Assembly (NCBI RefSeq): GCF_014323725.1
Contig: NZ_JABVED010000008.1
Location: 62,001-126,000 of the forward strand
Direction: 5' to 3'
Source of the DNA: Actinokineospora xionganensis
GTDB lineage: Bacteria > Actinomycetota > Actinomycetes > Mycobacteriales > Pseudonocardiaceae
Length of the DNA: 64,000 nucleotides
Shown here: piece by piece, positions 1-64,000 of the stretch
Numbering within the stretch: the stretch's first letter is position 1
Layout: every line of letters starts with the position of its first letter
Position numbers and translations under genes: made by a program
The notes under the pieces: generated by a model
Seen by the model: the letters and a program-made list of their open reading frames with translations, nothing else
Database searches by the model: none
Told to the model about the DNA's origin: nothing

Positions 1-768
1 GAGGAAACGGACGCCGCGGTTGGTGATCAGGTTGTTGTCGGGGCAGGAGTCCGACGGGCTGAACGCTCGGTGCCTGCTGTTGTCCAGCAGCGCGACGGTG
101 CCCTGGGCGAACTCGGCGGCGGCGGGGGTTGTCTCGACGCCGAACTCCGCGGCGAGCAAAGCGGGTAGGGCTGCCACGGCGGTGGGGCCGTGTTCGGCCA
201 GGGGGTCCTTGGCGCTCGGAGGGCTCTGCCTGCGCAGCAGGGCGTCGAAGTCGGCTTCACGACCCGCTGTCGTGGCGTGCAGGCGGCCCAGTGAGCGGGC
301 CCAGGACAGCAGCGCGCCCTCGGCGGCGCGCGCGTCGGTGCCGTGCAACTTGCCCGCGAGGGTCGGGGCGCGGCCCAGATCTTCCATGACCAGCAGGCGG
401 CTGTCGCCGTCGTGGGCGAACAGCTCCGGGCACATGCGGTCTTCGGCGGTCAGCGCGGTGAAGAGCTGGTAGCTCACGGCCTCGCGGATCCAGCTGTCGC
501 GCGGCGTGGTGCCCGGCGGCTGGACGTAGCGCTTGACGGCGAGGGTTCGCGGGAGGGAGAAGGGGCTCGACGCCACCTTCACGCGTAAGACGATGGAGCG
601 TTCGCTGCCGCCGAGGTCCTCTGGCTCGCCGAGCTGGATCCGGGCCCCGAACCGCTTGGTGAGCACTGACTCCGCTGCGACGACGGTCGCCAGTACCTCC
701 GCCTGCTGGTCCGGTGACGTCACGGTGTCGTTTGTCTCCGGTGGGTCGGCGGCGATCTCCACACTCAT
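1..768 (-). CDS. Phosphotransferase (aminoglycoside/choline kinase-like fold), 3' part missing
   Basis: The gene runs off the left edge; 256 codons are visible from the N-terminus. It reads as a protein-kinase-like small-molecule phosphotransferase: residues LVMEDLG form the hinge-like segment, SLGRLHA follows, and a catalytic loop SPSDSCPDNNLI sits just before the edge. In the APH family this loop is normally HGDxxxxN; here the His is replaced while the Asp and a downstream Asn are kept. ATG at 768 lies directly on a GAGGAG sequence, whereas an in-frame GTG at 762 sits about 6 nt behind it and may be the true start. The substrate is unknown and the C-terminus cannot be seen. Confidence 0.7.
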   Translation of the reverse strand, partial: MSVEIAADPPETNDTVTSPDQQAEVLATVVAAESVLTKRFGARIQLGEPEDLGGSERSIVLRVKVASSPFSLPRTLAVKRYVQPPGTTPRDSWIREAVSYQLFTALTAEDRMCPELFAHDGDSRLLVMEDLGRAPTLAGKLHGTDARAAEGALLSWARSLGRLHATTAGREADFDALLRRQSPPSAKDPLAEHGPTAVAALPALLAAEFGVETTPAAAEFAQGTVALLDNSRHRAFSPSDSCPDNNLITNRGVRFL

Positions 769-934
769 CTCCTCTGACCCTACTCCCGATCGTAGGTCCC
801 CAAGACCGGGCCTTGGGTGTCCCCGAGGACCGTAGTGGTACGCGACGATCCAGAGGGAGGGGGCGGTCGAGAAATCACGGCGCGAAGCCAGAACGGGTGT
901 CGTGCTCCCAGAGCGTGAGACCTAGGTTTAAAAC

Positions 935-1876
935 TCAGCCAGGCGATAGCGGGCGTGCCGCGTCGTCGGCGAATCGCCTGCTCCGGCGCACCATGAGCAC
1001 CGCCGAGGCGGCCAGCACGATGCCCAGCAGGTTGATCGTCAGCTGACCGGCCGAGTCGAGCACCTTCTGCCATTCGCCGAGGATCGCCGCGACCGCGATG
1101 TAGCCCGCGGCGGGGACGGTGGTGACCGAGATGAACACGCCGACCAGGGCCGCGGACTTCGCCGACGTCATCGACAGCATGCCCGCGGCGCCCGCCAGCA
1201 CGGCCACGATCAGCGACCACGGCCCGACCTTGTAGACGAAGTCGACCTGGTGGTCGCCCACGATGACGCTCGCGTCGAACAGCCCGGCCGTCCACCCCAG
1301 CCACGTGCCGGCCGCGGTGACCGCGATGGCCACCACGAAGCCCAGTCCCAGCGCCAGGCTCGCGCGCCGCACGAGGTCCCACCGCCCGCGGACCAGTCCG
1401 ACAGCGATCGCGGCGAGCGGCCCGAACTCCGGTCCGACCACCATCGCGCCGACGATCGTGATCGGCGAGTCGGTGATCACGCCAACGGCGGCGAGCAGAC
1501 ACGCGATGATGAGAAAGGCCAGGTAGGTGACGTTGAGACGGGACTCCTCGCCGGTGCGGGCGACCAGTTCCTCCCACACCACCGCGTCCGCCGCCTCGCC
1601 GGGCGAGGCGTGCTCGGCGAGGTCGGCGGCGTCGGACATCACGGTGTCGATCACGTCGAGGGTGATTCCCCCGGTGTGGTCGACGCCCAGCGCGCAGAAC
1701 ACGGCCAGGATCTCGTCCGCCGCCTCGCGGGCGATGTCGGCCTCGATGACATCACCCGCGGGCTGGATCGCGGCGCCCGGGAACAGCACGACATGGGTCG
1801 CGCCGACGTGCTCTTGCAGCACGTCGAGCGCGGCCTTGCTGGTCTCGGGCGGACAGACCGCCCGAAGATGGAGCAC
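935..1876 (-). CDS. DUF389 (TIGR00341/TIGR00271-type) integral membrane protein
   Basis: A 313-residue protein with a soluble N-terminal domain of about 120 residues followed by six or so hydrophobic helices from residue 118 on. The segment ITDSPITIVGAMVVGPEFGPLAAIAVG is the recognisable DUF389 signature (shown here only as a pointer, residues ~137-163). The family has no settled function. The GTG start abuts the aspS TAA stop with no gap, so it is probably co-transcribed and translationally coupled with aspS. This linkage is unusual for a housekeeping synthetase gene. The cell location is the cytoplasmic membrane. Confidence 0.8.
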   Translation of the reverse strand: MLHLRAVCPPETSKAALDVLQEHVGATHVVLFPGAAIQPAGDVIEADIAREAADEILAVFCALGVDHTGGITLDVIDTVMSDAADLAEHASPGEAADAVVWEELVARTGEESRLNVTYLAFLIIACLLAAVGVITDSPITIVGAMVVGPEFGPLAAIAVGLVRGRWDLVRRASLALGLGFVVAIAVTAAGTWLGWTAGLFDASVIVGDHQVDFVYKVGPWSLIVAVLAGAAGMLSMTSAKSAALVGVFISVTTVPAAGYIAVAAILGEWQKVLDSAGQLTINLLGIVLAASAVLMVRRSRRFADDAARPLSPG

Positions 1877-3697
1877 TTACGCCTCTTCGGGCTTGCCTGC
1901 CTGAAGAGTCTCCGCCTTCGCGGGCTTGTCCACGATTTTGAAGTCGACGCCCGCCTCCTTGCGCTGCTCCGGGGTGATCGGCGCGGGCGCGGCCGTCAGC
2001 GGGTCGTAGCCGCCGCCGGACTTCGGGAAGGCGATGACCTCGCGGATCGACGGCTCACCGGCGAGCAGGGCCACGATGCGGTCCCAGCCGTAGGCGATGC
2101 CGCCGTGCGGGGGTGGGCCGTAGGCGAAGGCGTCGAGCAGGAAGCCGAACTTCTCCCGCGCGTCCTCCTCGCTGATGCCCATCATCTTGAAGACGCGCTC
2201 CTGCACGGTCTTGCTGTGGATACGGATCGAGCCGCCGCCGATCTCGTTGCCGTTGCAGACCATGTCGTAGGCGTAGGCCAGGGCGTTGCCCGGGTCTTCC
2301 TCGAAGCGGTCGATCCACTCGGGGTTCGGCGAGGTGAAGGCGTGGTGCACGGCCGTCCACTGGCCGGAGCCGACCGCGACGTCGCCGGCGTTGACCGCGG
2401 CGGAGGCCTCCTCGAACAGCGGGGCGTCGACGACCCAGACGAACGACCAGGCCGACTCGTCGATCAGACCGCAGCGCTTGCCGATCTCCAGGCGGGCGGC
2501 GCCCAGCAGGGCCCGCGCCTCGGACTTGACGCCCGCGCCGAAGAAGATGCAGTCGCCCGGCTCGGCGCCCGCGGCCTTGGCCAGGCCCTCACGCTCGGCG
2601 TCGGACAGGTTCTTGGCGACCGGGCCGCCGAGCGTGCCGTCCTCGTTGACCAGCACGTAGCCCAGGCCACGGGCGCCGCGCTGCTTGGCCCACTCCTGCC
2701 AGGCGTCGAGCTGCTTGCGGGGCTGGCTCGCGCCGCCCGGCATGACCACGGAGCCGACGTACGGCGCCTGGAACACGCGGAACGGGGTGTCGGCGAAGAA
2801 CTCGGTCAGCTCGGTGAGCTCGAGGTCGAAGCGCAGGTCGGGCTTGTCGGTGCCGTAGCGGGCCATCGACTCCAGGTACGGGATGCGCTGGATGGGCTTG
2901 GGGATCTCGTAGTCCGCCAGTTCCTTCCACAGCGCGGAGATGATCCGCTCGCCGAGGGCGATGACGTCGTCCTGCTCGACGAAGGACATCTCGATGTCGA
3001 GCTGGGTGAACTCCGGCTGCCGGTCGGCGCGGAAGTCCTCGTCGCGGTAGCAGCGGGCGAGCTGGTAGTACCGCTCCATGCCGCCGACCATGAGCAGCTG
3101 CTTGAACAGCTGCGGGGACTGCGGCAGCGCGTACCAGGAGCCGGGGGCCAGCCGGGCCGGGACGAGGAAGTCGCGGGCTCCCTCGGGGGTGGAGCGGGTC
3201 AGCGTCGGGGTCTCGATCTCGAGGAAGTTCTCCTCGTGCAGGACCGTGCGCGCGATGCGGTTGGCCTCGCTGCGCATGCGCATCGCGCGGGCCGGGCCGC
3301 TGCGGCGCAGGTCGAGGTAGCGGTGGCGCAGGCGCACCTCTTCGCCGACGGTGACGTTGTCGTCGAGCGGGAAGGGCAGCGGCGCGGACTCGCTGAGCAC
3401 CACGAGTTCGGTCGCGAGGACCTCGATGGCGCCGGTCGGAAGTTCCGGGTTGTCGTTGCCCTCGGGGCGCGCGGCGACCTCGCCGACGACCTTGACGCAG
3501 AACTCCGCGCGCAGGCGGTGTGCGCGCTCGGCCATCTCGCCCTCGCGGAAGACGACCTGGGCCACGCCGGAGCCGTCGCGGAGATCGATGAAGATCACGC
3601 CGCCGTGATCGCGCCTGCGGGCCACCCAGCCGCTCAGGGTGATGGTCTGCCCAGCGTGCTCGGCGCGGAGTGTTCCGGCCTCGTGCGTGCGGATCAC
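1877..3697 (-). CDS. aspS: Aspartate--tRNA(Asp/Asn) ligase
   Basis: Class II aminoacyl-tRNA synthetase that charges tRNA-Asp; in many actinobacteria lacking asnS it is non-discriminating and also mischarges tRNA-Asn. N-terminal OB-fold anticodon-binding domain ([13 protein letters not shown] near residue 20), class II motif 2 ([24 protein letters not shown] region), bacterial GAD insertion domain in the middle, and motif 3 near the C-terminus ([14 protein letters not shown]). I chose GTG at 3697, with AGGAG about 10 nt upstream, giving 606 residues, close to the family norm of about 590-600. The open frame continues 21 codons further upstream without family-like sequence. It is followed directly by the DUF389 gene. 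Confidence 0.95.
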
Positions 3698-4048
3698 GGG
3701 TGACGCGCTCCTGTCCAGATGGTGGGACGCCGCCAGGCGAATTTTCGACCGGGGCAGCATGTGTAGAGGTCAGGCTAGCCAATGGGCGCCTGGTTCTGTC
3801 GAGCAGGTTTCCACCTGGGACTTGACTGCCTTAGCAGTCAACAGAGCGCTATGGCGCGCGACCATCGTAGTCAACCGTTCAGTGGCAGATATTAACCCAT
3901 TCGGATGCATAGTAGTGGGACCAATAGGCCTATCTAGTCACTGAAGGCAGCGAAACGGTTACCCACGAATTAACACTGTGGCTACCAATGGGGACGCCTA
4001 CGACGTACTGTGACCACCAGGGCGTAAGGGGTAACCCAGGGAGTGAAC
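3698..4048. promoter_or_regulatory. Divergent intergenic region with an 8-bp palindrome
   Basis: About 350 nt separate aspS (leftward) from the helix-turn-helix gene (rightward), with no credible gene inside. The stretch is AT-richer than its surroundings. It holds a perfect inverted repeat at 3822-3841, TTGACTGC then CTTA then GCAGTCAA, which could be an operator or a short hairpin in the aspS leader. Both genes' promoters must lie here, but I cannot place -10/-35 boxes with confidence. Confidence 0.5.
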
Positions 4049-5035
4049 ATGGGTAGCGGTATCACCCGCGAGCCAGTTCGTGAACTTCACCAGAACGGGA
4101 GTGTCCGCCATGCGATGACGGCCGAGCCGGATTCTTTGGCGGCTGACGCGTTCCCCACGGCACTGCGGTCTGCGATCCAGGCCAGCGGTCTCAGTCTGGA
4201 CCGTATTCAGTACCGACTGCGGGCACGCGGAGTCTCGATCAGCGTGACGGCACTAAGCTACTGGCAGTCGGGAAGACGCAGGCCCGAGCGCGCCGAGTCA
4301 CTCGCCGCTCTCGGCCATCTCGAAGACGTGCTGTGCGTGCCGACCGGGTCGCTTATCGCCCTGCTCGGACCGCCCCGCCCGCGTGGCCGAGTCAACCGCG
4401 AGTCGTCGAGACTGACCGTCGAGGCGCTATGGGGCAACAGCGAGCCCGTCTCGCAGTTGCTCAAGCGCATCGACTTCACGACCGACGCCGCCATGACCAA
4501 GCTCAGCCAGCACGACCGCATGGTGATCGCGGCCGACCGCGGCGAGAAGTCGATCAACATCCGCCAGGTCTTCCGCGCCGAACACGATGGCGCGGACCGG
4601 ACCGTGATGGTCTACGACCTGGAGCGGCCAGGCAGGCCGTTCCCGACGATCACCGCCGGTGAGAGCTGCCGACTGGGCCGATCCGCCCAGGACGCGGGCG
4701 CGGGCCTGGTCGCCGCGGAGTTCCTGCTGGACCAACCGCTGAGCCGCGGTGAGACGGCGATCGTCGAATACGAACTGAAGCACCCCGGCCCGCCGTACTC
4801 CCGTGGCGACGACAGCTACTGCCGCAAGTTCACCACGCCGGTGCGCGAGTTCGTCCTCGAACTGCGCTTCGACCCGGCCGCGCTGCCCGCGTACCTCGAG
4901 CAGTACACCGTCGACAGCGACGACCATGTGACGAACCGACGCAAGCTGGAGTGCACGCCCGACGGGAAGGCGCACACGGTGGCCCTGGACTTCGGTCCCG
5001 GGATCCTCTGTGTCCGCTGGGAGTGGCCGGACTAG
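4049..5035 (+). CDS. Helix-turn-helix domain protein (XRE-like N-terminus), unknown function
   Basis: A 328-residue protein. Residues about 28-100 resemble a lambda-repressor-like HTH segment (choice of a conserved YWQSGRRRPERAESL stretch), followed by a roughly 220-residue C-terminal domain with no motif I recognise, rich in beta-type sequence and acidic residues. Such long HTH proteins are common, and uncharacterised, in Pseudonocardiales. ATG at 4049 has GGGAG 5-6 nt upstream; a GTG two codons earlier (4043) is also possible. The stop codon lies inside the dispersed repeat described at 5031-5131. Likely a cytoplasmic regulator; its target is unknown. Confidence 0.65.
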   Translation: MGSGITREPVRELHQNGSVRHAMTAEPDSLAADAFPTALRSAIQASGLSLDRIQYRLRARGVSISVTALSYWQSGRRRPERAESLAALGHLEDVLCVPTGSLIALLGPPRPRGRVNRESSRLTVEALWGNSEPVSQLLKRIDFTTDAAMTKLSQHDRMVIAADRGEKSINIRQVFRAEHDGADRTVMVYDLERPGRPFPTITAGESCRLGRSAQDAGAGLVAAEFLLDQPLSRGETAIVEYELKHPGPPYSRGDDSYCRKFTTPVREFVLELRFDPAALPAYLEQYTVDSDDHVTNRRKLECTPDGKAHTVALDFGPGILCVRWEWPD

Positions 5036-5131
5036 TCCGCCTCCCCGGAAATTCAAGGTGTTGGTCACCTACCGTGCGACAAGTGCGGATTGGCGGTCAC
5101 CGTGGTCAATTGCCGTCACGGTCCCCCTAGG
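5031..5131. repeat. Dispersed ~100-nt intergenic repeat, copy A
   Basis: This block shares its first 20 bases exactly (ACTAGTCCGCCTCCCCGGAA) with a block at 45287-45385. Further matches follow: TTGGTCACC, then ACCGTGGTC, then GCCGTCACGGT and CCCCT. Identity by eye is about 75% over 100 nt with one short gap. It begins in the stop codon of the HTH gene. Both copies contain ACCGTG...CACGGT, able to form a small hairpin. Confidence 0.7.
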
Positions 5132-5161
5132 TGGCGGCAGGTCGCGGTGAGGGCACGGAGA

Positions 5162-5189
5162 GCGGGCCGGGGAATGTGCCTCGGCCCGC
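5162..5189. terminator. Hairpin terminator between convergent genes
   Basis: GCGGGCCG (5162-5169) pairs perfectly with CGGCCCGC (5182-5189), and the stem can extend inward by about three pairs. It lies 4 nt beyond the stop of the leftward Ig-like gene and downstream of the rightward HTH gene, so it can serve both. There is no strong U-tract, as is common in actinobacteria. Confidence 0.6.
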
Positions 5190-5193
5190 CGAG

Positions 5194-5838
5194 TCAGCTC
5201 CAGGTCGCTACGTCCAGGGTGAACACGGCCGTGCCTGACTGACCGCGGGCGTTGGTTGCCGAAATGGTGATCGGGTAGCGCCCTGGCGGTGTGTCGGGGG
5301 CGGTGAAGATCCAGACCACGGCGCGGCCGCCCTCGTAGACCACCGTGGGGCTGAAGGTCACGCGCGATCCCGCGGGGGCGTCCCGCACCGCCAACCGCAC
5401 GGCTCCGCCGCCGGTCACCGTCACGCGGGTCTCGGTGGCGAAGCCCGCCTGCGCCCTCTCGCCTGCCGGGTGCAGCCACACCCTCGCGCCGCCAGGCTCA
5501 CGTTCCGGGGCCGCCACGGTCAGCGAGAAGAAGCAACTGGCCGCCTCCCCGTCGATGTTCGTCGCCGTGATCGTGACCGGGTGGATCCCACCGGGCGTCC
5601 AGCTTCCGCACACCAGGGTGAGCCTGCTGGAACCGCCCGCGGCCAGGAGCGGGGGCGAGAAGGTCGCGGTCACCCCGTCCGGCAGCCCGACCGCGGCCAT
5701 CGTGAGCGTCTGGGGCCGCGATCCCGACGTCGTGCCGACAATCACCGTGACGCTGTCGCGCGCATCCACCTCCACCGACAGGGAGTCGACGGACACGGCG
5801 AAGTCGCCCCTGGTGAGACGGGCGGGAAAGATCGACAC
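5194..5838 (-). CDS. Protein of two Ig-like beta-sandwich repeats, no signal peptide
   Basis: A 214-residue protein made of two related halves, about residues 12-112 and 113-214. Each half ends in the pattern P-G-x-(Y/H)-P-(V/I)-T-I-(T/S)-A-T-N-x-x-G followed by a F(S/T)L(T/D)V strand, and carries a VTATFSP/VTFSP turn. That is typical of bacterial Ig-like domains found in exported proteins. There is no recognisable signal peptide or membrane segment, so either export is non-classical or the protein stays inside. GTG start with AGGAG about 10 nt upstream. Function unknown. Confidence 0.6.
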   Translation of the reverse strand: MSIFPARLTRGDFAVSVDSLSVEVDARDSVTVIVGTTSGSRPQTLTMAAVGLPDGVTATFSPPLLAAGGSSRLTLVCGSWTPGGIHPVTITATNIDGEAASCFFSLTVAAPEREPGGARVWLHPAGERAQAGFATETRVTVTGGGAVRLAVRDAPAGSRVTFSPTVVYEGGRAVVWIFTAPDTPPGRYPITISATNARGQSGTAVFTLDVATWS

Positions 5839-5894
5839 TGGCTGGGAGTCTCCTGGGCTGGGCGGAGACCCACGATCGGGGCGGGCGGCCCGCT

Positions 5895-5934
5895 AAACAA
5901 TCCGTACCTCGGCAGGTATGGGTACGGATTGTTT
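5895..5934. terminator. Perfect 14-bp inverted repeat, probable terminator
   Basis: AAACAATCCGTACC (5895-5908) is perfectly complementary to GGTACGGATTGTTT (5921-5934) around a 12-nt loop. The A-rich/T-rich ends make it look like a bidirectional rho-independent terminator for the radical SAM gene ending at 5993. It also sits about 57 nt upstream of the Ig-like gene, so an operator role for that gene is possible. Confidence 0.65.
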
Positions 5935-5992
5935 GATCAACACGTGCCGCGCGCCACCTTCCGACACTTCCTGTCCAATCACGGCCGGCCAT

Positions 5993-7909
5993 TCAGAGCA
6001 GGGTCAACTGTTCCCGCACCAAGGGCGCCTCCGTTGGCGAGGAGGGCAGGCTTCCGCGCGGCCAGGAGGGCTCGGCCGAGTCTCGGCCAGCGAAGCCGTG
6101 CGCACGCAGCAGCGGGCCGACTCGGACGCCGAGCGCGCGGCGGTAGGCGAGGTCCGCGGTGCTCCTGGTGCCGTAGATACGCCGGTATAACGGGACCAGC
6201 CCCGGATGATCACGGGCCAGCCACTTCGCGAACCATTCCTTCGCACCTGGGCGCAGATGCAAAGGAAGCACCGTCACTCCGGTTGCCCCCGCCGCGGCGA
6301 TCTCCGCGAGGAGGGCGTCGAGTTGTTCCCTGGTGTCGGTGAGGCCGGGCAAAACCGGCGCGACGAAGACCGCGCAGGGCAGGCCCGCGTCGGTGATCCG
6401 GCGGACGAGTTCGAGGCGGGCCCGCGGGGACGCGGTGCCGGGTTCCAGCCCGCGCTGCAGTTCGCGGTCGAGCAAGGCGATGGAGACACCGATCCCGACC
6501 GGGACGTCGGCGCTCACCGCGCTCAGCAGCGGGAGGTCTCGGAACAGGACCGTGCCCTTGGTGAGGATGGAGAACGGAGTGCCCGAATCCGCCAGCGCGC
6601 CGATGATCGCGGGCATCAGCCCATAGCGCCCCTCAGCGCGTTGGTAGGGATCAGTGTTGGTACCCATCGCGACGTGCTCGCGCGCCCAACGTGGGGCGCT
6701 GAGTTGATTGGCGAGCACCTCTGCGGCATTGACCTTGACCACGATCTGGCTGTCGAAGTCGTGGCCGGCGTCGAGGTCGAGGTAGGTGTGGGTCTTGCGG
6801 GCGAAGCAGTTGTGGCTGACCACGCCGTCGGCGATGAAGTCGCCGGTGCCGGTGGTGATGTCGAACAGCGGCAGGTCGATGCCCAGCGCCTGGACCTCGA
6901 CCACGCCCAGGCGGGCGGCGGATTTGATCGCGGCGTCGTCGATCGTGCGTTTGGCCGACACGGCGGGTCCGATGGTGTGGAACAGCCGCAGGTGCTCGGC
7001 AAGTCCGCCGTCGACGCGCACGCAGCAGCGACCCTCCGGGACCCGGCGCTCTTCCACCGCGTGCTGGAAACCGAAGCGCGTCAACGCTTCGAGGACCGCG
7101 GTGGCGGCCTTCGCGCCGAGGTTGCGGAACCGGACGATCCGGTTGGCGAAGGTGCCGTCGCTGTCGAACACACCCGCCAGGACACCTTTGCGCCACTCGT
7201 CGGTCGGGGTGTGCGGCCACGGGACCGGCAGGCTCTGCGCCAGGTCGCCGGTCAGGTATTCCCTGACGCGGGCGTGGATCTCGGCGTCGGGCGCTCCCCC
7301 GCCGCCGTCGCCGCGGGCGATTCCGCATAAGTAGCCGCGGCGGTAGTCGGCGGTGTCCTTGGGTGGCGCGGCGAAGCGGCCGGTTCCCATGAGCTTGTTG
7401 CCCACCGTCAGGTGCGGGCGCCTGCCGGGGCCCGCGACGGTGCCGGTGACGTGCTTCCAGCCGCGTTCGGTGAGGAACCGGTGGTCGCCGCTGGCGATCA
7501 GGGACGTCCCGTCCTCCAGGGTGACCCGGTAGGCGGGTTTGACCGTGGACCAGTGGTCGCGCACCTCGGTGGGCACGTAGTGCCGGTAGCTGCCGCGACG
7601 CCGCGTGCCGTAGACACGGTCTCCGATCCGCAGTGCCGAGATCGGCTTGGTGGAGCCGTCGGCCATCAGGATCGGGGTGTCGCCGTGCAGGCAGTAGCTG
7701 CACGCGTGCGAACACCCGCGATACGGGTTGACCGTCCACTGGAACGGCATCGGCGAGCCGTCCGGAACCCGGTTGAGCACGGACTTGGCCAGCACCTCGT
7801 GGAAGACCATGCCCGCGAACTCGGGAGTGCGCACGCTGCGCACCAGACCGGGCAGGCCGGGCAGGGCCTGCTCGTCCGCGCTCTCGACTCGCTGCCCGTC
7901 CCATCGCAC
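5993..7909 (-). CDS. Intein-containing Rv2578c-family radical SAM protein
   Basis: A radical SAM enzyme of the mycobacterial Rv2578c type, interrupted by an intein. The host begins RWDGQ and carries a CxxxCxxC iron-sulfur motif: Cys66 and Cys70 lie before the intein and the third Cys (368) is its +1 residue. The C-terminal host part (TNTDPYQ, ILTKGT, LPLHLRPGAKEWF) matches the family. Splicing would remove 295 residues and leave about 343. GTG at 7909 is preferred over upstream ATGs because a LexA box occupies 7918-7933; this leaves little room for a leader, so the mRNA may be nearly leaderless. The substrate is unknown. Divergent from alkB. Confidence 0.88.
   Translation of the reverse strand: MRWDGQRVESADEQALPGLPGLVRSVRTPEFAGMVFHEVLAKSVLNRVPDGSPMPFQWTVNPYRGCSHACSYCLHGDTPILMADGSTKPISALRIGDRVYGTRRRGSYRHYVPTEVRDHWSTVKPAYRVTLEDGTSLIASGDHRFLTERGWKHVTGTVAGPGRRPHLTVGNKLMGTGRFAAPPKDTADYRRGYLCGIARGDGGGGAPDAEIHARVREYLTGDLAQSLPVPWPHTPTDEWRKGVLAGVFDSDGTFANRIVRFRNLGAKAATAVLEALTRFGFQHAVEERRVPEGRCCVRVDGGLAEHLRLFHTIGPAVSAKRTIDDAAIKSAARLGVVEVQALGIDLPLFDITTGTGDFIADGVVSHNCFARKTHTYLDLDAGHDFDSQIVVKVNAAEVLANQLSAPRWAREHVAMGTNTDPYQRAEGRYGLMPAIIGALADSGTPFSILTKGTVLFRDLPLLSAVSADVPVGIGVSIALLDRELQRGLEPGTASPRARLELVRRITDAGLPCAVFVAPVLPGLTDTREQLDALLAEIAAAGATGVTVLPLHLRPGAKEWFAKWLARDHPGLVPLYRRIYGTRSTADLAYRRALGVRVGPLLRAHGFAGRDSAEPSWPRGSLPSSPTEAPLVREQLTLL
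6809..7693 (-). other. In-frame intein with LAGLIDADG endonuclease domain
   Basis: The intein spans residues 73-367 of the host numbering. It starts at Cys1 (CLHGDTPIL, N1 block), has GDHRFL with the block B His, and two LAGLIDADG-type motifs (YLCGIARGDG and VLAGVFDSDG, about residues 193-252). It ends with VVSHN, followed by Cys+1 of the host. All residues needed for Cys-type splicing (Cys1, block B His, terminal His-Asn, Cys+1) are present, so splicing should be active. It is inserted between the second and third cysteines of the radical SAM cluster motif. Confidence 0.92.
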
Positions 7910-7917
7910 GGCGTTAG

Positions 7918-7933
7918 TCGAACACATGTTCGA
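7918..7933 (-). promoter_or_regulatory. LexA binding site (SOS box) upstream of radical SAM gene
   Basis: TCGAACACATGTTCGA matches the actinobacterial SOS consensus TCGAAC-N4-GTTCGA at every fixed position. It lies 9-24 nt upstream of the preferred GTG start. From memory, the M. tuberculosis orthologue Rv2578c belongs to the LexA regulon, which supports the call. Confidence 0.85.
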
Positions 7934-7960
7934 ACATGGTGTCAACGACCCGATCGAAGG

Positions 7961-8013
7961 TTTACAAAAGCGCAACCCTTGTCAAACTGTCTTTACAAAA
8001 GCTATGGTTTTGT
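7961..8013. promoter_or_regulatory. Putative operator of the alkane operon
   Basis: The 11-mer TTTACAAAAGC occurs at 7961-7971 and again at 7992-8002. The second copy lies in an inverted repeat, ACAAAA (7995-8000) and TTTTGT (8008-8013), 27 nt before the alkB start. The first copy is followed by CTTGTCAAAC, a weaker mirror half. Two such sites upstream of an operon that ends in a TetR gene suggest autoregulation by that TetR protein. Confidence 0.5.
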
Positions 8014-8039
8014 CCAATCAGCACCGGGAGGCGAGGGCA

Positions 8040-9461
8040 ATGAGGCCAGGACAGGACACTGGGACCGTTTCGCAGAGCTCGACCGAGACGTGGACCGACC
8101 GCAAGCGCTACCTCTGGCTGATCGGCCTGGTGGTGCCGTCGCTGGCCTTCGTCGCGATCGCGATGCACCAGCTCACGGACTGGGCCGTCTGGCTGTGGCT
8201 GGGGCCGGTGGTGATCCTGGTGATCGTCCCCGCGATCGACCTCATCGCCGGTCTCGACCGTTCGAACCCGCCCGACGACGTGATCGAGGCACTGGAGAAG
8301 GACAAGTACTACCGCTGGATCACCTACGCGTTCCTGCCGATCCAGTACGCGGGTTTCATCACCGCGTTCTACCTCATCAGCGGGGACACCCTGTCGGTGT
8401 TCGAGAAGGTCGGCCTGGCGATCTCCATCGGGTGCATCGGCGGCATCGGCATCAACACCGCGCACGAGCTGGGCCACAAGAAGGAGAGTCACGAGCGCTG
8501 GCTGTCCAAGATCGCCCTCGCGCAGAGCTTCTACGGCCACTTCTACATCGAGCACAACCGCGGCCACCACGTGCGGGTCGCGACGCCGGAGGACCCGGCG
8601 AGCAGCCGGATGGGCGAGAACCTCTACCAGTTCTGGCCGCGCACGGTGTTCGGCTCGGTCAAGAGCGCCTGGCACCTGGAGAAGAAGCGCTACGCCCGCC
8701 GCGACCAGCACCCGTTCCGCCTGGGCAACGACGTCCTCAACGCCTGGTTGATGTCCGCGGTGCTGTGGGGCGCGATGATCGTCGCCTTCGGGGTCGGGAT
8801 CCTCCCCTACCTGCTCATCCAGGCCGTGGTCGGCTTCTCGCTGCTGGAGGTCGTGAACTACCTGGAGCACTACGGGATGCTGCGCCAGCAGGTCGGCCCG
8901 CCGGACCGCCGCCGCTACGAGCGGGTCGCCCCGAGCCACAGCTGGAACTCCAACAACATCGCCACCAACGTGCTGCTCTATCATCTGCAGCGGCACAGCG
9001 ACCACCACGCGAACCCGACTCGGCGCTACCAGACGCTGCGCGACTTCGAGGAGTCCCCGGTGCTGCCGACCGGCTACGCGGGCATGATCGTGCTCGCCAT
9101 GATCCCGCCCGTGTGGCGCCGGGTCATGGACCCGCGAGTGGTCGCCCACTTCGGCGGCGACCTCACCAAGGCCAACATCTCCCCCCGCAAGCGCGACAAG
9201 ATCCTCGCGAAGTACGGCACGGCCGCCACGGCGCCGAGCGCGGAGGTTCCCGCCGACACCGCGGTCCGCACACCCGCGAACCTGATCCACGTCGGCAAGT
9301 GCCCGGGCTGCGGCTACGTCTACGACGAAGCTGTCGGCGACCCGCGCGAAGGCTTCCCCGCGGGCACACCGTGGAGCGCGGTACCGGACAACTGGTGCTG
9401 CCCGGACTGCGGTGTCCGCGAGAAGATCGATTTCCTGCCGGTGACGAAGGTCGGTGTCTGA
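8040..9461 (+). CDS. alkB: Alkane 1-monooxygenase fused to rubredoxin
   Basis: Membrane diiron hydroxylase that converts n-alkanes to 1-alkanols. All histidine boxes are present: HELGH (142-146), EHNRGHH (171-177), NYLEHYG (273-279) and LQRHSDHHA (316-324), with transmembrane helices at about 24-70, 95-140 and 235-270. After a ~50-residue linker comes a C-terminal rubredoxin with CPGCG (421-425) and CPDCG (454-458), giving 473 residues. The AlkB-Rd fusion is typical of actinomycetes. ATG at 8040 follows GGGAGG; longer frames upstream run across the operator. It overlaps the ferredoxin gene (TGATG) and is followed by its reductase, giving a complete electron chain. Confidence 0.95.
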   Translation: MRPGQDTGTVSQSSTETWTDRKRYLWLIGLVVPSLAFVAIAMHQLTDWAVWLWLGPVVILVIVPAIDLIAGLDRSNPPDDVIEALEKDKYYRWITYAFLPIQYAGFITAFYLISGDTLSVFEKVGLAISIGCIGGIGINTAHELGHKKESHERWLSKIALAQSFYGHFYIEHNRGHHVRVATPEDPASSRMGENLYQFWPRTVFGSVKSAWHLEKKRYARRDQHPFRLGNDVLNAWLMSAVLWGAMIVAFGVGILPYLLIQAVVGFSLLEVVNYLEHYGMLRQQVGPPDRRRYERVAPSHSWNSNNIATNVLLYHLQRHSDHHANPTRRYQTLRDFEESPVLPTGYAGMIVLAMIPPVWRRVMDPRVVAHFGGDLTKANISPRKRDKILAKYGTAATAPSAEVPADTAVRTPANLIHVGKCPGCGYVYDEAVGDPREGFPAGTPWSAVPDNWCCPDCGVREKIDFLPVTKVGV

Positions 9462-9652
9462 TGCGGATCGTGGCCGATCGAGCCCGCTGCGAGGGCCTGG
9501 GCATGTGCGAGGCGATGGCGCCGGATTTCTTCGAGGTCGGCGACGACGGGACCGTGACGATCCTGGATGAGACTCCGGGCGAGGAGCACCGTGCGGCGGT
9601 ACTCGCCGCGGTGGACGCCTGCCCGGTCCTCGCGCTGAGCCTGGACGGCTGA
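9461..9652 (+). CDS. Small [3Fe-4S] ferredoxin
   Basis: A 63-residue ferredoxin with Cys10, Cys16 and Cys54-Pro; the usual second Cys position of a 4Fe-4S motif is not cysteine, so a [3Fe-4S] cluster is expected. It starts RIVADRARCEGLGMCE, typical of P450- and AlkB-partner ferredoxins. The ATG overlaps the alkB stop by one base. It likely passes electrons from the adjacent reductase to the rubredoxin domain or directly to AlkB. Such a second carrier beside a fused rubredoxin is somewhat redundant. Confidence 0.9.
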   Translation: MRIVADRARCEGLGMCEAMAPDFFEVGDDGTVTILDETPGEEHRAAVLAAVDACPVLALSLDG

Positions 9653-9655
9653 CCC

Positions 9656-10870
9656 GTGGACCTCGTCGTGGTCGGCGCCTCGCTCGCGGGCCTGCGCGCC
9701 GTGGAGTCGGCGCGCCGGGCCGGGCACACCGGGCCGATCACGCTGATCGGCGCCGAACCACACCTGCCCTATGACCGACCGCCGCTGTCCAAGGCGTTCC
9801 TTTGCGCCGGCGGGCCCGCGCAGGTCCGGCCATTTCGCGGCGAGGCCGAGCTGCGCGACGAACTGGGCGTGCGGCTGCTGCTGGGCACGCCCGCGCAAAC
9901 GCTCGACACGGTGGCGTGCGAGGTGTCGGTAGGAGACCAGGCTGTCCCGTACGACGCGCTGATCATCGCGACCGGCGCGTCCCCGCGGCCGTTCCCGGGC
10001 ACGTCCGGCATCGCGGGGGTGCACCAGTTGCGCACCAGCGACGACGCCGTGGCGATCCGGTCGGCACTCGACGGGGGTGCGCGGACAGTGGTGGTCGGCG
10101 CGGGCTTCATCGGCTCGGAAGTGGCCTCGGCGGCTCGGGCTCGCGGGCACGAGGTGACCGTCGTGGAGGCCGCGTCGCTGCCCCTGAGCCGCTCGATCGG
10201 CGTGGACGCGGGCACGGTGTGCGCGGACTTGCATCGTGCGAACGGGACGGACCTGCGGTTGGGTGTCGGCGTCGCGGCGATCGAGTCGTCCGACGGCCGG
10301 GTGACCGGGGTCCGGCTGGACGACGGGACGGTGCTGGCGGCGGACCTGGTCGTGGTCGGAACCGGGGTGGCGCCCGCGACCGGGTGGCTGCGCGGGAGCG
10401 GTGTGCCCCTGCACGAGCGCGACGGCGGGGTGCTCTGCGACGAGACGCTGTGGACCGGTGTGCCGGGCGTGTACGCGGCGGGCGATGTCGCGCACGTCCC
10501 CAACCCACTCTTCGACGGCGACCTCATGCGGCTCGAACACTGGACCAGCGCCGCCGAACAGGGCGCGGCCGCTGCCCGGCACGCCCTCGACCCGGCGTCG
10601 GCCCGCGGGCTCGCGCCGGTCCCCTACTTCTGGTCGGACTGGTACGGCCACCGCATCCAGTTCGTCGGCACCCCGGACTGCGACGAGGTCCAGGTGGTGG
10701 ACACCGATACGTTCACGGCTCTCTATCGCCGGGGAGATCGGATCGTGGGTGCGCTGACAGTTGACCGCCCGCGCGAAGTCATGAAGTTCCGCAAGCGCAT
10801 AGCCGAGCGCGGCGACTGGTCGGAGGCGCTCGCTTTCGCCGGTGTCAGCGCGCGGGAAGGTGCCGCATAA
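9656..10870 (+). CDS. FAD-dependent ferredoxin/rubredoxin reductase
   Basis: A 404-residue NAD(P)H:ferredoxin oxidoreductase of the CamA/ThcD type. N-terminal FAD Rossmann motif (VVVGASLAGLRAVESAR), a PPLSK segment near residue 44, an NAD-binding motif VVVGAGFIGSEVA near residue 143, and the second FAD motif VYAAGDVA near residue 278. GTG start 3 nt after the ferredoxin stop; last member of the electron-transfer part of the alk operon, followed at once by the TetR gene. It feeds electrons from NADH through ferredoxin and/or rubredoxin to AlkB. Confidence 0.93.
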   Translation: MDLVVVGASLAGLRAVESARRAGHTGPITLIGAEPHLPYDRPPLSKAFLCAGGPAQVRPFRGEAELRDELGVRLLLGTPAQTLDTVACEVSVGDQAVPYDALIIATGASPRPFPGTSGIAGVHQLRTSDDAVAIRSALDGGARTVVVGAGFIGSEVASAARARGHEVTVVEAASLPLSRSIGVDAGTVCADLHRANGTDLRLGVGVAAIESSDGRVTGVRLDDGTVLAADLVVVGTGVAPATGWLRGSGVPLHERDGGVLCDETLWTGVPGVYAAGDVAHVPNPLFDGDLMRLEHWTSAAEQGAAAARHALDPASARGLAPVPYFWSDWYGHRIQFVGTPDCDEVQVVDTDTFTALYRRGDRIVGALTVDRPREVMKFRKRIAERGDWSEALAFAGVSAREGAA

Positions 10871-10871
10871 C

Positions 10872-11474
10872 ATGAACGTCGTGACGATGGCCGATTCGAC
10901 CGACGTCGCGGCCGGTGGCCCGCAGCGAGAGCGCATCATCGCGGCCGCGGCCGCCCTCACCACCCGTTCGGGCTGGGCGTCGGTGACGATGTCGCGGCTC
11001 GCCGACGAGGTCGGGGTGAGCCGCCAGACGGTGTACAACGAGATCGGGACCAAGCCCGCCCTGGCCAAGGCCATGGTGCACGACGAGTTGGGGCGATTCC
11101 TCTCGGTCGTCGACAAGGCCTTCGACGAGCACCCCGACGACCTGATCGCCGCGATCACCGCGGCGGTGCGCGGCGTCCTGGAACTGGCCGAGGGCAACAC
11201 CCTGCTGCACGCCATCGTCTCCGCGACCCACGGCGCCGATACCGAACTGCTGCCGCTGATCACGACCCACGCGGAGTCGCTGTTGAGCACCGCGAAGGCC
11301 GTCGTGGCCGACCGGATGCGTCCGTTCCGGCTCTCCTTCACCGCGTGGGAGTTCGACGCGGCGATCGACACGGTCGTGCGGGTGGTGCTCAGCCATGTGA
11401 TGCAGCCGTCGGGCAGCCCGGAGGAGACCGCCGCCGACATCGCCTGGATCGCCCGGCGCGTGCTGTTCCCCTGA
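10872..11474 (+). CDS. TetR-family regulator of the alkane operon
   Basis: A 200-residue TetR protein with the HTH at about residues 19-65 (VTMSRLADEVGVSRQTVYNEIGTK) and an all-helical ligand domain. The ATG at 10872 starts 1 nt after the reductase stop, with GGAAGG upstream, so it belongs to the alk operon. Similar regulators sit in the same place in other actinobacterial alkB operons. It probably represses the operon through the repeats at 7961-8013 and responds to alkanes or fatty acyl ligands (inference). Confidence 0.9.
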   Translation: MNVVTMADSTDVAAGGPQRERIIAAAAALTTRSGWASVTMSRLADEVGVSRQTVYNEIGTKPALAKAMVHDELGRFLSVVDKAFDEHPDDLIAAITAAVRGVLELAEGNTLLHAIVSATHGADTELLPLITTHAESLLSTAKAVVADRMRPFRLSFTAWEFDAAIDTVVRVVLSHVMQPSGSPEETAADIAWIARRVLFP

Positions 11475-11510
11475 TCCGCGCGGGCCGAACAGTCCTGAGA
11501 GGATTGGGCG

Positions 11511-12836
11511 GTGGATGACTGGGAGACGCGGCCGATCCCGCGCGTGCGCGCGGACGACGAGCCTGAGCGCGCCTCCAGGGGGCGGCACACCGCGGGCCGT
11601 GCCCCCGAACCGGATGGCACGGGCCGACGCCGTCGTCGCGATCCCGATGACGACGTCGCGGTGACCGGCCACGGGCACGGACACGGGCCCGCTGCTCCGG
11701 CTTCGGCGCCAGTGCGGCGGCTCCTCACGTTCCTGGTGTCGCCGTTCGCCTTGGCCGCGGTCATCGGGATGGTGCTGCTGTTCCCCACCGGCGACGGGCC
11801 TGAGGGCGTCGGCTCCGGCCAGGAGCCGGTGCTCGGCACGGTCACCGCGGCGGAGGCCGGATCGTGCCAGTTCGGCGGTCAACCGGGGGCCGAGCCGAGC
11901 CCCGACCAATGTCTGACGGTCACGGTCGAGATGACCGACGGGCAGGCCAAGGGCAGTGAGATCCGCACCGCCGTCCCGGTGGAACCGAGCACCCCGCGTT
12001 TCGCGGTGGGCGACGACGTCGTGCTCAGCTACGGCGGCGGGGACCCGCTCAGCGGCGGGTCCTACCAACTCGTCGACTTCCAGCGCGGGATGCCGCTCGC
12101 CGTGCTCGCCCTCCTGTTCGCCGCCGCGGTGTTGCTCCTCGGACGGTGGCAGGGACTCAAGGCACTGGCGGGCTTGGGGCTGACGTTCGCGGTCCTGCTG
12201 CTGTTCGTGCTCCCCGCCATCCTCGGTGGGGAGAACCCGCTGCTGGTGGCGATCGCGGGCGCGGGCGTGATCATGTTCGCGGTTCTCTACCTGACCCACG
12301 GCTTCTCCGCGCGGACCACCACCGCGGTCCTGGGGACGATGGTCAGCCTGGCGCTCATCGGCGTGCTGAGCGCGGTCTTCGCGGCGGTGTCGCGGCTGAC
12401 TGGCTTGGACGAGGAAACAGCGAACCTCGTGGGGGCGCTCGGCACCGGCATAGACACGCGCGGGCTGCTGCTGGCAGGCATCGTGATCGGCGCGCTCGGT
12501 GTGCTCGACGACGTGACCGTCACCCAGACCAGCGCCGTGTGGGAACTGCGGGCCGCCAACCCGACCCTGACCTGGCGCGAGTTGTACGCGGCGGGCCTGC
12601 GGATCGGCCGCGACCACGTGTCGTCGGCGGTCAACACCCTGGTGATGGCCTACGCGGGCGCGGCCCTGCCGGTGTTGCTGTACTCGTCCCTGTCGGACGT
12701 GGGCCTGGGCGCGCTGCTGGGGTCGCAGTCGATCGCGCAGGAGATCGTGCGGACGCTGGTGGGCAGCATCGGTCTGGTGGCGGCGGTTCCGGTCACCACA
12801 GCGCTGGCCGCGTTGGTGGCGGTTCGGGAGGAGTGA
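11511..12836 (+). CDS. YibE/F family integral membrane protein
   Basis: A 441-residue membrane protein. The first ~65 residues are Arg/Asp-rich and include a GHGHGHG stretch. A helix at about 72-90 leads to an extracytoplasmic domain (~90-195), and seven or so further helices follow. The segment LLLAGIVIGALGVLDDVTVTQTSAVWEL near residue 325 is the conserved YibE/F core. The family may be a transporter but no substrate is established. GTG start with a weak GGG upstream. It ends convergently 8 nt from the next gene's stop. Confidence 0.82.
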   Translation: MDDWETRPIPRVRADDEPERASRGRHTAGRAPEPDGTGRRRRRDPDDDVAVTGHGHGHGPAAPASAPVRRLLTFLVSPFALAAVIGMVLLFPTGDGPEGVGSGQEPVLGTVTAAEAGSCQFGGQPGAEPSPDQCLTVTVEMTDGQAKGSEIRTAVPVEPSTPRFAVGDDVVLSYGGGDPLSGGSYQLVDFQRGMPLAVLALLFAAAVLLLGRWQGLKALAGLGLTFAVLLLFVLPAILGGENPLLVAIAGAGVIMFAVLYLTHGFSARTTTAVLGTMVSLALIGVLSAVFAAVSRLTGLDEETANLVGALGTGIDTRGLLLAGIVIGALGVLDDVTVTQTSAVWELRAANPTLTWRELYAAGLRIGRDHVSSAVNTLVMAYAGAALPVLLYSSLSDVGLGALLGSQSIAQEIVRTLVGSIGLVAAVPVTTALAALVAVREE

Positions 12837-12844
12837 GTCTGCCG

Positions 12845-13486
12845 CTACGGCAGATTCGCCACGAACTTGGTGATCGCTTCAGTGCGCAACCGCTGAGCCA
12901 ACTTCCCCTGCGGCGCAACCGAAGCGAGCTGGAACAGCGGCCGCTCCGGTGCGGCTTCGCCCCGTGCCTCCGCTCGCAGCTGGGCCACAAGCAATTGTGA
13001 GAAAACCAATCCGCTGGTGTTCTCGCTCCCGGCGAGCGCGTCCGCCAACCGCCGCAGGGCGAGGATGCCGAGTTCCCGCCCACCCGTGCCCGAGTAGGCC
13101 GCGAGCGCGATGTTGATGGACTTTCCCTTGGCCCCGACCAGAAGCCCGACCGTGCGCACACCGCGCACATCCGTCACCAGCAAGTCGAGGCGTTCGACGA
13201 CGCGGAGGTCGACGATCTTGCTGCCGATCGTCTCCGCCACCACGCGGGTGCCCTGCAGCCAGATCCGGCGACGGGCGGTCATCCAGGTCAGCAGGGCGAG
13301 TGTTCCGGCGACCACGGCCGCGGTGACCAAGCCAGGGGTCTGCCCGAAGATCAGCCCGACGACACCGCCGACGGCCGCGCCGAAGAGCAGGGCGACCGCG
13401 ACGGTCACGCAGCCCCGGCGGCGGGATGGGTCGGCCAGGGTCAGTGGGATCCGCTCCGGCTCGGCCGGAGGCTGGGGGTCGGTCAT
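12845..13486 (-). CDS. Two-helix membrane protein, conserved hypothetical
   Basis: A 213-residue protein with two adjacent transmembrane helices at about residues 27-70, a positively charged turn (TARRRIW), and a cytoplasmic C-terminal domain of about 140 residues. I recognise no named family. The stop of the metallo-hydrolase upstream (13489) is 2 nt before this ATG, so the two genes form one transcript. In mycobacteria hisS occupies this position after the metallo-hydrolase; here it does not. Confidence 0.65.
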   Translation of the reverse strand: MTDPQPPAEPERIPLTLADPSRRRGCVTVAVALLFGAAVGGVVGLIFGQTPGLVTAAVVAGTLALLTWMTARRRIWLQGTRVVAETIGSKIVDLRVVERLDLLVTDVRGVRTVGLLVGAKGKSINIALAAYSGTGGRELGILALRRLADALAGSENTSGLVFSQLLVAQLRAEARGEAAPERPLFQLASVAPQGKLAQRLRTEAITKFVANLP

Positions 13487-13488
13487 GG

Positions 13489-14199
13489 TCAGATGCCTCG
13501 CCCGCGGCCGCGGTGCGCCGACGCGGGGTCGGTCAGGTCGACCATCCCGGTGAGGAACGGGTTGCTGACCCGCTCGCGGCCGATCGTCGTGGTCGGGCCG
13601 TGTCCCGGGAGCACCACGGTCTCGTCGTCGAGCGGCAGGATCTTCGAGCGCAGCGACGCCGTCATCCGGTCCATCGACCCGCCGGGCAGGTCGGTGCGGC
13701 CGATCGATCCCGCGAAGAGGGTGTCGCCGGAGAACAGCAGCAGGCCGCCCTCCTCGGTGGCCGAGCGGAACGCCACCGAGCCCTCGGTGTGGCCGGGGGT
13801 GTGGTCGACGGTCAGCTTCAGGCCCGCGAGATCGAGTTCGACCCCGTCGGTCATCTCCTTGACCTCACGCGGCTCGCGCATCTCGAGGCCGCCGAAGAAG
13901 GACGCCGACTCGCGGCTCAGGCCGCGCAGCGGGTCGCTGAGCATGTAGCGGTCGTCCGGGTGGATCCACGCGGGCACGTCGTTGCCGTCGCAGACCGGGG
14001 TCACCGAATAGGTGTGGTCGAGGTGCCCGTGCGTCAAGAGCACCGCGACGGGCGAGAGCCGGTGCTTGCGCAGCGCCTCGGCGATGGGCTCCTCAGCGTC
14101 CTGACCAGGGTCGATGATCACACACTGGCCACCCTCCTCGGGCGCGATGAGGAAGCAGTTGGCCTGGAAGGCCCCAGTCGGAAAGCCGACGACAAGCAC
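13489..14199 (-). CDS. MBL-fold metallo-hydrolase (glyoxalase II-like, Rv2581c type)
   Basis: A 236-residue metallo-beta-lactamase-fold hydrolase with the binuclear zinc motif THGHLDH (His57, His59, Asp61, His62), a second His in TPGHTEG, Asp in SGDTLF and the terminal His in LPGHGP. GTG at 14199 has GGAGG 6 nt upstream. It probably cleaves a thioester such as S-lactoylglutathione or a mycothiol analogue, but that is inference. The position divergent from a ppiB cyclophilin and near relA is the same as in M. tuberculosis. Confidence 0.88.
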   Translation of the reverse strand: MLVVGFPTGAFQANCFLIAPEEGGQCVIIDPGQDAEEPIAEALRKHRLSPVAVLLTHGHLDHTYSVTPVCDGNDVPAWIHPDDRYMLSDPLRGLSRESASFFGGLEMREPREVKEMTDGVELDLAGLKLTVDHTPGHTEGSVAFRSATEEGGLLLFSGDTLFAGSIGRTDLPGGSMDRMTASLRSKILPLDDETVVLPGHGPTTTIGRERVSNPFLTGMVDLTDPASAHRGRGRGI

Positions 14200-14328
14200 A
14201 GTGGACCTCCGGTCGGCGGATTCTTGGCAGGTTCTCAGACTATCTGGCAGTACCACCACACGGTTCTTACCGGGGGTCCCCATAGACTGCGCGCCTGCCA
14301 GGAACGTGTAGGTCAGGGAGGGTGCCAG

Positions 14329-15210
14329 GTGCCGACTAACGAGCAGCGCAGAGAGGCGGCCAAGCGCAAGCTGGAACGTCAGCTGGCGAACAGGGCCGAG
14401 CGCGCGCGCAAGCGCCGGATCTTCGGTGTGGTGGGCACCGTGGTGGCCGTCGTGGCCGTCGTGGGAGTTGTCTACTGGCTTGCCAACCGCAGTGACGACC
14501 CCGTGACCCCGGCGGACGCCTCCACCTCGCCGAGCGCCGAGGCCGACGCGCCGGTGGACACGCCTGCGAACATCCCGACCGAACTCGCGCCCGCGCCCAA
14601 GCGGCCACAGCCGCTGCCCGCGAAGGTCACCTGCGAGTACCCGGCCGAGGCGGGCAAGCCCGCCGCCAAGCCCGCGCAGGCGCCGCCCACGGCCGACATC
14701 TCCGCCGAGGGCACCGTCGTGGCCACCGCGAACATCGCGGGCGGCGACGTCAAGCTGACCCTGGACCGCGCGCTCGCGCCGTGCGCGGTGAACAGCTTCG
14801 TGAGCCTGGCCAAGCAGGGCTACTTCAACGACACCCGCTGCCACCGCCTCACCACCAGCGACGGCCTGCAGGTCCTGCAGTGCGGCGACCCCTCGGCCAG
14901 CGGCAGCGGCGGTCCCGGCTACAGCTTCGACGACGAGGTCTTCCCCGAGCTGAAGTACGGCCGCGGCATCCTCGCCATGGCCAACGCCGGCAAGAACCCG
15001 CAGACGAACAAGGGCACCAACGGCAGCCAGTTCTTCATCGTCTACGGCACCGCCGAACTGCCCCCGAACTACAGCGCCTTCGGCACGATCGACGCCGAGA
15101 GCCTCAAGAAGATCGACGAGATCGCCAAGGCGGGCACCACCCGCAAGGGCTCGCCGGGCGACGGCTCGCCGAAGAACCCGGTCACCATCAGCACCGTGAC
15201 GGTGGCCTGA
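14329..15210 (+). CDS. ppiB: Membrane-anchored cyclophilin-type peptidyl-prolyl isomerase
   Basis: A 293-residue protein: basic N-terminus (about residues 1-30), one transmembrane helix (~31-50), a Pro/Ala-rich extracytoplasmic linker, then a cyclophilin domain from about residue 125 (SFVSLAKQGYFNDTRCHRL, ANAGKNPQTNKGTNGSQFFI, YSAFGTI). It catalyses cis-trans isomerisation of prolyl bonds in exported proteins. GTG at 14329 has GGGAGG 6 nt upstream. The second cyclophilin gene follows after 2 nt. The orthologue at this locus in M. tuberculosis is Rv2582. Confidence 0.92.
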   Translation: MPTNEQRREAAKRKLERQLANRAERARKRRIFGVVGTVVAVVAVVGVVYWLANRSDDPVTPADASTSPSAEADAPVDTPANIPTELAPAPKRPQPLPAKVTCEYPAEAGKPAAKPAQAPPTADISAEGTVVATANIAGGDVKLTLDRALAPCAVNSFVSLAKQGYFNDTRCHRLTTSDGLQVLQCGDPSASGSGGPGYSFDDEVFPELKYGRGILAMANAGKNPQTNKGTNGSQFFIVYGTAELPPNYSAFGTIDAESLKKIDEIAKAGTTRKGSPGDGSPKNPVTISTVTVA

Positions 15211-15212
15211 GC

Positions 15213-15968
15213 ATGAAGCGCACCGCCACGACCGGGCTGCTCCTCGCCTGCCTGACCCTGACCGCCTGCGGGTCGACGGTGTCGGGCAGCCCGGTCGGGG
15301 CGGAGTCCGCCCCAACCACGTCGGAGAAGTCGTCCGCCGCCGCGCCCACGACCTCCGCCGCCGACGGGACGCCCTGCCGGTACAAGACCAGCACCGGCCA
15401 GCCCGCCCCCGAGGGCAAGGACGTCGGCAAACCGGCCGAGCGGGCGAAGGACAAGCCCGCCACTGTGACCCTGACGACCAACCTGGGCCCGGTGACGATC
15501 GAACTGGCCACCGATACCGCGCCGTGCACCGCACGCAGCTTCGTGCACCTGGCGAGCGAGAAGTACTTCGACGACTCCCCCTGCCACCGCCTCACCGCCG
15601 CCGACAGCCTGTCGGTCCTGCAGTGCGGGGACCCGACCGGCCAGGGCACCGGCGGCCCGGGATACACGGTGCAGGACGAGAACCCGGGCAACCTGAAGCC
15701 TTCCGGCGCGGGCGAGACGGTGGTCTACCCACGCGGGACGGTCGCGATGGCCAACACCGGTAGGCCGAACAGCGGCGGCAGCCAGTTCTTCCTCGTCTAC
15801 CGCGATTCGATGCTGCCGCCCACATACGCGGTGCTGGGCACCATCGACGAGGCGGGTCTGGCCACCCTGGACAAGATCGCGGCGGGCGGCATCACCCCGC
15901 AGATGGGCGAACAGGACGGCGCGCCGACCGTGCCGGTCAAGATCCAGAAGGCCACGGTCGCGGACTAG
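15213..15968 (+). CDS. Cyclophilin-type peptidyl-prolyl isomerase lipoprotein
   Basis: A 251-residue tandem paralogue of the preceding gene. It has a lipoprotein signal peptide with lipobox LTAC (Cys19), a Ser/Thr/Ala-rich linker, and a cyclophilin domain from about residue 80 (RSFVHLASEKYFDDSPCHRL, GGSQFFLVY). It should be anchored on the outer face of the membrane. ATG is 2 nt after the ppiB stop; the two genes clearly arose by duplication and differ mainly in how the enzyme is attached to the membrane. Confidence 0.9.
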   Translation: MKRTATTGLLLACLTLTACGSTVSGSPVGAESAPTTSEKSSAAAPTTSAADGTPCRYKTSTGQPAPEGKDVGKPAERAKDKPATVTLTTNLGPVTIELATDTAPCTARSFVHLASEKYFDDSPCHRLTAADSLSVLQCGDPTGQGTGGPGYTVQDENPGNLKPSGAGETVVYPRGTVAMANTGRPNSGGSQFFLVYRDSMLPPTYAVLGTIDEAGLATLDKIAAGGITPQMGEQDGAPTVPVKIQKATVAD

Positions 15969-15971
15969 CCG

Positions 15972-16514
15972 GTGACCGACCGCTGGGAGCAGTATCTCTA
16001 CGAACAGCACTCCGCCGAACAACTCGCCGCGTGGGCGCTCAGCCTGCGCTATTTCCGGTTCTGCCGGGCGGTCGGCGGCCATGCGGGCGACGGAGACCAG
16101 CTCAGGGTCGCCCTCGCTGTCGACTCCCGGGACGACCTGGAAACGGTCCTCGCCGCGCTTGGCATCCCGCTGACCATCCTCCCGGCGGACGAGCCGCGAC
16201 CGGTCACGGGCCAGTCCTACACCGGGGACGAGTACGCCCGGTTCCGGGACGCGATCGGCCGGTTCCCCGACGTCGCCCAGCCCAGCCACGTGCGGCTGGC
16301 CGGCGAAAAGGCGTTCGCCTGGGTCGGCACCGACCGGCTCACCGTGTCGATCTCGGATGAGAAAGACATCTGGTCGGTCAGCGATGCGGCTGTCGAGGTG
16401 GCGCGGCGGGTGGAGCCGATGATCGACCCGATCGCCCACCACGTGATCGACCCGCCGGGGAAAGACCGACACTGCGTCTGCCCGACGTACTATCCGGAAT
16501 TCTGGGCGAGCTGA
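15972..16514 (+). CDS. Conserved hypothetical protein (180 aa)
   Basis: A soluble protein without signal peptide or membrane helix. GTG at 15972 lies 3 nt after the cyclophilin stop, so it is the third gene of that operon. There is a Cys-rich end (HCVCPTYYPEFW) and a His pair (IAHHVIDPP) near residue 155. I do not recognise the family. Translation is supported by the tight spacing and good codon use, but function is open. Confidence 0.6.
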   Translation: MTDRWEQYLYEQHSAEQLAAWALSLRYFRFCRAVGGHAGDGDQLRVALAVDSRDDLETVLAALGIPLTILPADEPRPVTGQSYTGDEYARFRDAIGRFPDVAQPSHVRLAGEKAFAWVGTDRLTVSISDEKDIWSVSDAAVEVARRVEPMIDPIAHHVIDPPGKDRHCVCPTYYPEFWAS

Positions 16515-16543
16515 CTGTCATACCCCGCCGGCACACTCGGTGG

Positions 16544-17224
16544 ATGACCTACCGTGAGTGGCCCGTCGACCGTCCAGGCATCGCCTGTGTGTGGTCGCGG
16601 ACCGTTGCGGAGGCAGGAACCCAGCGGGTCGTGCCGGACGGGTGTGCCGACGTCATCTGGCATCAGGTGACCGGCAGGCTGTTCGTGGCGGGACCGGACA
16701 CTGAGGGGCAGGTGGGTGCCGCGGAACCAGGGACCATGGTCGGGCTGCGGTTCGAGCCCGGAGCCATCGCCTTGGGCGTGCCCGCCGACGAGTTACGGGA
16801 CGGGCGGATCGACCTTGACGCCTTTCGCCCGGATGGCCGGGAGTTGGCCCAGCGGCTGGCGGAGGCCGAGGATCCGCGTCAGGTCTTGCTCGACGCGTTC
16901 CCCGCCCAGGTCGACCCGGTGATCGACCAGGTTCGGGAACTGGCCGGGCACACGGGATCCGTGCGGGCCATCGCGGACACCGTGGGGCTTGGGGAACGTC
17001 AGCTCCGGCGGCGCAGTCTCGCCGCTTTCGGCTACGGGCCCAAGGTCCTGCACCGTGTTCTGCGCTTCGACCGGGCGGTGCGGCGGGCCAGAACGGGAAT
17101 GCCGTTCGCCGAGGTCGCCTACCGCGAGGGCTACACCGACCAGGCGCACCTGGCGCGTGAGGTGAAGGTGCTGGCCGGGACCACGCTCACCGCGTTGACC
17201 GGCCGTAGGTCTCCAACGTCCTGA
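16544..17224 (+). CDS. AraC-family regulator with N-terminal DUF6597-like domain
   Basis: A 226-residue regulator. The N-terminal sensor half (RVVPDGCADVIWH, GLRFEPGAIALGVPADEL) is the type found in small AraC proteins annotated with DUF6597; the C-terminal HTH (~residues 130-215) has the LGERQLRRRSLAAFGYGPK and VAYREGYTDQAHLAREVK segments. No target is evident. Its last 38 nt overlap, tail to tail, the end of the next, convergent gene. Confidence 0.85.
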   Translation: MTYREWPVDRPGIACVWSRTVAEAGTQRVVPDGCADVIWHQVTGRLFVAGPDTEGQVGAAEPGTMVGLRFEPGAIALGVPADELRDGRIDLDAFRPDGRELAQRLAEAEDPRQVLLDAFPAQVDPVIDQVRELAGHTGSVRAIADTVGLGERQLRRRSLAAFGYGPKVLHRVLRFDRAVRRARTGMPFAEVAYREGYTDQAHLAREVKVLAGTTLTALTGRRSPTS

Positions 17225-18062
17225 GCGCGTTGACCGTCAGCACCCCGGCCCACTCGAACTCCGTCACCGGCGTCCAGATCGCCCACTTCGGCCGCCACCC
17301 GCCGTCCTCGTGCTGGGCCATCTCCAGGGCGTCGAGGCTCACCTCAAGCTCGGCGGAGGTGAACCAGCGGGCCGCGAGACTGTCCGGCGTGGACGCGTAG
17401 TCGTGCGGTTCGTGCAGTTCCCCCTCGGCGAAGCCGGGCGGGACGATCCCGGTGCCGCCGAGTCGCACGAGCCCGTTGTCGCGGACCATCGTCCCGATGT
17501 GCTCGGCCGCCTTCTCGGCCCGGGCCCGATCCGGGGCGTGGTCGAGGAACTCCACGCAGGCCAGGGCCTCATACGGGTGCGTCGCCGTCAGACCCTCGAT
17601 GCGGGGCCAGCAGAACTCCGCAGCACGATCTACCCATGGGTGCTCGACACCGGCGCGCCAGAGGGCTCCGACGAGGTTGGCCGTGGGAAGCAGCGAACCA
17701 GCGTAGGTCTCCGGGACCTCCCACCACGGCGCCCTCGGGTAGTCGCGGGCATTGGGGTGGACGAACGGGACGCCCCCGTCCGGGGCGCTGATGGACTCCA
17801 GGTAGTCCGCGACGCCGTCAGGCCAGGCGCCGACCTCATGCAGGATGTTCAACGCCGACAGGACGGTCACCGGCTGGCTGCCAGGGCCACGGCCGTCGGG
17901 CTCCAGCGCGTTGCCGTAGCCACCGTCTGGGTTTCGGTACGCCTCCAGTGCCGCGACGACGGCCTGTGCGTCGCCGGAGCCGAAGAGGAACTCGAACCGC
18001 CTGCGGTCGAGCAGCCGGGCGTTGAGGAGGATGAACTTTTCGGCTCGGTCGAAGGAAGTCAC
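17187..18062 (-). CDS. Prenyltransferase/squalene-cyclase-repeat-like alpha-barrel protein
   Basis: A 291-residue protein with repeated helical units resembling the alpha/alpha toroid of terpene cyclases: RNPDGGYGNALEPDGRGPGSQP near residue 42, APDGGVPF near 93, and EDGGWRPKW near 251. The DxDD or other catalytic acid motif of true cyclases is not evident, so this is a fold assignment, not an activity. Annotated homologues in actinomycetes carry names such as 'prenyltransferase' without evidence. GTG start; convergent with and overlapping the AraC gene by 38 nt. Confidence 0.65.
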   Translation of the reverse strand: MTSFDRAEKFILLNARLLDRRRFEFLFGSGDAQAVVAALEAYRNPDGGYGNALEPDGRGPGSQPVTVLSALNILHEVGAWPDGVADYLESISAPDGGVPFVHPNARDYPRAPWWEVPETYAGSLLPTANLVGALWRAGVEHPWVDRAAEFCWPRIEGLTATHPYEALACVEFLDHAPDRARAEKAAEHIGTMVRDNGLVRLGGTGIVPPGFAEGELHEPHDYASTPDSLAARWFTSAELEVSLDALEMAQHEDGGWRPKWAIWTPVTEFEWAGVLTVNALRTLETYGRSTR

Positions 18063-18114
18063 CGAACCAACGTAACTCCGCGCGCGCGTCCGGTCTTGTA
18101 CGAAGCGGACACCG

Positions 18115-20436
18115 CTACGACGCTGAGGTCACCCGGTAGACGTCGTAGACGCCCTCGATGCTGCGGACCGCCTTGAGCACGTGCCCGAGGTGCTTCGGGT
18201 CGCCCATCTCGAACGAGAAGCGCGACACCGCCACCCGGTCACGCGATGTCGTCACCGAGGCGGAGAGGATGTTGACCTTCTCGTCGGCCAGCACCTTCGT
18301 CACGTCGGACAGCAGCCGGTGCCGGTCGAGCGCCTCCACCTGGATGGCGACAAGGAACACCGACGACTCCGACGGCGCCCACTCGACCTCCAGCAGCCGC
18401 TCCGGGGAGCCCAGCAGGTCGTCGGCGTTGGTGCAGTCCGTGCGGTGGACGCTGACGCCGCCGCCGCGGGTCACGAAGCCGAGGATGTCGTCGCCGGGCA
18501 CCGGGGTGCAGCAGCGGGCCAGCTTGACCCACACGTCGCTGGCGTCCTTGACCAGCACGCCCGCGTCGCCCGAGCTGCGGCGCCGGGTGATCGTGGACGG
18601 CGTCGCGCGCTCGGCCAGCTCCTCCTCGGCGTGCTCGACCCCGCCGAGCAGCGCCACGAGCCGCTGCACGACGTGGCGGGCCGAGGTGTGGCCCTCCCCC
18701 ACCGCCGCGTACAGGGCGCTGACCTCGGGATAGCGCAGCTCACGAGCCAGGGCGTTCACCGATTCGGCCGACACGAGCCGCTGCATGGGCAGGCCGACCC
18801 GGCGCACCTCCTTGGTGATCGCGTCCTTGCCCGCCTCGATCGCCTCTTCCTTGCGCTCCTTGGCGAACCACTGCTTGATCTTCGCCCGCGCACGCGGCGA
18901 CCCGGCGAAAGCCAGCCAGTCACGCGACGGGCCCGCACCCTCGGCCTTCGAGGTGAAGATCTCGATGACCTCGCCGTTCTCCAGCTTCCGCTCGAGCGCG
19001 ACGAGCCTGCCGTTGACCCGCGCGCCGATGCACCGGTGTCCGACCTCGGTGTGCACGGCGTAGGCGAAGTCGACGGGCGTGGACCCGGCTGGCAGCGTGA
19101 CGACGTCGCCCTTCGGGGTGAAGACGAAGATCTCGCGGGCGGCCAGGTCGTAGCGCAGCGACTCCAGGAACTCCCCCGGGTCGGCCGCCTCCCGCTGCCA
19201 GTCGAGCAGCTGGCGCATCCAGGCCATCTCGTCGACGTCGGCGCCGCTGTGGGTGCCCCGGGTCTCCTTGTAGCGCCAGTGCGCGGCGATGCCGTACTCG
19301 GCGGTGCGGTGCATCTCGTGCGTGCGGATCTGCACTTCCAGCGGCTTGCCGTCGGGGCCGATCACCGTCGTGTGCAGCGACTGGTAGACGCCGAAGCGCG
19401 GCTGGGCGATGTAGTCCTTGAACCGGCCCGGCATCGGCTGCCACAGCGCGTGGACCACGCCCATCGCGGCGTAGCAGTCGCGCACGTCGTCGACCAGGAT
19501 GCGCACGCCGACCAGGTCGTGGATGTCGTCGAAGTCGCGGCCGCGGACGATCATCTTCTGGTGGATCGAGTAGTAGTGCTTGGGCCTGCCCTCGACCTTC
19601 GCGGTGATCCGCGAGCCCTGCAGGTCGGCGCCGAGCTGCTCCACCACGGTGCGCAGGTACGTGTCGCGCGAGGGCGCCCGGTTCGCCACGAGCCGAACGA
19701 TCTCGTCGTACTTCTTGGGCTGCAGGATGGCGAACGCCAGGTCCTCCAGCTCCCACTTGACCGTGGCCATGCCCAGGCGGTGGGCCAGCGGGGCCAGCAC
19801 CTCGAGGGTCTCGCGGGCCTTCTTGGCCTGCTTCTCCGGCGGCAGGAACCGCATGGTGCGCATGTTGTGCAGCCGGTCGGCCAGCTTGATGACCAGCACG
19901 CGCGGGTCCCGCGCCATGGCGATGACCATCTTGCGGATGGTCTCGGCCTCGGCGGCGGAGCCCAGCTGCACCTTGTCGAGCTTGGTGACTCCGTCGACCA
20001 GGTGCGCGACCTCGTCGCCGAAGTCGGCGCGCAGGCTGTCGATGGAGTAGTCGGTGTCCTCGACCGTGTCGTGCAGCAGCGCCGCGACCAGTGTCGTGGT
20101 GTCCATGCCCAGCTCGGCCAGGATCGTCGCCACAGCCAGCGGGTGGGTGATGTACGGGTCGCCGGACTTGCGCCGCTGACTGCGGTGCGCCTCCTCGGCG
20201 ACGTCGTAGGCGTGCTGCAACAGCGCCAGGTCGGCCTTGGGGTGCAGCTCGCGGTGGACGGCGGCCAGCGGCTCCAGGACCTGCTTGACCGGGGCGGCGC
20301 GCTGTGCGGTGATGCGGCGGGCCAGGCGCGCCCGGACTCGGCGCGTGGCGGACGGCTCCCGTCCTGCGGGCGTCAGCGGCTCATGGGCCCCTGGGGCCGC
20401 GCTGTCTACCTCATGGGACAACCGTGCTCCCGGCAA
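18115..20436 (-). CDS. relA: Bifunctional (p)ppGpp synthetase/hydrolase
   Basis: Stringent-response enzyme that makes and degrades (p)ppGpp. Domains in order: HD hydrolase (His122-Asp123 in LLHDTVEDT, so hydrolase is intact), synthetase (~residues 260-400, with [16 protein letters not shown] and the EVQIRT motif), TGS (~440-510, [22 protein letters not shown] region), a helical/zinc-finger-like segment with CCTPVPGD, and a C-terminal ACT domain. At 773 residues it has the normal Rel length. The open frame begins at a TTG (20436); a second TTG five codons in (20421) has a better Shine-Dalgarno, GGGAG 5 nt upstream. It follows apt on the same strand, as in mycobacteria. Confidence 0.95.
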
Positions 20437-20544
20437 GTTCGGTCGCCAGCGGCGAACGACTCCCGGGTCACTCGTGTGACCCGGATACCGAGGATAACGC
20501 CGGAACGGGTGACGAGTTTCCGCTGGGGCGGCGAACAGCCCATG

Positions 20545-21063
20545 TCAGACGACGAGCAACGACCGCAAGTTGTGCCCTGCAAGTCGCTCGCGACCGCCCA
20601 GCGCGGCGATTTCCACGACGACCGTCACCGCCGCGACCTTCGCGCCCGCCCGGTCGACCAGGCCCGCGGCGGCCTCGATCGTGCCGCCGGTGGCCAGCAC
20701 GTCGTCGATGATGACGACGTTCGCCCCAGGCTCGATGACACCTTCGGGCAGCTCGAAGGTGGCCGTGCCGTACTCGAGGGAGTAGGTGGCGCTGTCGGCC
20801 ACGACCGGCAGCTTGCCTGGCTTGCGCACCGTGACCAGCCCGAATCCGTGCACGGCGGCCAGCGCGGCGCCGAACAGGAAGCCGCGGGCCTCCAGCGCGA
20901 CCACCGTGCTGACGCCGTCGGGGATCTCGGCGGCGAAAGCGTCGGTGACCGCGCGGAACGCGTCCGCGTCCGCCAGCAGCGGACTCAGGTCACGGAAGAG
21001 CACCCCTGGTTCCGGGAAGTCGGGGACTTCCCGGACCAGGGTGAGCGCGTCTTCCAGGCGCAC
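20545..21063 (-). CDS. apt: Adenine phosphoribosyltransferase
   Basis: Purine-salvage enzyme that forms AMP from adenine and PRPP. The 172-residue protein shows the apt start (VREVPDFPEPGVLFRDLSPLL), FLFGAALA, and the PRPP-binding loop VVIIDDVLATGGT near residue 120. GTG at 21063 is used because the frame upstream is out of phase with any apt-like sequence and lies inside secF. Only 1 nt separates it from the secF stop. The lipoprotein gene between apt and secF in M. tuberculosis is absent here. Confidence 0.93.
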   Translation of the reverse strand: MRLEDALTLVREVPDFPEPGVLFRDLSPLLADADAFRAVTDAFAAEIPDGVSTVVALEARGFLFGAALAAVHGFGLVTVRKPGKLPVVADSATYSLEYGTATFELPEGVIEPGANVVIIDDVLATGGTIEAAAGLVDRAGAKVAAVTVVVEIAALGGRERLAGHNLRSLLVV

Positions 21064-21064
21064 G

Positions 21065-22270
21065 TCAGCGCCGCTTCTTGCCCGTCGGCCTGCCGGAGGG
21101 CTTGCGCCGAGCGTCGGAGGCCTTCGGTGTGCGAGAGGGGACGCCCGCCGCGATCGCCATGGCCTTCTCGCGGCGCAGTTCGGCGTTGAGCGCCTCGTCG
21201 TCGGAGACGTCGGTCTCGGCCTCATCGCCCTCGGCCGTGTCAGCCTTGCGGGCGACGTTCGCGCGGCGCTGGGCCACGCGCTCGGCCTGCTGCTTGAACT
21301 TCGGCTCGGTCATCTTCAGGTCGACCAGGAGCGGGGTCGCCAGGAAGATCGACGACAGCACACCCGCGAGCATGCCCGCGGCCATGACGAGCGCCAGGTC
21401 GCCGAGGGTGCCGACACCGAGCAGGCCGACACCGATCACCAGCAGCCCCAGGACCGGGAGCAGCGCGATGATCGAGGTGTTGATCGAGCGCATCAGCACC
21501 TGGTTCAGGGCCAGGTTCGCGGTTTCGGCGTAGGTGCGCCGGGTCAGTCCGAGCAGGCCGCGGGTGTTCTCCTTGACCTTGTCGAACACCACGACCGTGT
21601 CGTAGAGCGAGAAGCCGAGAATGGTCAGCAGACCGATCACCGTCGCGGGCGTGACCTCGAAGCCGACGATCGAGTAGATGCCCGCCGCCACGATGATGTC
21701 GTGGAACAGCGCGACGAGCGCCGCGACCGCCATCCACTTCTCGAAATACAGCGCCAGGAAGACCGTCACCAATACGAGGAACACCGCGAGCGCCCACAGC
21801 GCCTGCCGCGAGATCTCGCCGCCCCAGGTGCCTGAGACCGCGCTGTCGCTGATCTGCGCGACTGTGGACTCACCATTGGGCGACTGCGGCTTGAGCTGTT
21901 CGAACAGCGCGTTCTTGACCAGCCGGACCTCGTCGACGGTCAACGCCTCCGACTTGATCTGGATGGTCTGGTTGGCGCCGGTGCCGACCAACTGGACCGC
22001 GGCGGGCTCCTTGTTGATCGCCTCGGTGAAGACGGTCTCCACGCGCTCGACCGAGATCTGGCCGGAAGCGCTCGACGACGGCAACTGGATCTTGGTGCCG
22101 CCCTTGAAGTCGATGCCGAAGTTGAATCCGCGCAAGACGATCGACGCGAGGCAGATAAGCATCAGGCCGCCGAAGATCAGGTACCAGCGCTTGCGCTTGC
22201 CGACGATGTCGAACGCGCCGTTGCCGATGTAGAGCCGCTCGAAGATGCTCTGCTTCTTGGGGGTGGACAC
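21065..22270 (-). CDS. secF: Protein-export membrane protein SecF
   Basis: Subunit of the SecDF complex, which uses the proton gradient to help pull proteins across the membrane. 401 residues; first helix at about 28-48, periplasmic P1-like domain (GIDFKGGTKIQL), and the five-helix RND-like core with the VIGLLTILGFSLYDTVVVFDKVKEN segment near residue 217. The C-terminal ~80 residues are charged and Lys/Arg-rich. GTG start 1 nt after the secD stop. Runs in the operon secD-secF-apt. Confidence 0.95.
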   Translation of the reverse strand: MSTPKKQSIFERLYIGNGAFDIVGKRKRWYLIFGGLMLICLASIVLRGFNFGIDFKGGTKIQLPSSSASGQISVERVETVFTEAINKEPAAVQLVGTGANQTIQIKSEALTVDEVRLVKNALFEQLKPQSPNGESTVAQISDSAVSGTWGGEISRQALWALAVFLVLVTVFLALYFEKWMAVAALVALFHDIIVAAGIYSIVGFEVTPATVIGLLTILGFSLYDTVVVFDKVKENTRGLLGLTRRTYAETANLALNQVLMRSINTSIIALLPVLGLLVIGVGLLGVGTLGDLALVMAAGMLAGVLSSIFLATPLLVDLKMTEPKFKQQAERVAQRRANVARKADTAEGDEAETDVSDDEALNAELRREKAMAIAAGVPSRTPKASDARRKPSGRPTGKKRR

Positions 22271-22271
22271 G

Positions 22272-24068
22272 TCACACTTCCTTCGCGGCGGTGCCCGCGC
22301 CGACCCGCGCCGCGCGCAGGGTCTGCTGGTTCCGCTGGACGGCTCCGAGGCCGGAGAGCTTCGAGTTGGACAGCCACTTGGACTTCGAGGCGAGCGCCAC
22401 CAGCGGGTGGGTCACCAGGAAGACCACGATCAGGTCGAGCACAGTTGCCATGCCCAGGGTGAACGCGAAGCCCTTCACCTGGCCGACGGCCAGGATGTAG
22501 AGCACCGCGGCGGCCAGGAACTGGACCGCGTCGGCGGAGAGGATCGTGCGCCGGGCGCGGACCCAGGCCCGCGGCACGCCCGACCGGAACGACCGGCCTT
22601 CGCGCACCTCGTCCTTGAGCCGTTCGAAGAAGACGACGAACGAGTCCGCGGTGATGCCGATCGCCACGATGAACCCGGCGATGCCCGCGAGGTCGAGGGT
22701 GAACCCGACCCAACGCCCCAGCAGCACGAGGACGCCGTAGACGATCACCGCTGAGAGAACCAGCGACAGGATCGTCAGCACACCGAGCAGGCGGTAGTAG
22801 ATCAGGCAGTAGATGAAGACCAGCAGCAGACCGATGCCGCCCGCGATCAGACCGGCCTGCATCGAGGCCAGACCCAGCGTCGCGGAGACCGTCTCGGCCT
22901 CCGAGGACTCGAAGGACAGCGGCAGCGAGCCGAACTTCAGCACGTTGGCCAGCTTCTGTGCCTCGGCGGTCTTGAAGCCGCCCTCGCCGCCGGTGATCTG
23001 GGTGTCGCCGTTGATGGCGCCCTGGATCGTCGGCGCGGAGACGACCGCGGTGTCGAGCACGAACGCGGCGCGCTGCTGGACGTGGCTGGCGGTGTACTCC
23101 GACCAGATCCGCGCGCCCTCGCTCTTGAAGCTGACGCTGACGACGTTGCCGACACCCTGCGGGTCCGGCTGCGAGATGGCGTTGTCGATCTGGTTGCCCT
23201 CGAGGAACGACGGGCCGAGGATGAACTTCTCGATTCCGTCCTGGTCACACGTGGCCAGCGGGAGCTTCGGGTCGTCGTTGCCGATCAGCGGGTCTTTCTT
23301 GCCGCAGTCGAGCGTGGCCAACGCGGCCTGCTGCAGCGCGGCGTCCGCGGGCACCTCCGCGTTGTCGGGGCCCTTGCTCGGCGCGAGCTTCGGGTCCTGG
23401 CGGCAGGCCTTGGCAGCGGTGATGAGCTGCCCGACCGGCGTCTTCTGGTCGTTGAGCAGCGCGGTGTACTTGGTGCAGGCGTTGTCCGCGGCGGGCGGCG
23501 GCGCGGGCTGCGACGGCGGCGCGGGCTGCGCGGCCGGAGCCGGACGGCCCTGCGGCGCACCCGAGGTGGGCGCACCGGCCGACGGCGCGGGCGCCGACGT
23601 CGGGGCACCGCTCGCGGGCGGCTGCACGGTCCCGGAGGCAGGCGGCTGCTGCACGCCTGAGGACGGCGGCGGAGCCTGCTCCGCGGGGGCGGCGGGAAGC
23701 GCGCCGATCACGGGACGGAACCGCAGCTGCGCGGGCTGCGCGAGATCCTTGGCCTTCTCACCCTGCTCACCGGGGACGGTGATGACGATGTTGTTGCCAT
23801 CGAGGACGATCTCGGCGCCACTGACACCGGTGCCGTTGACCCGCTCCTCGATGATCTCGCGAGCCAGGTCGAGCGACTCCTTGGACGGCTCGCCGGTCTC
23901 GGTGCGCGCGGTCAGCGAGACACGAGTACCACCCTGCAGGTCGATGCCCAGTTTGGGCTTCGCCTGATGGTCGCCGGTGGCGAACACCAGGGCATACAGG
24001 ACAACGACGATTGCTATGAAGAACGCCAAATAGCGTCCTGGGCGGATCTGCCCGGCCGGTGGTGCCAC
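22272..24068 (-). CDS. secD: Protein-export membrane protein SecD
   Basis: Partner of SecF. GTG at 24068 with GAGGAG 7 nt upstream gives 598 residues; the open frame upstream of it is unrelated. First helix (RYLAFFIAIVVVLYALVF), GIDLQGGTRVSL motif, then a long Pro/Ala/Gly/Gln-rich insertion at about residues 127-200 that is absent from enterobacterial SecD and typical of actinomycetes. The P1 head and the six-helix core (TVSATLGLASMQAG, GFIVAIGITADSFVVFFERLKDE) follow. It probably requires the shared SecDFYajC assembly. Confidence 0.95.
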   Translation of the reverse strand: MAPPAGQIRPGRYLAFFIAIVVVLYALVFATGDHQAKPKLGIDLQGGTRVSLTARTETGEPSKESLDLAREIIEERVNGTGVSGAEIVLDGNNIVITVPGEQGEKAKDLAQPAQLRFRPVIGALPAAPAEQAPPPSSGVQQPPASGTVQPPASGAPTSAPAPSAGAPTSGAPQGRPAPAAQPAPPSQPAPPPAADNACTKYTALLNDQKTPVGQLITAAKACRQDPKLAPSKGPDNAEVPADAALQQAALATLDCGKKDPLIGNDDPKLPLATCDQDGIEKFILGPSFLEGNQIDNAISQPDPQGVGNVVSVSFKSEGARIWSEYTASHVQQRAAFVLDTAVVSAPTIQGAINGDTQITGGEGGFKTAEAQKLANVLKFGSLPLSFESSEAETVSATLGLASMQAGLIAGGIGLLLVFIYCLIYYRLLGVLTILSLVLSAVIVYGVLVLLGRWVGFTLDLAGIAGFIVAIGITADSFVVFFERLKDEVREGRSFRSGVPRAWVRARRTILSADAVQFLAAAVLYILAVGQVKGFAFTLGMATVLDLIVVFLVTHPLVALASKSKWLSNSKLSGLGAVQRNQQTLRAARVGAGTAAKEV

Positions 24069-24261
24069 GGTCGGTCCGTCTCCTCGGCTAGCTTCGGATG
24101 TGAACGCATGACTCCCGCGCGCTGGGGGCCAAGCGAAGTGCGGCTGACCAGTGTGTTTGGTCATGACACTGCGCCCGCACCCGAGTCACACATGTGGGTG
24201 AGGGCGCAGCGTACCTCTTGCGGCGTGAACCCAGTGTTGCGCGGGTCACTGTCCGCCTGCG

Positions 24262-24291
24262 TCGGGTTCCGGGCCGTGACCCGGAACCCGA
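24262..24291 (-). terminator. Strong hairpin between yajC and secD
   Basis: TCGGGTTCCGGG (24262-24273) and CCCGGAACCCGA (24280-24291) form a perfect 12-bp stem with a 6-nt loop, 7 nt beyond the yajC stop on the minus strand. It looks like a terminator or attenuator separating yajC from secDF, which are usually one operon. Confidence 0.75.
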
Positions 24292-24298
24292 GGTCGGC

Positions 24299-24676
24299 TT
24301 ACTTCTTGTGGTCGAGCGGCGGCGCGACCTGGGCCGTGGAGCCCGAGACCTCAGTGGCCTCGACGGCCTCGTCCGAGTCCTCGACCGTTTCGTCGTCCGC
24401 ATCGTCTTCCATGTCCGGGCCGACCTTCTCGCGGACGGCCTGGCGCAGCCAGCTGGTCTCCACGCCGGGCGCGATCTCGATGCCGATCGTCGCGTCGTCG
24501 GAGATGTCGGAAACCGTGCCGTAGAGACCGGAGGTCGTCATCACCCGGTCGCCGACGGCGAGCGAGTTCTGCAGCTCCTGCTGCTGCGCCACCATCTTCT
24601 TCTGCCTGCGCGAGCCGAGGATCAGAGGGATCGCGAGCACCGCCACGAGCAGCAGCGGGAGCAGAGCCTGGTTCAT
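24299..24676 (-). CDS. yajC: Preprotein translocase subunit YajC
   Basis: A 125-residue single-span membrane protein: helix at about residues 4-22, then the RRQKKMVAQQQELQNSLAVGDRVMTTSGLYGTV signature (residues ~23-56), and an acidic C-terminal tail. It associates with SecDF. ATG start follows a GGAACG-type weak Shine-Dalgarno. It lies between ruvB and secD in the conserved actinobacterial order, with a hairpin on its downstream side. Confidence 0.93.
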   Translation of the reverse strand: MNQALLPLLLVAVLAIPLILGSRRQKKMVAQQQELQNSLAVGDRVMTTSGLYGTVSDISDDATIGIEIAPGVETSWLRQAVREKVGPDMEDDADDETVEDSDEAVEATEVSGSTAQVAPPLDHKK

Positions 24677-24789
24677 TTCACTCCGTTTCGGGAACGTTCC
24701 CCGATGCGGGAAAAGTCCGATTGTTCGGGGTTTGCCTCACCCGAGTGTGCCAGGTGCCAGCCGCTTCATCACAGCTCACACGTGGTCGA

Positions 24790-25845
24790 TCACTCATCGA
24801 ACAGGGTAGGCCCCGCCTGGCCGAAGGCTTCGATCGGGGCAGGCAGGCCCAGATGCGTCCAAGCCGCCGCCGTCGCCACGCGCCCGCGCGGTGTGCGCGC
24901 GAGCATCCCCGCGCGGACCAGGAACGGCTCGCACACTTCTTCGACCGTCGTCGATTCCTCCCCGACCGCCACCGCCAGGGTGGAGACGCCGACCGGCCCG
25001 CCGCCGAAGGACTTCACCAGGGCGCCGAGGACCGCGCGGTCGAGCCGATCGAGCCCCAGCTCGTCGACGTCGTAGACCTTCAGCGCGGCCTGGGCGACCT
25101 CGCGGGTGACCGCGCCGTCGGCCCGGACCTCGGCGTAGTCGCGGACCCGGCGCAGCAGCCGGTTCGCGATACGGGGTGTTCCCCGAGAGCGGCCCGCGAT
25201 CTCCTCGGCGCCGTCCTCGTGCAGGTCGACGCCCAGGATGACCGCCGAGCGCCGCAGCACCCGCTCCAGTTCGTGCGGCTCGTAGAACTCCATGTGCGCG
25301 GTGAAGCCGAAGCGGTCGCGCAGCGGGCCGGTGAGCGCGCCGGAGCGGGTGGTGGCGCCGACCAGGGTGAACGGCGCGATCTCCAGCGGGATGCTGGTGG
25401 CGCCGGGGCCCTTGCCGACGACGACGTCGACTCGGAAGTCCTCCATCGCCAGGTACAGCATCTCCTCGGCGGGCCGGGCGATGCGGTGGATCTCGTCGAT
25501 GAACATGACCTCGCCATCGACGAGGTTCGACAGCATCGCGGCGAGGTCGCCCGCGCGTTCCAGGGCGGGACCGGAGGTGATCCGGATCGGCCTGCCCAGT
25601 TCGGCGGCGATGATCATCGCGAGGCTGGTCTTGCCCAGGCCGGGCGGGCCGGACAGCAACACATGGTCGGGCGGTGAGCCGCGCCGGGTCGCGCCCTGCA
25701 AAACCAGATCGAGCTGCTCGCGCACGCGGGGCTGGCCGACGAACTCGGAGAGCCGCTTGGGGCGCAGGGTCGCCTCGTCCTCGCGTTCCTCCGGTTCGGC
25801 CACCGGGGACAGCTGGGACTCCCATTCCTCCATGTCGGGCTCCAT
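24790..25845 (-). CDS. ruvB: Holliday junction branch-migration ATPase RuvB
   Basis: AAA+ motor of the RuvABC resolvasome. 351 residues; conserved [11 protein letters not shown], Walker [10 protein letters not shown] (~residues 65-73), Walker B FIDEIHR, sensor [12 protein letters not shown], arginine finger region RDRFGF, and a C-terminal winged helix. ATG overlaps the ruvA stop by one base (TGATG), so translation is coupled. It should be induced with ruvC through the LexA box at 27039. Confidence 0.96.
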
Positions 25846-26435
25846 CAGCGCTTGCGGCCCAAAGTGGCCAACGCCTTGCGCAACACCGCCGAGGTGTCGC
25901 TGACGCCGTTCTCCGCGAGCACGCCGTCGACGGCCTGCTCGGCCTGTTTGGCGGCGAAGCCAAGACCGACGAGGGCCTCGACGACCGAGTTGCGGACCTG
26001 GCCCGCGGGCGCGGCGGGTGACTCACCGGACGGCACTGTCCCGACCTTGTCGCGCAGTTCGATGATCAGCCGCTCCGCGCCCTTGCGGCCGATGCCGGGG
26101 ACCTGGGTGAGGATGGTGATGTTGCCGTCGGCCAGCGCGGCGCGCAGCTGGTCGGGTTCGAGGACGGCGAGGGTGGCCAGCGCGAGCCGCGGTCCGATGC
26201 CGGACACGGTCTGCAGCAGGCGGAACAGGTCGCGCGCCTCGGTGTCGGCGAAGCCGAACAGGGTCAGCGAGTCCTCGCGCACGACCAGGGCCGTGGCCAG
26301 CGAGGTCTCCTCGCCGCGGCGCAGCGTCGCCAGGGTGTGCGGGGTGGACTGCACGGCGAGCCCGACGCCGCCGACCTCGATGACCGCGTGGTCGAGTCCG
26401 ACCGCTGCCACTGTGCCTCGCACCGAGGAGATCAC
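25845..26435 (-). CDS. ruvA: Holliday junction branch-migration protein RuvA
   Basis: Junction-binding subunit. 196 residues: N-terminal OB fold (MISSVRGTV, with V as GTG start), helix-hairpin-helix segments [14 protein letters not shown] (~75) and [19 protein letters not shown] (~110), and a C-terminal three-helix domain that contacts RuvB. GTG at 26435 overlaps the ruvC stop as GTGA. Longer frames upstream lie inside ruvC and are not RuvA-like. Confidence 0.95.
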
Positions 26436-27016
26436 TTCGTCACCGTCCTGATTTTGGTTGCCTTGGCCGCGGCGGCCAGCCTCGCACGGTGGGTGCGGGC
26501 GATCTCCGCCGCCCTCGCCTCGGCCTGCGCCATCCGGTCGCGCATCGGCGCGCGCCACAGGTGGCAGATCGCCAGGGCCAGCGCGTCGGCGGCGTCGGCG
26601 GGTTTCGGCGCGACCGTGAGCCCGAGGAGCTTGGTGACCATCACGGTGACCTGGGCTTTGTCGGCTCGACCCGAGCCGGTGACAGCCGCTTTGACCTCGC
26701 TCGGGGTGTGGAACATGACCGGGAGCCCGCGGCGCGCGGCCGACAGCGCGACGACACCGGCGGCCTGGGCGGTGCCCATGGCCGTGCGGACGTTGTGCTG
26801 GCTGAAGACCCGCTCGATGGCGACGACCTCCGGGCGGTGCTCGTCGAGCCAGGCCTCCACGCCGTCGGCGACCTTGAGCAGGCGCACGGCGAGATCGTCG
26901 TCGACCGGGGTGCGGATCACGTCGACCGCGACCGCGCGGACCGCCCGCCCGGCGCCGCCGTCGACCACCGCGATGCCGAGGCGGGTCAGGCCCGGGTCGA
27001 CTCCCAGCACGCGCAC
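26432..27016 (-). CDS. ruvC: Holliday junction resolvase RuvC
   Basis: Dimeric endonuclease that cuts Holliday junctions. 194 residues with the RNase-H-like catalytic acids Asp7 (GVDPGL), Glu68 (IERVF) and the pair Asp141/Asp144 ([13 protein letters not shown]). The C-terminal ~35 residues are Ala/Arg/Lys-rich beyond the usual length. It is the first gene of ruvCAB, with an SOS box 23-38 nt upstream of its start. Confidence 0.95.
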
Positions 27017-27038
27017 AGCCGCCGCTCCCTAGCTCGCC

Positions 27039-27054
27039 TTGAACACTCGTTCGA
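27039..27054 (-). promoter_or_regulatory. LexA binding site (SOS box) upstream of ruvCAB
   Basis: On the minus strand the site reads TCGAACGAGTGTTCAA, matching TCGAAC-N4-GTTCGA at 11 of 12 fixed positions. It lies 23-38 nt upstream of ruvC in the gap after the phosphoesterase gene. SOS control of ruvC is known in mycobacteria. Confidence 0.8.
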
Positions 27055-27066
27055 GAGCGTAGGCGG

Positions 27067-28818
27067 TCAGGGGCGGGCGTCCGCGGTCGACACGCGGGCT
27101 ACGGTGATCGGCTCTTCGATGAGCTCCGGGCGCAGCGGGTCGCCCTCGGGCTTGAGCCACGGGAGGTGCCGCGCGGCGTCGGGATCGGGGACCCAGGCCC
27201 GGCAGGTGGTCTCGACCTTGACCGGGAAGATCGTCAGGCGGCCCTGGTCGTCTATGCGCAGGCGCAGGAAACCCTTGTAGTCCTCGATGCTCTGGCCCGC
27301 CATGACCTCGTTGAGGTTGATCCCGAAGCGGCTGGCGATCATCAGGTACACGGCGACGAGTTCGGCGTCGACGAACCCGATCAGCAGTGGGGTGCCACCC
27401 ATGACGATCACCAGGGTCGCCCAGTCGCCGACCGGTCCGTCGGGCAGGACGGAGCTGTAGAGCCAGATGACGACGAACGACCAGGCGACGCTGAGCAGGA
27501 TGTGCCCGATGGCGTGCAGGACACCGGCGACGGTCGCGGACAGGCCGCGTTTGGGGTCCTCGATTCTGGCGAACGCCAGGGCGCCGAGAACCAGGCCGAA
27601 GCCGACCAGGATCGCGGGGGTCCAGCTCGCGACGAGCCCGAAGAACCCGGACGCGCCGTGGCTGCCGAGGGTCTGCACGAGTCCATAGAGGACAGCCAGG
27701 GTCATGAGGGTCTGGAAGATGCCGGTCATCGCCCAGAAACCCGGGTTGCGCCAGGGCAGCCGGACGATCCCGGCGGCGAACCGCTCCGAGGTCCAGCGGT
27801 CGGGGTAACGCTCGGCCATCTCGTAGTCCGTGCACGCCGAGGGCTCCCGCACCCGGGAGGTCGGGGGTGGCAGGACCAGCTTCTCGGGGAGTTCGTGGGT
27901 GGCGGCCAGGTAGGCGCCCCCGAGGCCGCAGGTGATCCGCTGGCGGTCGCCACCGTTCTCGGCGTAGCGGACGTAGTGGTGGCGGTCGCCGGAGAGCATC
28001 ACGCGCACCTGCGCGCCCTGCGAGCGGACGATCTCGCGGTCGAAGAACTCGAAGGTGTCGTAGGTCTTGGTGTTCCCGCCCGCGCCCGCGTCGACCCAGG
28101 CGGGCGCGGAGGTGCAGAGGATGACGCCGTCGCCGGGTCGCAACTCGGCCGACGCCCGGCGGAAGTACTCCAGCTGCGGGGCGTCGATGTAGTCGTCGAA
28201 CTGGGTATCGATGGCGAAGAGCCACCAGCGGTGCGGCAGTTCGATGGCGAAGTAGGAGCGGGTCTGCTCGGTGTCCCAGCCGCCGAAGTTGCGCTTCTGC
28301 GCGAAGACGCGGAGGAAGGAGGTGAGGCCGTCGTACCAGTCGTGGTTGCCGGGCAGGGCGAACAGCGTGGGGGCGTCGCCGTTGAGCGCGGGGAAGGCGG
28401 CACGGTAGACGCCTTTGGTGCGGTCCTCGTAGTTGCGGGTCGACGCGGACGGGTAGACCTGGTCGCCGCCCATGATCAGCAATCGGCCGCGGGGCAGCTC
28501 GTGCCCGCCGATGTCGAGCTTCTCGGCGGCCAGAAGGGTGGCGATGGAGTAGGTGGCGTCGAAACCGTCACCGACATCGGCGACGAAGTCGATCCACAGT
28601 TCGTCATCGTCGTCGTAGCGGTGGATGGTCGCGGGGAGGCTGCCCTGGAGCTCGCGCTTGTCGGCGTAGGACCCGAAGATGGTCGCGATCACCGACTGGA
28701 TGCCGGTGCTGACCAGCACCTTGGGCGCGAGCCAGCGGACCGCGGGCTGCGGTTGGAAGCCGAGTTCGGTCTCAGCGCACGTGCGTGGGCGGGGGCGGGA
28801 CCGGGGTGGTGGAGTCAT
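27067..28818 (-). CDS. Membrane-bound calcineurin-like metallophosphoesterase
   Basis: A 583-residue protein with an N-terminal phosphoesterase domain and a membrane C-terminal half. Metal-binding motifs visible: VGDGFDA (~85), GGDQVYP (~115), GNHDWYDG (~155) and [10 protein letters not shown] (~270). Four to five transmembrane helices lie between about residues 365 and 510, followed by a ~70-residue soluble tail. ATG at 28818 follows GAGGAGG; an earlier ATG 14 codons upstream lacks a ribosome site. The substrate is unknown. It precedes ruvCAB on the same strand, but the LexA box between them suggests separate control. Confidence 0.82.
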
Positions 28819-28894
28819 CGGCCTCCTCTCACTTCGAGGGAAGCCTAGCGACGTGATCACTATCGGGTGACGGCTGTTCGGGCAGAATCCGCGA

Positions 28895-29185
28895 ATGGCC
28901 TACCGCCCGGATGAAATTCGCAAGACAACCCTGCGCGAGGCGGTGCGTTCCCGGCCTCGGATGTACTTCGGGGCAGACAGAGACGACCCCGCACTGCCCG
29001 GGCTCGTGCTCCGACTGGTGGTGGACGACGCGCGTTGCGATGGGGCGGTTCGGGTGGAGATCCAGGGAGATCCGGACTTCACGGTCACCGATGACGGGGT
29101 CGGCATGCCGCTGGTGACGCCTGACGGTCGAGCTTGGCCGCCGGTGGCTGTCCCGGGATCTTTGTCTTGGTGTTCCGGTGATTGA
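28895..29185 (+). CDS. Short GyrB/ParE-like GHKL N-terminal fragment
   Basis: A 96-residue frame whose residues 8-82 resemble the start of the GyrB ATPase domain: LREAVRSRPRMYFGA parallels the KRPGMYIG segment, LVLRLVVDDARCD occupies the Bergerat N-box position but lacks the canonical Asn, and VTDDGVGMPL is the G1 box (DxGxG). The protein then ends after a stretch unlike any gyrase, PVAVPGSLSWCSGD. It could be a decayed fragment, a frameshifted gene (a +1 frame after about 29130 remains open to the TGA ending near 29201), or a short stand-alone protein. Intact DNA cleavage or ATPase activity is not expected. Confidence 0.5.
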   Translation: MAYRPDEIRKTTLREAVRSRPRMYFGADRDDPALPGLVLRLVVDDARCDGAVRVEIQGDPDFTVTDDGVGMPLVTPDGRAWPPVAVPGSLSWCSGD

Positions 29186-29444
29186 CCGGCGGTGAGCTTC
29201 GGGGCTCATGGTCGGTCGGCCGCCCCGTGGTTCGCGGACGCGATGGGCTGGTGATTGGCTGATTGGCGGCGCGGGTGTCTGAAGAGAAATACGGCCCGCG
29301 CGACCGACCGCGACCTGCCGGCCACATGAGGTCTCATTTCCCAAGATCACGCCGACCCTCCAGGGTCCCCGACGGCTGTTTGGGTGGTTCGCCTCGTTTG
29401 GCCAAGGTCGCTCGTTGGGCGACGCCGCCTTGTCGCCTCTCCCC

Positions 29445-29957
29445 TTAAGGACCGTCGATGCCGGGGCGCCAGCTTTCGGGGCGGCCGGATTCGGTCAGGA
29501 CGGGTTGCCAGTTCGCGAATCCCGCGGGGGCGTCGGGGCTCCAGGGCCAGTGGCCTTTGGGGGTGGCGACGATGAGTTGCAGGGCCGGGAATTCGCCCGA
29601 GGGATACAGGAGGAACGCGCTTCCCAGGTATTCCGGGTAAAAAGCGCGGTGGATGCGTTCGACGACCACGGGTACGCCGTCGAAGAAGTCGAGGTAAGGC
29701 AGGCCGGGGAAAAAGCGCTCCCCCGATGCGGCGCGGCGGACGTAGAGATCGATGAGGGGCTGGGCCATGTCCACCGGCAGACCGATGACGACGGCCTCCG
29801 GCGCTCCGAAGCGGCGCCAGGCGCCTACGGAGAAGGCGTAGGGGGCGCCGTTCTCGTCGCCTTCGATTTCTATGACGGCGTGGCCGTCCTGGTCCGCCGT
29901 GCGCAGCAGCCACTCGCGGAGGTTGTTGTCTTCGGCGGTGATGCCGTCCAGGGCCAT
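29445..29957 (-). CDS. DUF4262 domain protein
   Basis: A ~170-residue soluble protein with the features of the DUF4262 family: HAVIEIEGDENGAPYAFSVGAWRRFGAPE near residues 28-56, GLPVDMAQPLI, and FLLYPSGEFPALQLIVATP then WPWSPDAP near the end. The family has no known activity and is widespread in actinobacteria. ATG at 29957 has GAGGAG 5 nt upstream; a GTG two codons earlier is less likely. The ~260 nt to its right edge of the gyrB-like fragment hold nothing I can identify. Confidence 0.8.
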   Translation of the reverse strand: MALDGITAEDNNLREWLLRTADQDGHAVIEIEGDENGAPYAFSVGAWRRFGAPEAVVIGLPVDMAQPLIDLYVRRAASGERFFPGLPYLDFFDGVPVVVERIHRAFYPEYLGSAFLLYPSGEFPALQLIVATPKGHWPWSPDAPAGFANWQPVLTESGRPESWRPGIDGP

Positions 29958-29996
29958 GCGCACTCCTCGCCGGTGGGGAACGACTCGGAAACAAAG

Positions 29997-30025
29997 CGGC
30001 CCGGGCAGCGCACCCGCCCGGGCCG
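29997..30025 (-). terminator. Rho-independent terminator after yebC
   Basis: CGGCCCGGGC (29997-30006) pairs with GCCCGGGCCG (30016-30025). On the minus strand it is followed by a T-rich run (TTTGTTTCC), 22 nt beyond the yebC stop. Confidence 0.8.
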
Positions 30026-30047
30026 TTCAGTTCAGCTTGCCACGGTC

Positions 30048-30800
30048 TCAGGCGTCCACGGCGGCCATGACGTCGTCGGAAACGTCAAAGTTCGCGTAGA
30101 CGTTCTGGACGTCGTCGGAATCCTCGAGCGCGTCGATCAGCTTGAAGATCTTGCGGGCGCCCTCGGCCTCCAGCTCCACCGTCACCGACGGCACGAAGCT
30201 CGCGTCCGCCGACTCGTAGTCGTAGCCCGCTTCCTGTAGCGCCTTGCGCACGGCGACGAGATCGGTGGCCTCGGAGATGATCTCGTAGCTCTCGCCGAGG
30301 TCGTTGACCTCTTCGGCGCCCGCGTCCAGGACCGCCATGAGGACGTCGTCCTCGGACAGGCCGTTCTTCGGCAGGACCACGACACCCTTGCGGTTGAACA
30401 TGTACGCCACCGAACCCGGGTCGGCCATCGAGCCGCCGTTGCGGGTCATCGCGATGCGCACCTCGCCCGCGGCGCGGTTGCGGTTGTCGGTGAGGCACTC
30501 GATCAGCACGGCCACGCCGTTGGGGCCGTAGCCCTCGTACATGATCGTCTGCCAGTCCGCGCCGCCCGCCTCCTCGCCACCGCCGCGCTTGCGGGCGCGC
30601 TCGATGTTGTCCTGCGGGACCGAGTTCTTCTTCGCCTTCTGGATCGCGTCGAACAGCGTGGGGTTGCCGTCCGGGTCACCCCCGCCGGTGCGGGCGGCGA
30701 CCTCGATGTTCTTGATCAGCTTCGCGAAGAGCTTGCCACGCTTGGCGTCGAGGGCGGCCTTCTTGTGCTTGGTTGTCGCCCACTTGGAGTGGCCGCTCAT
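30048..30800 (-). CDS. yebC: YebC/PmpR-family protein
   Basis: A 250-residue protein beginning [25 protein letters not shown], the invariant start of the YebC/TACO1 family, with [18 protein letters not shown] in the middle. The family was long called a transcriptional regulator; recent work ties members to relieving ribosome stalling at proline-rich stretches. ATG at 30800 directly follows GGAGGAGAG. It forms an operon with pdxT (10 nt gap), as in M. tuberculosis Rv2603c-Rv2604c. Confidence 0.94.
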
Positions 30801-30810
30801 CTCTCCTCCG

Positions 30811-31431
30811 TCATGATTTCCGAACGATGTCCACGAACAGGCGGTGCACACGGTGGTCGCCGCCCAGTTCCGGGTGGAACGCGGTGGCCAGCACATCGCC
30901 CTGCCGAACGGCGACGATCCTACCGGCGGCGGCACCGGCGGCAGGCGTATCCGGAACCGTAGCCAACACCTCGACGGCGGGCGACGCGGACTCCACCCAA
31001 GGCGCACGGATGAACACCGCGTGCATCGGCCCGCCGTCGACCCCGGCGACGTCGAGGTCCTCCTCGAAGGAGTCGACCTGCCTGCCGAAGGCGTTGCGGC
31101 GCACGATCATGTCGAGACCGCCGAGCTGGTGCTGGTCGGGGCGGCCGTCGAGGACCTTCTCGGCGAGCAGGATCATTCCGGCGCACGAGCCGTAGGTCGG
31201 CATGCCCTCGGCGATCCGGGCGCGCAGCGGCTCCAGGAGCTCGAAGGTCTCCAGCAGGCGGGAGATCGTGGTGGACTCCCCGCCGGGCAGCACGAGCCCG
31301 TCGACCTCGGCCAGCTCCGACTGCCTGCGCACGGAGATCACCCGGGCGCCGCCCTCGGTCAGGGCGGCGGTGTGCTCCCGAACGTCGCCCTGCAGCGCGA
31401 GGACACCGATCAGCGGACGGTCAACGGACAT
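30811..31431 (-). CDS. pdxT: PLP synthase glutaminase subunit PdxT
   Basis: Glutamine amidotransferase that supplies ammonia to PdxS for pyridoxal 5'-phosphate synthesis. 206 residues, with [12 protein letters not shown] at the start, [11 protein letters not shown], nucleophile Cys in [11 protein letters not shown] (~residue 80) and the His-x-Glu of AFHPEL (~residue 187). ATG at 31431 with GAGAGGG upstream. Its partner pdxS is on the same strand but 1.8 kb upstream, separated by the azl genes. Confidence 0.94.
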
Positions 31432-31467
31432 CGAACCCTCTCCCACGTGTGGTTTTCCAGCTTAGTC

Positions 31468-31776
31468 TCATGCCACCCCGGCGAGCCGGAGCAGCGCGGC
31501 GGTCGCGGCCGCGGCGGCCACGACGACGACGAACGGCGCTTTGCGCCAGGCGAGCACGCCACCGACGAGGACCCCCGCGGGCAGCGCCCACCCGGCGAAG
31601 GACGGCCCCTTGGCCAGCGACGACGTCGCCACCAGGGCGACGAGCAGGACGATCGCGGCGGTGGAGAGCAACTCGCGGACGTGCTCGGGCATGGTGATCC
31701 GCTCGCGCAGCAGGACGCCGCCGAAGCGGAAGGCGAAGGTGCCCAGCGCGAGAACGAGAATCGGGATGAGCGTCAT
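31468..31776 (-). CDS. azlD: AzlD-family branched-chain amino acid exporter, small subunit
   Basis: A 102-residue membrane protein with four hydrophobic helices, typical of AzlD, the small partner of AzlC. The two are thought to export branched-chain amino acids or their analogues. ATG overlaps the stop of the 43-codon gene upstream as ATGA. The motif ITMPEHVRELL is the conserved loop between the first helices. Confidence 0.88.
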   Translation of the reverse strand: MTLIPILVLALGTFAFRFGGVLLRERITMPEHVRELLSTAAIVLLVALVATSSLAKGPSFAGWALPAGVLVGGVLAWRKAPFVVVVAAAAATAALLRLAGVA

Positions 31777-31904
31777 GCGGGCACCTGACCTTTCCGAGGC
31801 GGGAAAGCGGGCGCATCGACACAGCGGTCGAACTCGGTTGCCGGACGGCGCGACTCGCGTGTCGGTCGGGGGACGACGACGGGGCGAAGCGGCACGGTGG
31901 TCAT
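31773..31904 (-). CDS. 43-codon gene coupled between azlC and azlD
   Basis: A short frame joined to both neighbours by ATGA overlaps: its ATG uses the last base-pair context of the azlC stop (31901-31904), and its own TGA (31773-31775) overlaps the azlD ATG. The product (MTTVPLRPVVVPRPTRESR and so on, ending KGQVPA) is soluble, basic, Pro/Arg-rich and unlike azlC or azlD. The overlaps strongly suggest it is translated, at least to carry ribosomes from azlC to azlD. Whether the peptide itself has a role is unknown. Confidence 0.55.
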   Translation of the reverse strand: MTTVPLRPVVVPRPTRESRRPATEFDRCVDAPAFPPRKGQVPA

Positions 31905-32587
31905 GCGGGGGCCTCCACTTTGTTCCGGCGCGGCACGGCCAGCAGGCCGAGCAGCGAGAGCAGCACCGGAACCCCGGCGGGCAGGAACGGCGTGGCGGCC
32001 AGGGCGATCACCGCGCCGATCAGCGCGGGGCGCAGCTTGCCCGTGTCCTTGAGCGCGGGCAGGACCAGCGCGAGCATCACCGCGGGGAAGACCGCGTCGA
32101 GGCCGAGCACCTCCGGGTCGCTGACCAGCTGCCCGGCGAGCGCGCCGCCGAACACTCCGAGGTTCCACGCCAGGAACAGCGACGCCCCGCAGGCCCAGTA
32201 GGCGGCGCGGGCGCGCCGGGCGTCGGTCTGGGCCATGGCGAACGCGACCGACTCATCGATCAGCAGGTGGCTGCCCAGGATCCGGGCGGGCCAGGTCCGG
32301 CCGATGACGTCGCCGACCGCCAGACCGAACGGCAGGTGCCGCGCGTTGAGGACCAGGCCGCCGAGCACCGCCGCGATCGGACTTCCGCCCGCGGCGACCA
32401 CACCGATCGCCATGTACTGCGAGCCGCCCGCGAAGATCAGCAGGGACATCACCACCGGAACCCACAGCGGGGTCCCGGCCGCGACCGAGATGGCGCCGAA
32501 GGACGCCCCGTTGACCGCCGCGGCGAGGGCGATCGCCAGCACGCCGCGCCACAGCTCGGCATCGAGTGTTCGCCATATCGAACGCAT
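31901..32587 (-). CDS. azlC: AzlC-family branched-chain amino acid exporter, large subunit
   Basis: A 228-residue membrane protein with the AzlC signature AGGSQYMAIGVVAAGGSP (~residues 54-71), LNARHLPFGLAVGD (~82) and about six helices ending LLGLLAVPRR. It pairs with AzlD. Divergent from the XRE-cupin regulator, which probably controls the operon, and located between the two PLP-synthase genes. Confidence 0.9.
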   Translation of the reverse strand: MRSIWRTLDAELWRGVLAIALAAAVNGASFGAISVAAGTPLWVPVVMSLLIFAGGSQYMAIGVVAAGGSPIAAVLGGLVLNARHLPFGLAVGDVIGRTWPARILGSHLLIDESVAFAMAQTDARRARAAYWACGASLFLAWNLGVFGGALAGQLVSDPEVLGLDAVFPAVMLALVLPALKDTGKLRPALIGAVIALAATPFLPAGVPVLLSLLGLLAVPRRNKVEAPA

Positions 32588-32613
32588 GTGTTTTATCCTG
32601 AACCCAGGCCGAA

Positions 32614-32633
32614 GTGTTCGTCAAGGCGAACAC
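32614..32633. promoter_or_regulatory. Inverted repeat in the azlC / XRE-cupin intergenic region
   Basis: GTGTTCG (32614-32620) and CGAACAC (32627-32633) form a 7-bp inverted repeat with 6-nt spacing, in the middle of the 73-nt divergent gap. It is a good candidate operator for the XRE-cupin protein encoded to the right. Confidence 0.55.
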
Positions 32634-32660
32634 GACGACCGTCACACCGAACGGAGAGCA

Positions 32661-33218
32661 ATGAACCAGCGCGGCGCGCCGTTGGAGGTCATCGCCTACT
32701 CGCTGCGGCGGGAGCGGGAGCGGATCGGCCTGTCCCTGTCGGAGCTGGCCAAGCGCGCGGGCATCGCGAAATCCACGCTCTCGCAGCTCGAAGCGGGTGC
32801 GGGCAATCCCAGCGTCGAGACCCTGTGGGCACTCGGCGTGGCGCTCGGCGTCCCGTTCAGCAGGCTGGTCGAGCCGCCCACGCCCAAAGTCCAGGTGATC
32901 CGGGCGGGCGAAGGGCCGATCGTCTACTCCGAGCGTGCGGACTACACCGCGACCCTGCTGGCGTCCTGTCCCCCGCACGCGCGGCGCGACATCTACCTGA
33001 TCACCGCCGAACCGGGCAGCAAGCGCGAGTCCGACCCGCACATGCCCGGCGTCATCGAACACGTCGTGATCGCCTCGGGCCGGGCACTGGTCGGCCTGAC
33101 CGACGAACCGATCGAGGTCGGCCCCGGGGACTACGTCGCCTATCCGGGTGATCTTCCGCATGTGTTCGAGGCCCTCGAAGCGGGCACTACGGCCTGCATG
33201 GTCTCCGAACACGTCTGA
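32661..33218 (+). CDS. XRE-cupin transcriptional regulator of azlCD
   Basis: A 185-residue regulator with an XRE HTH at about residues 10-65 (LSLSELAKRAGIAKSTLSQLEAG) and a C-terminal cupin domain (~100-180, HMPGVIEHVVIASG and PGDYVAYPGDLPHVF). ATG at 32661 with GGAGAG upstream. XRE-cupin proteins next to azlC are a recurrent pairing, and regulation by an amino acid or analogue bound in the cupin is likely. Confidence 0.9.
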   Translation: MNQRGAPLEVIAYSLRRERERIGLSLSELAKRAGIAKSTLSQLEAGAGNPSVETLWALGVALGVPFSRLVEPPTPKVQVIRAGEGPIVYSERADYTATLLASCPPHARRDIYLITAEPGSKRESDPHMPGVIEHVVIASGRALVGLTDEPIEVGPGDYVAYPGDLPHVFEALEAGTTACMVSEHV

Positions 33219-33219
33219 C

Positions 33220-33244
33220 GGGTGGCCCGAACTCCGGACCACCC
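33220..33244. terminator. Small hairpin between XRE-cupin gene and pdxS
   Basis: GGGTGG (33220-33225) pairs with CCACCC (33239-33244), with an inner CCG/CGG extension. It lies in the 37-nt gap between the convergent XRE-cupin and pdxS genes and can end both transcripts. Confidence 0.5.
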
Positions 33245-33255
33245 GCCCACGGAAG

Positions 33256-34167
33256 TCACCAGCCGCGCTGGGCCAGGCGGTGCGGCTCCGGAACTTCCTC
33301 GACGTTGATGCCGACCATGGCCTCGCCCAGACCGCGGGAGACCTTGGCGATCACGTCGGGGTCGTCGTGGAAGGTGGTGGCCTTCACGATGGCCTCGGCG
33401 CGCTGGGCCGGGTTGCCGGACTTGAAGATGCCGGAGCCGACGAACACGCCCTCGGCGCCGAGCTGCATCATCATCGCGGCGTCGGCCGGGGTGGCGATGC
33501 CGCCCGCGGTGAACAGCACGACCGGCAGCTTGCCCGCCTGGGCGACCTCGCGAACCAACTCGTACGGCGCCTGCAGCTCCTTGGCCGCGACGTAGAGCTC
33601 GTCCTCGGCCAGGTTCTGCAGACGGCGGATCTCGCCGAGGATCTTGCGCATGTGGGTGGTGGCGTTGGAGACGTCGCCGGTGCCCGCCTCACCCTTGGAG
33701 CGGATCATCGCCGCGCCCTCGGTGATGCGGCGCAGCGCCTCGCCCAGGTTGGTCGCGCCACAGACGAAGGGCACGGTGAACTGCCACTTGTCGATGTGGT
33801 TGGCGTAGTCGGCCGGAGTGAGGACCTCGGACTCGTCGATGTAGTCGACACCGAGCGACTGCAGCACGCGGGCCTCGACGAAGTGGCCGATGCGGGCCTT
33901 GGCCATGACCGGGATCGAGACGGCCTCGATGATGCCGTCGATCAGGTCGGGGTCGCTCATCCGGGCCACGCCGCCCTGCGCGCGGATGTCGGCCGGGACG
34001 CGCTCGAGCGCCATGACGGCCACGGCGCCCGCGTCCTCGGCGATCTTGGCCTGCTTGGCGTCGACCACGTCCATGATCACGCCGCCCTTGAGCATCTCGG
34101 CCATGCCGCGCTTGACGCGGGTGGTGCCGGTCTCGGCGACGGGAGTGGTGGTCTGTGCGTCGGACAC
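33256..34167 (-). CDS. pdxS: Pyridoxal 5'-phosphate synthase subunit PdxS
   Basis: TIM-barrel subunit that builds PLP from ribose 5-phosphate, glyceraldehyde 3-phosphate and ammonia from PdxT. 303 residues, with [18 protein letters not shown] near the start, catalytic lysines in the [13 protein letters not shown] segment (~residue 90) and [14 protein letters not shown] [13 protein letters not shown] (~150), and [19 protein letters not shown] at 34167 fits the family length; there is only a weak Shine-Dalgarno. It lies on the same strand as pdxT, separated by azl genes that are transcribed with it or independently. Confidence 0.95.
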
Positions 34168-34391
34168 GATGTGGGGCCTTTCGAACGTCGGAGCTGGTGC
34201 TTTACCCAGCGTACGTCCGATGTGGCCCGCTCCCACATGCCAATCCCGGGCGATCTCGAAAGGCCACTTTCGCCCGCATGGCTGGCCAGTGGCCACATGG
34301 GGTTGTCCCGACCGGAGAACAGGTGTGAGATCGAACACAAAGTGCCGATCGGGAGCCCCGGCGGCTCCCCGACGAGTGGGAGGTGGGCGAC

Positions 34392-36515
34392 ATGGGAAGC
34401 AAGCACTCCGAGAACGGCCAAGCCGAGTCAGGTGTCGCGGCGGACGACCCGGCAAAGGTGCGCAACATCGTCCTCGTCGGTCCATCCGGCTCGGGCAAGA
34501 CGACACTCACCGAGGCCCTGCTCACGGCGACGGGTGTGCTGCCGCGCGCGGGCTCGGTCACCGAGGGGACGACGGTGTGCGACCACGACCCGGCCGCGGT
34601 GCGCCAACAGCGCTCGGTGGGTCTCGCGGTGGCGCCGTTCCTGCACGACGGGATCAAGGTCAACCTGATCGACACCCCGGGGTACGCCGACTTCGTCGGT
34701 GAGCTGCGCGCGGGTCTGCGCGCCGCCGACGCCGCCCTGTTCGTGGTGTGCGCCGCGGAGGGCGTCGACTCGGCCACAACCACGCTGTGGGCGGAGTGCG
34801 CCGCCGTCGGCATGCCGCGCGCGGTAGTCATCGCGCGTCTCGACCACCCGCGGGCGGACTTCGACGGCGAGTTGGCCCAGTGCCAGGCCGCGTTCGGCCC
34901 CAACGTCCTGCCGCTGTACCTGCCCACCGAAACCACCGGCTCCACTGTTGATGACGGCCTGATCGGGCTGATCACCCAGCGCGTGTTCGACGGCCACCCG
35001 CCCGCGGTGCGCGACGCCACGCGGGCCGAGTTGGAGCAGATCTCCGACGCCCGCGACGCGCTGTTGGAAGGGATCATCGCCGAGAGCGAGGACGAGTCCC
35101 TGATGGACCGCTACCTCGCGGGCGAGTCGATCGACACCGAGACGATCATCGCCGACCTGGAGACCGCCGTCGCGCGCGGCTCGTTCCACCCGGTGATTCC
35201 GTTCTGCGCCCAGACCGGTGTCGGCATCCAGCCGCTGCTGGAGGCCCTGACCAGGGCTTTCCCGTCTCCGCTTGAGCACCCGGTGCCGATGGTCACCGAC
35301 CCGCAGGGCAAGCCGCACGCACCGCTGACCGCCGACCCGAACGGTCCCCTGGCCGCCGAGGTCGTGCGCACGGCCGTCGACTCCTACGTCGGCCGGGTAT
35401 CACTGGTGCGGGTCTTCTCCGGCACGTTGCGCCCCGAACGGCAGGTGCATGTCTCCGGGCACGGCCTCGCCGACCGCGGCCACGACGACCACGACATCGA
35501 TGAGCGCGTCGCCCACATCTACTCACCGCTCGGCGCCACCCTGCGCGAAGTCCCCTACTGCGTCGCGGGCGACCTCTGCGCGCTGACGAAGGTCAGCTCG
35601 GCCGAGACCGGCGACACGGTGTCCGCGCCGGAGGACCCGATCCTCATGCGGCCGTGGCAGATGCCGGAACCGCTGCTGCCGGTGGCAGTGATCGCGAAGA
35701 CGCGCAGCGACGAGGACGCGTTGTCGCGCAACCTGTCTCGCCTCGTGGCCGGGGATCCGACGCTGCGGATGGACCGCAATCCGGAGACCCACCAGTTGGT
35801 GCTGTGGTGCATGGGCGAGGCGCACGCGGACGTCGTCCTGGCTCGGCTGCGCGCCGGTGGGGCCGAGGTGGAGACCGAGCCGGTGAAGGTGTCGCTGCGG
35901 GAGACCTTCGCGGCACCCGCGCGGGGACACGGGCGGCATGTGAAGCAGTCCGGCGGGCACGGGCAGTACGCCGTGTGCGACATCGAGGTCGAACCGCTGC
36001 CGACGGGATCGGGGTTCGAGTTCGTGGACAGGGTGGTGGGCGGGGCGGTGCCGCACCAGTTCATCTCGTCGGTGGAGAAAGGCGTGCGGGCTCAGTTGAC
36101 CCGCGGTGTGCAAGGGCATCCGATGGTGGACATCCGGGTGACGCTGGTCGACGGGAAGTCGCACAGTGTGGACTCCTCGGATGCCGCTTTCCAGACCGCT
36201 GGGGCGTTGGCTTTGAAGGACGCCGCGTCGAACGGGCGGATCTCGTTGCTGGAGCCGGTGGACACGGTGGAGATTCGGCTGCCGGACGAGTATTTGGGGA
36301 CGGTGCTCGGTGATCTGTCGTCGCGCCGCGGTCGCGTGCTCGGCACCGAATCGGACAGCGACGGGTACACGGTGATCCATTCCGAGGTGCCTGCTGCCGC
36401 TCTGCCCCGGTATTTGATCGAGCTGCGGTCGATGACGTCCGGGTCGGCGTCGTTCAGCCGCGGATTCGCCCGGTTCGACCCGGTTCCGGAGTCGCTGTCG
36501 GCACAGTTCGCGTGA
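34392..36515 (+). CDS. EF-G2-like translational GTPase
   Basis: A 707-residue homologue of elongation factor G of the FusA2/Rv0120c type. P-loop GPSGSGKTT (30-38) replaces the usual [17 protein letters not shown] (94-101) serves as G3, but the G4 NKxD is degenerate (ARLDHP). Domains II-V are recognisable ([42 protein letters not shown]-like LSSRRGRV). Such proteins bind GTP but their role in translation is unsettled. ATG at 34392 has GGGAGG 8 nt upstream; an upstream GTG is possible. The 224-nt leader includes a small GGGAGCC/GGCTCCC hairpin at 34351-34369. Confidence 0.85.
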
Positions 36516-37490
36516 TCAGCGGACCGCGCGGAGGGTGCCGTCCCAGGTCGTCGCCGTAGGGAGGAGTTCGGCCAGCTGGACCGGGTACACGGTCTCCTTG
36601 GTCTCCTTGAGATCCGCGCACGACCACCACCGGTGTTCGCCGATGGTGCGGGCTTCCAGGTCCGTGAAGCCTGCGGTGTCGATCACCGCGTCGGTCGGGA
36701 GCCGGGCGAGGAAGAACCACTCCTCGCCGTCGTAGTTGCGGCCCTCGAAACTGAACGCGACCCTCCGGCGCCACAGCGGGCCTTCGAGGGCGTCCGGCTC
36801 GATCTTGACCCCGGTCTCCTCGCACAGTTCGCGCGCGGCCGCCGTGCGCAGGTCCTCCCCCGGCTCGACGCCGCCGCCCGCGGTGAACCAGAACTTGTCC
36901 TCGGCGCGGTTGGGGTCGTGCCCGTGGAACAGCAGCACCCGGTCATCGGCGTCCAGCAGGACCACCCGTGCCGACGGCCGCGGCCTGGGGAACTCGTCGA
37001 GGGTTGGTTCGGCGATCTCCAGGTAGCCGGGCTCCGGGGCGGTTCCCGCGAGCTTGAACCACCGCACCACGCGCCGTCTGCGCTGGGTCAGGGTGTCCCG
37101 GACGGCGTCGCCGTGGACACGGCGGGCGATGACCATGCGGTGTTCGGCGTCGATCAGTTCGGCGGCCAGGGCCAGCGCCAGGGTGGGCCGGTCGACCTCG
37201 GCGAGGACCCGGGTGAGTTCGTTCTCCGCGGTCTCACGGTCGGTGCGCGAGGCGCGTTCGGCGCGTTCGGCCACCACCCGCAGGCGGTCGCCGAGGGCGT
37301 GGTCGACCACGCCGGACACGGCCCGGGCCACCACCGCTCGGCGCGCGAGGGCGGCGTCGAGGGCGGCCCAGGCCGCGTCGGTGCGCACATGGAGCCGGTC
37401 CAGGCGGTTGGCGGTGCCGACGAACCAGACGCCGATGATGACGACCAGCGACAGCACAACGACCAGCGTGGTGAGTTCCCAGCCGGTCAT
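36516..37490 (-). CDS. NUDIX hydrolase with N-terminal membrane anchor (Rv2609c type)
   Basis: A 324-residue protein: an N-terminal helix (residues 5-25), a LemA-like helical segment (~30-145), and a NUDIX domain from about residue 170 with the Nudix box GGGVEPGEDLRTAAAREL...EETG (~206-228; Glu residues in place). The substrate is unknown. It follows pimA (ATGA overlap) as Rv2609c does in M. tuberculosis, which suggests a link to PIM or lipid metabolism. It ends 1 nt from the EF-G2 stop. Confidence 0.88.
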   Translation of the reverse strand: MTGWELTTLVVVLSLVVIIGVWFVGTANRLDRLHVRTDAAWAALDAALARRAVVARAVSGVVDHALGDRLRVVAERAERASRTDRETAENELTRVLAEVDRPTLALALAAELIDAEHRMVIARRVHGDAVRDTLTQRRRRVVRWFKLAGTAPEPGYLEIAEPTLDEFPRPRPSARVVLLDADDRVLLFHGHDPNRAEDKFWFTAGGGVEPGEDLRTAAARELCEETGVKIEPDALEGPLWRRRVAFSFEGRNYDGEEWFFLARLPTDAVIDTAGFTDLEARTIGEHRWWSCADLKETKETVYPVQLAELLPTATTWDGTLRAVR

Positions 37491-38611
37491 GACACCTCGC
37501 CGACCCGGCGCGGGTTGGCGGCCACGGCCTGCTCGTAGACCCGCAGCACCTGGTTCGCCACGACAGACCAGTCGAACGCGGCGACCCGGCGGTCGCCCTC
37601 GGCCACCAGCAGCGACCGCCGCGACGGGTCGGTCAGGACCGAGCGGAGGCCGTCGGCCAGCGACACCGGGTCGTTGACGGCGGTGAGCACACCCGCCCGG
37701 CCGTCGTCGAGGACGCGGCGGAAGGCGTCGAGGTCGCTGGCGACCACGGCCGTCTCGGCGGACATCGCCTCGGTGAGGATGATGCCGAAGCTCTCGCCGC
37801 CGGTGTTCGGCGCGCAGTACACGTCGACGCTGCGCAGGGCGCGGGCCTTGGTCTTGTCGTCGACCTGGCCGAGCAGGTCGAGCCTGCCCGCCAACTCGGG
37901 ACCGGCCATCCGGCGCAGCTCGTCCTCGTCGCCACGGCCGACCACGAGCAGCCGCACCTCCGGCAAATCCAAGTGCCGCATGGCATCCAGGAGCACCGGC
38001 ATGCCCTTGCGGGGCTCGGTGTAGCGGCCGACGAAGCCGATCGTGCCGCCCGGGCGCGGGTAGCCGTCGAGCGGTTCGGCGTCACGGAAGAAGTCGACGT
38101 CGACCCCGTTGGGGATCTCCACCGCGTCGCCGCCGAGGTGCTCCACCTGCACCCGCCGCGCCAGGGCCGACACGGCGATGCGCGCGGTGACCTTCTCCAG
38201 GAACGGCTGCAGCACCCCCTGGAACGCGCTGAGCGTGCGCGAACGCGGGGTCGAGGTGTGGAAGGTCGCCACGATCGGGCCGTCGGCGATCATCAGAGCC
38301 AGCATCGCCAGGCTCGGCGCCGTCGGCTCATGCAGGTGCAGGACGTCGAAGTCGTGGTCGCGGATCCAGCGGCGCACCCGGGCGTAGGACACCGGGCCGA
38401 ACGACAGGCGGGCGACCGAGCCGTTGTACGGGATGCCCACCGCGCGGCCCGCGGGCCGGACGAACTCGGGCAGCGGCGTGTCCTCGTCGGCGGGGGCGAG
38501 CACGTCGACGTCGTGGCCGAGGCCGCGCAGCGCCCTGGCCAGGTCCACGACGTGGGCCTGCACTCCTCCGGGTACCTCGAAGGAGTACGGGCAGACAATC
38601 CCGATTCTCAA
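37487..38611 (-). CDS. pimA: Phosphatidyl-myo-inositol alpha-mannosyltransferase PimA
   Basis: GT4 glycosyltransferase that adds the first mannose from GDP-mannose to phosphatidylinositol. 374 residues; it begins LRIGIVCPYSFEVPGGVQAHVVDLA, as PimA does, with FHTSTPRSR, IPNGVDVDFF, FVGRYTEPRKG and the nucleotide-binding GESFGIILTEAM loop. TTG at 38611 with GGGGAG 8 nt upstream. Runs in the operon pgsA-patA-pimA-nudix. Confidence 0.93.
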   Translation of the reverse strand: MRIGIVCPYSFEVPGGVQAHVVDLARALRGLGHDVDVLAPADEDTPLPEFVRPAGRAVGIPYNGSVARLSFGPVSYARVRRWIRDHDFDVLHLHEPTAPSLAMLALMIADGPIVATFHTSTPRSRTLSAFQGVLQPFLEKVTARIAVSALARRVQVEHLGGDAVEIPNGVDVDFFRDAEPLDGYPRPGGTIGFVGRYTEPRKGMPVLLDAMRHLDLPEVRLLVVGRGDEDELRRMAGPELAGRLDLLGQVDDKTKARALRSVDVYCAPNTGGESFGIILTEAMSAETAVVASDLDAFRRVLDDGRAGVLTAVNDPVSLADGLRSVLTDPSRRSLLVAEGDRRVAAFDWSVVANQVLRVYEQAVAANPRRVGEVS

Positions 38612-38643
38612 CTGACGGTCTCCCCACTGGCCCAGACGTCGAT

Positions 38644-39555
38644 CTATTCGCGCAGCGCTTTCTGGCGGCCGGCAGGCAGGTCGGCGACCCAGAGTTTCTG
38701 CAGCATGTGCCAGTCTGCGGGATGCGCGGCGATATCGGCGGCCAAAACGTCGGCGAGGGCCTGCGTGGCGGCCTGGACGCCGTCGGCGCCGCTGACCCGG
38801 ATCGGCGGGTGCAGGCGCAGGCCCCAGCCGTCCTCGGTGAACCACAGGCCCGCCGGGATCAGCGCGGCGCCGGTCTTCGCGGCCAGATAGGCCGGTCCTG
38901 CGGGCATCCGCGTCCGCTCGCCGAAGAAGGTCACCGGAATCCCCGCCGTGGTCAGGTCACGGTCGGCGAGCAGGCAGACGATCCCGTTGGCGCGCAAGCG
39001 TTCCGCCAGCACCTCCGACGGCAGCCGACTGCCGCCGGACGACGCCAGGATCTCGAAGCCGAGGGACTCGCGGTACGCCACGAACCGGTGGTACAGCGAG
39101 TCGGGCTTGAGCCGCTCGGCGACGGTCGCGAACTTGCCATGCGTGCCGACGAGCCACACGCCCGCCGCGTCCCAGTTGCCCGAGTGGGGCAGCGCGAGAA
39201 TCACCCCGTTGCCCTCGGCGAGGGCGGCGCTCAGGTTCTCCTTGCCGGTCATCTCGGCGTCGATCGCGGCGTGGACCTCGCTGTGGTCCATCGACGGCAG
39301 CCGGAAGGCCTCCATCCAGTACCGCGCGTACGAGCGCAGCGCCTGGCGGACCAGCTCGTCGAGCTCGGACGGGCCGGCCTGGGGCACGACGCGGGCCAGG
39401 TTGGCCCGCAGCTGAAGGGTCCCCGGCCCCCCACGGCGGGCGGCGAGGTCGGCGCCGAAGCGGAACAGCCCGCGCGCGATCCCCTCGGGCAGGACGCGGA
39501 CCAGCCGCCATCCCGCGGCGTAGCCCCAGTCCGCGAGGCGGTGGCCGAAACTCAT
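38644..39555 (-). CDS. patA: PIM acyltransferase
   Basis: Phosphatidylinositol-mannoside acyltransferase (Rv2611c type) that acylates the mannose placed by PimA. 303 residues with the acyltransferase motif HSGNWD (His124, Asp129) and a GLWFTEDGWGLRL strand. ATG at 39555 overlaps the pgsA stop (ATGA). Peripheral, on the cytoplasmic face of the membrane. Confidence 0.92.
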   Translation of the reverse strand: MSFGHRLADWGYAAGWRLVRVLPEGIARGLFRFGADLAARRGGPGTLQLRANLARVVPQAGPSELDELVRQALRSYARYWMEAFRLPSMDHSEVHAAIDAEMTGKENLSAALAEGNGVILALPHSGNWDAAGVWLVGTHGKFATVAERLKPDSLYHRFVAYRESLGFEILASSGGSRLPSEVLAERLRANGIVCLLADRDLTTAGIPVTFFGERTRMPAGPAYLAAKTGAALIPAGLWFTEDGWGLRLHPPIRVSGADGVQAATQALADVLAADIAAHPADWHMLQKLWVADLPAGRQKALRE

Positions 39556-40160
39556 GCGCTCTCCTCCTTGGCCGCGCGGCGCACCGCGAGCAGCCGCTGG
39601 GTGACCGTCGCGACCGACCCCACGGCCAGCAGCCACAGTGCGACGGGCAGCGCGTGCGGGACGCCGAGGCCTGCGAGCATGGCCCCGACGAGAGTGATGA
39701 TCAGCCGCTCGGCGCGTTCGACGAACCCGCCGTCGGCACTGAGCCCGGTCGCCTCGGCGCGGGCCTTGACATAGGAGATGACCTGGCCGGACACCAGGCA
39801 GATCAGCGCGGCCGCGGCCGACGAGCGGTCACCACCGGAGAAGGCGTACCAGGCGATCGCGCTGAACAGGGCGCCGTCGGCGATCCGGTCGCACGTCGCG
39901 TCGAGCACCACCCCGAACCGGGTGCCACCGCCCTGCGCCCTGGCCATGGCGCCGTCGAAGAGGTCGAAGAGGACGAACACGGTGACCACGAGGGCGCCGG
40001 CGATCAACTGCCCAGTGGAGAACAGCCAGACCGACGCGGCTACCGCGCCCGCCGTGCCGATGAGGGTGACGGCGTCGGGAGTGAGGCCGAGTCGAAGCAG
40101 CCACTTGCCGATGGGATCGGTGACGCGCGAGACCGAGGCGCGAGCGAAGAGGTTCAGCAT
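39552..40160 (-). CDS. pgsA: Phosphatidylinositol phosphate synthase (CDP-alcohol phosphatidyltransferase)
   Basis: Forms phosphatidylinositol phosphate from CDP-diacylglycerol and inositol phosphate. 202 residues, six helices, with the CDP-alcohol signature D-G-x2-A-R-x8-G-x3-D-x3-D at about residues 69-91 (DGAMARAQ, GVVLDATCDRIAD). First gene of the PIM operon. Its C-terminus and the PimA/PatA genes are in the mycobacterial order, except that the HIT gene has been moved behind a MarR/YceI insertion. Confidence 0.93.
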   Translation of the reverse strand: MLNLFARASVSRVTDPIGKWLLRLGLTPDAVTLIGTAGAVAASVWLFSTGQLIAGALVVTVFVLFDLFDGAMARAQGGGTRFGVVLDATCDRIADGALFSAIAWYAFSGGDRSSAAAALICLVSGQVISYVKARAEATGLSADGGFVERAERLIITLVGAMLAGLGVPHALPVALWLLAVGSVATVTQRLLAVRRAAKEESA

Positions 40161-40283
40161 GAGGGCGTCGGTTGCACCTAACAGGTGGGGCTTACAGGCG
40201 GGCTCTACAGCGGTAATTGCGGCCCGGGCAGCCTAACTGTCCGCGCCGCACGAGGCCTACCTGGCCTGCGCCGGTGGCGCGGA

Positions 40284-40778
40284 TCAGCAGTCCGTTTCGC
40301 GGCAGCCGGGAAGTTGCTTGTCCGGGTCGAGGCCTTCGAGGACCGCCTTGCTGATCTCTCCGAGTGCCTTGACCTGCTCGGGGGTCAGGCGATCGAACAG
40401 CTTCTCCCGGACCGCCGTCACGTGGCCTGGGGCGGCGGCGGCCAGGGCGGCGAAGCCCTCGTCGGTGAGGACGGCCAGCGAGCCGCGCTTGTCGGTCGGG
40501 CATTCCTGCCTGCGTACCCAGCCCGCCTGCTCCAGCCGGGCGACCGCGTGCGACAACCTGCTTCGCGACGAACCGCGCAGGCCCGCCAACTCGCTCATCC
40601 GCATCGAGCGGTCGGGGGCGTGGGAGAGGACGACGAGGATCTCGTAATAGGTGTAAGGCATCTCGGAGTCGCGCTGGAGTTGGCGGTCCAACTGGTCGTT
40701 GAGTGCGCCGCTCATGGTGATGAAGGCGCGCCAAACCTCCTGTTCGCCATCGTCCAACCAGCGCGTGTCATCCGTCAT
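40284..40778 (-). CDS. MarR-family regulator
   Basis: A ~164-residue MarR protein with a winged HTH (MRMSELAGLRGSSRSRLSHAVARLEQAGWV, about residues 55-85) and the RQECPTDKRG wing. The start is unclear: I use ATG at 40778, but ATG at 40787 or a TTG inside the operator are alternatives. Divergent from yceI across a 110-nt gap with TTGA-N4-TCAA repeats, so it probably controls itself and yceI. The C-terminus has Cys residues (PGCRETDC), possible redox sensors. Confidence 0.88.
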   Translation of the reverse strand: MTDDTRWLDDGEQEVWRAFITMSGALNDQLDRQLQRDSEMPYTYYEILVVLSHAPDRSMRMSELAGLRGSSRSRLSHAVARLEQAGWVRRQECPTDKRGSLAVLTDEGFAALAAAAPGHVTAVREKLFDRLTPEQVKALGEISKAVLEGLDPDKQLPGCRETDC

Positions 40779-40798
40779 GTCTCCCATCGTACCCCATA

Positions 40799-40846
40799 GT
40801 TGAACCCTCAACGGTTCTCGTGTAGGGTCTGCGATTGAGAGTTCAA
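40799..40846. promoter_or_regulatory. MarR-type operator repeats between marR and yceI
   Basis: GTTGAACCCTCAAC at 40799-40812 is an inverted repeat (GTTGA-N4-TCAAC). TTGAGAGTTCAA at 40835-40846 is a second TTGA-N4-TCAA copy, and a partial half-site follows (CAAAGTTCAAC). The spacing and symmetry fit binding by the divergent MarR protein. Confidence 0.65.
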
Positions 40847-40888
40847 CAACTCAAAGTTCAACTACTTCGCACTCAGGAGACGAACCGC

Positions 40889-41449
40889 ATGAGCACCACC
40901 AGCCTCACCGCGATCCCCGGTTTCATCGCGGGCACGTGGGACATCGACGCGTCGCACTCCGATGTCGCCTTCACCGTCCGCCACCTGGTCATCACCAAGG
41001 TCCGCGGCCGCTTCGACGACGTGACTGGCTCCATCGTCACCACCGACGACCTGGCCACCGCGGGCGTCGAGGTCGTCATCGGCCTGAACAGCATCAACAC
41101 GAACAGCGAGCAGCGGGACGGACACCTGAAGTCCGCCGACTTCTTCGAGACCGAGACCTACCCGGAGATGACCTACAAGGCGACCGGCGTCCGCCCGGAC
41201 GGCGACAAGTACGTCCTCGACGGCGAACTGTCCCTCAAGGGCGTCACGAGGACCGTGCCGGTGACCTTCGAGCTCAATGGCTTCTCCCCCGACCCGTGGG
41301 GCGGCACCCGCATCGGCCTGTCCGGCGACGCGTCGATCAACCGCAGGGACTTCGGGGTGAACTTCGAGGGCGTGCAGAACGGCCTCGCCGTGGTCGCCGA
41401 CAAGATCGACATCCACCTGGAGATCGAGGCCGTGCTGCGTCAGGGCTGA
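40889..41449 (+). CDS. YceI-family lipid-binding protein
   Basis: A 186-residue YceI-fold protein: GTWDIDASHSDVAFTVRHLVITKVRGRF at the start, DGHLKSADFFETETYPEMTYKAT in the middle, and INRRDFGVNFEG near the end. The fold is a lipocalin-like barrel that binds isoprenoids or fatty amides. There is no signal peptide, so it is cytoplasmic. ATG at 40889 with AGGAG 8 nt upstream. Convergent with the HIT gene, overlapping by 10 nt. Confidence 0.93.
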   Translation: MSTTSLTAIPGFIAGTWDIDASHSDVAFTVRHLVITKVRGRFDDVTGSIVTTDDLATAGVEVVIGLNSINTNSEQRDGHLKSADFFETETYPEMTYKATGVRPDGDKYVLDGELSLKGVTRTVPVTFELNGFSPDPWGGTRIGLSGDASINRRDFGVNFEGVQNGLAVVADKIDIHLEIEAVLRQG

Positions 41450-42006
41450 GCCCAGGCCGCCGCGAGCAGAGCGCGGGTTTCGCCGAGCAACTGCGGCAGC
41501 ACCTTGGTGTGACCGACGACCGGCATGAAGTTGGCGTCGCCGCCCCAGCGCGGCACCAGGTGTTGATGCAGGTGGGCGGCGATACCCGCGCCCGCGACCA
41601 CTCCCTGGTTCATCCCGATGTTGAACCCGTGCGGCGCCGCCACCCGGCGCGCGACCCGCATCGCCCGTTGGGTGAACTCCCCCAGCTCGACGGTCTCGGG
41701 CGCGGTCAGCTCCGTGTAGTCGGCGACGTGCCGGTACGGGACGACCATCAGGTGTCCCGGGTTGTACGGGTAGAGGTTGAGCACCGCGTAGACCAGCTCA
41801 CCGCGCGCGATGATCAGCGCGTCGGCGTCGTCGAGGTCGACCAGCCCGCAGAACGGGCAGCCGTCCTCCTCGTCGTGCTCGGGCTTGTTCTCGCCGCGGA
41901 TGTAGGCCATCCGGTGCGGCGTCCACAGCCGTTGGAGGGCGTCCGGCACCCCCACCCCGTTCTGGGCGACGAGCTCGGGCTCTCCGGAGCCAACGGCAGC
42001 GGCCAT
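41440..42006 (-). CDS. HIT-family nucleotide hydrolase/phosphorylase (Rv2613c type)
   Basis: A 188-residue histidine-triad protein, probably a diadenosine tetraphosphate phosphorylase as reported for M. tuberculosis Rv2613c. It has the HIT motif HLHQHLVPRW (His-x-His-x-His) near residue 148 and an N-terminal CPFCGLVDLDD. ATG at 42006 has AGGA 8 nt upstream. In the mycobacterial order this gene lies between thrS and pgsA, as here apart from the MarR/YceI insertion. Confidence 0.92.
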   Translation of the reverse strand: MAAAVGSGEPELVAQNGVGVPDALQRLWTPHRMAYIRGENKPEHDEEDGCPFCGLVDLDDADALIIARGELVYAVLNLYPYNPGHLMVVPYRHVADYTELTAPETVELGEFTQRAMRVARRVAAPHGFNIGMNQGVVAGAGIAAHLHQHLVPRWGGDANFMPVVGHTKVLPQLLGETRALLAAAWAQP

Positions 42007-42084
42007 GTCCACGATCCTAGTGGCGGCCGGTTCTCCTGGATTGGCCATGGTCGCGACACCGCACGGTTCCATAAGGTCGGGCGC

Positions 42085-42534
42085 GTGAGCCTGCTGATCA
42101 AATCCCCCGCCGACGTCGAGCGCCTGCGCGCGGTCGTCGGCGAGTACCGAGTCCTGCTGTCTGGCGCCGACACCGGCGGCAGGCTCGCGGTCGTCGAACA
42201 GATCCTCCCGCCGGGCGCGCTCGGGGCGGCCCCGCATGTGCACCACGGGCACGAGGAGGACTTCATAGTCACCGCGGGCGCCATCACGTTCGACACCGCG
42301 ACCGAGGCTCGCGTGGTCGCCGCGGGCGGGGTGGTGTCGGTGCCCAGGGGCGCGGCGCACGGCTTCGGCAACGACTCGGCCGAGACCGCTCGGTGCATCG
42401 TGACGTTCACACCCGCCGGGTACGAGGACTACTTCCGCCTGATCGACGAACTGGTCCGGGCGGGCACGTCGCCCGACGCCGACACCCTGGCCCGACTGCG
42501 CGCCCGGTTCGCGACCGAGTCAGCGACTCATTAG
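42085..42534 (+). CDS. Cupin-domain protein
   Basis: A 149-residue single cupin: PHVHHGHEEDFIVTAG supplies the first metal-binding motif (His-x-His with Glu), and PRGAAHGFGND the second His. A C-terminal helix follows. The function could be a small dioxygenase, isomerase or binding protein. GTG at 42085 with AAGG upstream. Divergent from the HIT gene and overlapping the next convergent gene by 15 nt. Confidence 0.82.
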   Translation: MSLLIKSPADVERLRAVVGEYRVLLSGADTGGRLAVVEQILPPGALGAAPHVHHGHEEDFIVTAGAITFDTATEARVVAAGGVVSVPRGAAHGFGNDSAETARCIVTFTPAGYEDYFRLIDELVRAGTSPDADTLARLRARFATESATH

Positions 42535-42900
42535 CGCCCGAATGTAGGCGTTGGCTTCGGCGCGGAACATGAGGACCGTCCCGACGACAGCGGCCGCGGC
42601 GACAAGCGTCATCGCCATGAACTCGATTCCGGGGCCGGTGCCGACGAAAGTGCTCGCGGCGAGGTAGAGAAAAAGGGCGGCGATGAGGGCCAGCACGATT
42701 CTCGGGCCTCGCCAGCCTTTTCGGAGGTTGCCCGCGCAGAGGACGATCACTATGCCGAAGAAGAAGACCAGGCCGTGGCTGGGGACCGGGTTGGTGTTGA
42801 GGATGATGGTGATCAGGACGAAGAGCAGGAGGGCAATGCCCAGGGACAGCCAGACGACATAGGCCTGATCCAGGCACTTCGGGCGCTCGGTCTCCTCCAT
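42520..42900 (-). CDS. Four-helix membrane protein, unknown function
   Basis: A 126-residue protein with four predicted transmembrane helices (about 13-33, 42-60, 68-86 and 92-112), short cytoplasmic ends and no charged catalytic motif. ATG start. It overlaps the cupin gene end by 15 nt, tail to tail. I recognise no family. Confidence 0.65.
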   Translation of the reverse strand: MEETERPKCLDQAYVVWLSLGIALLLFVLITIILNTNPVPSHGLVFFFGIVIVLCAGNLRKGWRGPRIVLALIAALFLYLAASTFVGTGPGIEFMAMTLVAAAAVVGTVLMFRAEANAYIRALMSR

Positions 42901-43134
42901 GAGCCCATGTTATCGATTGTCGCTGCCTTCGGCGTTTCGAGCGCCTGATCGAGTGATCGCCGTACCGGCGTCTTGGTCTCGATGCGCCTGTTTCGACGCA
43001 TTCGCGCTGATTCAAAGGGGAACCACCCAAAACCGCCCGTCGGGCTCGGCCGGCTATGTTCTTGCCGCGGCCCCGTTCCCGACATGTGGCCTTGACCGGA
43101 CCCTTGCGGTTTGCCTGCGGCGGGGGCGAACAAG

Positions 43135-43168
43135 AGAAACGGGCCGTTCTGCTGAACGGCCCGTTTCT
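43135..43168. terminator. Bidirectional terminator after thrS
   Basis: AGAAACGGGCCGTT (43135-43148) and AACGGCCCGTTTCT (43155-43168) form a perfect 14-bp stem with a 6-nt loop (CTGCTG), 16 nt beyond the thrS stop. The stem ends in an A/T-rich run on both sides. Confidence 0.9.
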
Positions 43169-43184
43169 TATGGTTGCTTGGTCC

Positions 43185-45242
43185 TTATTCGGCGGCGACC
43201 TTGAAGGTTTCCGCCGACGGGGACGTGTTGTCCCTGCGGGCGATCCATTCGTGGACCGCCTCCACCGCGCGGTCCACGGGGATGCCGTTGACCTGAGATC
43301 CGTCCCTGAAGCGGAACGACACCGAGCCGGACTCGACGTCCTTGGCGCCTGCCACCAGGAGGAAGGGCACCTTCTGCAGGGTGTGGTTGCGGATCTTCTT
43401 CTGCATCCGGTCGTCGGAGGTGTCGACGTCCACGCGGATGCCCTTGGCGCGCAGGGCTTTGGCTACCTGCTGGAGGTGTTCGACGTGGTCTTCGGCGATG
43501 GGGATGCCGACGGCCTGCACTGGGGAGAGCCAAGCCGGGAAGGCGCCCGCGTAGTGCTCGGTCAGAACGCCGAAGAACCGTTCGATGGAGCCGAACAGCG
43601 CGCGGTGGATCATGACCGGGCGCTTGCGGGAGCCGTCGTTGGCGGTGTACTCCAGTTCGAAGCGCTCCGGCAGGTTGAAGTCGACCTGGATGGTCGACAT
43701 CTGCCAGGTGCGGCCGAGGGCGTCCTTGGCCTGCACGGAGATCTTCGGGCCGTAGAAGGCCGCGCCGCCCGGGTCGGGGACGAGCTCGAGGCCGGAGCTC
43801 TCCGCGGCGACGCGCAACGCTTCCGTGGCCTGTTCCCAGACCTCGTCGGAGCCGACGTACTTCTCGTCGTTGCGGGTGGACAGCTCCAGGTAGAAGTCGT
43901 CCAGGCCGTAGTCGCGCAGCAGGTTGAGCACGAACGACAGCAGCGACTTCAGCTCGTCCTGGACCTGTTCGGGCGAGCAGAAGATGTGCGCGTCGTCCTG
44001 CGTCATGCCGCGGACGCGGGTCAGGCCGTGGATCACGCCGGACTTCTCGTAGCGGTACACCGAGCCGAACTCGAACATGCGCAGCGGCAGCTCGCGATAG
44101 GACCGGCCGCGCGACCGGAAGATCAGGTCGTGGAACGGGCAGTTCATCGGCTTGAGGTAGTAGTCCTGGCCGGGCTTGCGCAGCACGCCGTTCTCGTCGT
44201 ACTCGGCGTCGAGGTGCATCGCCGGGTACATGCCGTCGCGGTACCAGTCCAGGTGGCCCGAGGTCTCGAACAGGCCGCCCTTGGTGATGTGCGGCGAGTA
44301 GACGAACTCGTAGCCCTCCTCGGTGTGCCTGCGCCGCGAGTAGTCCTCCATCTCCTGGCGGATGATCCCGCCCTTGGGGTGGAAGACCGCCAGGCCGGAG
44401 CCGATCTCGTCGGGGAAGCTGAACAGGTCGAGCTCGACGCCGAGCTTGCGGTGGTCGCGGCGCTCGGCCTCGGCGATCAGCTCCAGGTGCGCGTCGAGCG
44501 CCTCCTGCGACTCCCACGCCGTGCCGTAGACGCGCTGCAGCTGGGGGTTCTTCTCGTTGCCGCGCCAGTACGCCGCCGCCACCCTGGTCAGCTTGAACGC
44601 CGGGATGTGCTTGGTCGTGGGCACGTGCGGCCCGCGGCACAGGTCGCCCCAGACCTGCTCGCCGCTGCGGGGGTCGAGGTTGTCGTAGATCGTCAGCTCG
44701 CCGCCGCCGACCTCCATCACCTCGTCGGTGTCGACATCGGACTTGAGGTCGACCAGCTCCAGCTTGAACGGCTCGGCCGCCAGCTCCCGCTTCGCCGCCT
44801 CGACCGACTCCACGACGCGCCGGGAGAACCGCTGCGACCCCTTGATGATCGCCTTCATGCGCTTCTCCAGCGCCTGCAGGTCCTCCGGGGTGAACGGCTT
44901 GTCCACCGAGAAGTCGTAGTAGAAGCCGTCGCGGACCGGCGGGCCGATGCCGAGCTTGGCCTCGGGGAACTGCTGCTGCACGGCCTGCGCGAGCACGTGC
45001 GCGCAGGAGTGGCGGATGACCGCGCGGCCGTCGTCGCTGTTCGCGGCGACCGGCTCGACCGTCGCGTCGGCCTCCGGGGTCCACGACAGGTCGCGGAGAT
45101 GACCGGCGGAGTCGCGCACGACGACGATCGCGTCCGCGCCCTTGCCCGGGAATCCGGCTTCGCGCACGGCAGCGCCCGCGGTAGTGCCCGCCTGCACCAC
45201 CACGCTCGTGGCGGGTGCGACGGCTACGGGCTGCTCGGACAC
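43185..45242 (-). CDS. thrS: Threonine--tRNA ligase
   Basis: Class II synthetase that charges tRNA-Thr. 685 residues: N-terminal TGS-like and editing (N2) domains with the [10 protein letters not shown] motif (~residues 78-87) and [11 protein letters not shown], then the class II core ([10 protein letters not shown], motif 2 [22 protein letters not shown], motif 3 region [17 protein letters not shown]) and a C-terminal anticodon domain. GTG start with GAGGAG upstream. It is preceded by the intergenic repeat copy B; no T-box features are seen on this strand. Confidence 0.96.
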
Positions 45243-45286
45243 GATGACTCCTCGGTTCAGGACACGGGTTGACGAGGAGTGATGTT

Positions 45287-45385
45287 ACTAGTCCGCCTCC
45301 CCGGAATTTTTAAGGTTGGTCACCAAGGAGCGAGACCCGCGGACGGTGGGTGACCGTGGTCGGCCGCCGTCACGGTGCCCCTTGG
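45287..45385. repeat. Dispersed ~100-nt intergenic repeat, copy B
   Basis: Second copy of the block at 5031-5131, about 75% identical by eye, starting with the same 20 bases. It occupies most of the 182-nt gap between the DUF305 gene and thrS, 45 nt upstream of the thrS start. Confidence 0.7.
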
Positions 45386-45424
45386 CATCGGTTGGTCGAC
45401 GCGATGGATTCAGGACCGTGGCCG

Positions 45425-46078
45425 TCAGGCCCCGAGCATCTGCTGCATGCGGCGGATCTCCGCGGACTGAGAGGCGGTGACGTCGTCGGCCATCTCCTGC
45501 ACCCGCACGTCAGCGCCCGTGGTCTTCACGGCGTCGGCCATCGTGAGCGCGCCCTGGTGGTGGGCGATCATCAGCCGCAGGAACAGCTTGTCGAACTCGG
45601 CGCCCTTGGCCGCCTTGAGCTGGTCCATCTGCTCCGGGGTGGCCATGCCCGGCATGCCCGCATGGGCGTTGTGGCCGCCATGACCGGCCGGGGGCACGGG
45701 CGCCTTGTTGTGCTTCTTCAGCCAGGCGTCCATCATCTCGATCTCCGGGCCCTGCGCGTCCGCGATACGCGAAGCGAGCCCCTTGACCTGCCCGTCCGCG
45801 CCGCGATCGGGGACCAGCACGGCCATCTCGATGGCCTGCCGGTGGTGCACGATCATTTCGCGCACGTAGGTGACGTCAGCGTCGTTCGGCGGTGTCTCAG
45901 GACGCGCGCTGCCCGCTTCCTCAGGGGACAGCGTCCGGTTCGACTCCCCCGGCTTGCCCGGCTGGAGCACCGGCGCGGTCGGCTTCGCGCCGATGGGCTC
46001 TTCGCTCCCACTGCACGCGGTCAGCCCCAGCAGTGCGCCGAGCACCACGATTCCGCCCGCCATCCGCCGCAACCTCAT
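45425..46078 (-). CDS. DUF305 lipoprotein, His/Met-rich
   Basis: A 217-residue lipoprotein with lipobox LTAC (Cys22). The DUF305 helices carry HHRQAIEMA (HH at 78-79) and HHQGALTMA (HH at 173-174), and between them is a His/Met-rich loop (HGGHNAHAGMPGM, residues 133-145), the sort of sequence that binds copper or silver. ATG at 46078; GTG/TTG codons just upstream are alternatives. It is divergent from the first of three propeller genes with a 169-nt shared promoter region. DUF305 proteins next to LVIVD-repeat proteins are, as I recall, a recurrent pairing in actinobacteria. Confidence 0.85.
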   Translation of the reverse strand: MRLRRMAGGIVVLGALLGLTACSGSEEPIGAKPTAPVLQPGKPGESNRTLSPEEAGSARPETPPNDADVTYVREMIVHHRQAIEMAVLVPDRGADGQVKGLASRIADAQGPEIEMMDAWLKKHNKAPVPPAGHGGHNAHAGMPGMATPEQMDQLKAAKGAEFDKLFLRLMIAHHQGALTMADAVKTTGADVRVQEMADDVTASQSAEIRRMQQMLGA

Positions 46079-46247
46079 CAAGAGCACGCCCTCTCCCGTC
46101 CAGCAGCACAACGACCGCAAGGTACTACGACATCCGTTGCCGTTCACTCCTCGACTGGGAAAAAGCCAGGCCAGGAAACGCTTCTGCGAAAGCGTTCACC
46201 AGCCAAATAATGTCTTGACCCCACTTCCTGCAGCGAGGGGATCTTCC

Positions 46248-47657
46248 GTGACCCACTCCAAACGCCGTCTGGCTTGCGCGGCCGCGGCGGGTGTAGCCGT
46301 CGCCGCCGTCGTCTCCGTCGTCTCCGTCGGCACTTCCACCGCGGCCGCGGCGCCGCCGCCGCCCGGTCCGGGCGTCGACCAGATCGTCAGCAGCCCGAAC
46401 ATGAAGCAGCTGGCGAACGTCCCCGCCACCGCCCCGCTATCGGGCGCGAGCTCCACCGGCACCGACCTGGCGTTCACCGGCAATTACGCCATCCAGGGCA
46501 ACTACCTGGGCTTCACCGTCTACGACATCACCACGCCGAGCGCGCCGAGGATCGCCGGCCAGGTGCTGTGCCCCGGCGCGCAGAACGACGTCTCGGTGCA
46601 CGGGAACCTGCTCTTCCTGTCCACCGACTCGCGGCGCTCGAACGACACGTGTGAGTCGACGTCCTCCTCCAGCGGCACCGTCTACTGGGAGGGGATCAAG
46701 ATCTTCGACATCGCCGACAAGGCGAACCCCCGCTACATCAAGAGCGTCGAGACGGCCTGCGGGTCGCACACGCACACCCTCGTCCCGGACAAGGCGGGCA
46801 CGGACGTCTACCTCTATGTCTCCTCTTACAGCCCGTCGACCACGCTGTCGAAGTGCCAGCCGCCGCACGACAAGATCTCGATCGTGAAGGTGCCGCTCGC
46901 GGCACCGACCACGGCGTCGGTGGTGGCGACCCCGGTGCTGTTCCCGGACGGCGGCAACGCGGGGAGCAGCAAGACCTCGGCCACCACCGGCTGCCACGAC
47001 ATCACCGCGTACCCGTCGAAAGACCTCGCCGCGGGCGCGTGCATGGGAGACGGTGTCCTGCTCGACATCGCCGACCGGGGCAACCCCCGGGTTATCGACC
47101 GCGTCCAGGACAACGCCAACTTCGCGTTCTGGCACTCGGCGACGTTCAACAACGCGGGCACCAAGGTGATCTTCACCGACGAGCTCGGCGGCGGCGGCGC
47201 GGCCACCTGCAACAAGAAGACCGGTCCGACCCGCGGCGCGGACGGCATCTACGACATCACCGGCGCGGGCGACACCCGTGACCTGGTGTTCCGCAGTTAC
47301 TTCAAGATCCCGCGGTATCAGACCAACACCGAGAACTGCGTCGCCCACAACGGCTCGCTGGTCCCGGTCGCGGGCAAGGACATCATGGTCCAGTCCTGGT
47401 ACCAGGGCGGCGTGTCGGTGTGGGACTTCACCGACTCGGCCGGCCCGCGCGAAATCGCCTTCTGGGAGCGCGGCCCGCTGCCCGACGGTGGCTCGGGCGG
47501 CACCTGGTCGGCGTACTACTACAACGGCCACATCTACTCGTCCGACCTGGTGAAGGGCCTCGACGTGCTCGACATCAGCGACCCGGCGACCGACGGCGCG
47601 AAGAGCGTGCGGTTCACCGAGCTCAACGTGCAGACGCAGGGCTCCTACGCGGGCTGA
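46248..47657 (+). CDS. Secreted LVIVD-type beta-propeller protein 1
   Basis: A 469-residue exported protein with a basic start (SKRR) and hydrophobic signal peptide cleaved near TAAAA (~residue 35). The body has repeated ~50-residue units (GFTVYDITTPSAPRI, KIFDIADKANPRYI, VLLDIADRGNPRVI) of LVIVD/propeller type. Residues conserved in all three paralogues are Cys171-x2-His174-x-His176, Cys203-x3-His207, Cys249-His250, Cys265, His296, Cys321 and Cys364-x2-His367. These could be disulfides and a metal site. GTG at 46248 has GAGGGG 8 nt upstream. Enzymatic role unknown. Confidence 0.8.
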   Translation: MTHSKRRLACAAAAGVAVAAVVSVVSVGTSTAAAAPPPPGPGVDQIVSSPNMKQLANVPATAPLSGASSTGTDLAFTGNYAIQGNYLGFTVYDITTPSAPRIAGQVLCPGAQNDVSVHGNLLFLSTDSRRSNDTCESTSSSSGTVYWEGIKIFDIADKANPRYIKSVETACGSHTHTLVPDKAGTDVYLYVSSYSPSTTLSKCQPPHDKISIVKVPLAAPTTASVVATPVLFPDGGNAGSSKTSATTGCHDITAYPSKDLAAGACMGDGVLLDIADRGNPRVIDRVQDNANFAFWHSATFNNAGTKVIFTDELGGGGAATCNKKTGPTRGADGIYDITGAGDTRDLVFRSYFKIPRYQTNTENCVAHNGSLVPVAGKDIMVQSWYQGGVSVWDFTDSAGPREIAFWERGPLPDGGSGGTWSAYYYNGHIYSSDLVKGLDVLDISDPATDGAKSVRFTELNVQTQGSYAG

Positions 47658-47814
47658 CCCGGCCGGGTGGTGGTCCTCTCGGATCCCGGGAGGGCCTTCA
47701 CCCAGGTGCGCCAGATTACCGGTTAAACGGCAAATGGGAAAAATAATCACTGTTTGGAAGTAGATCCACGGGAGAGACTGCGCGGATAGACGTCCCATGA
47801 ATGAGGGGAACAGC

Positions 47815-49233
47815 GTGAGGGCGACACGTTTCGGTTCTACATCCAGATACGTCACGGCCGCGGTCATCGGCGCGACCACCATCTCTCTCTCCCTCTGGGG
47901 AACCGCGTCCGCGGCAGCCCAGAACGGGCCCGACCTCGGCCAGGAGAACTTCGTCACCAGCCCGAACGTGCGGCAGGTCGCGAACGTTGCGGCCACCGCA
48001 CCGCTGCTCGGCGGCGGCGCCAGGTCCTCGGACCTCGCGTTCACCGGTGACTACGCCATCGGCGGCAACTACAACGGCTTCACGATCTACGACATCAAGC
48101 ACCCGAAGAAGCCCACGATCGTCAGCCAGGTGCTCTGCCCCGGCTCGCAGGGCGACGTGAGCGTGCACGGCGACCTGCTCTTCTACTCGGTCGACGCCCG
48201 ACGCAGCGACGACTCCTGCAACTCCGTGTCCCAGAACGACGGAAGCAAGCCGTACTGGGAGGGCGTGCGGATCTTCGACATCAGCGACAAGGCGAACCCG
48301 AAGTACATCAAGGCGGTCGAGACCGACTGCGGCTCGCACACGCACACGATGGTGCCGGACAAGGCGGGCACCGACGTCTACCTCTACGTCTCGTCCTACG
48401 CACCGTCGGCCTCGCTGCCGAAGTGCCAGCCGCCGCACGACAAGATCTCCGTCATCAAGGTCCCGCTGGCGAACCCGAGCGCGGCCGCGGTCAACTCCAC
48501 GCCGGTGCTGTTCCCGGACGGCGGCAACGCCGGAACCCCCGGCAGCTTCCCGAACCACTACGTGCGCCAGACCAGTGGTTGCCACGACATCACCGCGTTC
48601 CCCGAGAAGGACCTCGCCGCGGGCGCCTGCATGGGTGACGGCGTGCTGTTCGACATCTCCGACCGCGCGGCTCCCCGCGTGATCGAGAAGATCCAGGACA
48701 ACGTGAACTTCGCGTTCTGGCACTCGGCGACCTTCAACAACGACGGCACCAAGGTGGTCTTCACCGACGAGCTCGGCGGCGGCGGCGCGGCCACCTGCAA
48801 GCCGGAGATCGGCCAGACGCGCGGCGCGAACGGCGTGTACGACATCACGGGCACCGACCTCGGCTTCAAGAGCTACTTCAAGATCCCGCGGCACGACAGC
48901 GAGATCTGCGTGGCGCACAACGGCTCGCTGATCCCGGTGGCGGGCAAGGACATCATGGTCCAGTCCTGGTACAAGGGCGGGGTCTCGATCTGGGACTTCA
49001 CCGACTCGGCCAACCCGCGCGAGATCGGGCACTTCGACCCGCTGCCCTCGCGCATCGGCCCGTCGGGCACGTGGTCGGCGTACTACTACAACGGCTACAT
49101 CTACTCGAACGACGGCCAGCAGGGCCTTGACGTGCTGCAGATCAACGATCCGCTGACCGATGAGGCGAAGTCGGTTCACCAGAAGGTGTTCAACGCCCAG
49201 ACCCAGTACTCGCTGCGTCACGGCAACAACTGA
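47815..49233 (+). CDS. Secreted LVIVD-type beta-propeller protein 2
   Basis: A 472-residue paralogue of its neighbours with a signal peptide ending near ASAAAQ. All blocks of protein 1 are kept: CGSHTHT, KCQPPHDK, PVLFPDGGNAG, GCHDITAF, AAGACMGDGV, FAFWHSATFNN, TDELGGGGAATC and CVAHNGSL. GTG at 47815 has GAGGGG 6 nt upstream, while the ATG at 47797 has none. The 157-nt gap before it includes an imperfect hairpin at about 47672-47702 that may end the first gene's transcript. Confidence 0.8.
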   Translation: MRATRFGSTSRYVTAAVIGATTISLSLWGTASAAAQNGPDLGQENFVTSPNVRQVANVAATAPLLGGGARSSDLAFTGDYAIGGNYNGFTIYDIKHPKKPTIVSQVLCPGSQGDVSVHGDLLFYSVDARRSDDSCNSVSQNDGSKPYWEGVRIFDISDKANPKYIKAVETDCGSHTHTMVPDKAGTDVYLYVSSYAPSASLPKCQPPHDKISVIKVPLANPSAAAVNSTPVLFPDGGNAGTPGSFPNHYVRQTSGCHDITAFPEKDLAAGACMGDGVLFDISDRAAPRVIEKIQDNVNFAFWHSATFNNDGTKVVFTDELGGGGAATCKPEIGQTRGANGVYDITGTDLGFKSYFKIPRHDSEICVAHNGSLIPVAGKDIMVQSWYKGGVSIWDFTDSANPREIGHFDPLPSRIGPSGTWSAYYYNGYIYSNDGQQGLDVLQINDPLTDEAKSVHQKVFNAQTQYSLRHGNN

Positions 49234-49325
49234 TCCAGCCACCGTTCTCGGGCTCGTGGATGGCGAAGATCACACCGCCCCGAGATACTGCGTGGTACAG
49301 ACCTGCAGGTAATGAAGGGAAAAGA

Positions 49326-50753
49326 GTGAAGTCAATTCACTTCGACAAGAGGTCTCGCAGAGCAGCGCTCGCGGTGCTCGGTGTGGCCGCGGCGGGTCTG
49401 TCCGTCGTGGGCGGGCCGGCCGCCGCCGCACAGGACTTCCCCGCCAATGACGAGATCGTCACCAGCGCCAACGTCTCCCATGTCGTCAACGTCGCGCCGA
49501 CCGGTCCGCTGTCCGGGCCCGCCTCGGTGGGCACGGACCTCGCCTTCAGCGGGGACCACGCCATCGTCGGCAACTACCTCGGATTCACGATCTACGACAT
49601 CAAGAACCCGAAGAGCCCGACGATCACCAGCCAGGTGCTCTGCCCAGGCGCGCAGAACGACATCTCGGTGAGCGGGAACCTCGTGTTCCTGTCCACCGAC
49701 GCGCGTCGCAGCGACAACTCGTGCAACTCGACCTCCCAGAACGACGGCACAAAGCCGTACTGGGAGGGCATGAAGATCTTCGACATCACCGACAAGAAGA
49801 ACCCGAAGTACGTCGCCGCTGTCGAGACCGACTGCGGGTCGCACACCCACACGCTGGTGCCGGACAAGAAGGGCAAGGACGTCTACCTGTACGTCTCGTC
49901 CTACGGTCCGTCGGCCGCGCTGCCGAAGTGCCAGCCGCCGCACGACAAGATCACGATCATCAAGGTCCCGGTCAAGAACCCGGCGGCCGCGGCGATCGTG
50001 TCCACCCCGGTGCTGTTCCCGGACGGCGGCCACCCGGGCAAGCCCGGCACCGTCGACACCGGCTACGTCGTGCCCACCAGCGGCTGCCACGACATCACCG
50101 TGTTCCCGGCCAAGAACCTGGCCGCGGGCGCGTGCATGGGTGAAGGCGTGCTGATGGACATCTCCGACCGGGAGAAGCCGCGGGTGATCAACACCGTGCG
50201 CGACGACGATCACTTCGCGTTCTGGCACTCGGCGACGTTCAACAACGCGGGCACCAAGGTCGTCTTCACCGACGAACTCGGCGGCGGCGGCGCGGCGACG
50301 TGCAACGCCAAGATCGGCCCGACCCGCGGCGCCAACGGCATCTACGACATCACCGGCCGCGGCGACGAGCGCAAACTCGAGTTCCGCAGCCTGTTCAAGA
50401 TCGACCGTCACCAGACCGACTCGGAGAACTGCGTCGCGCACAACGGCTCGCTGATCCCCGTTCCCGGCAAGGACATCATGGTCCAGGCCTGGTACATGGG
50501 CGGCGTGCAGGTGTTCGACTTCACCGACTCGCGGGCGCCGAAGAAGATCGGCTTCTTCGAGCGGGGCCCGGCCGCCGACCCGAACACCGGTGGCGGAATC
50601 TGGTCGTCGTACTACTACAACGGCTACATCTACGCCTCGGACATCGGCAAGGGCTTTGATGTCATCGACATCAACGACCCGGCGACGAACGTGGCGCGCG
50701 GTCACAAGTGGACTGAGCTGAACGTCCAGACGCAGTACGGCTACGGCAAGTAG
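49326..50753 (+). CDS. Secreted LVIVD-type beta-propeller protein 3
   Basis: Third tandem copy, 475 residues, signal peptide ending near AAAAQD. It contains the same conserved Cys/His blocks; the insertion around GHPGKPGTVDTGYVVPTSGCHD is longer than in copy 1 and resembles copy 2, so copies 2 and 3 may be the most recent duplicates. GTG at 49326 follows AAGGGA. A strong terminator closes the cluster at 50764-50802. Confidence 0.8.
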   Translation: MKSIHFDKRSRRAALAVLGVAAAGLSVVGGPAAAAQDFPANDEIVTSANVSHVVNVAPTGPLSGPASVGTDLAFSGDHAIVGNYLGFTIYDIKNPKSPTITSQVLCPGAQNDISVSGNLVFLSTDARRSDNSCNSTSQNDGTKPYWEGMKIFDITDKKNPKYVAAVETDCGSHTHTLVPDKKGKDVYLYVSSYGPSAALPKCQPPHDKITIIKVPVKNPAAAAIVSTPVLFPDGGHPGKPGTVDTGYVVPTSGCHDITVFPAKNLAAGACMGEGVLMDISDREKPRVINTVRDDDHFAFWHSATFNNAGTKVVFTDELGGGGAATCNAKIGPTRGANGIYDITGRGDERKLEFRSLFKIDRHQTDSENCVAHNGSLIPVPGKDIMVQAWYMGGVQVFDFTDSRAPKKIGFFERGPAADPNTGGGIWSSYYYNGYIYASDIGKGFDVIDINDPATNVARGHKWTELNVQTQYGYGK

Positions 50754-50763
50754 CCTGCTTCAC

Positions 50764-50802
50764 GACGAAAGGGTCCGCGGTCACCCGCGGGCCCTTTTCG
50801 TC
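50764..50802. terminator. Bidirectional terminator after the propeller cluster
   Basis: GACGAAAGGG plus CCGCGG on the left pairs with CCGCGG plus CCCTTTTCGTC on the right, one mismatch, around a short loop. It lies in the 52-nt gap between the last propeller gene and the convergent nitroreductase, with T/A runs on both flanks. Confidence 0.85.
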
Positions 50803-50805
50803 GGC

Positions 50806-51414
50806 TCAGACGGTCTCCACGACCTGGTCGTACTCCAGGCGCGGGCCGCGCGGGAAGGCGGCGTTCACACCGGGGTTGCCGATGTTGACCACGACAAGCG
50901 AGCGCCTGCGGCCGTCGGGGAAGAACTCGCGGTCGACAGCGGCGGCGTCGAAGCCCGCCATCGGCCCGGCGGCCAGCCCGGCGGCGCGCACCCCGAGCAC
51001 GAAGTACCCGACCTGCAGCGCGGCGTTGAACCTGGCGTTGTCGGTCCGGTGGGTCTCGTCGGCGTAGTAGTCCTTGGCGCCCGGCAGGTGCGGGAAGAGA
51101 GTGGACAGGTGCTCGTGGAAGTCCACGTCGGCGGCCAGGATCGCGACGAGGGGCGCGGCCGCGGTCTTGGCGCGGTTGTTCTCGGAAAGCAGCGGCAGCA
51201 GTCGCTCGCGCGCCTCGTCGGACCGCACCAGCGTCACACGCAGCGGCTGACCGTTCATCGCGGTGGGAGCCCACTTGACCAGGTCGTAGATCGCGCGGAT
51301 CTGGTCGTCGGTCACCGGCTCGGCGGAGAAGGTGTTCGCGGTGCGGGCCTCGCGGAACAGCAGGTCCTGGGCGTCCTGCGGGAGGACGAGGGTGTCGTTC
51401 AGGGTGGCGGTCAT
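50806..51414 (-). CDS. Nitroreductase family protein (RutE/malonic-semialdehyde-reductase-like)
   Basis: A 202-residue FMN-dependent reductase: FREARTANTFSAEPVTDDQIRAIYDLVKWAPTAMNGQPLRV at the start (FMN site, residues ~20-60), then the catalytic core, and GRRRSLVVVNIGNPG near the end. It resembles RutE, which reduces malonic semialdehyde. ATG at 51414 has AGGGG 6 nt upstream; an earlier GTG at 51444 is less likely. Two TTGAGAGCTT repeats lie upstream and resemble the sites at the marR gene at 40.8 kb. Confidence 0.88.
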   Translation of the reverse strand: MTATLNDTLVLPQDAQDLLFREARTANTFSAEPVTDDQIRAIYDLVKWAPTAMNGQPLRVTLVRSDEARERLLPLLSENNRAKTAAAPLVAILAADVDFHEHLSTLFPHLPGAKDYYADETHRTDNARFNAALQVGYFVLGVRAAGLAAGPMAGFDAAAVDREFFPDGRRRSLVVVNIGNPGVNAAFPRGPRLEYDQVVETV

Positions 51415-51459
51415 CAGGTCCCCTAGGTCGGGCGGGAGGTTCACTGATGGCCAACTTGA

Positions 51460-51500
51460 TTGAGAGCTTAACTATTCCAGTTGAGAGCTTGACTATTTGG
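51460..51500. promoter_or_regulatory. Tandem 21-nt direct repeats upstream of the nitroreductase
   Basis: TTGAGAGCTTAACTATTCCAG (first base 51460, stated in part) is followed at a 21-nt period by TTGAGAGCTTGACTATT (from 51481). The period of two helical turns would put two proteins on one face. The core TTGAGAG resembles the operator of the MarR gene at 40835. Confidence 0.55.
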
Positions 51501-51516
51501 TGAGCCGCGCCACTCC

Positions 51517-52236
51517 CTACGTGCGGAGCTTGTAGGGCACCACGTCGGCGAGGAAGTCGTCCGCGATCTTGTCCGCGACCAGCCCCGGATCCAGCGGGCT
51601 GCCAAGTCGCTCGGTCAACGCCTGGATCTCCGCCGCCCGCTTCTCGAGGATCTTGGTCAGCGTGCGCTTGCCGCGCAGCCACAGCACGGGAGCGACGAGC
51701 GGCCTGAGCAGACCTTTGCCCCGCACGTCCGCCTCGACGTCGACCGTCCAACCGGGACGGACCCAGGCCCTGACATCACCGACCACCCGGTCGTGCTCGA
51801 TCGAGCCGACCACCTGTGGTTCGGCCCCACGCGGCCCGTCGAGGTCAAGGGCGACGGTTCCCCGCACGGCACCGCCGATGCCCTCGACGCTCCCGTCGAA
51901 CGTCGCGTCGACCTTGGCGGCACCTTTGGCGACCGTGGCCTCGATCGGCACGTCATCCGCCTGCTCGACCCGCACGCGCACCTCGCCGGGGCTGTCGGCG
52001 AGCACCTCGGCGACGTAATGCCCGGGCCGCTCCCCCGCGGTCACGACCTCGTAGCGCGCGCCCGGCTTGGCATGCTCGCCCGCCACCAGCGCCAACCCCT
52101 CCCGCCGCCGCCCGTCGACGAGCACGACACCGTCGTCGTCGAACACCGACTCCTGCCACCGTTTCACCAGCAACGGCACGACCTGCGCGATGGAGTCGTC
52201 CACTCCGAGCAACGTGACGGCACTTTTGATCCGCAT
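51517..52236 (-). CDS. Conserved hypothetical protein (239 aa)
   Basis: A soluble protein without a signal peptide. ATG start; normal codon use. Its middle (PRGAEPQVVGSIEHDRVVGDVRAWVRPGWTVDVEADVRGKGLLRPLVAPVLWLRGKRTL) has the rhythm of a SRPBCC/START-like or lipid-binding barrel with a terminal helix, but this is only an impression. No neighbour points to a role. Confidence 0.6.
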   Translation of the reverse strand: MRIKSAVTLLGVDDSIAQVVPLLVKRWQESVFDDDGVVLVDGRRREGLALVAGEHAKPGARYEVVTAGERPGHYVAEVLADSPGEVRVRVEQADDVPIEATVAKGAAKVDATFDGSVEGIGGAVRGTVALDLDGPRGAEPQVVGSIEHDRVVGDVRAWVRPGWTVDVEADVRGKGLLRPLVAPVLWLRGKRTLTKILEKRAAEIQALTERLGSPLDPGLVADKIADDFLADVVPYKLRT

Positions 52237-52622
52237 CCGCGCAGCGTAAAGCCGCTCACGCCCACGCGCTCGGGATGATCAGGCCCCGTGCGGACGCGCG
52301 ACGTCAGAGCTTTCCAGACCATGCCGGAACTCGCCTCCCGACCGGCGGAGCCGGATCGCGCGGCTGACCAAGACGGGCAGCGGACCGACTGCCGAGTTCA
52401 CCGTCAGCTGGTAGCCGTCTCCCTCGTCCCCCTGCCCGAGCCGGGCAGGGGGACGGGCCGCGCCAGCCGCCTGATTGCTCCGGTTTCGCGTGCTTGCCGA
52501 GGTCGGAAGTGCTCACGGCCGCCAATGATCGGCAACCCATGTCGGTGCGCCACCAGTTGGTTGTAGCTTCCGTGGCAGCGGCACGTGTCGGCGATGCCGA
52601 GTCGAGTGAAAGGGGGGCCTCG
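52237..52622. other. Gene-free stretch with one perfect hairpin
   Basis: About 386 nt between the leftward gene at 51517-52236 and the lipase at 52623. I see no coding frame of convincing composition. The stretch holds a perfect 14-bp inverted repeat, CGTCCCCCTGCCCG (52425-52438) and CGGGCAGGGGGACG (52442-52455), with a 3-nt loop. It probably carries the promoters of the lipase gene and perhaps a small transcript ended by the hairpin. Confidence 0.5.
52425..52455. terminator. Perfect 14-bp GC hairpin, terminator or small-RNA end
   Basis: The stem is described with the gene-free stretch at 52237-52622. It is not adjacent to any annotated stop codon, so it either terminates a small unannotated RNA or acts in the lipase leader. 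Confidence 0.5.
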
Positions 52623-53768
52623 ATGCGAGGCATCCTCGTCCGCCTGCCCGCCATCGGCTGCGCCCTGCTCCTCGCCGTCCTCGCCGCACCCGCGGACGCG
52701 GTCGCCGCCGCGTCGGATACGCCGGGCACGGTGATCAGCGCGAAGCCACTCGCCGAGTCGGGGTGGTCCAAGCTGAAGCCGGAGGCGACGGCCGCCCAGC
52801 ACGTCACCTACTGGTCGACCCAGCGGGTGGCGGGCAGGCCGACCACGGTTGCGGTGACCGGTGCGGTGTTCCGACCCGCGGGCACACCGCCGCCGGACGG
52901 CTGGCCGGTGGTCGCCTGGGCGCATGGCACGGTCGGCATCGGCGACGGCTGCGCGCCGTCGGCGGGCGAGCGCTCCGACCGGGACGCGGCCTACCTCAAG
53001 CACTGGCTCGCGCAGGGCTACGCGGTGGTCGCCACCGACTACGCGGGCCTCGGCACTGCGGGCGTGCACGCGTACCTGGACGGCGCCACGGCCGCGTACA
53101 ACACGGTGGACATGGTGCGCGCCGCGCAGGACGTCGAGCCGTCGCTGGCGGACAAATGGGTGGTGATCGGCCAGTCTCAGGGCGGCCACGCGGCGCTGTT
53201 CACCACCAACCTGGCCGCCGAGTACGCCCCGGAGAGCGACTTCCGCGGTGGCGTGGCGACCGGACCGCCGTCGAACCTGGAGTCCGTGGTCAGCCTGGCG
53301 AACCCGCTGCTGCCGGACCTCCAGCAGCCAGGGCTCACCACGTTCCTTGCCTACATCCTGGCCGGTCTGCCGACCGCGCGACCGGACATCGATGTGAACA
53401 GCTACCTGACCGAGCTGGGCCGGGCGGTCGTCGCGGACGCGGCGGAACTCTGCTACCCCGAGATGGTCGAGCGGGTGCGTGGCGTGTCCATCGGCAGCCT
53501 GTTCGGCAAGCCGTTGACCGATCCGCAGTTCCACAGCGCCATCAGCAGCGTGATGAAGGTGCCCGTGCGCGGCTACGACCAGCCGTTCTTCATCGGCCAG
53601 GGCACGTTCGACACCGTGGTCTGGGCGCCGCTGACGGCGAAGCTCGCCGCCGAACTCACTCTCAACTGGCAGCCGTTCACGGTGAAGACCTACCCCGCCG
53701 ACCATGGCGGGACGATGGCCGCGTCCCTGCCGGACACGACGCCCTACGTGGCGAAGCTGTTGAGGTAG
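52623..53768 (+). CDS. Secreted lipase (secretory-lipase-type alpha/beta hydrolase)
   Basis: A 381-residue protein with a signal peptide (residues 1-~28, ending ADAVAAA). Alpha/beta-hydrolase features are WAHGT (~99-103, oxyanion region), the nucleophile Ser185 in GQSQGG, and a His near the end in YPADHGG. Active-site Asp is probably in the TFDTVVWAPL segment. It resembles the fungal/actinobacterial secretory lipase family (PF03583-like). ATG at 52623 follows AAGGGGGG. Substrate range unknown. Confidence 0.82.
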   Translation: MRGILVRLPAIGCALLLAVLAAPADAVAAASDTPGTVISAKPLAESGWSKLKPEATAAQHVTYWSTQRVAGRPTTVAVTGAVFRPAGTPPPDGWPVVAWAHGTVGIGDGCAPSAGERSDRDAAYLKHWLAQGYAVVATDYAGLGTAGVHAYLDGATAAYNTVDMVRAAQDVEPSLADKWVVIGQSQGGHAALFTTNLAAEYAPESDFRGGVATGPPSNLESVVSLANPLLPDLQQPGLTTFLAYILAGLPTARPDIDVNSYLTELGRAVVADAAELCYPEMVERVRGVSIGSLFGKPLTDPQFHSAISSVMKVPVRGYDQPFFIGQGTFDTVVWAPLTAKLAAELTLNWQPFTVKTYPADHGGTMAASLPDTTPYVAKLLR

Positions 53769-53805
53769 CCGCTCTGGACGCACGTGTGGCCGACGAGCGT
53801 GCTGC

Positions 53806-54345
53806 TCACTTCCACATCCTTGGGTCGTGCGTGGGGTCGGCGTACATGGGTGGGCAGCCGTGTTCGACGGCTTCGGGGCGCAGTTCGTAGTGCCAGGGTT
53901 CGTTGGCGTAGATCTGGCACAGCCCGTACCCGGCACCGTGCTCGGACAGCCACGCCCTGGCGGCGGAGGGCCCGAGGTCGACCGCGTCGCCCGACACGTG
54001 GGCGGACGTGTCGGGGGTGGCCACCCAGCGGGCGGCCTCCTCGGCTGAGCCGTACTTGGATACCGCCTGACGCAACAGCTGTCGCTGGTATTCCGGGGAA
54101 CGCCAGCCACCGTTGACGACGAACTCGACCCCGTCCGCCGCGGCATCCTTCGCTGCCCGGCGCAGGGCATCGAGCAGTTCTGGATCGAGGTTGGCCACGG
54201 CCGGTGTGTCGTCGTCGAAGACGCTCACGGGCTCGGGGACGGCGCCGTGTGCCTTGCCGAGAGTGCGCGGGACAGTCCAGGTGGTCGAGGACACTACCGA
54301 TCGGGTGGGTCGGGTCGCTGTTTGTGCTGGTTCGCTGTAGGACAT
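53806..54345 (-). CDS. vanY: VanY-like D,D-carboxypeptidase (M15), no signal peptide
   Basis: A 179-residue M15 peptidase: zinc ligands His116 and Asp123 in SAHVSGDAVD, Glu149 and His152 in EPWHYE, plus GGWRSPEYQRQLL. It should cleave terminal D-Ala from peptidoglycan precursors. There is no signal peptide or membrane helix, so it probably acts in the cytoplasm, unlike enterococcal VanY, and is closer to a VanXY-type role. ATG at 54345 is followed by MSYSE, similar to the start of vanH. Divergent from vanR, with an upstream region ~80% identical to that of vanH. Confidence 0.85.
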   Translation of the reverse strand: MSYSEPAQTATRPTRSVVSSTTWTVPRTLGKAHGAVPEPVSVFDDDTPAVANLDPELLDALRRAAKDAAADGVEFVVNGGWRSPEYQRQLLRQAVSKYGSAEEAARWVATPDTSAHVSGDAVDLGPSAARAWLSEHGAGYGLCQIYANEPWHYELRPEAVEHGCPPMYADPTHDPRMWK

Positions 54346-54410
54346 GGCCCCAGCCAAGACAGCGCGGTGTTGCGGGCACGTACGTGGTTTTCGATAAGCC
54401 GACGATATGG
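54331..54410. promoter_or_regulatory. VanR-type promoter module in the vanY/vanR gap
   Basis: About 80 nt match 58871-58949 upstream of vanH without gaps, at roughly 80% identity by eye. Strict matches include GGTTTTCGATA, GCCGAC and ATATG. The vanH copy completes this to a palindrome; here only one half-site (GCCGACGATATG) is present. It covers the vanY start and most of the gap to vanR. Confidence 0.65.
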
Positions 54411-54431
54411 GTGGGCTCGTAACATCAGGGC

Positions 54432-55107
<676 letters not shown>

Positions 55108-55115
<8 letters not shown>

Positions 55116-56223
55116 GGAGCCCGGTCTGAGCGTTCGCCTCAAACTCACGCTCAGCTATGCCGGGTTCCTCATGGTCGCGGGCGTCATGCTGCTCGCGGTC
55201 GTGTGGCTGTTCCTGCTGCGCTACGTGCCCGAGGAGCTCTACACACCACCGGCTTCCACCGGACCGCCGTCGTGGCCGGGTCCGTTGTTCGTCCCCGACC
55301 GCTCCGACCTGCTGGAAGCTTTCGTCCCGAAGGCCGCCGCGATGCTGGCGTTCCTGCTGATGTTCAGCCTGGTGGGCGGGTGGGTCCTCGCGGGCAGCAT
55401 GCTCGCGCCCCTGACGCGCATCACCAACGCCACCCGCCTGACCGCGAACGGGTCGCTCTCCCACCGGATCCAGCTGGAAGGCCGCCAGGACGAGTTCCGC
55501 GAGCTCGCCGACGCCTTCGACACCATGCTCGCGCGGCTGGAAGCACACGACGCCGAACAGCAGAGGTTCGCGGCCAACGCCTCCCACGAACTGCGCACGC
55601 CGCTGGCGATCATGCAGACGTTGCTCGACGTGGCACGCAACGATCTGAACCGCGACACCGGCGAACTCGTCGACCGACTCCATCTGATCAACACCCGGGC
55701 GATCGACCTCACCGAAGCGCTGCTCCTGCTCAGCCGCGCCAACCAGGGGTCCTTCGCCCGGGAACACGTCGACCTGTCCCTGGCGGCGGAAGAAGCGACC
55801 GAGACGCTCCTCCCGCTCGCCGAGAAACACGGCGTCACCATCGAGACCGCAGGCGACCAGGCCCCCACCGTCGGCTCACACGCGCTCCTGCTGCAGCTGA
55901 CCACGAACCTGGTGCACAACGCGATCGTCCACAATCTGCCCGAACAGGGCACTGTGTGGGTGACGACCAGCGCTCACTCGACGGCGGTGGTGCTCACTGT
56001 CGAGAACACCGGCCAGAAACTGGCCCCCCGAATGGCTTCCACGCTTGTCGAGCCGTTCCAACGCGGCACCGGACGCACCCGCACCGACCACGCGGGGGTC
56101 GGCCTTGGGCTGGCGATCGTCAAGAGCATCGCCCAGGCGCACGACGGAACCCTCACCCTCACCCCCCGGCCCGGCGGCGGCCTCCGCGTCACGGTGCGGC
56201 TGCCCGCCGCGTCACCGCAGTGA
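55108..56223 (+). CDS. vanS: Vancomycin-resistance sensor kinase VanS
   Basis: A 371-residue sensor kinase: two transmembrane helices (about 16-38 and 76-98) flank a short extracytoplasmic loop of about 37 residues, as in Streptomyces VanS. A HAMP-like segment is followed by the H box SHELRTPL (His160), an N box (NLVHNAIVHN) and G boxes (GVGLGLAIV). GTG at 55108 with GAGGAC upstream, inside the end of vanR. Convergent with vanX, 1 nt apart. Confidence 0.93.
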
Positions 56224-56224
56224 C

Positions 56225-56833
56225 CTAGGTGATGGGGAAATCAAAGTAGTCAGCTGGATATGGTTCGTCTTCCAGCGTGTAATGCCACCACTCGCACTCG
56301 TATGAGCTGAAACCGCACGCCTCCATGATGGAGCGGAGGTGGCGCCGGTTTCGCGCCTCGCCTTGCGTGATTCCCTCGGCTCCATGATGCGAGAGTGGAT
56401 CCATCAGGTCATGGCCACCACCCATGGAAGCAAGCTCGCCGGTGGCCAGGTGGTAGAGCGTCAAGTCGACCGTGCTGCCCCGGCTGTGGCCCGACCTGGT
56501 GGCCACATACCCCTTTTCGAACATCTCGGCTCTGTCGATATTCGGATAGTGCCGCGGTTTCGTCAGACCATCCTCGGGCAGCTCTGACCAGCGCAGAAAG
56601 GCCTCGACGGCGCGTTGCGGGCGGTACCCGTCCCAGAGGAGCAGACCGAAACCCTGGGACGCGGCCTTCTCGCCCGCTTGTTCCAGGGCCACGCACAGAG
56701 CCTTCGTGCCGACGATCCGGTTGGCCAGGTAGCCGTCCACGGGCTTGCCGGTGAAGTTGTCCCAGGTGGCGTATTTGGCGTCCCAGCGGATGCCGGGAAC
56801 GAGCTCGTCCACAAAGGCGAAGTCGTCCTTCAT
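56225..56833 (-). CDS. vanX: D-Ala-D-Ala dipeptidase VanX
   Basis: Zinc dipeptidase that hydrolyses free D-Ala-D-Ala so that only D-Ala-D-Lac enters the cell wall. 202 residues, the VanX length. Zinc ligands His116, Asp123 and His184, catalytic Glu181 and Arg71 are all in the canonical positions (SGHSRGSTVD, CEWWHY). ATG at 56833 overlaps the vanA stop (ATGA). Last gene of vanHAX. Confidence 0.95.
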   Translation of the reverse strand: MKDDFAFVDELVPGIRWDAKYATWDNFTGKPVDGYLANRIVGTKALCVALEQAGEKAASQGFGLLLWDGYRPQRAVEAFLRWSELPEDGLTKPRHYPNIDRAEMFEKGYVATRSGHSRGSTVDLTLYHLATGELASMGGGHDLMDPLSHHGAEGITQGEARNRRHLRSIMEACGFSSYECEWWHYTLEDEPYPADYFDFPIT

Positions 56834-57864
56834 CGGACCTTCCCGGTCACTGCCAGCGACACGAGTTGGTCGATCACCTCGGCGAGGGGCAAGCCCGCCG
56901 CCGCCATCATTCTCGGGTACCGGCTGTACGAGGTCAGGCCAGGCAAAGTGTTGACCTCGTTGAGGACCACGGTGCCGTCGTCGGTCAGGAACAGGTCCAC
57001 TCGCGCCAGTCCCCCGCACCCCAGAGCGCCATAGACCGCCTTCGCCGTCTCCTGGACGAGCAAGCGCGACTCCGCCGAAATCTCGGCGGGAACGGTGATG
57101 GTCGAGTTCTCGGAACCGCTCTCCGGGTCTTCCTCCTGATGGATTCTGAAGATGCCGTGAGACAGCGTGATCTGATCCGGCTCGCCCGCGATCAGCTCCA
57201 GACCGTTCCCCAAGATCGCGCATCCGACCTCGCCCGCGACGACACCCTCTTCAATCAAGACCTTCGAGTCGTACTGCCGTGCGATCTCCACCGCGCTCCG
57301 CAGTTCCTCTCGGCCGGACACCTTGGTGACGCCGAAAGACGACCCCGAGCGGGCCGGCTTGACATAGACCGGATAGGCGAACCGGTCGGGGTCAAGATTC
57401 TCGTCCTCCGCGACAACCCAGAAATTGGGCGTGGCGATCCCCGCGCTGCCCGCGACGAGGTAAGTAAGCGACTTGTCCATGCACAGAGCGGAACTCTGGA
57501 CATCGCAGCCGACATAGGGGATGCCGGAAAGCTCCAACAAGCCCTGGATCGCGCCGTCCTCCCCAAGCTTGCCGTGCAGCACGGGCAACACGACGTCCAA
57601 CTCGATCGCTTCGTATCGCCCCTGGTCCAGGACAAGCAGTCCCTGGACGTTCCTGTCCGGTGACAGCACGACCGGAGGGCAGCTTTCCAGCTCCGCGGCG
57701 GGGCCGTCGCACAGCTTCCAGGCTCCGCTCTTCGTGATCCCGACCCAGAACGGCTCGTACTTCTCGACATCGAGGTGTTTCGCGACCTCCAGCGCGGATT
57801 TGACGGAAATCGGGTGCTCTTCGGACGAGCCACCGAATATGATTCCGACCTTCAGCCTACCCAT
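56830..57864 (-). CDS. vanA: D-alanine--D-lactate ligase
   Basis: ATP-grasp ligase that makes D-Ala-D-Lac, the altered cell-wall terminus that lowers vancomycin binding. 344 residues: GGSSEEHPISVKSA start, ATP-grasp loop GSSFGVTKV, and the omega loop RIHQE (His242), whose His favours D-lactate over D-Ala. NEVNTLPGLTSYSRYPRMM near the end binds the metals. It is extremely like Streptomyces VanA-type ligases from memory. ATG overlaps the vanH stop by 8 nt. Confidence 0.95.
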   Translation of the reverse strand: MGRLKVGIIFGGSSEEHPISVKSALEVAKHLDVEKYEPFWVGITKSGAWKLCDGPAAELESCPPVVLSPDRNVQGLLVLDQGRYEAIELDVVLPVLHGKLGEDGAIQGLLELSGIPYVGCDVQSSALCMDKSLTYLVAGSAGIATPNFWVVAEDENLDPDRFAYPVYVKPARSGSSFGVTKVSGREELRSAVEIARQYDSKVLIEEGVVAGEVGCAILGNGLELIAGEPDQITLSHGIFRIHQEEDPESGSENSTITVPAEISAESRLLVQETAKAVYGALGCGGLARVDLFLTDDGTVVLNEVNTLPGLTSYSRYPRMMAAAGLPLAEVIDQLVSLAVTGKVR

Positions 57865-58885
57865 ACTGCTTCTCGCCTTCGAATTTCAGACAGTTGATGA
57901 TGGAGTTCTCGACCGTGTCCCAGAGGGCATGATCCGTGTAGTAGGCCGTGTGCGGGCTGATCAGCACATTCGGCATCTCCTGCAGCCGCAACAGCGACTT
58001 GCTTTCGATGACCCTGTTCCTGCAGTCGGCGTAAAATATTCCTTCCTCGCCTTCGAGGACGTCCAACGCCGCACCACCCAGCGCGCCGCTTTCCAGCGCC
58101 GAAACAAGAGCGTCGGTATCGAGAAGTGCCCCGCGCCCGGTGTTGACAACGAACGCTCCGTACTTCATCCGCGCGAGACGTTGCCGATTCAAAAGATGAC
58201 GTGTGTCCGCGTTGAGCGGCGTATGGAGCGTGACAATGTCGCTCAGCCGCAGCACTTCATCAAGAGGAACATGGTCGGCGGAAGTCTCGGGACGGCGGTC
58301 ACAAGCCACGATGTGACAGCCGAACCCCCGCAGCCTGTCCATGACCGCCGCGCCGATGCGCCCTGTCCCGACCACCCCCACAGTCAGGTCGCGCAGTTCC
58401 TTCCCGCGTACGGCGTGCAGTCTGTAATCGTGGACATCCGCCCGCCTGATGGTGGATTTGGCGTTTCGCACCGCCATCAGCATCAGCATTACCGTGTAGT
58501 CGGCCACACTGTCGGGCGAATAGGACACATTCCCGACGGTAATGCCAACGCTCTCCGCGTACCGCACATCGATGTGGTTGTACCCGATGCTTCTTGTCGA
58601 GAGATACTCCACACCGACGCGACTCAGCGCAAGAAGAGTGGAATTTTCGATGCAGGCCTTATGACCGACACTGACGCATCGGTTTCCCCGGGCCAGTTCG
58701 CTATTGGCTTCAGATACCGCGTCCTCGGTGATGGTCGGCACAACGCCACGGCGAGGCGCCAGCTCGCGGAACACCGCGGCCTCGTCCTGTCCGCAGCCAT
58801 AGACCGTGATTCCGGTTTTCAGGACGGCCGAGGAGGACGGCGGTCGCGTGCGGCGGACAGCTGTTGCCTGCTCGCTGTAGGTCAT
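57857..58885 (-). CDS. vanH: D-lactate dehydrogenase VanH
   Basis: NADH-dependent reductase that makes D-lactate from pyruvate for VanA. 342 residues: GTGRIG (173-178), Arg251 in NTGRG, Glu280 and His312 in SPHTAYY as catalytic residues. ATG at 58885 begins MTYSEQ, similar to vanY. First gene of vanHAX, with the palindromic VanR-type site upstream. Confidence 0.95.
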   Translation of the reverse strand: MTYSEQATAVRRTRPPSSSAVLKTGITVYGCGQDEAAVFRELAPRRGVVPTITEDAVSEANSELARGNRCVSVGHKACIENSTLLALSRVGVEYLSTRSIGYNHIDVRYAESVGITVGNVSYSPDSVADYTVMLMLMAVRNAKSTIRRADVHDYRLHAVRGKELRDLTVGVVGTGRIGAAVMDRLRGFGCHIVACDRRPETSADHVPLDEVLRLSDIVTLHTPLNADTRHLLNRQRLARMKYGAFVVNTGRGALLDTDALVSALESGALGGAALDVLEGEEGIFYADCRNRVIESKSLLRLQEMPNVLISPHTAYYTDHALWDTVENSIINCLKFEGEKQYG

Positions 58886-58958
58886 GCCCCCAGTCAAGCC
58901 ACAGCGGTGTTGCCAGCACGTATCCGGTTTTCGATATGCCGACAATATGTTGTCGGCA
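58871..58958. promoter_or_regulatory. vanH promoter region with 9-bp palindrome
   Basis: TGCCGACAA (58937-58945), spacer TATG, TTGTCGGCA (58950-58958) is a perfect 9-bp inverted repeat 52-73 nt upstream of the vanH ATG. Together with the adjoining segment it matches the vanY/vanR gap at 54331-54410. It is the likely VanR-phosphate binding site. Confidence 0.7.
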
Positions 58959-59002
58959 GTCGACGATCTGGGCGGAAGCCCCGGCGTCGGGTCGAGCGAT
59001 TG

Positions 59003-60064
59003 TCAGAGGCGCAACTCAGCCGACTGATACGGATAGAGCAGACAGCCGCGGCGCCGTTTGGCGTCGAGCGTGCCGTACCCGTACGACACCTGGGTGACGC
59101 CTTTGGCCGGGGCCAGTTCGGCGGGCTGGTAGAACATGGCCGAGAAGTAGCCGTAGTCGGCGTTGGGCTCACCGTAGGCCGTGCCCGTGAGCATCACTGT
59201 CCACTCGCGACCGTCCTGGATGAACAGGCTGAAGCTGACCAGCCGGTCGCCGTCGCTGACCGTGAACACCGTGATGTCCTCTGGGGCGACGTACTCCCGG
59301 ATCATGTCGAAGATCGCCGCCTGATCGGCCCGATTCACCCCGCCGTCGTATTTGGCGATCAACCTGCAGCGCAGGTCCAGCAGTTCCGGTTCGTCGTCGG
59401 CAAGCGCCCGGGTGCCGGTGACGAGGCCGCGTTCCCGCATCCGGTTGAGCTCGCGTTTCACCTCGTCGCGGTACTTCTTCGGAAGCGTGGCGAGGTACCC
59501 GGGGAAGTCCGACCACGTGACCGGCATGTCGCACCGTTGCCCCATGGCGGCTGTGGCGAACCCGGCCTCGGCCAGCGCGGCAACCAAAGGATCGGCGGGG
59601 GGAGTCAGATAGAGCACCGTGATCGACGCGATGTGCTCCGACTTCGCCCAAGCCACCAGCTCGTCGGCGAATTCGCGCAGCCCCGCCGGGTCCGCCGCCT
59701 CCGATCCGACCGGGAATGTGCCGTAGTACGGGTACATCAGCATCAGGCACGGGTACACGGCGTCCGGGTCGAGGTCGCCCGGCCACGGATGATCGTCGGC
59801 GGTGAACAGGCCGAGGTCCGCGGTCCGCCCGGTCAGGATGTGCCAAGGGTCGCGGCGTGGAACCGCGGCGGGCTCGGGCAGCACCGCGCCGCCCATCGCC
59901 ACCCGGCACGTCCCGTCCGGGGCGCGCAGCGCAAACGTTTGGTACGGACCGGGAAACCAGGATTGACCGAAGTTGATCCACCGCGCCCGGCCCACCGCGG
60001 GACAGTCACCTGCCGCGATGTCCCAGTCGTCGGGGAGACCTGGCGTGACGACGAACTCGCCCAT
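59003..60064 (-). CDS. FemAB-like GNAT/peptidogalycan-type acyltransferase B
   Basis: A 353-residue protein of the FemAB-like GNAT fold (PF04339 type), with N-terminal LALRAPDGTCRVAMGG strand, a conserved TLPKKYRDEVKRELNRMRERG loop (~residues 195-215), KYDGG, VSFSLFIQDGREW and the terminal YGYGTLDAKRRRGC. It is probably an aminoacyl or acyl transferase. ATG at 60064 overlaps the previous gene's stop by one base. Last gene of the operon before vanH; the relation to van is positional only. It is not a typical FemX/VanK (PF02388) sequence. Confidence 0.7.
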   Translation of the reverse strand: MGEFVVTPGLPDDWDIAAGDCPAVGRARWINFGQSWFPGPYQTFALRAPDGTCRVAMGGAVLPEPAAVPRRDPWHILTGRTADLGLFTADDHPWPGDLDPDAVYPCLMLMYPYYGTFPVGSEAADPAGLREFADELVAWAKSEHIASITVLYLTPPADPLVAALAEAGFATAAMGQRCDMPVTWSDFPGYLATLPKKYRDEVKRELNRMRERGLVTGTRALADDEPELLDLRCRLIAKYDGGVNRADQAAIFDMIREYVAPEDITVFTVSDGDRLVSFSLFIQDGREWTVMLTGTAYGEPNADYGYFSAMFYQPAELAPAKGVTQVSYGYGTLDAKRRRGCLLYPYQSAELRL

Positions 60065-61074
60065 CAGACATCCACCACGTAGGCGTTGAGTTCCTGCGGC
60101 ACCAGGCCATAGCGCATCTTGAAGTCGCCGTTGCGCCTGCCCGCCTCCAGCCGCGGCAGCCCGAGCTCGTAGCCGAGCTTCATGAATGAGCCCCACATCA
60201 GGTAGTACGGGCTGAACGACAGCTTGGTCTCCCGGTCGTATCCCAAAGCCCAGGCGTGCAAACGAGTGTCGTCGGTGAAAAGGATGGCGAATCCGAGGAG
60301 CGCGTCGTCGAGGGTGATCTCGATGATCCGCGCGTTGGGCGTCTCGCCGAGGAACGCCGCGAGCTTCTCGGCGTCGTAGTAGCCCGCCGAGCCGACCCGG
60401 ACCATGGTGACCTCGAGCAGGTTGAGCTTCTCGACGTCCTCGTCGGGCATCGCCATCCGGGACACGATTTTCACCCCGGCCTCGGTCGCGCGGCGCCAGT
60501 GGCGGTTGTACTCGCGGCGGTCCGCGGACTTGATCGACGCCAGCAGCCCTTCCTCGCTGCCGTGCGCGGCGAAGTCCAGCCAGTACCTGGTGTCCAGGTG
60601 GATGCCTTCGACGCCCGCCGCGGTCAGCGCCTCGGCGCTCGGGGAGCCGTCGGCGATGTTGATGAATCCGGTCCGGGGCAGGTTCAGTGACCGCGCGACC
60701 TCCTTCATCGCGTCCAGGAGTTCCGCCGCGATCGCGGGCGTGGTCTCCGCGGCCGCCAGTCGTGTGTCGGAGCAGTGCCACACGTTGCTGAGCAACGCGT
60801 GTTCGCCCGCCCGCAAACCAAGAGCGCCCAGCGGATCTCCCTGGACGAAACAGGGCGCGAACGCGACGACGGTGTCGTCATCGTCGAGTAGTTCGATGTA
60901 ATAGCACCCGTGCACCGGCTGGATCGGGAACCTCTCGTACGCCCGCATGAACTCGATCGAGTAGTTCATGTTGGCCCCGGACGCCGCGATGACGGCGGGG
61001 GTGCCCGCGCTCAGGTCATCGACGGTACGCACCACCCGTCTGCGGTAGCGGTCAGAACGTGCCGAAGTACTCAC
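60064..61074 (-). CDS. FemAB-like GNAT/peptidogalycan-type acyltransferase A
   Basis: A 336-residue relative of the next gene on the strand, with SIKSADRREYNRHWRRATEAGVKI (~200-220) in the place of the KKYRDEV loop, and LEAGRRNGDFKMRYGLVP at the end. GTG at 61074 has GGGAG 4 nt upstream and starts inside the end of the glutamine-synthetase-like gene (23-nt overlap), which suggests tight coupling. The pair of GNATs may work as a heterodimer or on successive substrates. Confidence 0.7.
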   Translation of the reverse strand: MSTSARSDRYRRRVVRTVDDLSAGTPAVIAASGANMNYSIEFMRAYERFPIQPVHGCYYIELLDDDDTVVAFAPCFVQGDPLGALGLRAGEHALLSNVWHCSDTRLAAAETTPAIAAELLDAMKEVARSLNLPRTGFINIADGSPSAEALTAAGVEGIHLDTRYWLDFAAHGSEEGLLASIKSADRREYNRHWRRATEAGVKIVSRMAMPDEDVEKLNLLEVTMVRVGSAGYYDAEKLAAFLGETPNARIIEITLDDALLGFAILFTDDTRLHAWALGYDRETKLSFSPYYLMWGSFMKLGYELGLPRLEAGRRNGDFKMRYGLVPQELNAYVVDV

Positions 61075-62563
61075 GGTGCTCCCATTCGGTGACGTCGTCG
61101 TCCTGGGTCGGCTCCACTTTAGCGAGCCACTGTTCATATCGTGCCCACTCGCTCGCTTTGAGTGCCGACAGGCAGCGGTGCAGCTCAGAGCCGAGAACAG
61201 TCTGGTAGAAGCGGCTTTCCGCGAAGGTCTCCAGCGCCTCGTCCAACTGCCGCGGCAGGGCGGCCGCGGTACCCGCGTGCGGGTCGGCCGCGGGCGGACC
61301 GGGATCGAGGGTGCGGTCCACGCCGTCCACCCCGGCACTGACCTGCCCGACCAGGTAGAGATACGGGTTGGCGGTGGGTTCACCGATGCGGTTCTCCACG
61401 TGGCTGGCCGCGTCGCCGTGAGCGCCCAGCACCCGCAGGAAAGCCCCGCGGTTCTCGGTGCACCACGCGACCCGGTCCGGCGAGAGCGAGAAGCCTTCGC
61501 GCATCCGGCGATACCCGTTGACCGTGGGCACGCACAGCAAGCTCGACGCCCCAGCGTGCTCGATCAGTCCACCGAGGTAGGCCATGCCCATCGGTGAGAG
61601 CGCCGACCCGCCCGGCTCCGCGGTGAACAGGTTCCGGCCGGTCGACCGCTGGGCGAGTGACTGGTGCAGGTGCCAGCCACTGGGGTCGAACCCGTCGAGC
61701 GCGGGCAGCGCCATGAACGACGCGTGGTGGCCAGAGCGGGCCAGGACCTGTTTGGTGATCGTGCGCAGCAGCAACATCGCGTCGGCCGCGGCCAGGCCGG
61801 GCATCGGGTTGAAGGTGAACTCTAGCTGCCCAGGACCGGACTCGTGCTCGATGCCGCGCAACGGCAAACCCAGAGCTACCAGCGCTTCCAGGACTGGGTC
61901 GATGACCGGCATCACCGCGTCGAGCAGGCTGTCGGAGTTGAACTGGTAGCCGCCGTTGACCGCCTCCACGGTCGGCGGCTCACCCTGCACGCCGAAGCCG
62001 CCGATCCGCTTGGGCCTGCCGCCGTCGGTGAAGCGGGTCAGGTACCACTCGACTTCCAGACCGACCACGAATTCCAGGTCGCGCGCGGCGAGCGCGTCGA
62101 CCTGGCGGCGCAGCGCGGCGCGGCTGGACAGCGGGTGCGGGGTGCCGTCGCGCAAGTATTCGTCGCCGATCACCCAGCCGGTCGGGCGCCCGGTGTGCGG
62201 AAGGACGCGGAAGGTCGTCGGGTCGGGCACGACGATGAAGTCGCCCGCCCCGGTCAGTTCGTCGACGCCGATGCCGCCGCCCGAGGCGAAGAAGTCGATC
62301 GCGACCGCGTGCCCGGTGTCGAAGACGAACGGGCCGGGGCTGAAGTCCATTCCGTTGCGCAGGACCGTGGCGAACACGGGGGCGCTGATCACCTTCGATC
62401 GGGCGATGCCGTGCGGGTCGCCGAAGACCACGCGCACGAACTCCAGCGACTCCAGGCGCGCGAGCACCTCGGCGGCGGCCTCGCGCTGGGCATCGGTCCA
62501 GAGTCCGTGTCTGGCAACGAAATCGACGCTGCCGGTCGCGGAGGTCAGGTATGTCTCGCTCAC
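61052..62563 (-). CDS. Glutamine-synthetase-like ligase (GlnA family, non-canonical)
   Basis: A 503-residue member of the glutamine synthetase superfamily. Metal/glutamate motifs are recognisable: GLEVEWYL (Glu-x-Glu-like), HESGPGQLEFTFNP and SGWHLHQSL (class pattern S-G-x-H-x-H). It is longer than housekeeping GlnA and likely uses another amine and/or acid, forming an amide. GTG at 62563 overlaps the amidase stop as GTGA, and AAGG lies 8 nt upstream. The operon partners suggest an amide-forming pathway. Confidence 0.82.
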   Translation of the reverse strand: MSETYLTSATGSVDFVARHGLWTDAQREAAAEVLARLESLEFVRVVFGDPHGIARSKVISAPVFATVLRNGMDFSPGPFVFDTGHAVAIDFFASGGGIGVDELTGAGDFIVVPDPTTFRVLPHTGRPTGWVIGDEYLRDGTPHPLSSRAALRRQVDALAARDLEFVVGLEVEWYLTRFTDGGRPKRIGGFGVQGEPPTVEAVNGGYQFNSDSLLDAVMPVIDPVLEALVALGLPLRGIEHESGPGQLEFTFNPMPGLAAADAMLLLRTITKQVLARSGHHASFMALPALDGFDPSGWHLHQSLAQRSTGRNLFTAEPGGSALSPMGMAYLGGLIEHAGASSLLCVPTVNGYRRMREGFSLSPDRVAWCTENRGAFLRVLGAHGDAASHVENRIGEPTANPYLYLVGQVSAGVDGVDRTLDPGPPAADPHAGTAAALPRQLDEALETFAESRFYQTVLGSELHRCLSALKASEWARYEQWLAKVEPTQDDDVTEWEHREYFGTF

Positions 62564-63933
62564 CGTCGCACCTTGTCCTTTCGGGGATCGCGGCCACGCC
62601 ATGGCCGGTCTGCTTCGAACTGCTCGGCCACTCGCAGGAGGTCTTCGTCCGCGCCGCGCCGCGCCACGAGTTGGAGGCCGACCGGATATCCGGCCGTGGT
62701 GAATCCGGCGGGCAGGGAGATGGCGGGATGCCCGGTGAGGTTGAAGGGATACGCGGCCCGGCACCAGGCCAGCCAACCCAGGTCGTCGCCGGGATCGGGG
62801 CGCCACGCGTCGACCGGGAAAGGCTCGATCCACACGGTCGGCATGGCCAGGATGTCGAACTCGGCCAGCAGTCGGTCCACCGCCTGGCACAGAACAGTTC
62901 GCCGCGATATCGCCCGAGCGAGGTCGGCCGCGGTCAGCGTTCGCCCGTGGGCGACCACGCGCATCCGGTGCGGGTCCGACAGCGCGTCGTCGGCTTCGTC
63001 CTGACCGGCATCGAAGCCTGCCAGGATGGTCACCAGAACGTCGTACGGGTCCGCGAACGGGATGTCCACTTCGGACATGTCCCCGGCCAGCGCGGACGCC
63101 GCGGCGTGGGCGACGCGTTCGGGCTCGGTGGAGTCCACCGGCCAGCGCAGCCAGGCCACCCTGGCCGTGTCGGAGAAAGCCGCGGGGACCGGCGGCACGG
63201 TCGAGAGCGGATCGTCCGGATGCGGACCGCTGATCACCCTGGCGACCAGGCCCGCCGTGGCCACGTCGCGGGCGAGCGGTCCGATGTGCGACAGGCCCTC
63301 GGGACTGACCGGAACATAGGGTGCCCGGCCGAATGTCGGCTTGTACCCGACCACGCCGCAGAACGCGGCGGGCACCCGGATCGACCCGGCGCCGTCGGTG
63401 CCCAGGGCGGCGACGCCGATCCCGGCCGCGGTGGCCGCGGCCGCGCCCCCGCTTGAGCCGCCCGCGCTGCGGGTGGGATCCCACGGGTTGGCCGCGGCCG
63501 GCCCGACCTGGTTCACCGTGCCCGCGCTCCAGCCGCCCTCGGACGTGGTGGTCTTGCCCACCAGCACCGCGCCCGCGTCCTTGAGCCGGGTGACCGCGGG
63601 GGCGTCGACCTCGGGAATCCACCGCGCCGTGCGGAGCGAACCGCGCGTCGTGCGCACTCCGGCGGTCGGCGTGAGGTCCTTGACCGACACGGGGACGCCC
63701 AGCAGCGGACGGCGGTCCCACGCCGCCGCCCCGAGTTCGCGGATCCGCCGCTCGGCGCGACGGGCCTGGTCCATGGCCAGGTCGGCCGTGACCGTCACGA
63801 ACGCGTGCAGCACGGGTTCGCGCTCCGCCAGCAGGGCAAGGGTCGCACGGGTGAACTCGGTAGGGGAAAGCTCACCGGCGGCATACCACGCCCTGATCTC
63901 GGCCGCCGTGGCGTGCCGCAGTGCCTCATCCAT
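62560..63933 (-). CDS. Amidase (amidase-signature family)
   Basis: A 457-residue amidase-signature hydrolase with the Ser-cisSer-Lys triad: Lys in VPVSVKDLTP (~residue 84), Ser pair in SAGGSSGGAAAATAAGIG (~155-165) and the GTDGAGSIRVPAAFCGVVGYKPT segment. It may remove a protecting or conjugated acyl/amide group in the pathway. ATG at 63933 overlaps the stop of the gene entering from the right. It is upstream of, and coupled with, the glutamine-synthetase-like gene. Confidence 0.88.
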   Translation of the reverse strand: MDEALRHATAAEIRAWYAAGELSPTEFTRATLALLAEREPVLHAFVTVTADLAMDQARRAERRIRELGAAAWDRRPLLGVPVSVKDLTPTAGVRTTRGSLRTARWIPEVDAPAVTRLKDAGAVLVGKTTTSEGGWSAGTVNQVGPAAANPWDPTRSAGGSSGGAAAATAAGIGVAALGTDGAGSIRVPAAFCGVVGYKPTFGRAPYVPVSPEGLSHIGPLARDVATAGLVARVISGPHPDDPLSTVPPVPAAFSDTARVAWLRWPVDSTEPERVAHAAASALAGDMSEVDIPFADPYDVLVTILAGFDAGQDEADDALSDPHRMRVVAHGRTLTAADLARAISRRTVLCQAVDRLLAEFDILAMPTVWIEPFPVDAWRPDPGDDLGWLAWCRAAYPFNLTGHPAISLPAGFTTAGYPVGLQLVARRGADEDLLRVAEQFEADRPWRGRDPRKDKVRR

Positions 63934-64000
63934 GGACGCGCTGATACCAGTCCTTCCCGAAGTCCGTCACGATCGGCTCGTAGCGGGCCATCGCCTGGTA
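63926..64000 (-). CDS. C-terminus of an unidentified gene entering from the right
   Basis: The last 24 codons of a minus-strand gene (ending YEPIVTDFGKDWYQRVHG then TGA), with its stop overlapping the amidase start by 8 nt. Too little is visible to name it, but the overlap shows it belongs to the same operon. Confidence 0.6.
   Translation of the reverse strand, partial: YQAMARYEPIVTDFGKDWYQRVHG

Follow-up and report, generated by a model that had tools for sequence, protein, structure and literature searches.

In the genome of Actinokineospora xionganensis, a gene for a DUF305 lipoprotein faces three tandem genes for exported seven-bladed LVIVD propellers, which raises the question of what function such a lipoprotein and such propellers might share. 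The locus was analysed within a 64,000-nucleotide stretch of contig NZ_JABVED010000008.1 (hereafter the window).

Composition of the DUF305–propeller locus

The DUF305 gene is located at 45425..46078 on the minus strand and encodes 217 aa from the likely ATG start at 46078, which was preferred to the full extent of the ORF (45425-46147). The plus strand carries W1 (46248..47657), the closest of the three to the DUF305 gene, W2 (47815..49233; alternative ATG at 47797), and W3 (49326..50753; alternative ATG at 49260). The initial annotation of a lipoprotein opposite three tandem exported propellers was confirmed, and its coordinates hold. The divergent intergenic region between the DUF305 gene and W1 (46079..46247, 169 bp) contains an inverted repeat, AACGCTT-6-AAGCGTT, at 46177-46196. 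A k-mer comparison of this region with 66 regions of relatives (from 79 paired loci, 13 of which were left out for want of a recognized lipobox) revealed no operator common to the relatives; the commonest k-mers came from highly similar divergent regions, which we attribute to kinship among Streptomyces. Matches in a promoter and terminator scan were not above the noise level.

The DUF305 protein carries the lipobox LTAC in its signal peptide and was called a lipoprotein by inspection. Two MxxHHxxxxxM motifs (MIVHHRQAIEM and MIAHHQGALTM) are separated by a His/Met-rich linker (GHGGHNAHAGMPGM). The protein passed the cut-offs of both Pfam DUF305 (173.7 bits; cut-off, 27) and NCBIfam CopM (106.1 bits; cut-off, 90) and matched the CopM structure 5ffa_A (E 2.2e-19). 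Its sequence had been described as resembling copper-binding motifs, and by the NCBIfam cut-off it is indeed of the CopM copper-binding type. CopM has been reported to bind Cu(I) tightly and to function in copper resistance (PMC4335983). The protein shares the two family assignments and the paired HH motifs with CopM of Synechocystis but differs from it in being a lipoprotein, as judged by inspection, and in being partnered with a propeller. Another DUF305 protein, BAR11 of Saccharothrix, has been described as an elicitor (PMC5900052).

Each of W1, W2, and W3 opens with a Sec-type signal, as judged by inspection, and passed the cut-off of Pfam LVIVD (PF08309; 27.8, 23.8, and 25.9 bits, respectively; cut-off, 20.2). 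W1 and W2 are each 65% identical to W3, and all five His- or Cys-containing motifs that had been listed as shared (CGSHTHT, CQPPHDK, GCHDIT, FWHSATFNN, and CVAHNGSL) were found in the three proteins. AF2 models were of high predicted quality for both W1 (pLDDT 89.0; pTM 0.91) and W3 (pLDDT 84.7; pTM 0.86). Distant propeller similarity (39-49 bits) was detected to the choice-of-anchor B family (TIGR04312), in which membership was rejected because the scores of 38.7, 42.3, and 49.2 bits lie below the cut-off of 100. Among the propellers of 80 related loci, a crude search in which many windows were mis-cut found RR in 27 and a Tat-like pattern in four.

W3 clusters with those Actinokineospora propellers that occur as single copies, and W2 is closest to W1, with a longer branch. 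Three propeller copies were present in one of the 80 related loci, two in another, and a single copy in 78, counted as far as the flanks reach. The set of three, which had been proposed as the functional unit, therefore gives way to a conserved unit of one propeller and one DUF305 protein. The genome of A. xionganensis also carries a tandem propeller pair on contig 6.

Conservation of the DUF305–propeller pair

The pair is intact in 79 of the 80 related loci, the single miss being at a contig end. In a phylum-wide sample, a DUF305 gene was found within 3 kb of 20 of the 41 strong propeller matches (E<=1e-50), as compared with about 0.12 expected, and the pairing is thus more than local chance. 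These 20 pairs comprise 11 divergent, seven downstream same-strand, and two convergent arrangements, indicating that the link between the two genes survives rearrangement. Conserved gene pairs in other genomes, which the initial annotation had named as potential support, therefore exist both in related loci and phylum-wide. The remaining 21 propeller matches, among them one member of the contig 6 pair, have no DUF305 gene within 3 kb; two of them are tandem partners located 3.3-3.4 kb from a DUF305 gene, and nine are distributed in seven genomes without any DUF305 gene.

The paired DUF305 proteins are also related to one another. One group of the DUF305 tree (SH-aLRT 84) holds 32 of the 34 paired and one of the 25 unpaired proteins, and the paired/unpaired label requires three changes on the tree, compared with 19.2 when shuffled. 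M16, H19, H20, M111, and H114 are retained in 34/34 paired rows and H115 in 33. The first HH pair is likewise retained in all 34 paired and all 25 unpaired rows, and the HH/Met motifs do not distinguish the two classes in these rows. A crude lipobox pattern was present in 62 of 79 paired DUF305 proteins.

Other neighbours of the pair vary; the window aside, thrS was found in five of the 35 loci that were compared. An ORF cluster recurring in eight of 36 loci was set aside, as it proved to contain ABC transporter ATPases at scattered positions. Outside the phylum, a propeller gene followed by a DUF305 gene was found on a plasmid of Paraburkholderia, a betaproteobacterium, although this DUF305 protein scored 62.4 bits against CopM, below the cut-off of 90. 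Proteobacterial plasmids gave 15 matches, of which eight were inspected (Sphingobium and seven others) in incomplete gene tables; among the seven, one has an adjacent DUF305 gene, five are annotated without one in the stretch, and one is unannotated.

Invariant residues and a candidate metal site

In an alignment of 52 propellers with identities down to 30%, 24 residues are invariant. Each blade contributes one of these at the start of its innermost strand, namely Asp71, Asp112, His173, His255, His301, His372, and Trp426 (52/52), and Glu317, which is equally invariant, lies just past strand B of blade 5. In W3, these ring residues (D71–W426 plus E317; 52/52 rows, AF2 strands) span 49536..50603 on the plus strand, and they are also present in W1 and W2. 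We read the inner-strand residues and Glu317 as the pattern of an axial metal site, the ring geometry being that suggested by strand positions in the predicted model. The invariant motif His had previously been taken to mark a metal or catalytic site, which stands for H173, H255, H301, and H372, whereas H175 and H206 proved variable in distant relatives. The four constant His still point to a bound metal or a catalytic site. Eight Cys are invariant in 86 close propellers and, by strand positions, are located in loops of the ring's face, so some of the His could be structural. The propellers without adjacent DUF305 that were aligned retain the ring, indicating that it is independent of DUF305 adjacency. 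In the propeller alignment, Met271 and Met385 gave no clean split as soft-ligand marks of DUF305 pairing.

On this basis, we consider it about an even chance that the pair is a two-gene module of an exported metalloenzyme and a CopM-type metal-binding partner. In this reading, the mouth of the central channel of the secreted propeller would hold one or two metal ions, coordinated by His173, His255, His301, and His372, whereas Asp71, Asp112, and Glu317 would be additional ligands or would provide a base and a second shell. The propeller would probably be an enzyme acting on a small-molecule substrate outside the membrane, and the lipid-anchored DUF305 protein may capture copper at the membrane face and either deliver it to the propeller or keep it away from wrong sites. 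The unpaired DUF305 gene near a copper ATPase gene and the nearest solved fold, both treated below, also count in favour of this reading. In A. xionganensis, the propeller appears to have been copied to three. The propeller family was found in Streptomyces and other soil actinobacteria, many of which carry the pair; it looks like an uncharacterized metal-dependent enzyme that is exported and accompanied by a dedicated metal helper. A more tentative proposal, which we regard as less likely than not, is that the propellers are copper enzymes that are exported, share an axial His4/Asp2/Glu centre, and form a widespread family so far undescribed, that a distinct DUF305 subfamily evolved to load them with copper, and that the module has spread as two genes through Actinomycetota and beyond.

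To our knowledge, the clients of DUF305/CopM proteins are mostly unknown, and a propeller travelling with one DUF305 subfamily provides a testable client. If metal is bound, a new class of exported metalloenzymes would lie behind the labels ‘LVIVD repeat’ and ‘DUF305’, and copper handling would be linked to a fold whose sole solved relative hydrolyses organophosphates.

Similarity to a phosphotriesterase and alternative functions

That relative, the phosphotriesterase (haloalkylphosphorus hydrolase; 5hrm, 5ioj) of Sphingobium TCM1, is the best Foldseek match of both W3 and W1 (E 6e-14 and 5e-13), with a lead exceeding three orders of magnitude in either model, and is followed for W1 by paraoxonase and 6-phosphogluconolactonase. 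It is also the only PDB sequence relative of the propeller family profile (E 7.5e-4), and the title of its structure paper speaks of a seven-bladed propeller that houses a binuclear metal centre. These matches would suit a hydrolase of the TCM1 lineage that acts on a phospho-ester or lactone with Mn, Zn, or Fe, whereas the DUF305 protein protects it from copper or serves otherwise, a reading that we regard as rather doubtful. The fold match is modest (TM-score 0.58-0.63; rmsd near 6), identity is low, and the similarity is limited to the LVIVD strands, with the profile alignment out of register across the first blades; W3 as a single sequence had no PDB sequence match up to E 1. Among the positions presumed to provide metal ligands in the solved TCM1 sequence, 201 and 407 are Glu and 389 and 475 are His, whereas 246 and 294 proved to be Lys, so that this set of positions was partly wrong. 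The spacing from H372 to GGV equals that from H475 to GGV in the enzyme, and a window scan based on the presumed ligand positions ranked the H372 window second on H475 but failed to align H301 and E317 with H389 and E407. A piece of the TCM1 enzyme also matched the propeller of the Paraburkholderia pair weakly (E 0.07). However, a copper-binding partner would be odd beside a Mn/Zn hydrolase. The annotation of the Sphingobium gene inspected shows no DUF305 gene up to 2.5 kb away.

It is unlikely that the pair is non-enzymatic and captures or sequesters copper, with both proteins binding it outside the membrane and so serving resistance or acquisition. Such a role would accord with that of CopM in resistance, with the location of another, unpaired DUF305 gene of this genome, ~4 kb away from one for a copper P-type ATPase, and with anchor domains (SLH, FIMAH) on two of five long propellers scanned, but no copper transport gene occurs among the family-checked neighbours (20 + one, a part of all neighbours), and the invariant His/Asp/Glu ring looks catalytic rather than storage-like. 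Still less probable is a structural or adhesive surface propeller in which the invariant His and Cys merely stabilize turns. LVIVD repeats have been described for surface proteins of archaea and bacteria (PMC2447325), and the anchors on the two relatives and the Cys-rich face agree with this, whereas a purely structural role hardly accounts for ionizable residues that stay invariant at one place in six of the seven blades at 30% identity, or for the DUF305 partner.

The comparison with methanethiol oxidase offered in the initial annotation fits poorly, and a copper-dependent thiol oxidase of the SELENBP1 type is very improbable, despite the propeller fold, the His motifs, and the similar arrangement of a propeller with a copper helper. 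Pfam SBP56 gave 11.5 bits on W3 (cut-off, 34) and did not list W1 or W2, none of the three propellers contains the HH and HxxH motifs that SELENBP1 requires (PMC10362175), and the ring composition is different; membership was rejected on the score and the missing motifs. SBP56 was not among the 50 matches shown in each of three structural listings, and the 50 matches listed by VIA-align, without SBP56, carotenoid oxygenase, or nitrous oxide reductase, were mostly WD40-type propellers; absence from these listings does not speak against any of the three folds.

No paper linking LVIVD with DUF305 was found in the open-licence PMC literature; a DUF305/propeller operon has been noted once before, in Starkeya novella. 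There, Snov_0990 (DUF305) adjoins Snov_0991, which is labelled as a YVTN rather than an LVIVD β-propeller. The two genes, 12 bp apart, probably share one promoter under the control of the ECF sigma factor RpoE1, and Snov_0991 is highly expressed on tetrathionate (PMC6527743), an observation that would favour a thiol oxidase.

Pairing of propeller and DUF305 genes

An LVIVD propeller gene and a DUF305 gene form a real, conserved two-gene module. The window contains, at the coordinates given in the initial annotation, a DUF305 lipoprotein gene (45425-46078, minus strand) and, divergent from it, three tandem exported propeller genes on the plus strand, W1 (46248-47657), W2 (47815-49233) and W3 (49326-50753). 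The five motifs described there as shared (CGSHTHT, CQPPHDK, GCHDIT, FWHSATFNN and CVAHNGSL) were each found in all three propellers, which exceed the Pfam LVIVD cut-off and did not reach those of the choice-of-anchor B family and SBP56 (NCBIfam and Pfam profiles).

The initial annotation had looked to conserved gene pairs in other genomes for support, and such pairs were found in two sets. GTDB species genomes were scanned with W3, and of the 569 loci confirmed the best 80 were used, a set leaning toward close relatives because only these were taken. In 79 of them, the DUF305 gene is divergent from the propeller gene and sits immediately upstream of it; in the sole exception (L071), the contig ends 178 bp ahead of the propeller frame. 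As a less biased test, 296 genomes were drawn from the phylum Actinomycetota, of which 51 contain a propeller match (E ≤ 0.001) and 84 a DUF305 match. With the window trio left out, 41 strong propeller matches (E ≤ 1e-50) remain in 29 genomes, and 20 of them have a DUF305 gene within 3 kb, compared with 0.12 expected from copy number and genome size; two more, being tandem partners, have one at 3.3-3.4 kb. Both genes are present in 22 of these genomes and adjacent in 17, the non-adjacent cases being G000 (window trio left out), G001, G042, G236 and G279. Nine matches are located in seven genomes without a DUF305 match and thus could not adjoin one. The phylum DUF305 matches were taken without the weakest ones, and a re-search of the surroundings of the 21 non-adjacent propellers with our own profile (frames of ≥150 aa, up to the contig limits) revealed no additional DUF305 gene within 3 kb. 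Among the 20 adjacent pairs, 11 are divergent, 7 have the DUF305 gene downstream on the same strand and 2 are convergent.

A pair from outside Actinomycetota was found in L143 (1639-4028), a plasmid record of Paraburkholderia megapolitana (NZ_CP041744.1), where a propeller gene (LVIVD, 26.9 bits) is followed after 68 bp on the same strand by a DUF305 gene (118.5 bits), which at 62.4 falls short of the CopM cut-off of 90. No DUF305 gene is seen in five further proteobacterial stretches that are annotated and contain LVIVD. Three proteobacterial LVIVD proteins of ~420 aa (L144, L146 and L149), annotated as hypothetical, reside within transporter or catabolic gene runs and, as judged by eye, carry His at similar inner-strand-like places; these may possibly be enzymes.

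When the ORFs of 36 loci were compared, the propeller and DUF305 genes (plus their shadow frames) were the only ones to recur nearly everywhere. The recurring unit therefore consists of two genes, because the other neighbours differ between loci: thrS is near six, including the window, all from Pseudonocardiaceae; a cluster found in eight represents ABC transporter ATPases at scattered positions; and the 20 neighbour ORFs family-checked at seven distant loci include many housekeeping genes (e.g. ddl, tyrS and ffh) and no copper genes. Two of five long propellers scanned carry C-terminal anchor domains (FIMAH in L109, 7647-10229; SLH in L111, 6673-8964), which is consistent with a cell-surface location. 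Near another pair, L108 encodes an SLH/fn3 protein (11709-13976) that does not match LVIVD.

A tree was built from 59 of 120 DUF305 sequences: the window protein, 21 from near pairs (20 taken from the 79, plus one more), 12 from far pairs and 25 unpaired ones; the window duplicate and one partial sequence were left out. One group (SH-aLRT 84) includes 32 of the 34 paired sequences and one unpaired, the DUF305s of far pairs L110 and L116 falling outside. The paired/unpaired label requires 3 changes, compared with 19.2 in shuffles; with 26 open branches out of 56 internal ones, the fine structure is unsure. HH/Met motifs did not separate paired from unpaired sequences.

History of the window genes

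The most likely start of the DUF305 gene is the ATG at 46078 and that of W1 the GTG at 46248, leaving a gap of 169 bp. This gap contains an inverted repeat (AACGCTT-ctgcga-AAGCGTT, 46177-46196), followed by GTTCACC overlapping by one base, which is a possible operator; this repeat was not noticed by eye in those divergent regions of relatives that were looked at.

W1 and W2 each share 65% identity with W3. A tree of 64 propellers places W3 with the seven Actinokineospora propellers included (support 98) and W1 and W2 as sisters (support 91), so the trio seems to comprise an ordinary copy and a separate duplicate. Two Nonomuraea loci, L045 and L064, contain three and two tandem propellers, respectively, each beside one DUF305 gene, and these fall apart from the window trio. 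A W3 query of the window's own genome gave five matches, namely the trio and a tandem pair on contig 6 (L121, contig 6: 137000-156000; 8172-9644 and 9702-11090), which shows 40 and 35% identity to W3 and keeps the ring residues described below; the own-genome search gave no DUF305 match on this contig. Downstream of W3, the window encodes a nitroreductase-fold protein (50806-51444, minus strand; NCBIfam malonic semialdehyde reductase, 263 against a cut-off of 152). The window also encodes a probable secreted lipase (52494-53768, plus strand; Pfam LIP, 52 bits against 23).

Predicted axial site of the propeller

There is strong sequence evidence that the propeller has an axial active site, and this predicted site probably binds metal. 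The AlphaFold2 models are confident (W3, pLDDT 84.7 and pTM 0.86; W1, 89.0 and 0.91), and by our reading of the strand list W3 has seven four-stranded blades, the N-terminal strand closing the last. D71, D112, H173, H255, H301, H372 and W426 lie, blade by blade, at the start of the innermost strand or at most two places off, and from propeller geometry these seven ring residues would converge at the channel mouth. Across 52 aligned propellers (12 close and 40 from distant loci, found at E ≤ 1e-15, weaker matches being left out; identity to W3 down to 30%), only 24 positions are invariant, including the whole ring, E317, and C106, C133, C254, C326 and C369; H175, H206, M271 and M385 vary. The W1 counterparts of the ring are identical.

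Foldseek against the PDB ranked the Sphingobium TCM1 phosphotriesterase first for the W3 and W1 models, at E 6e-14 and 5e-13, respectively, ahead of other entries that begin at 2.5e-9 and 1.9e-9; the TM-score is only 0.58-0.63. This enzyme has a binuclear metal centre, according to a title in the reference list of PMC11656708. Among PDB sequences, the family profile found it alone (E 7.5e-4, via the LVIVD strands), and W3 as a single sequence found nothing up to E 1. The spacing from H372 to GGV in W3 equals that from H475 to GGV in the phosphotriesterase, whose metal ligands we take to include H389, E407 and H475. Kinship is thus supported by the Foldseek rank, the profile match and this spacing; equivalence of the metal ligands lies outside that support, H475 ranking second for H372 in a profile-window scan in which H301 and E317 did not fall on H389 and E407.

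Possible copper links of the DUF305 partner

The DUF305 lipoprotein is a copper-type partner. Copper as the metal, its transfer to the propeller and a reaction of the propeller are all putative. It scores 173.7 bits against Pfam DUF305 and 106.1 against the NCBIfam CopM cut-off of 90, and among solved structures its relatives are CopM (E 2.2e-19 at best) and further DUF305 chains. According to PMC4335983, CopM is part of copper resistance, and its apparent KD for Cu(I) is 3.7e-16; the corresponding source for the copper residues of SELENBP1 is PMC10362175. The DUF305 query gave eight matches in its own genome. One unpaired copy has a weak Csp1 copper-storage match ~2.6 kb off, below the cut-off (24.6 against 100), and another (L169, C1:423000-435000) has a gene for a copper P-type ATPase (TIGR01511, 526 against 397) ~4 kb away.

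In the open-licence literature, we found no paper treating LVIVD and DUF305 together. PMC6527743 describes, in Starkeya novella, a YVTN propeller gene separated by 12 bp from a DUF305 gene, under ECF sigma control and with high expression on tetrathionate.
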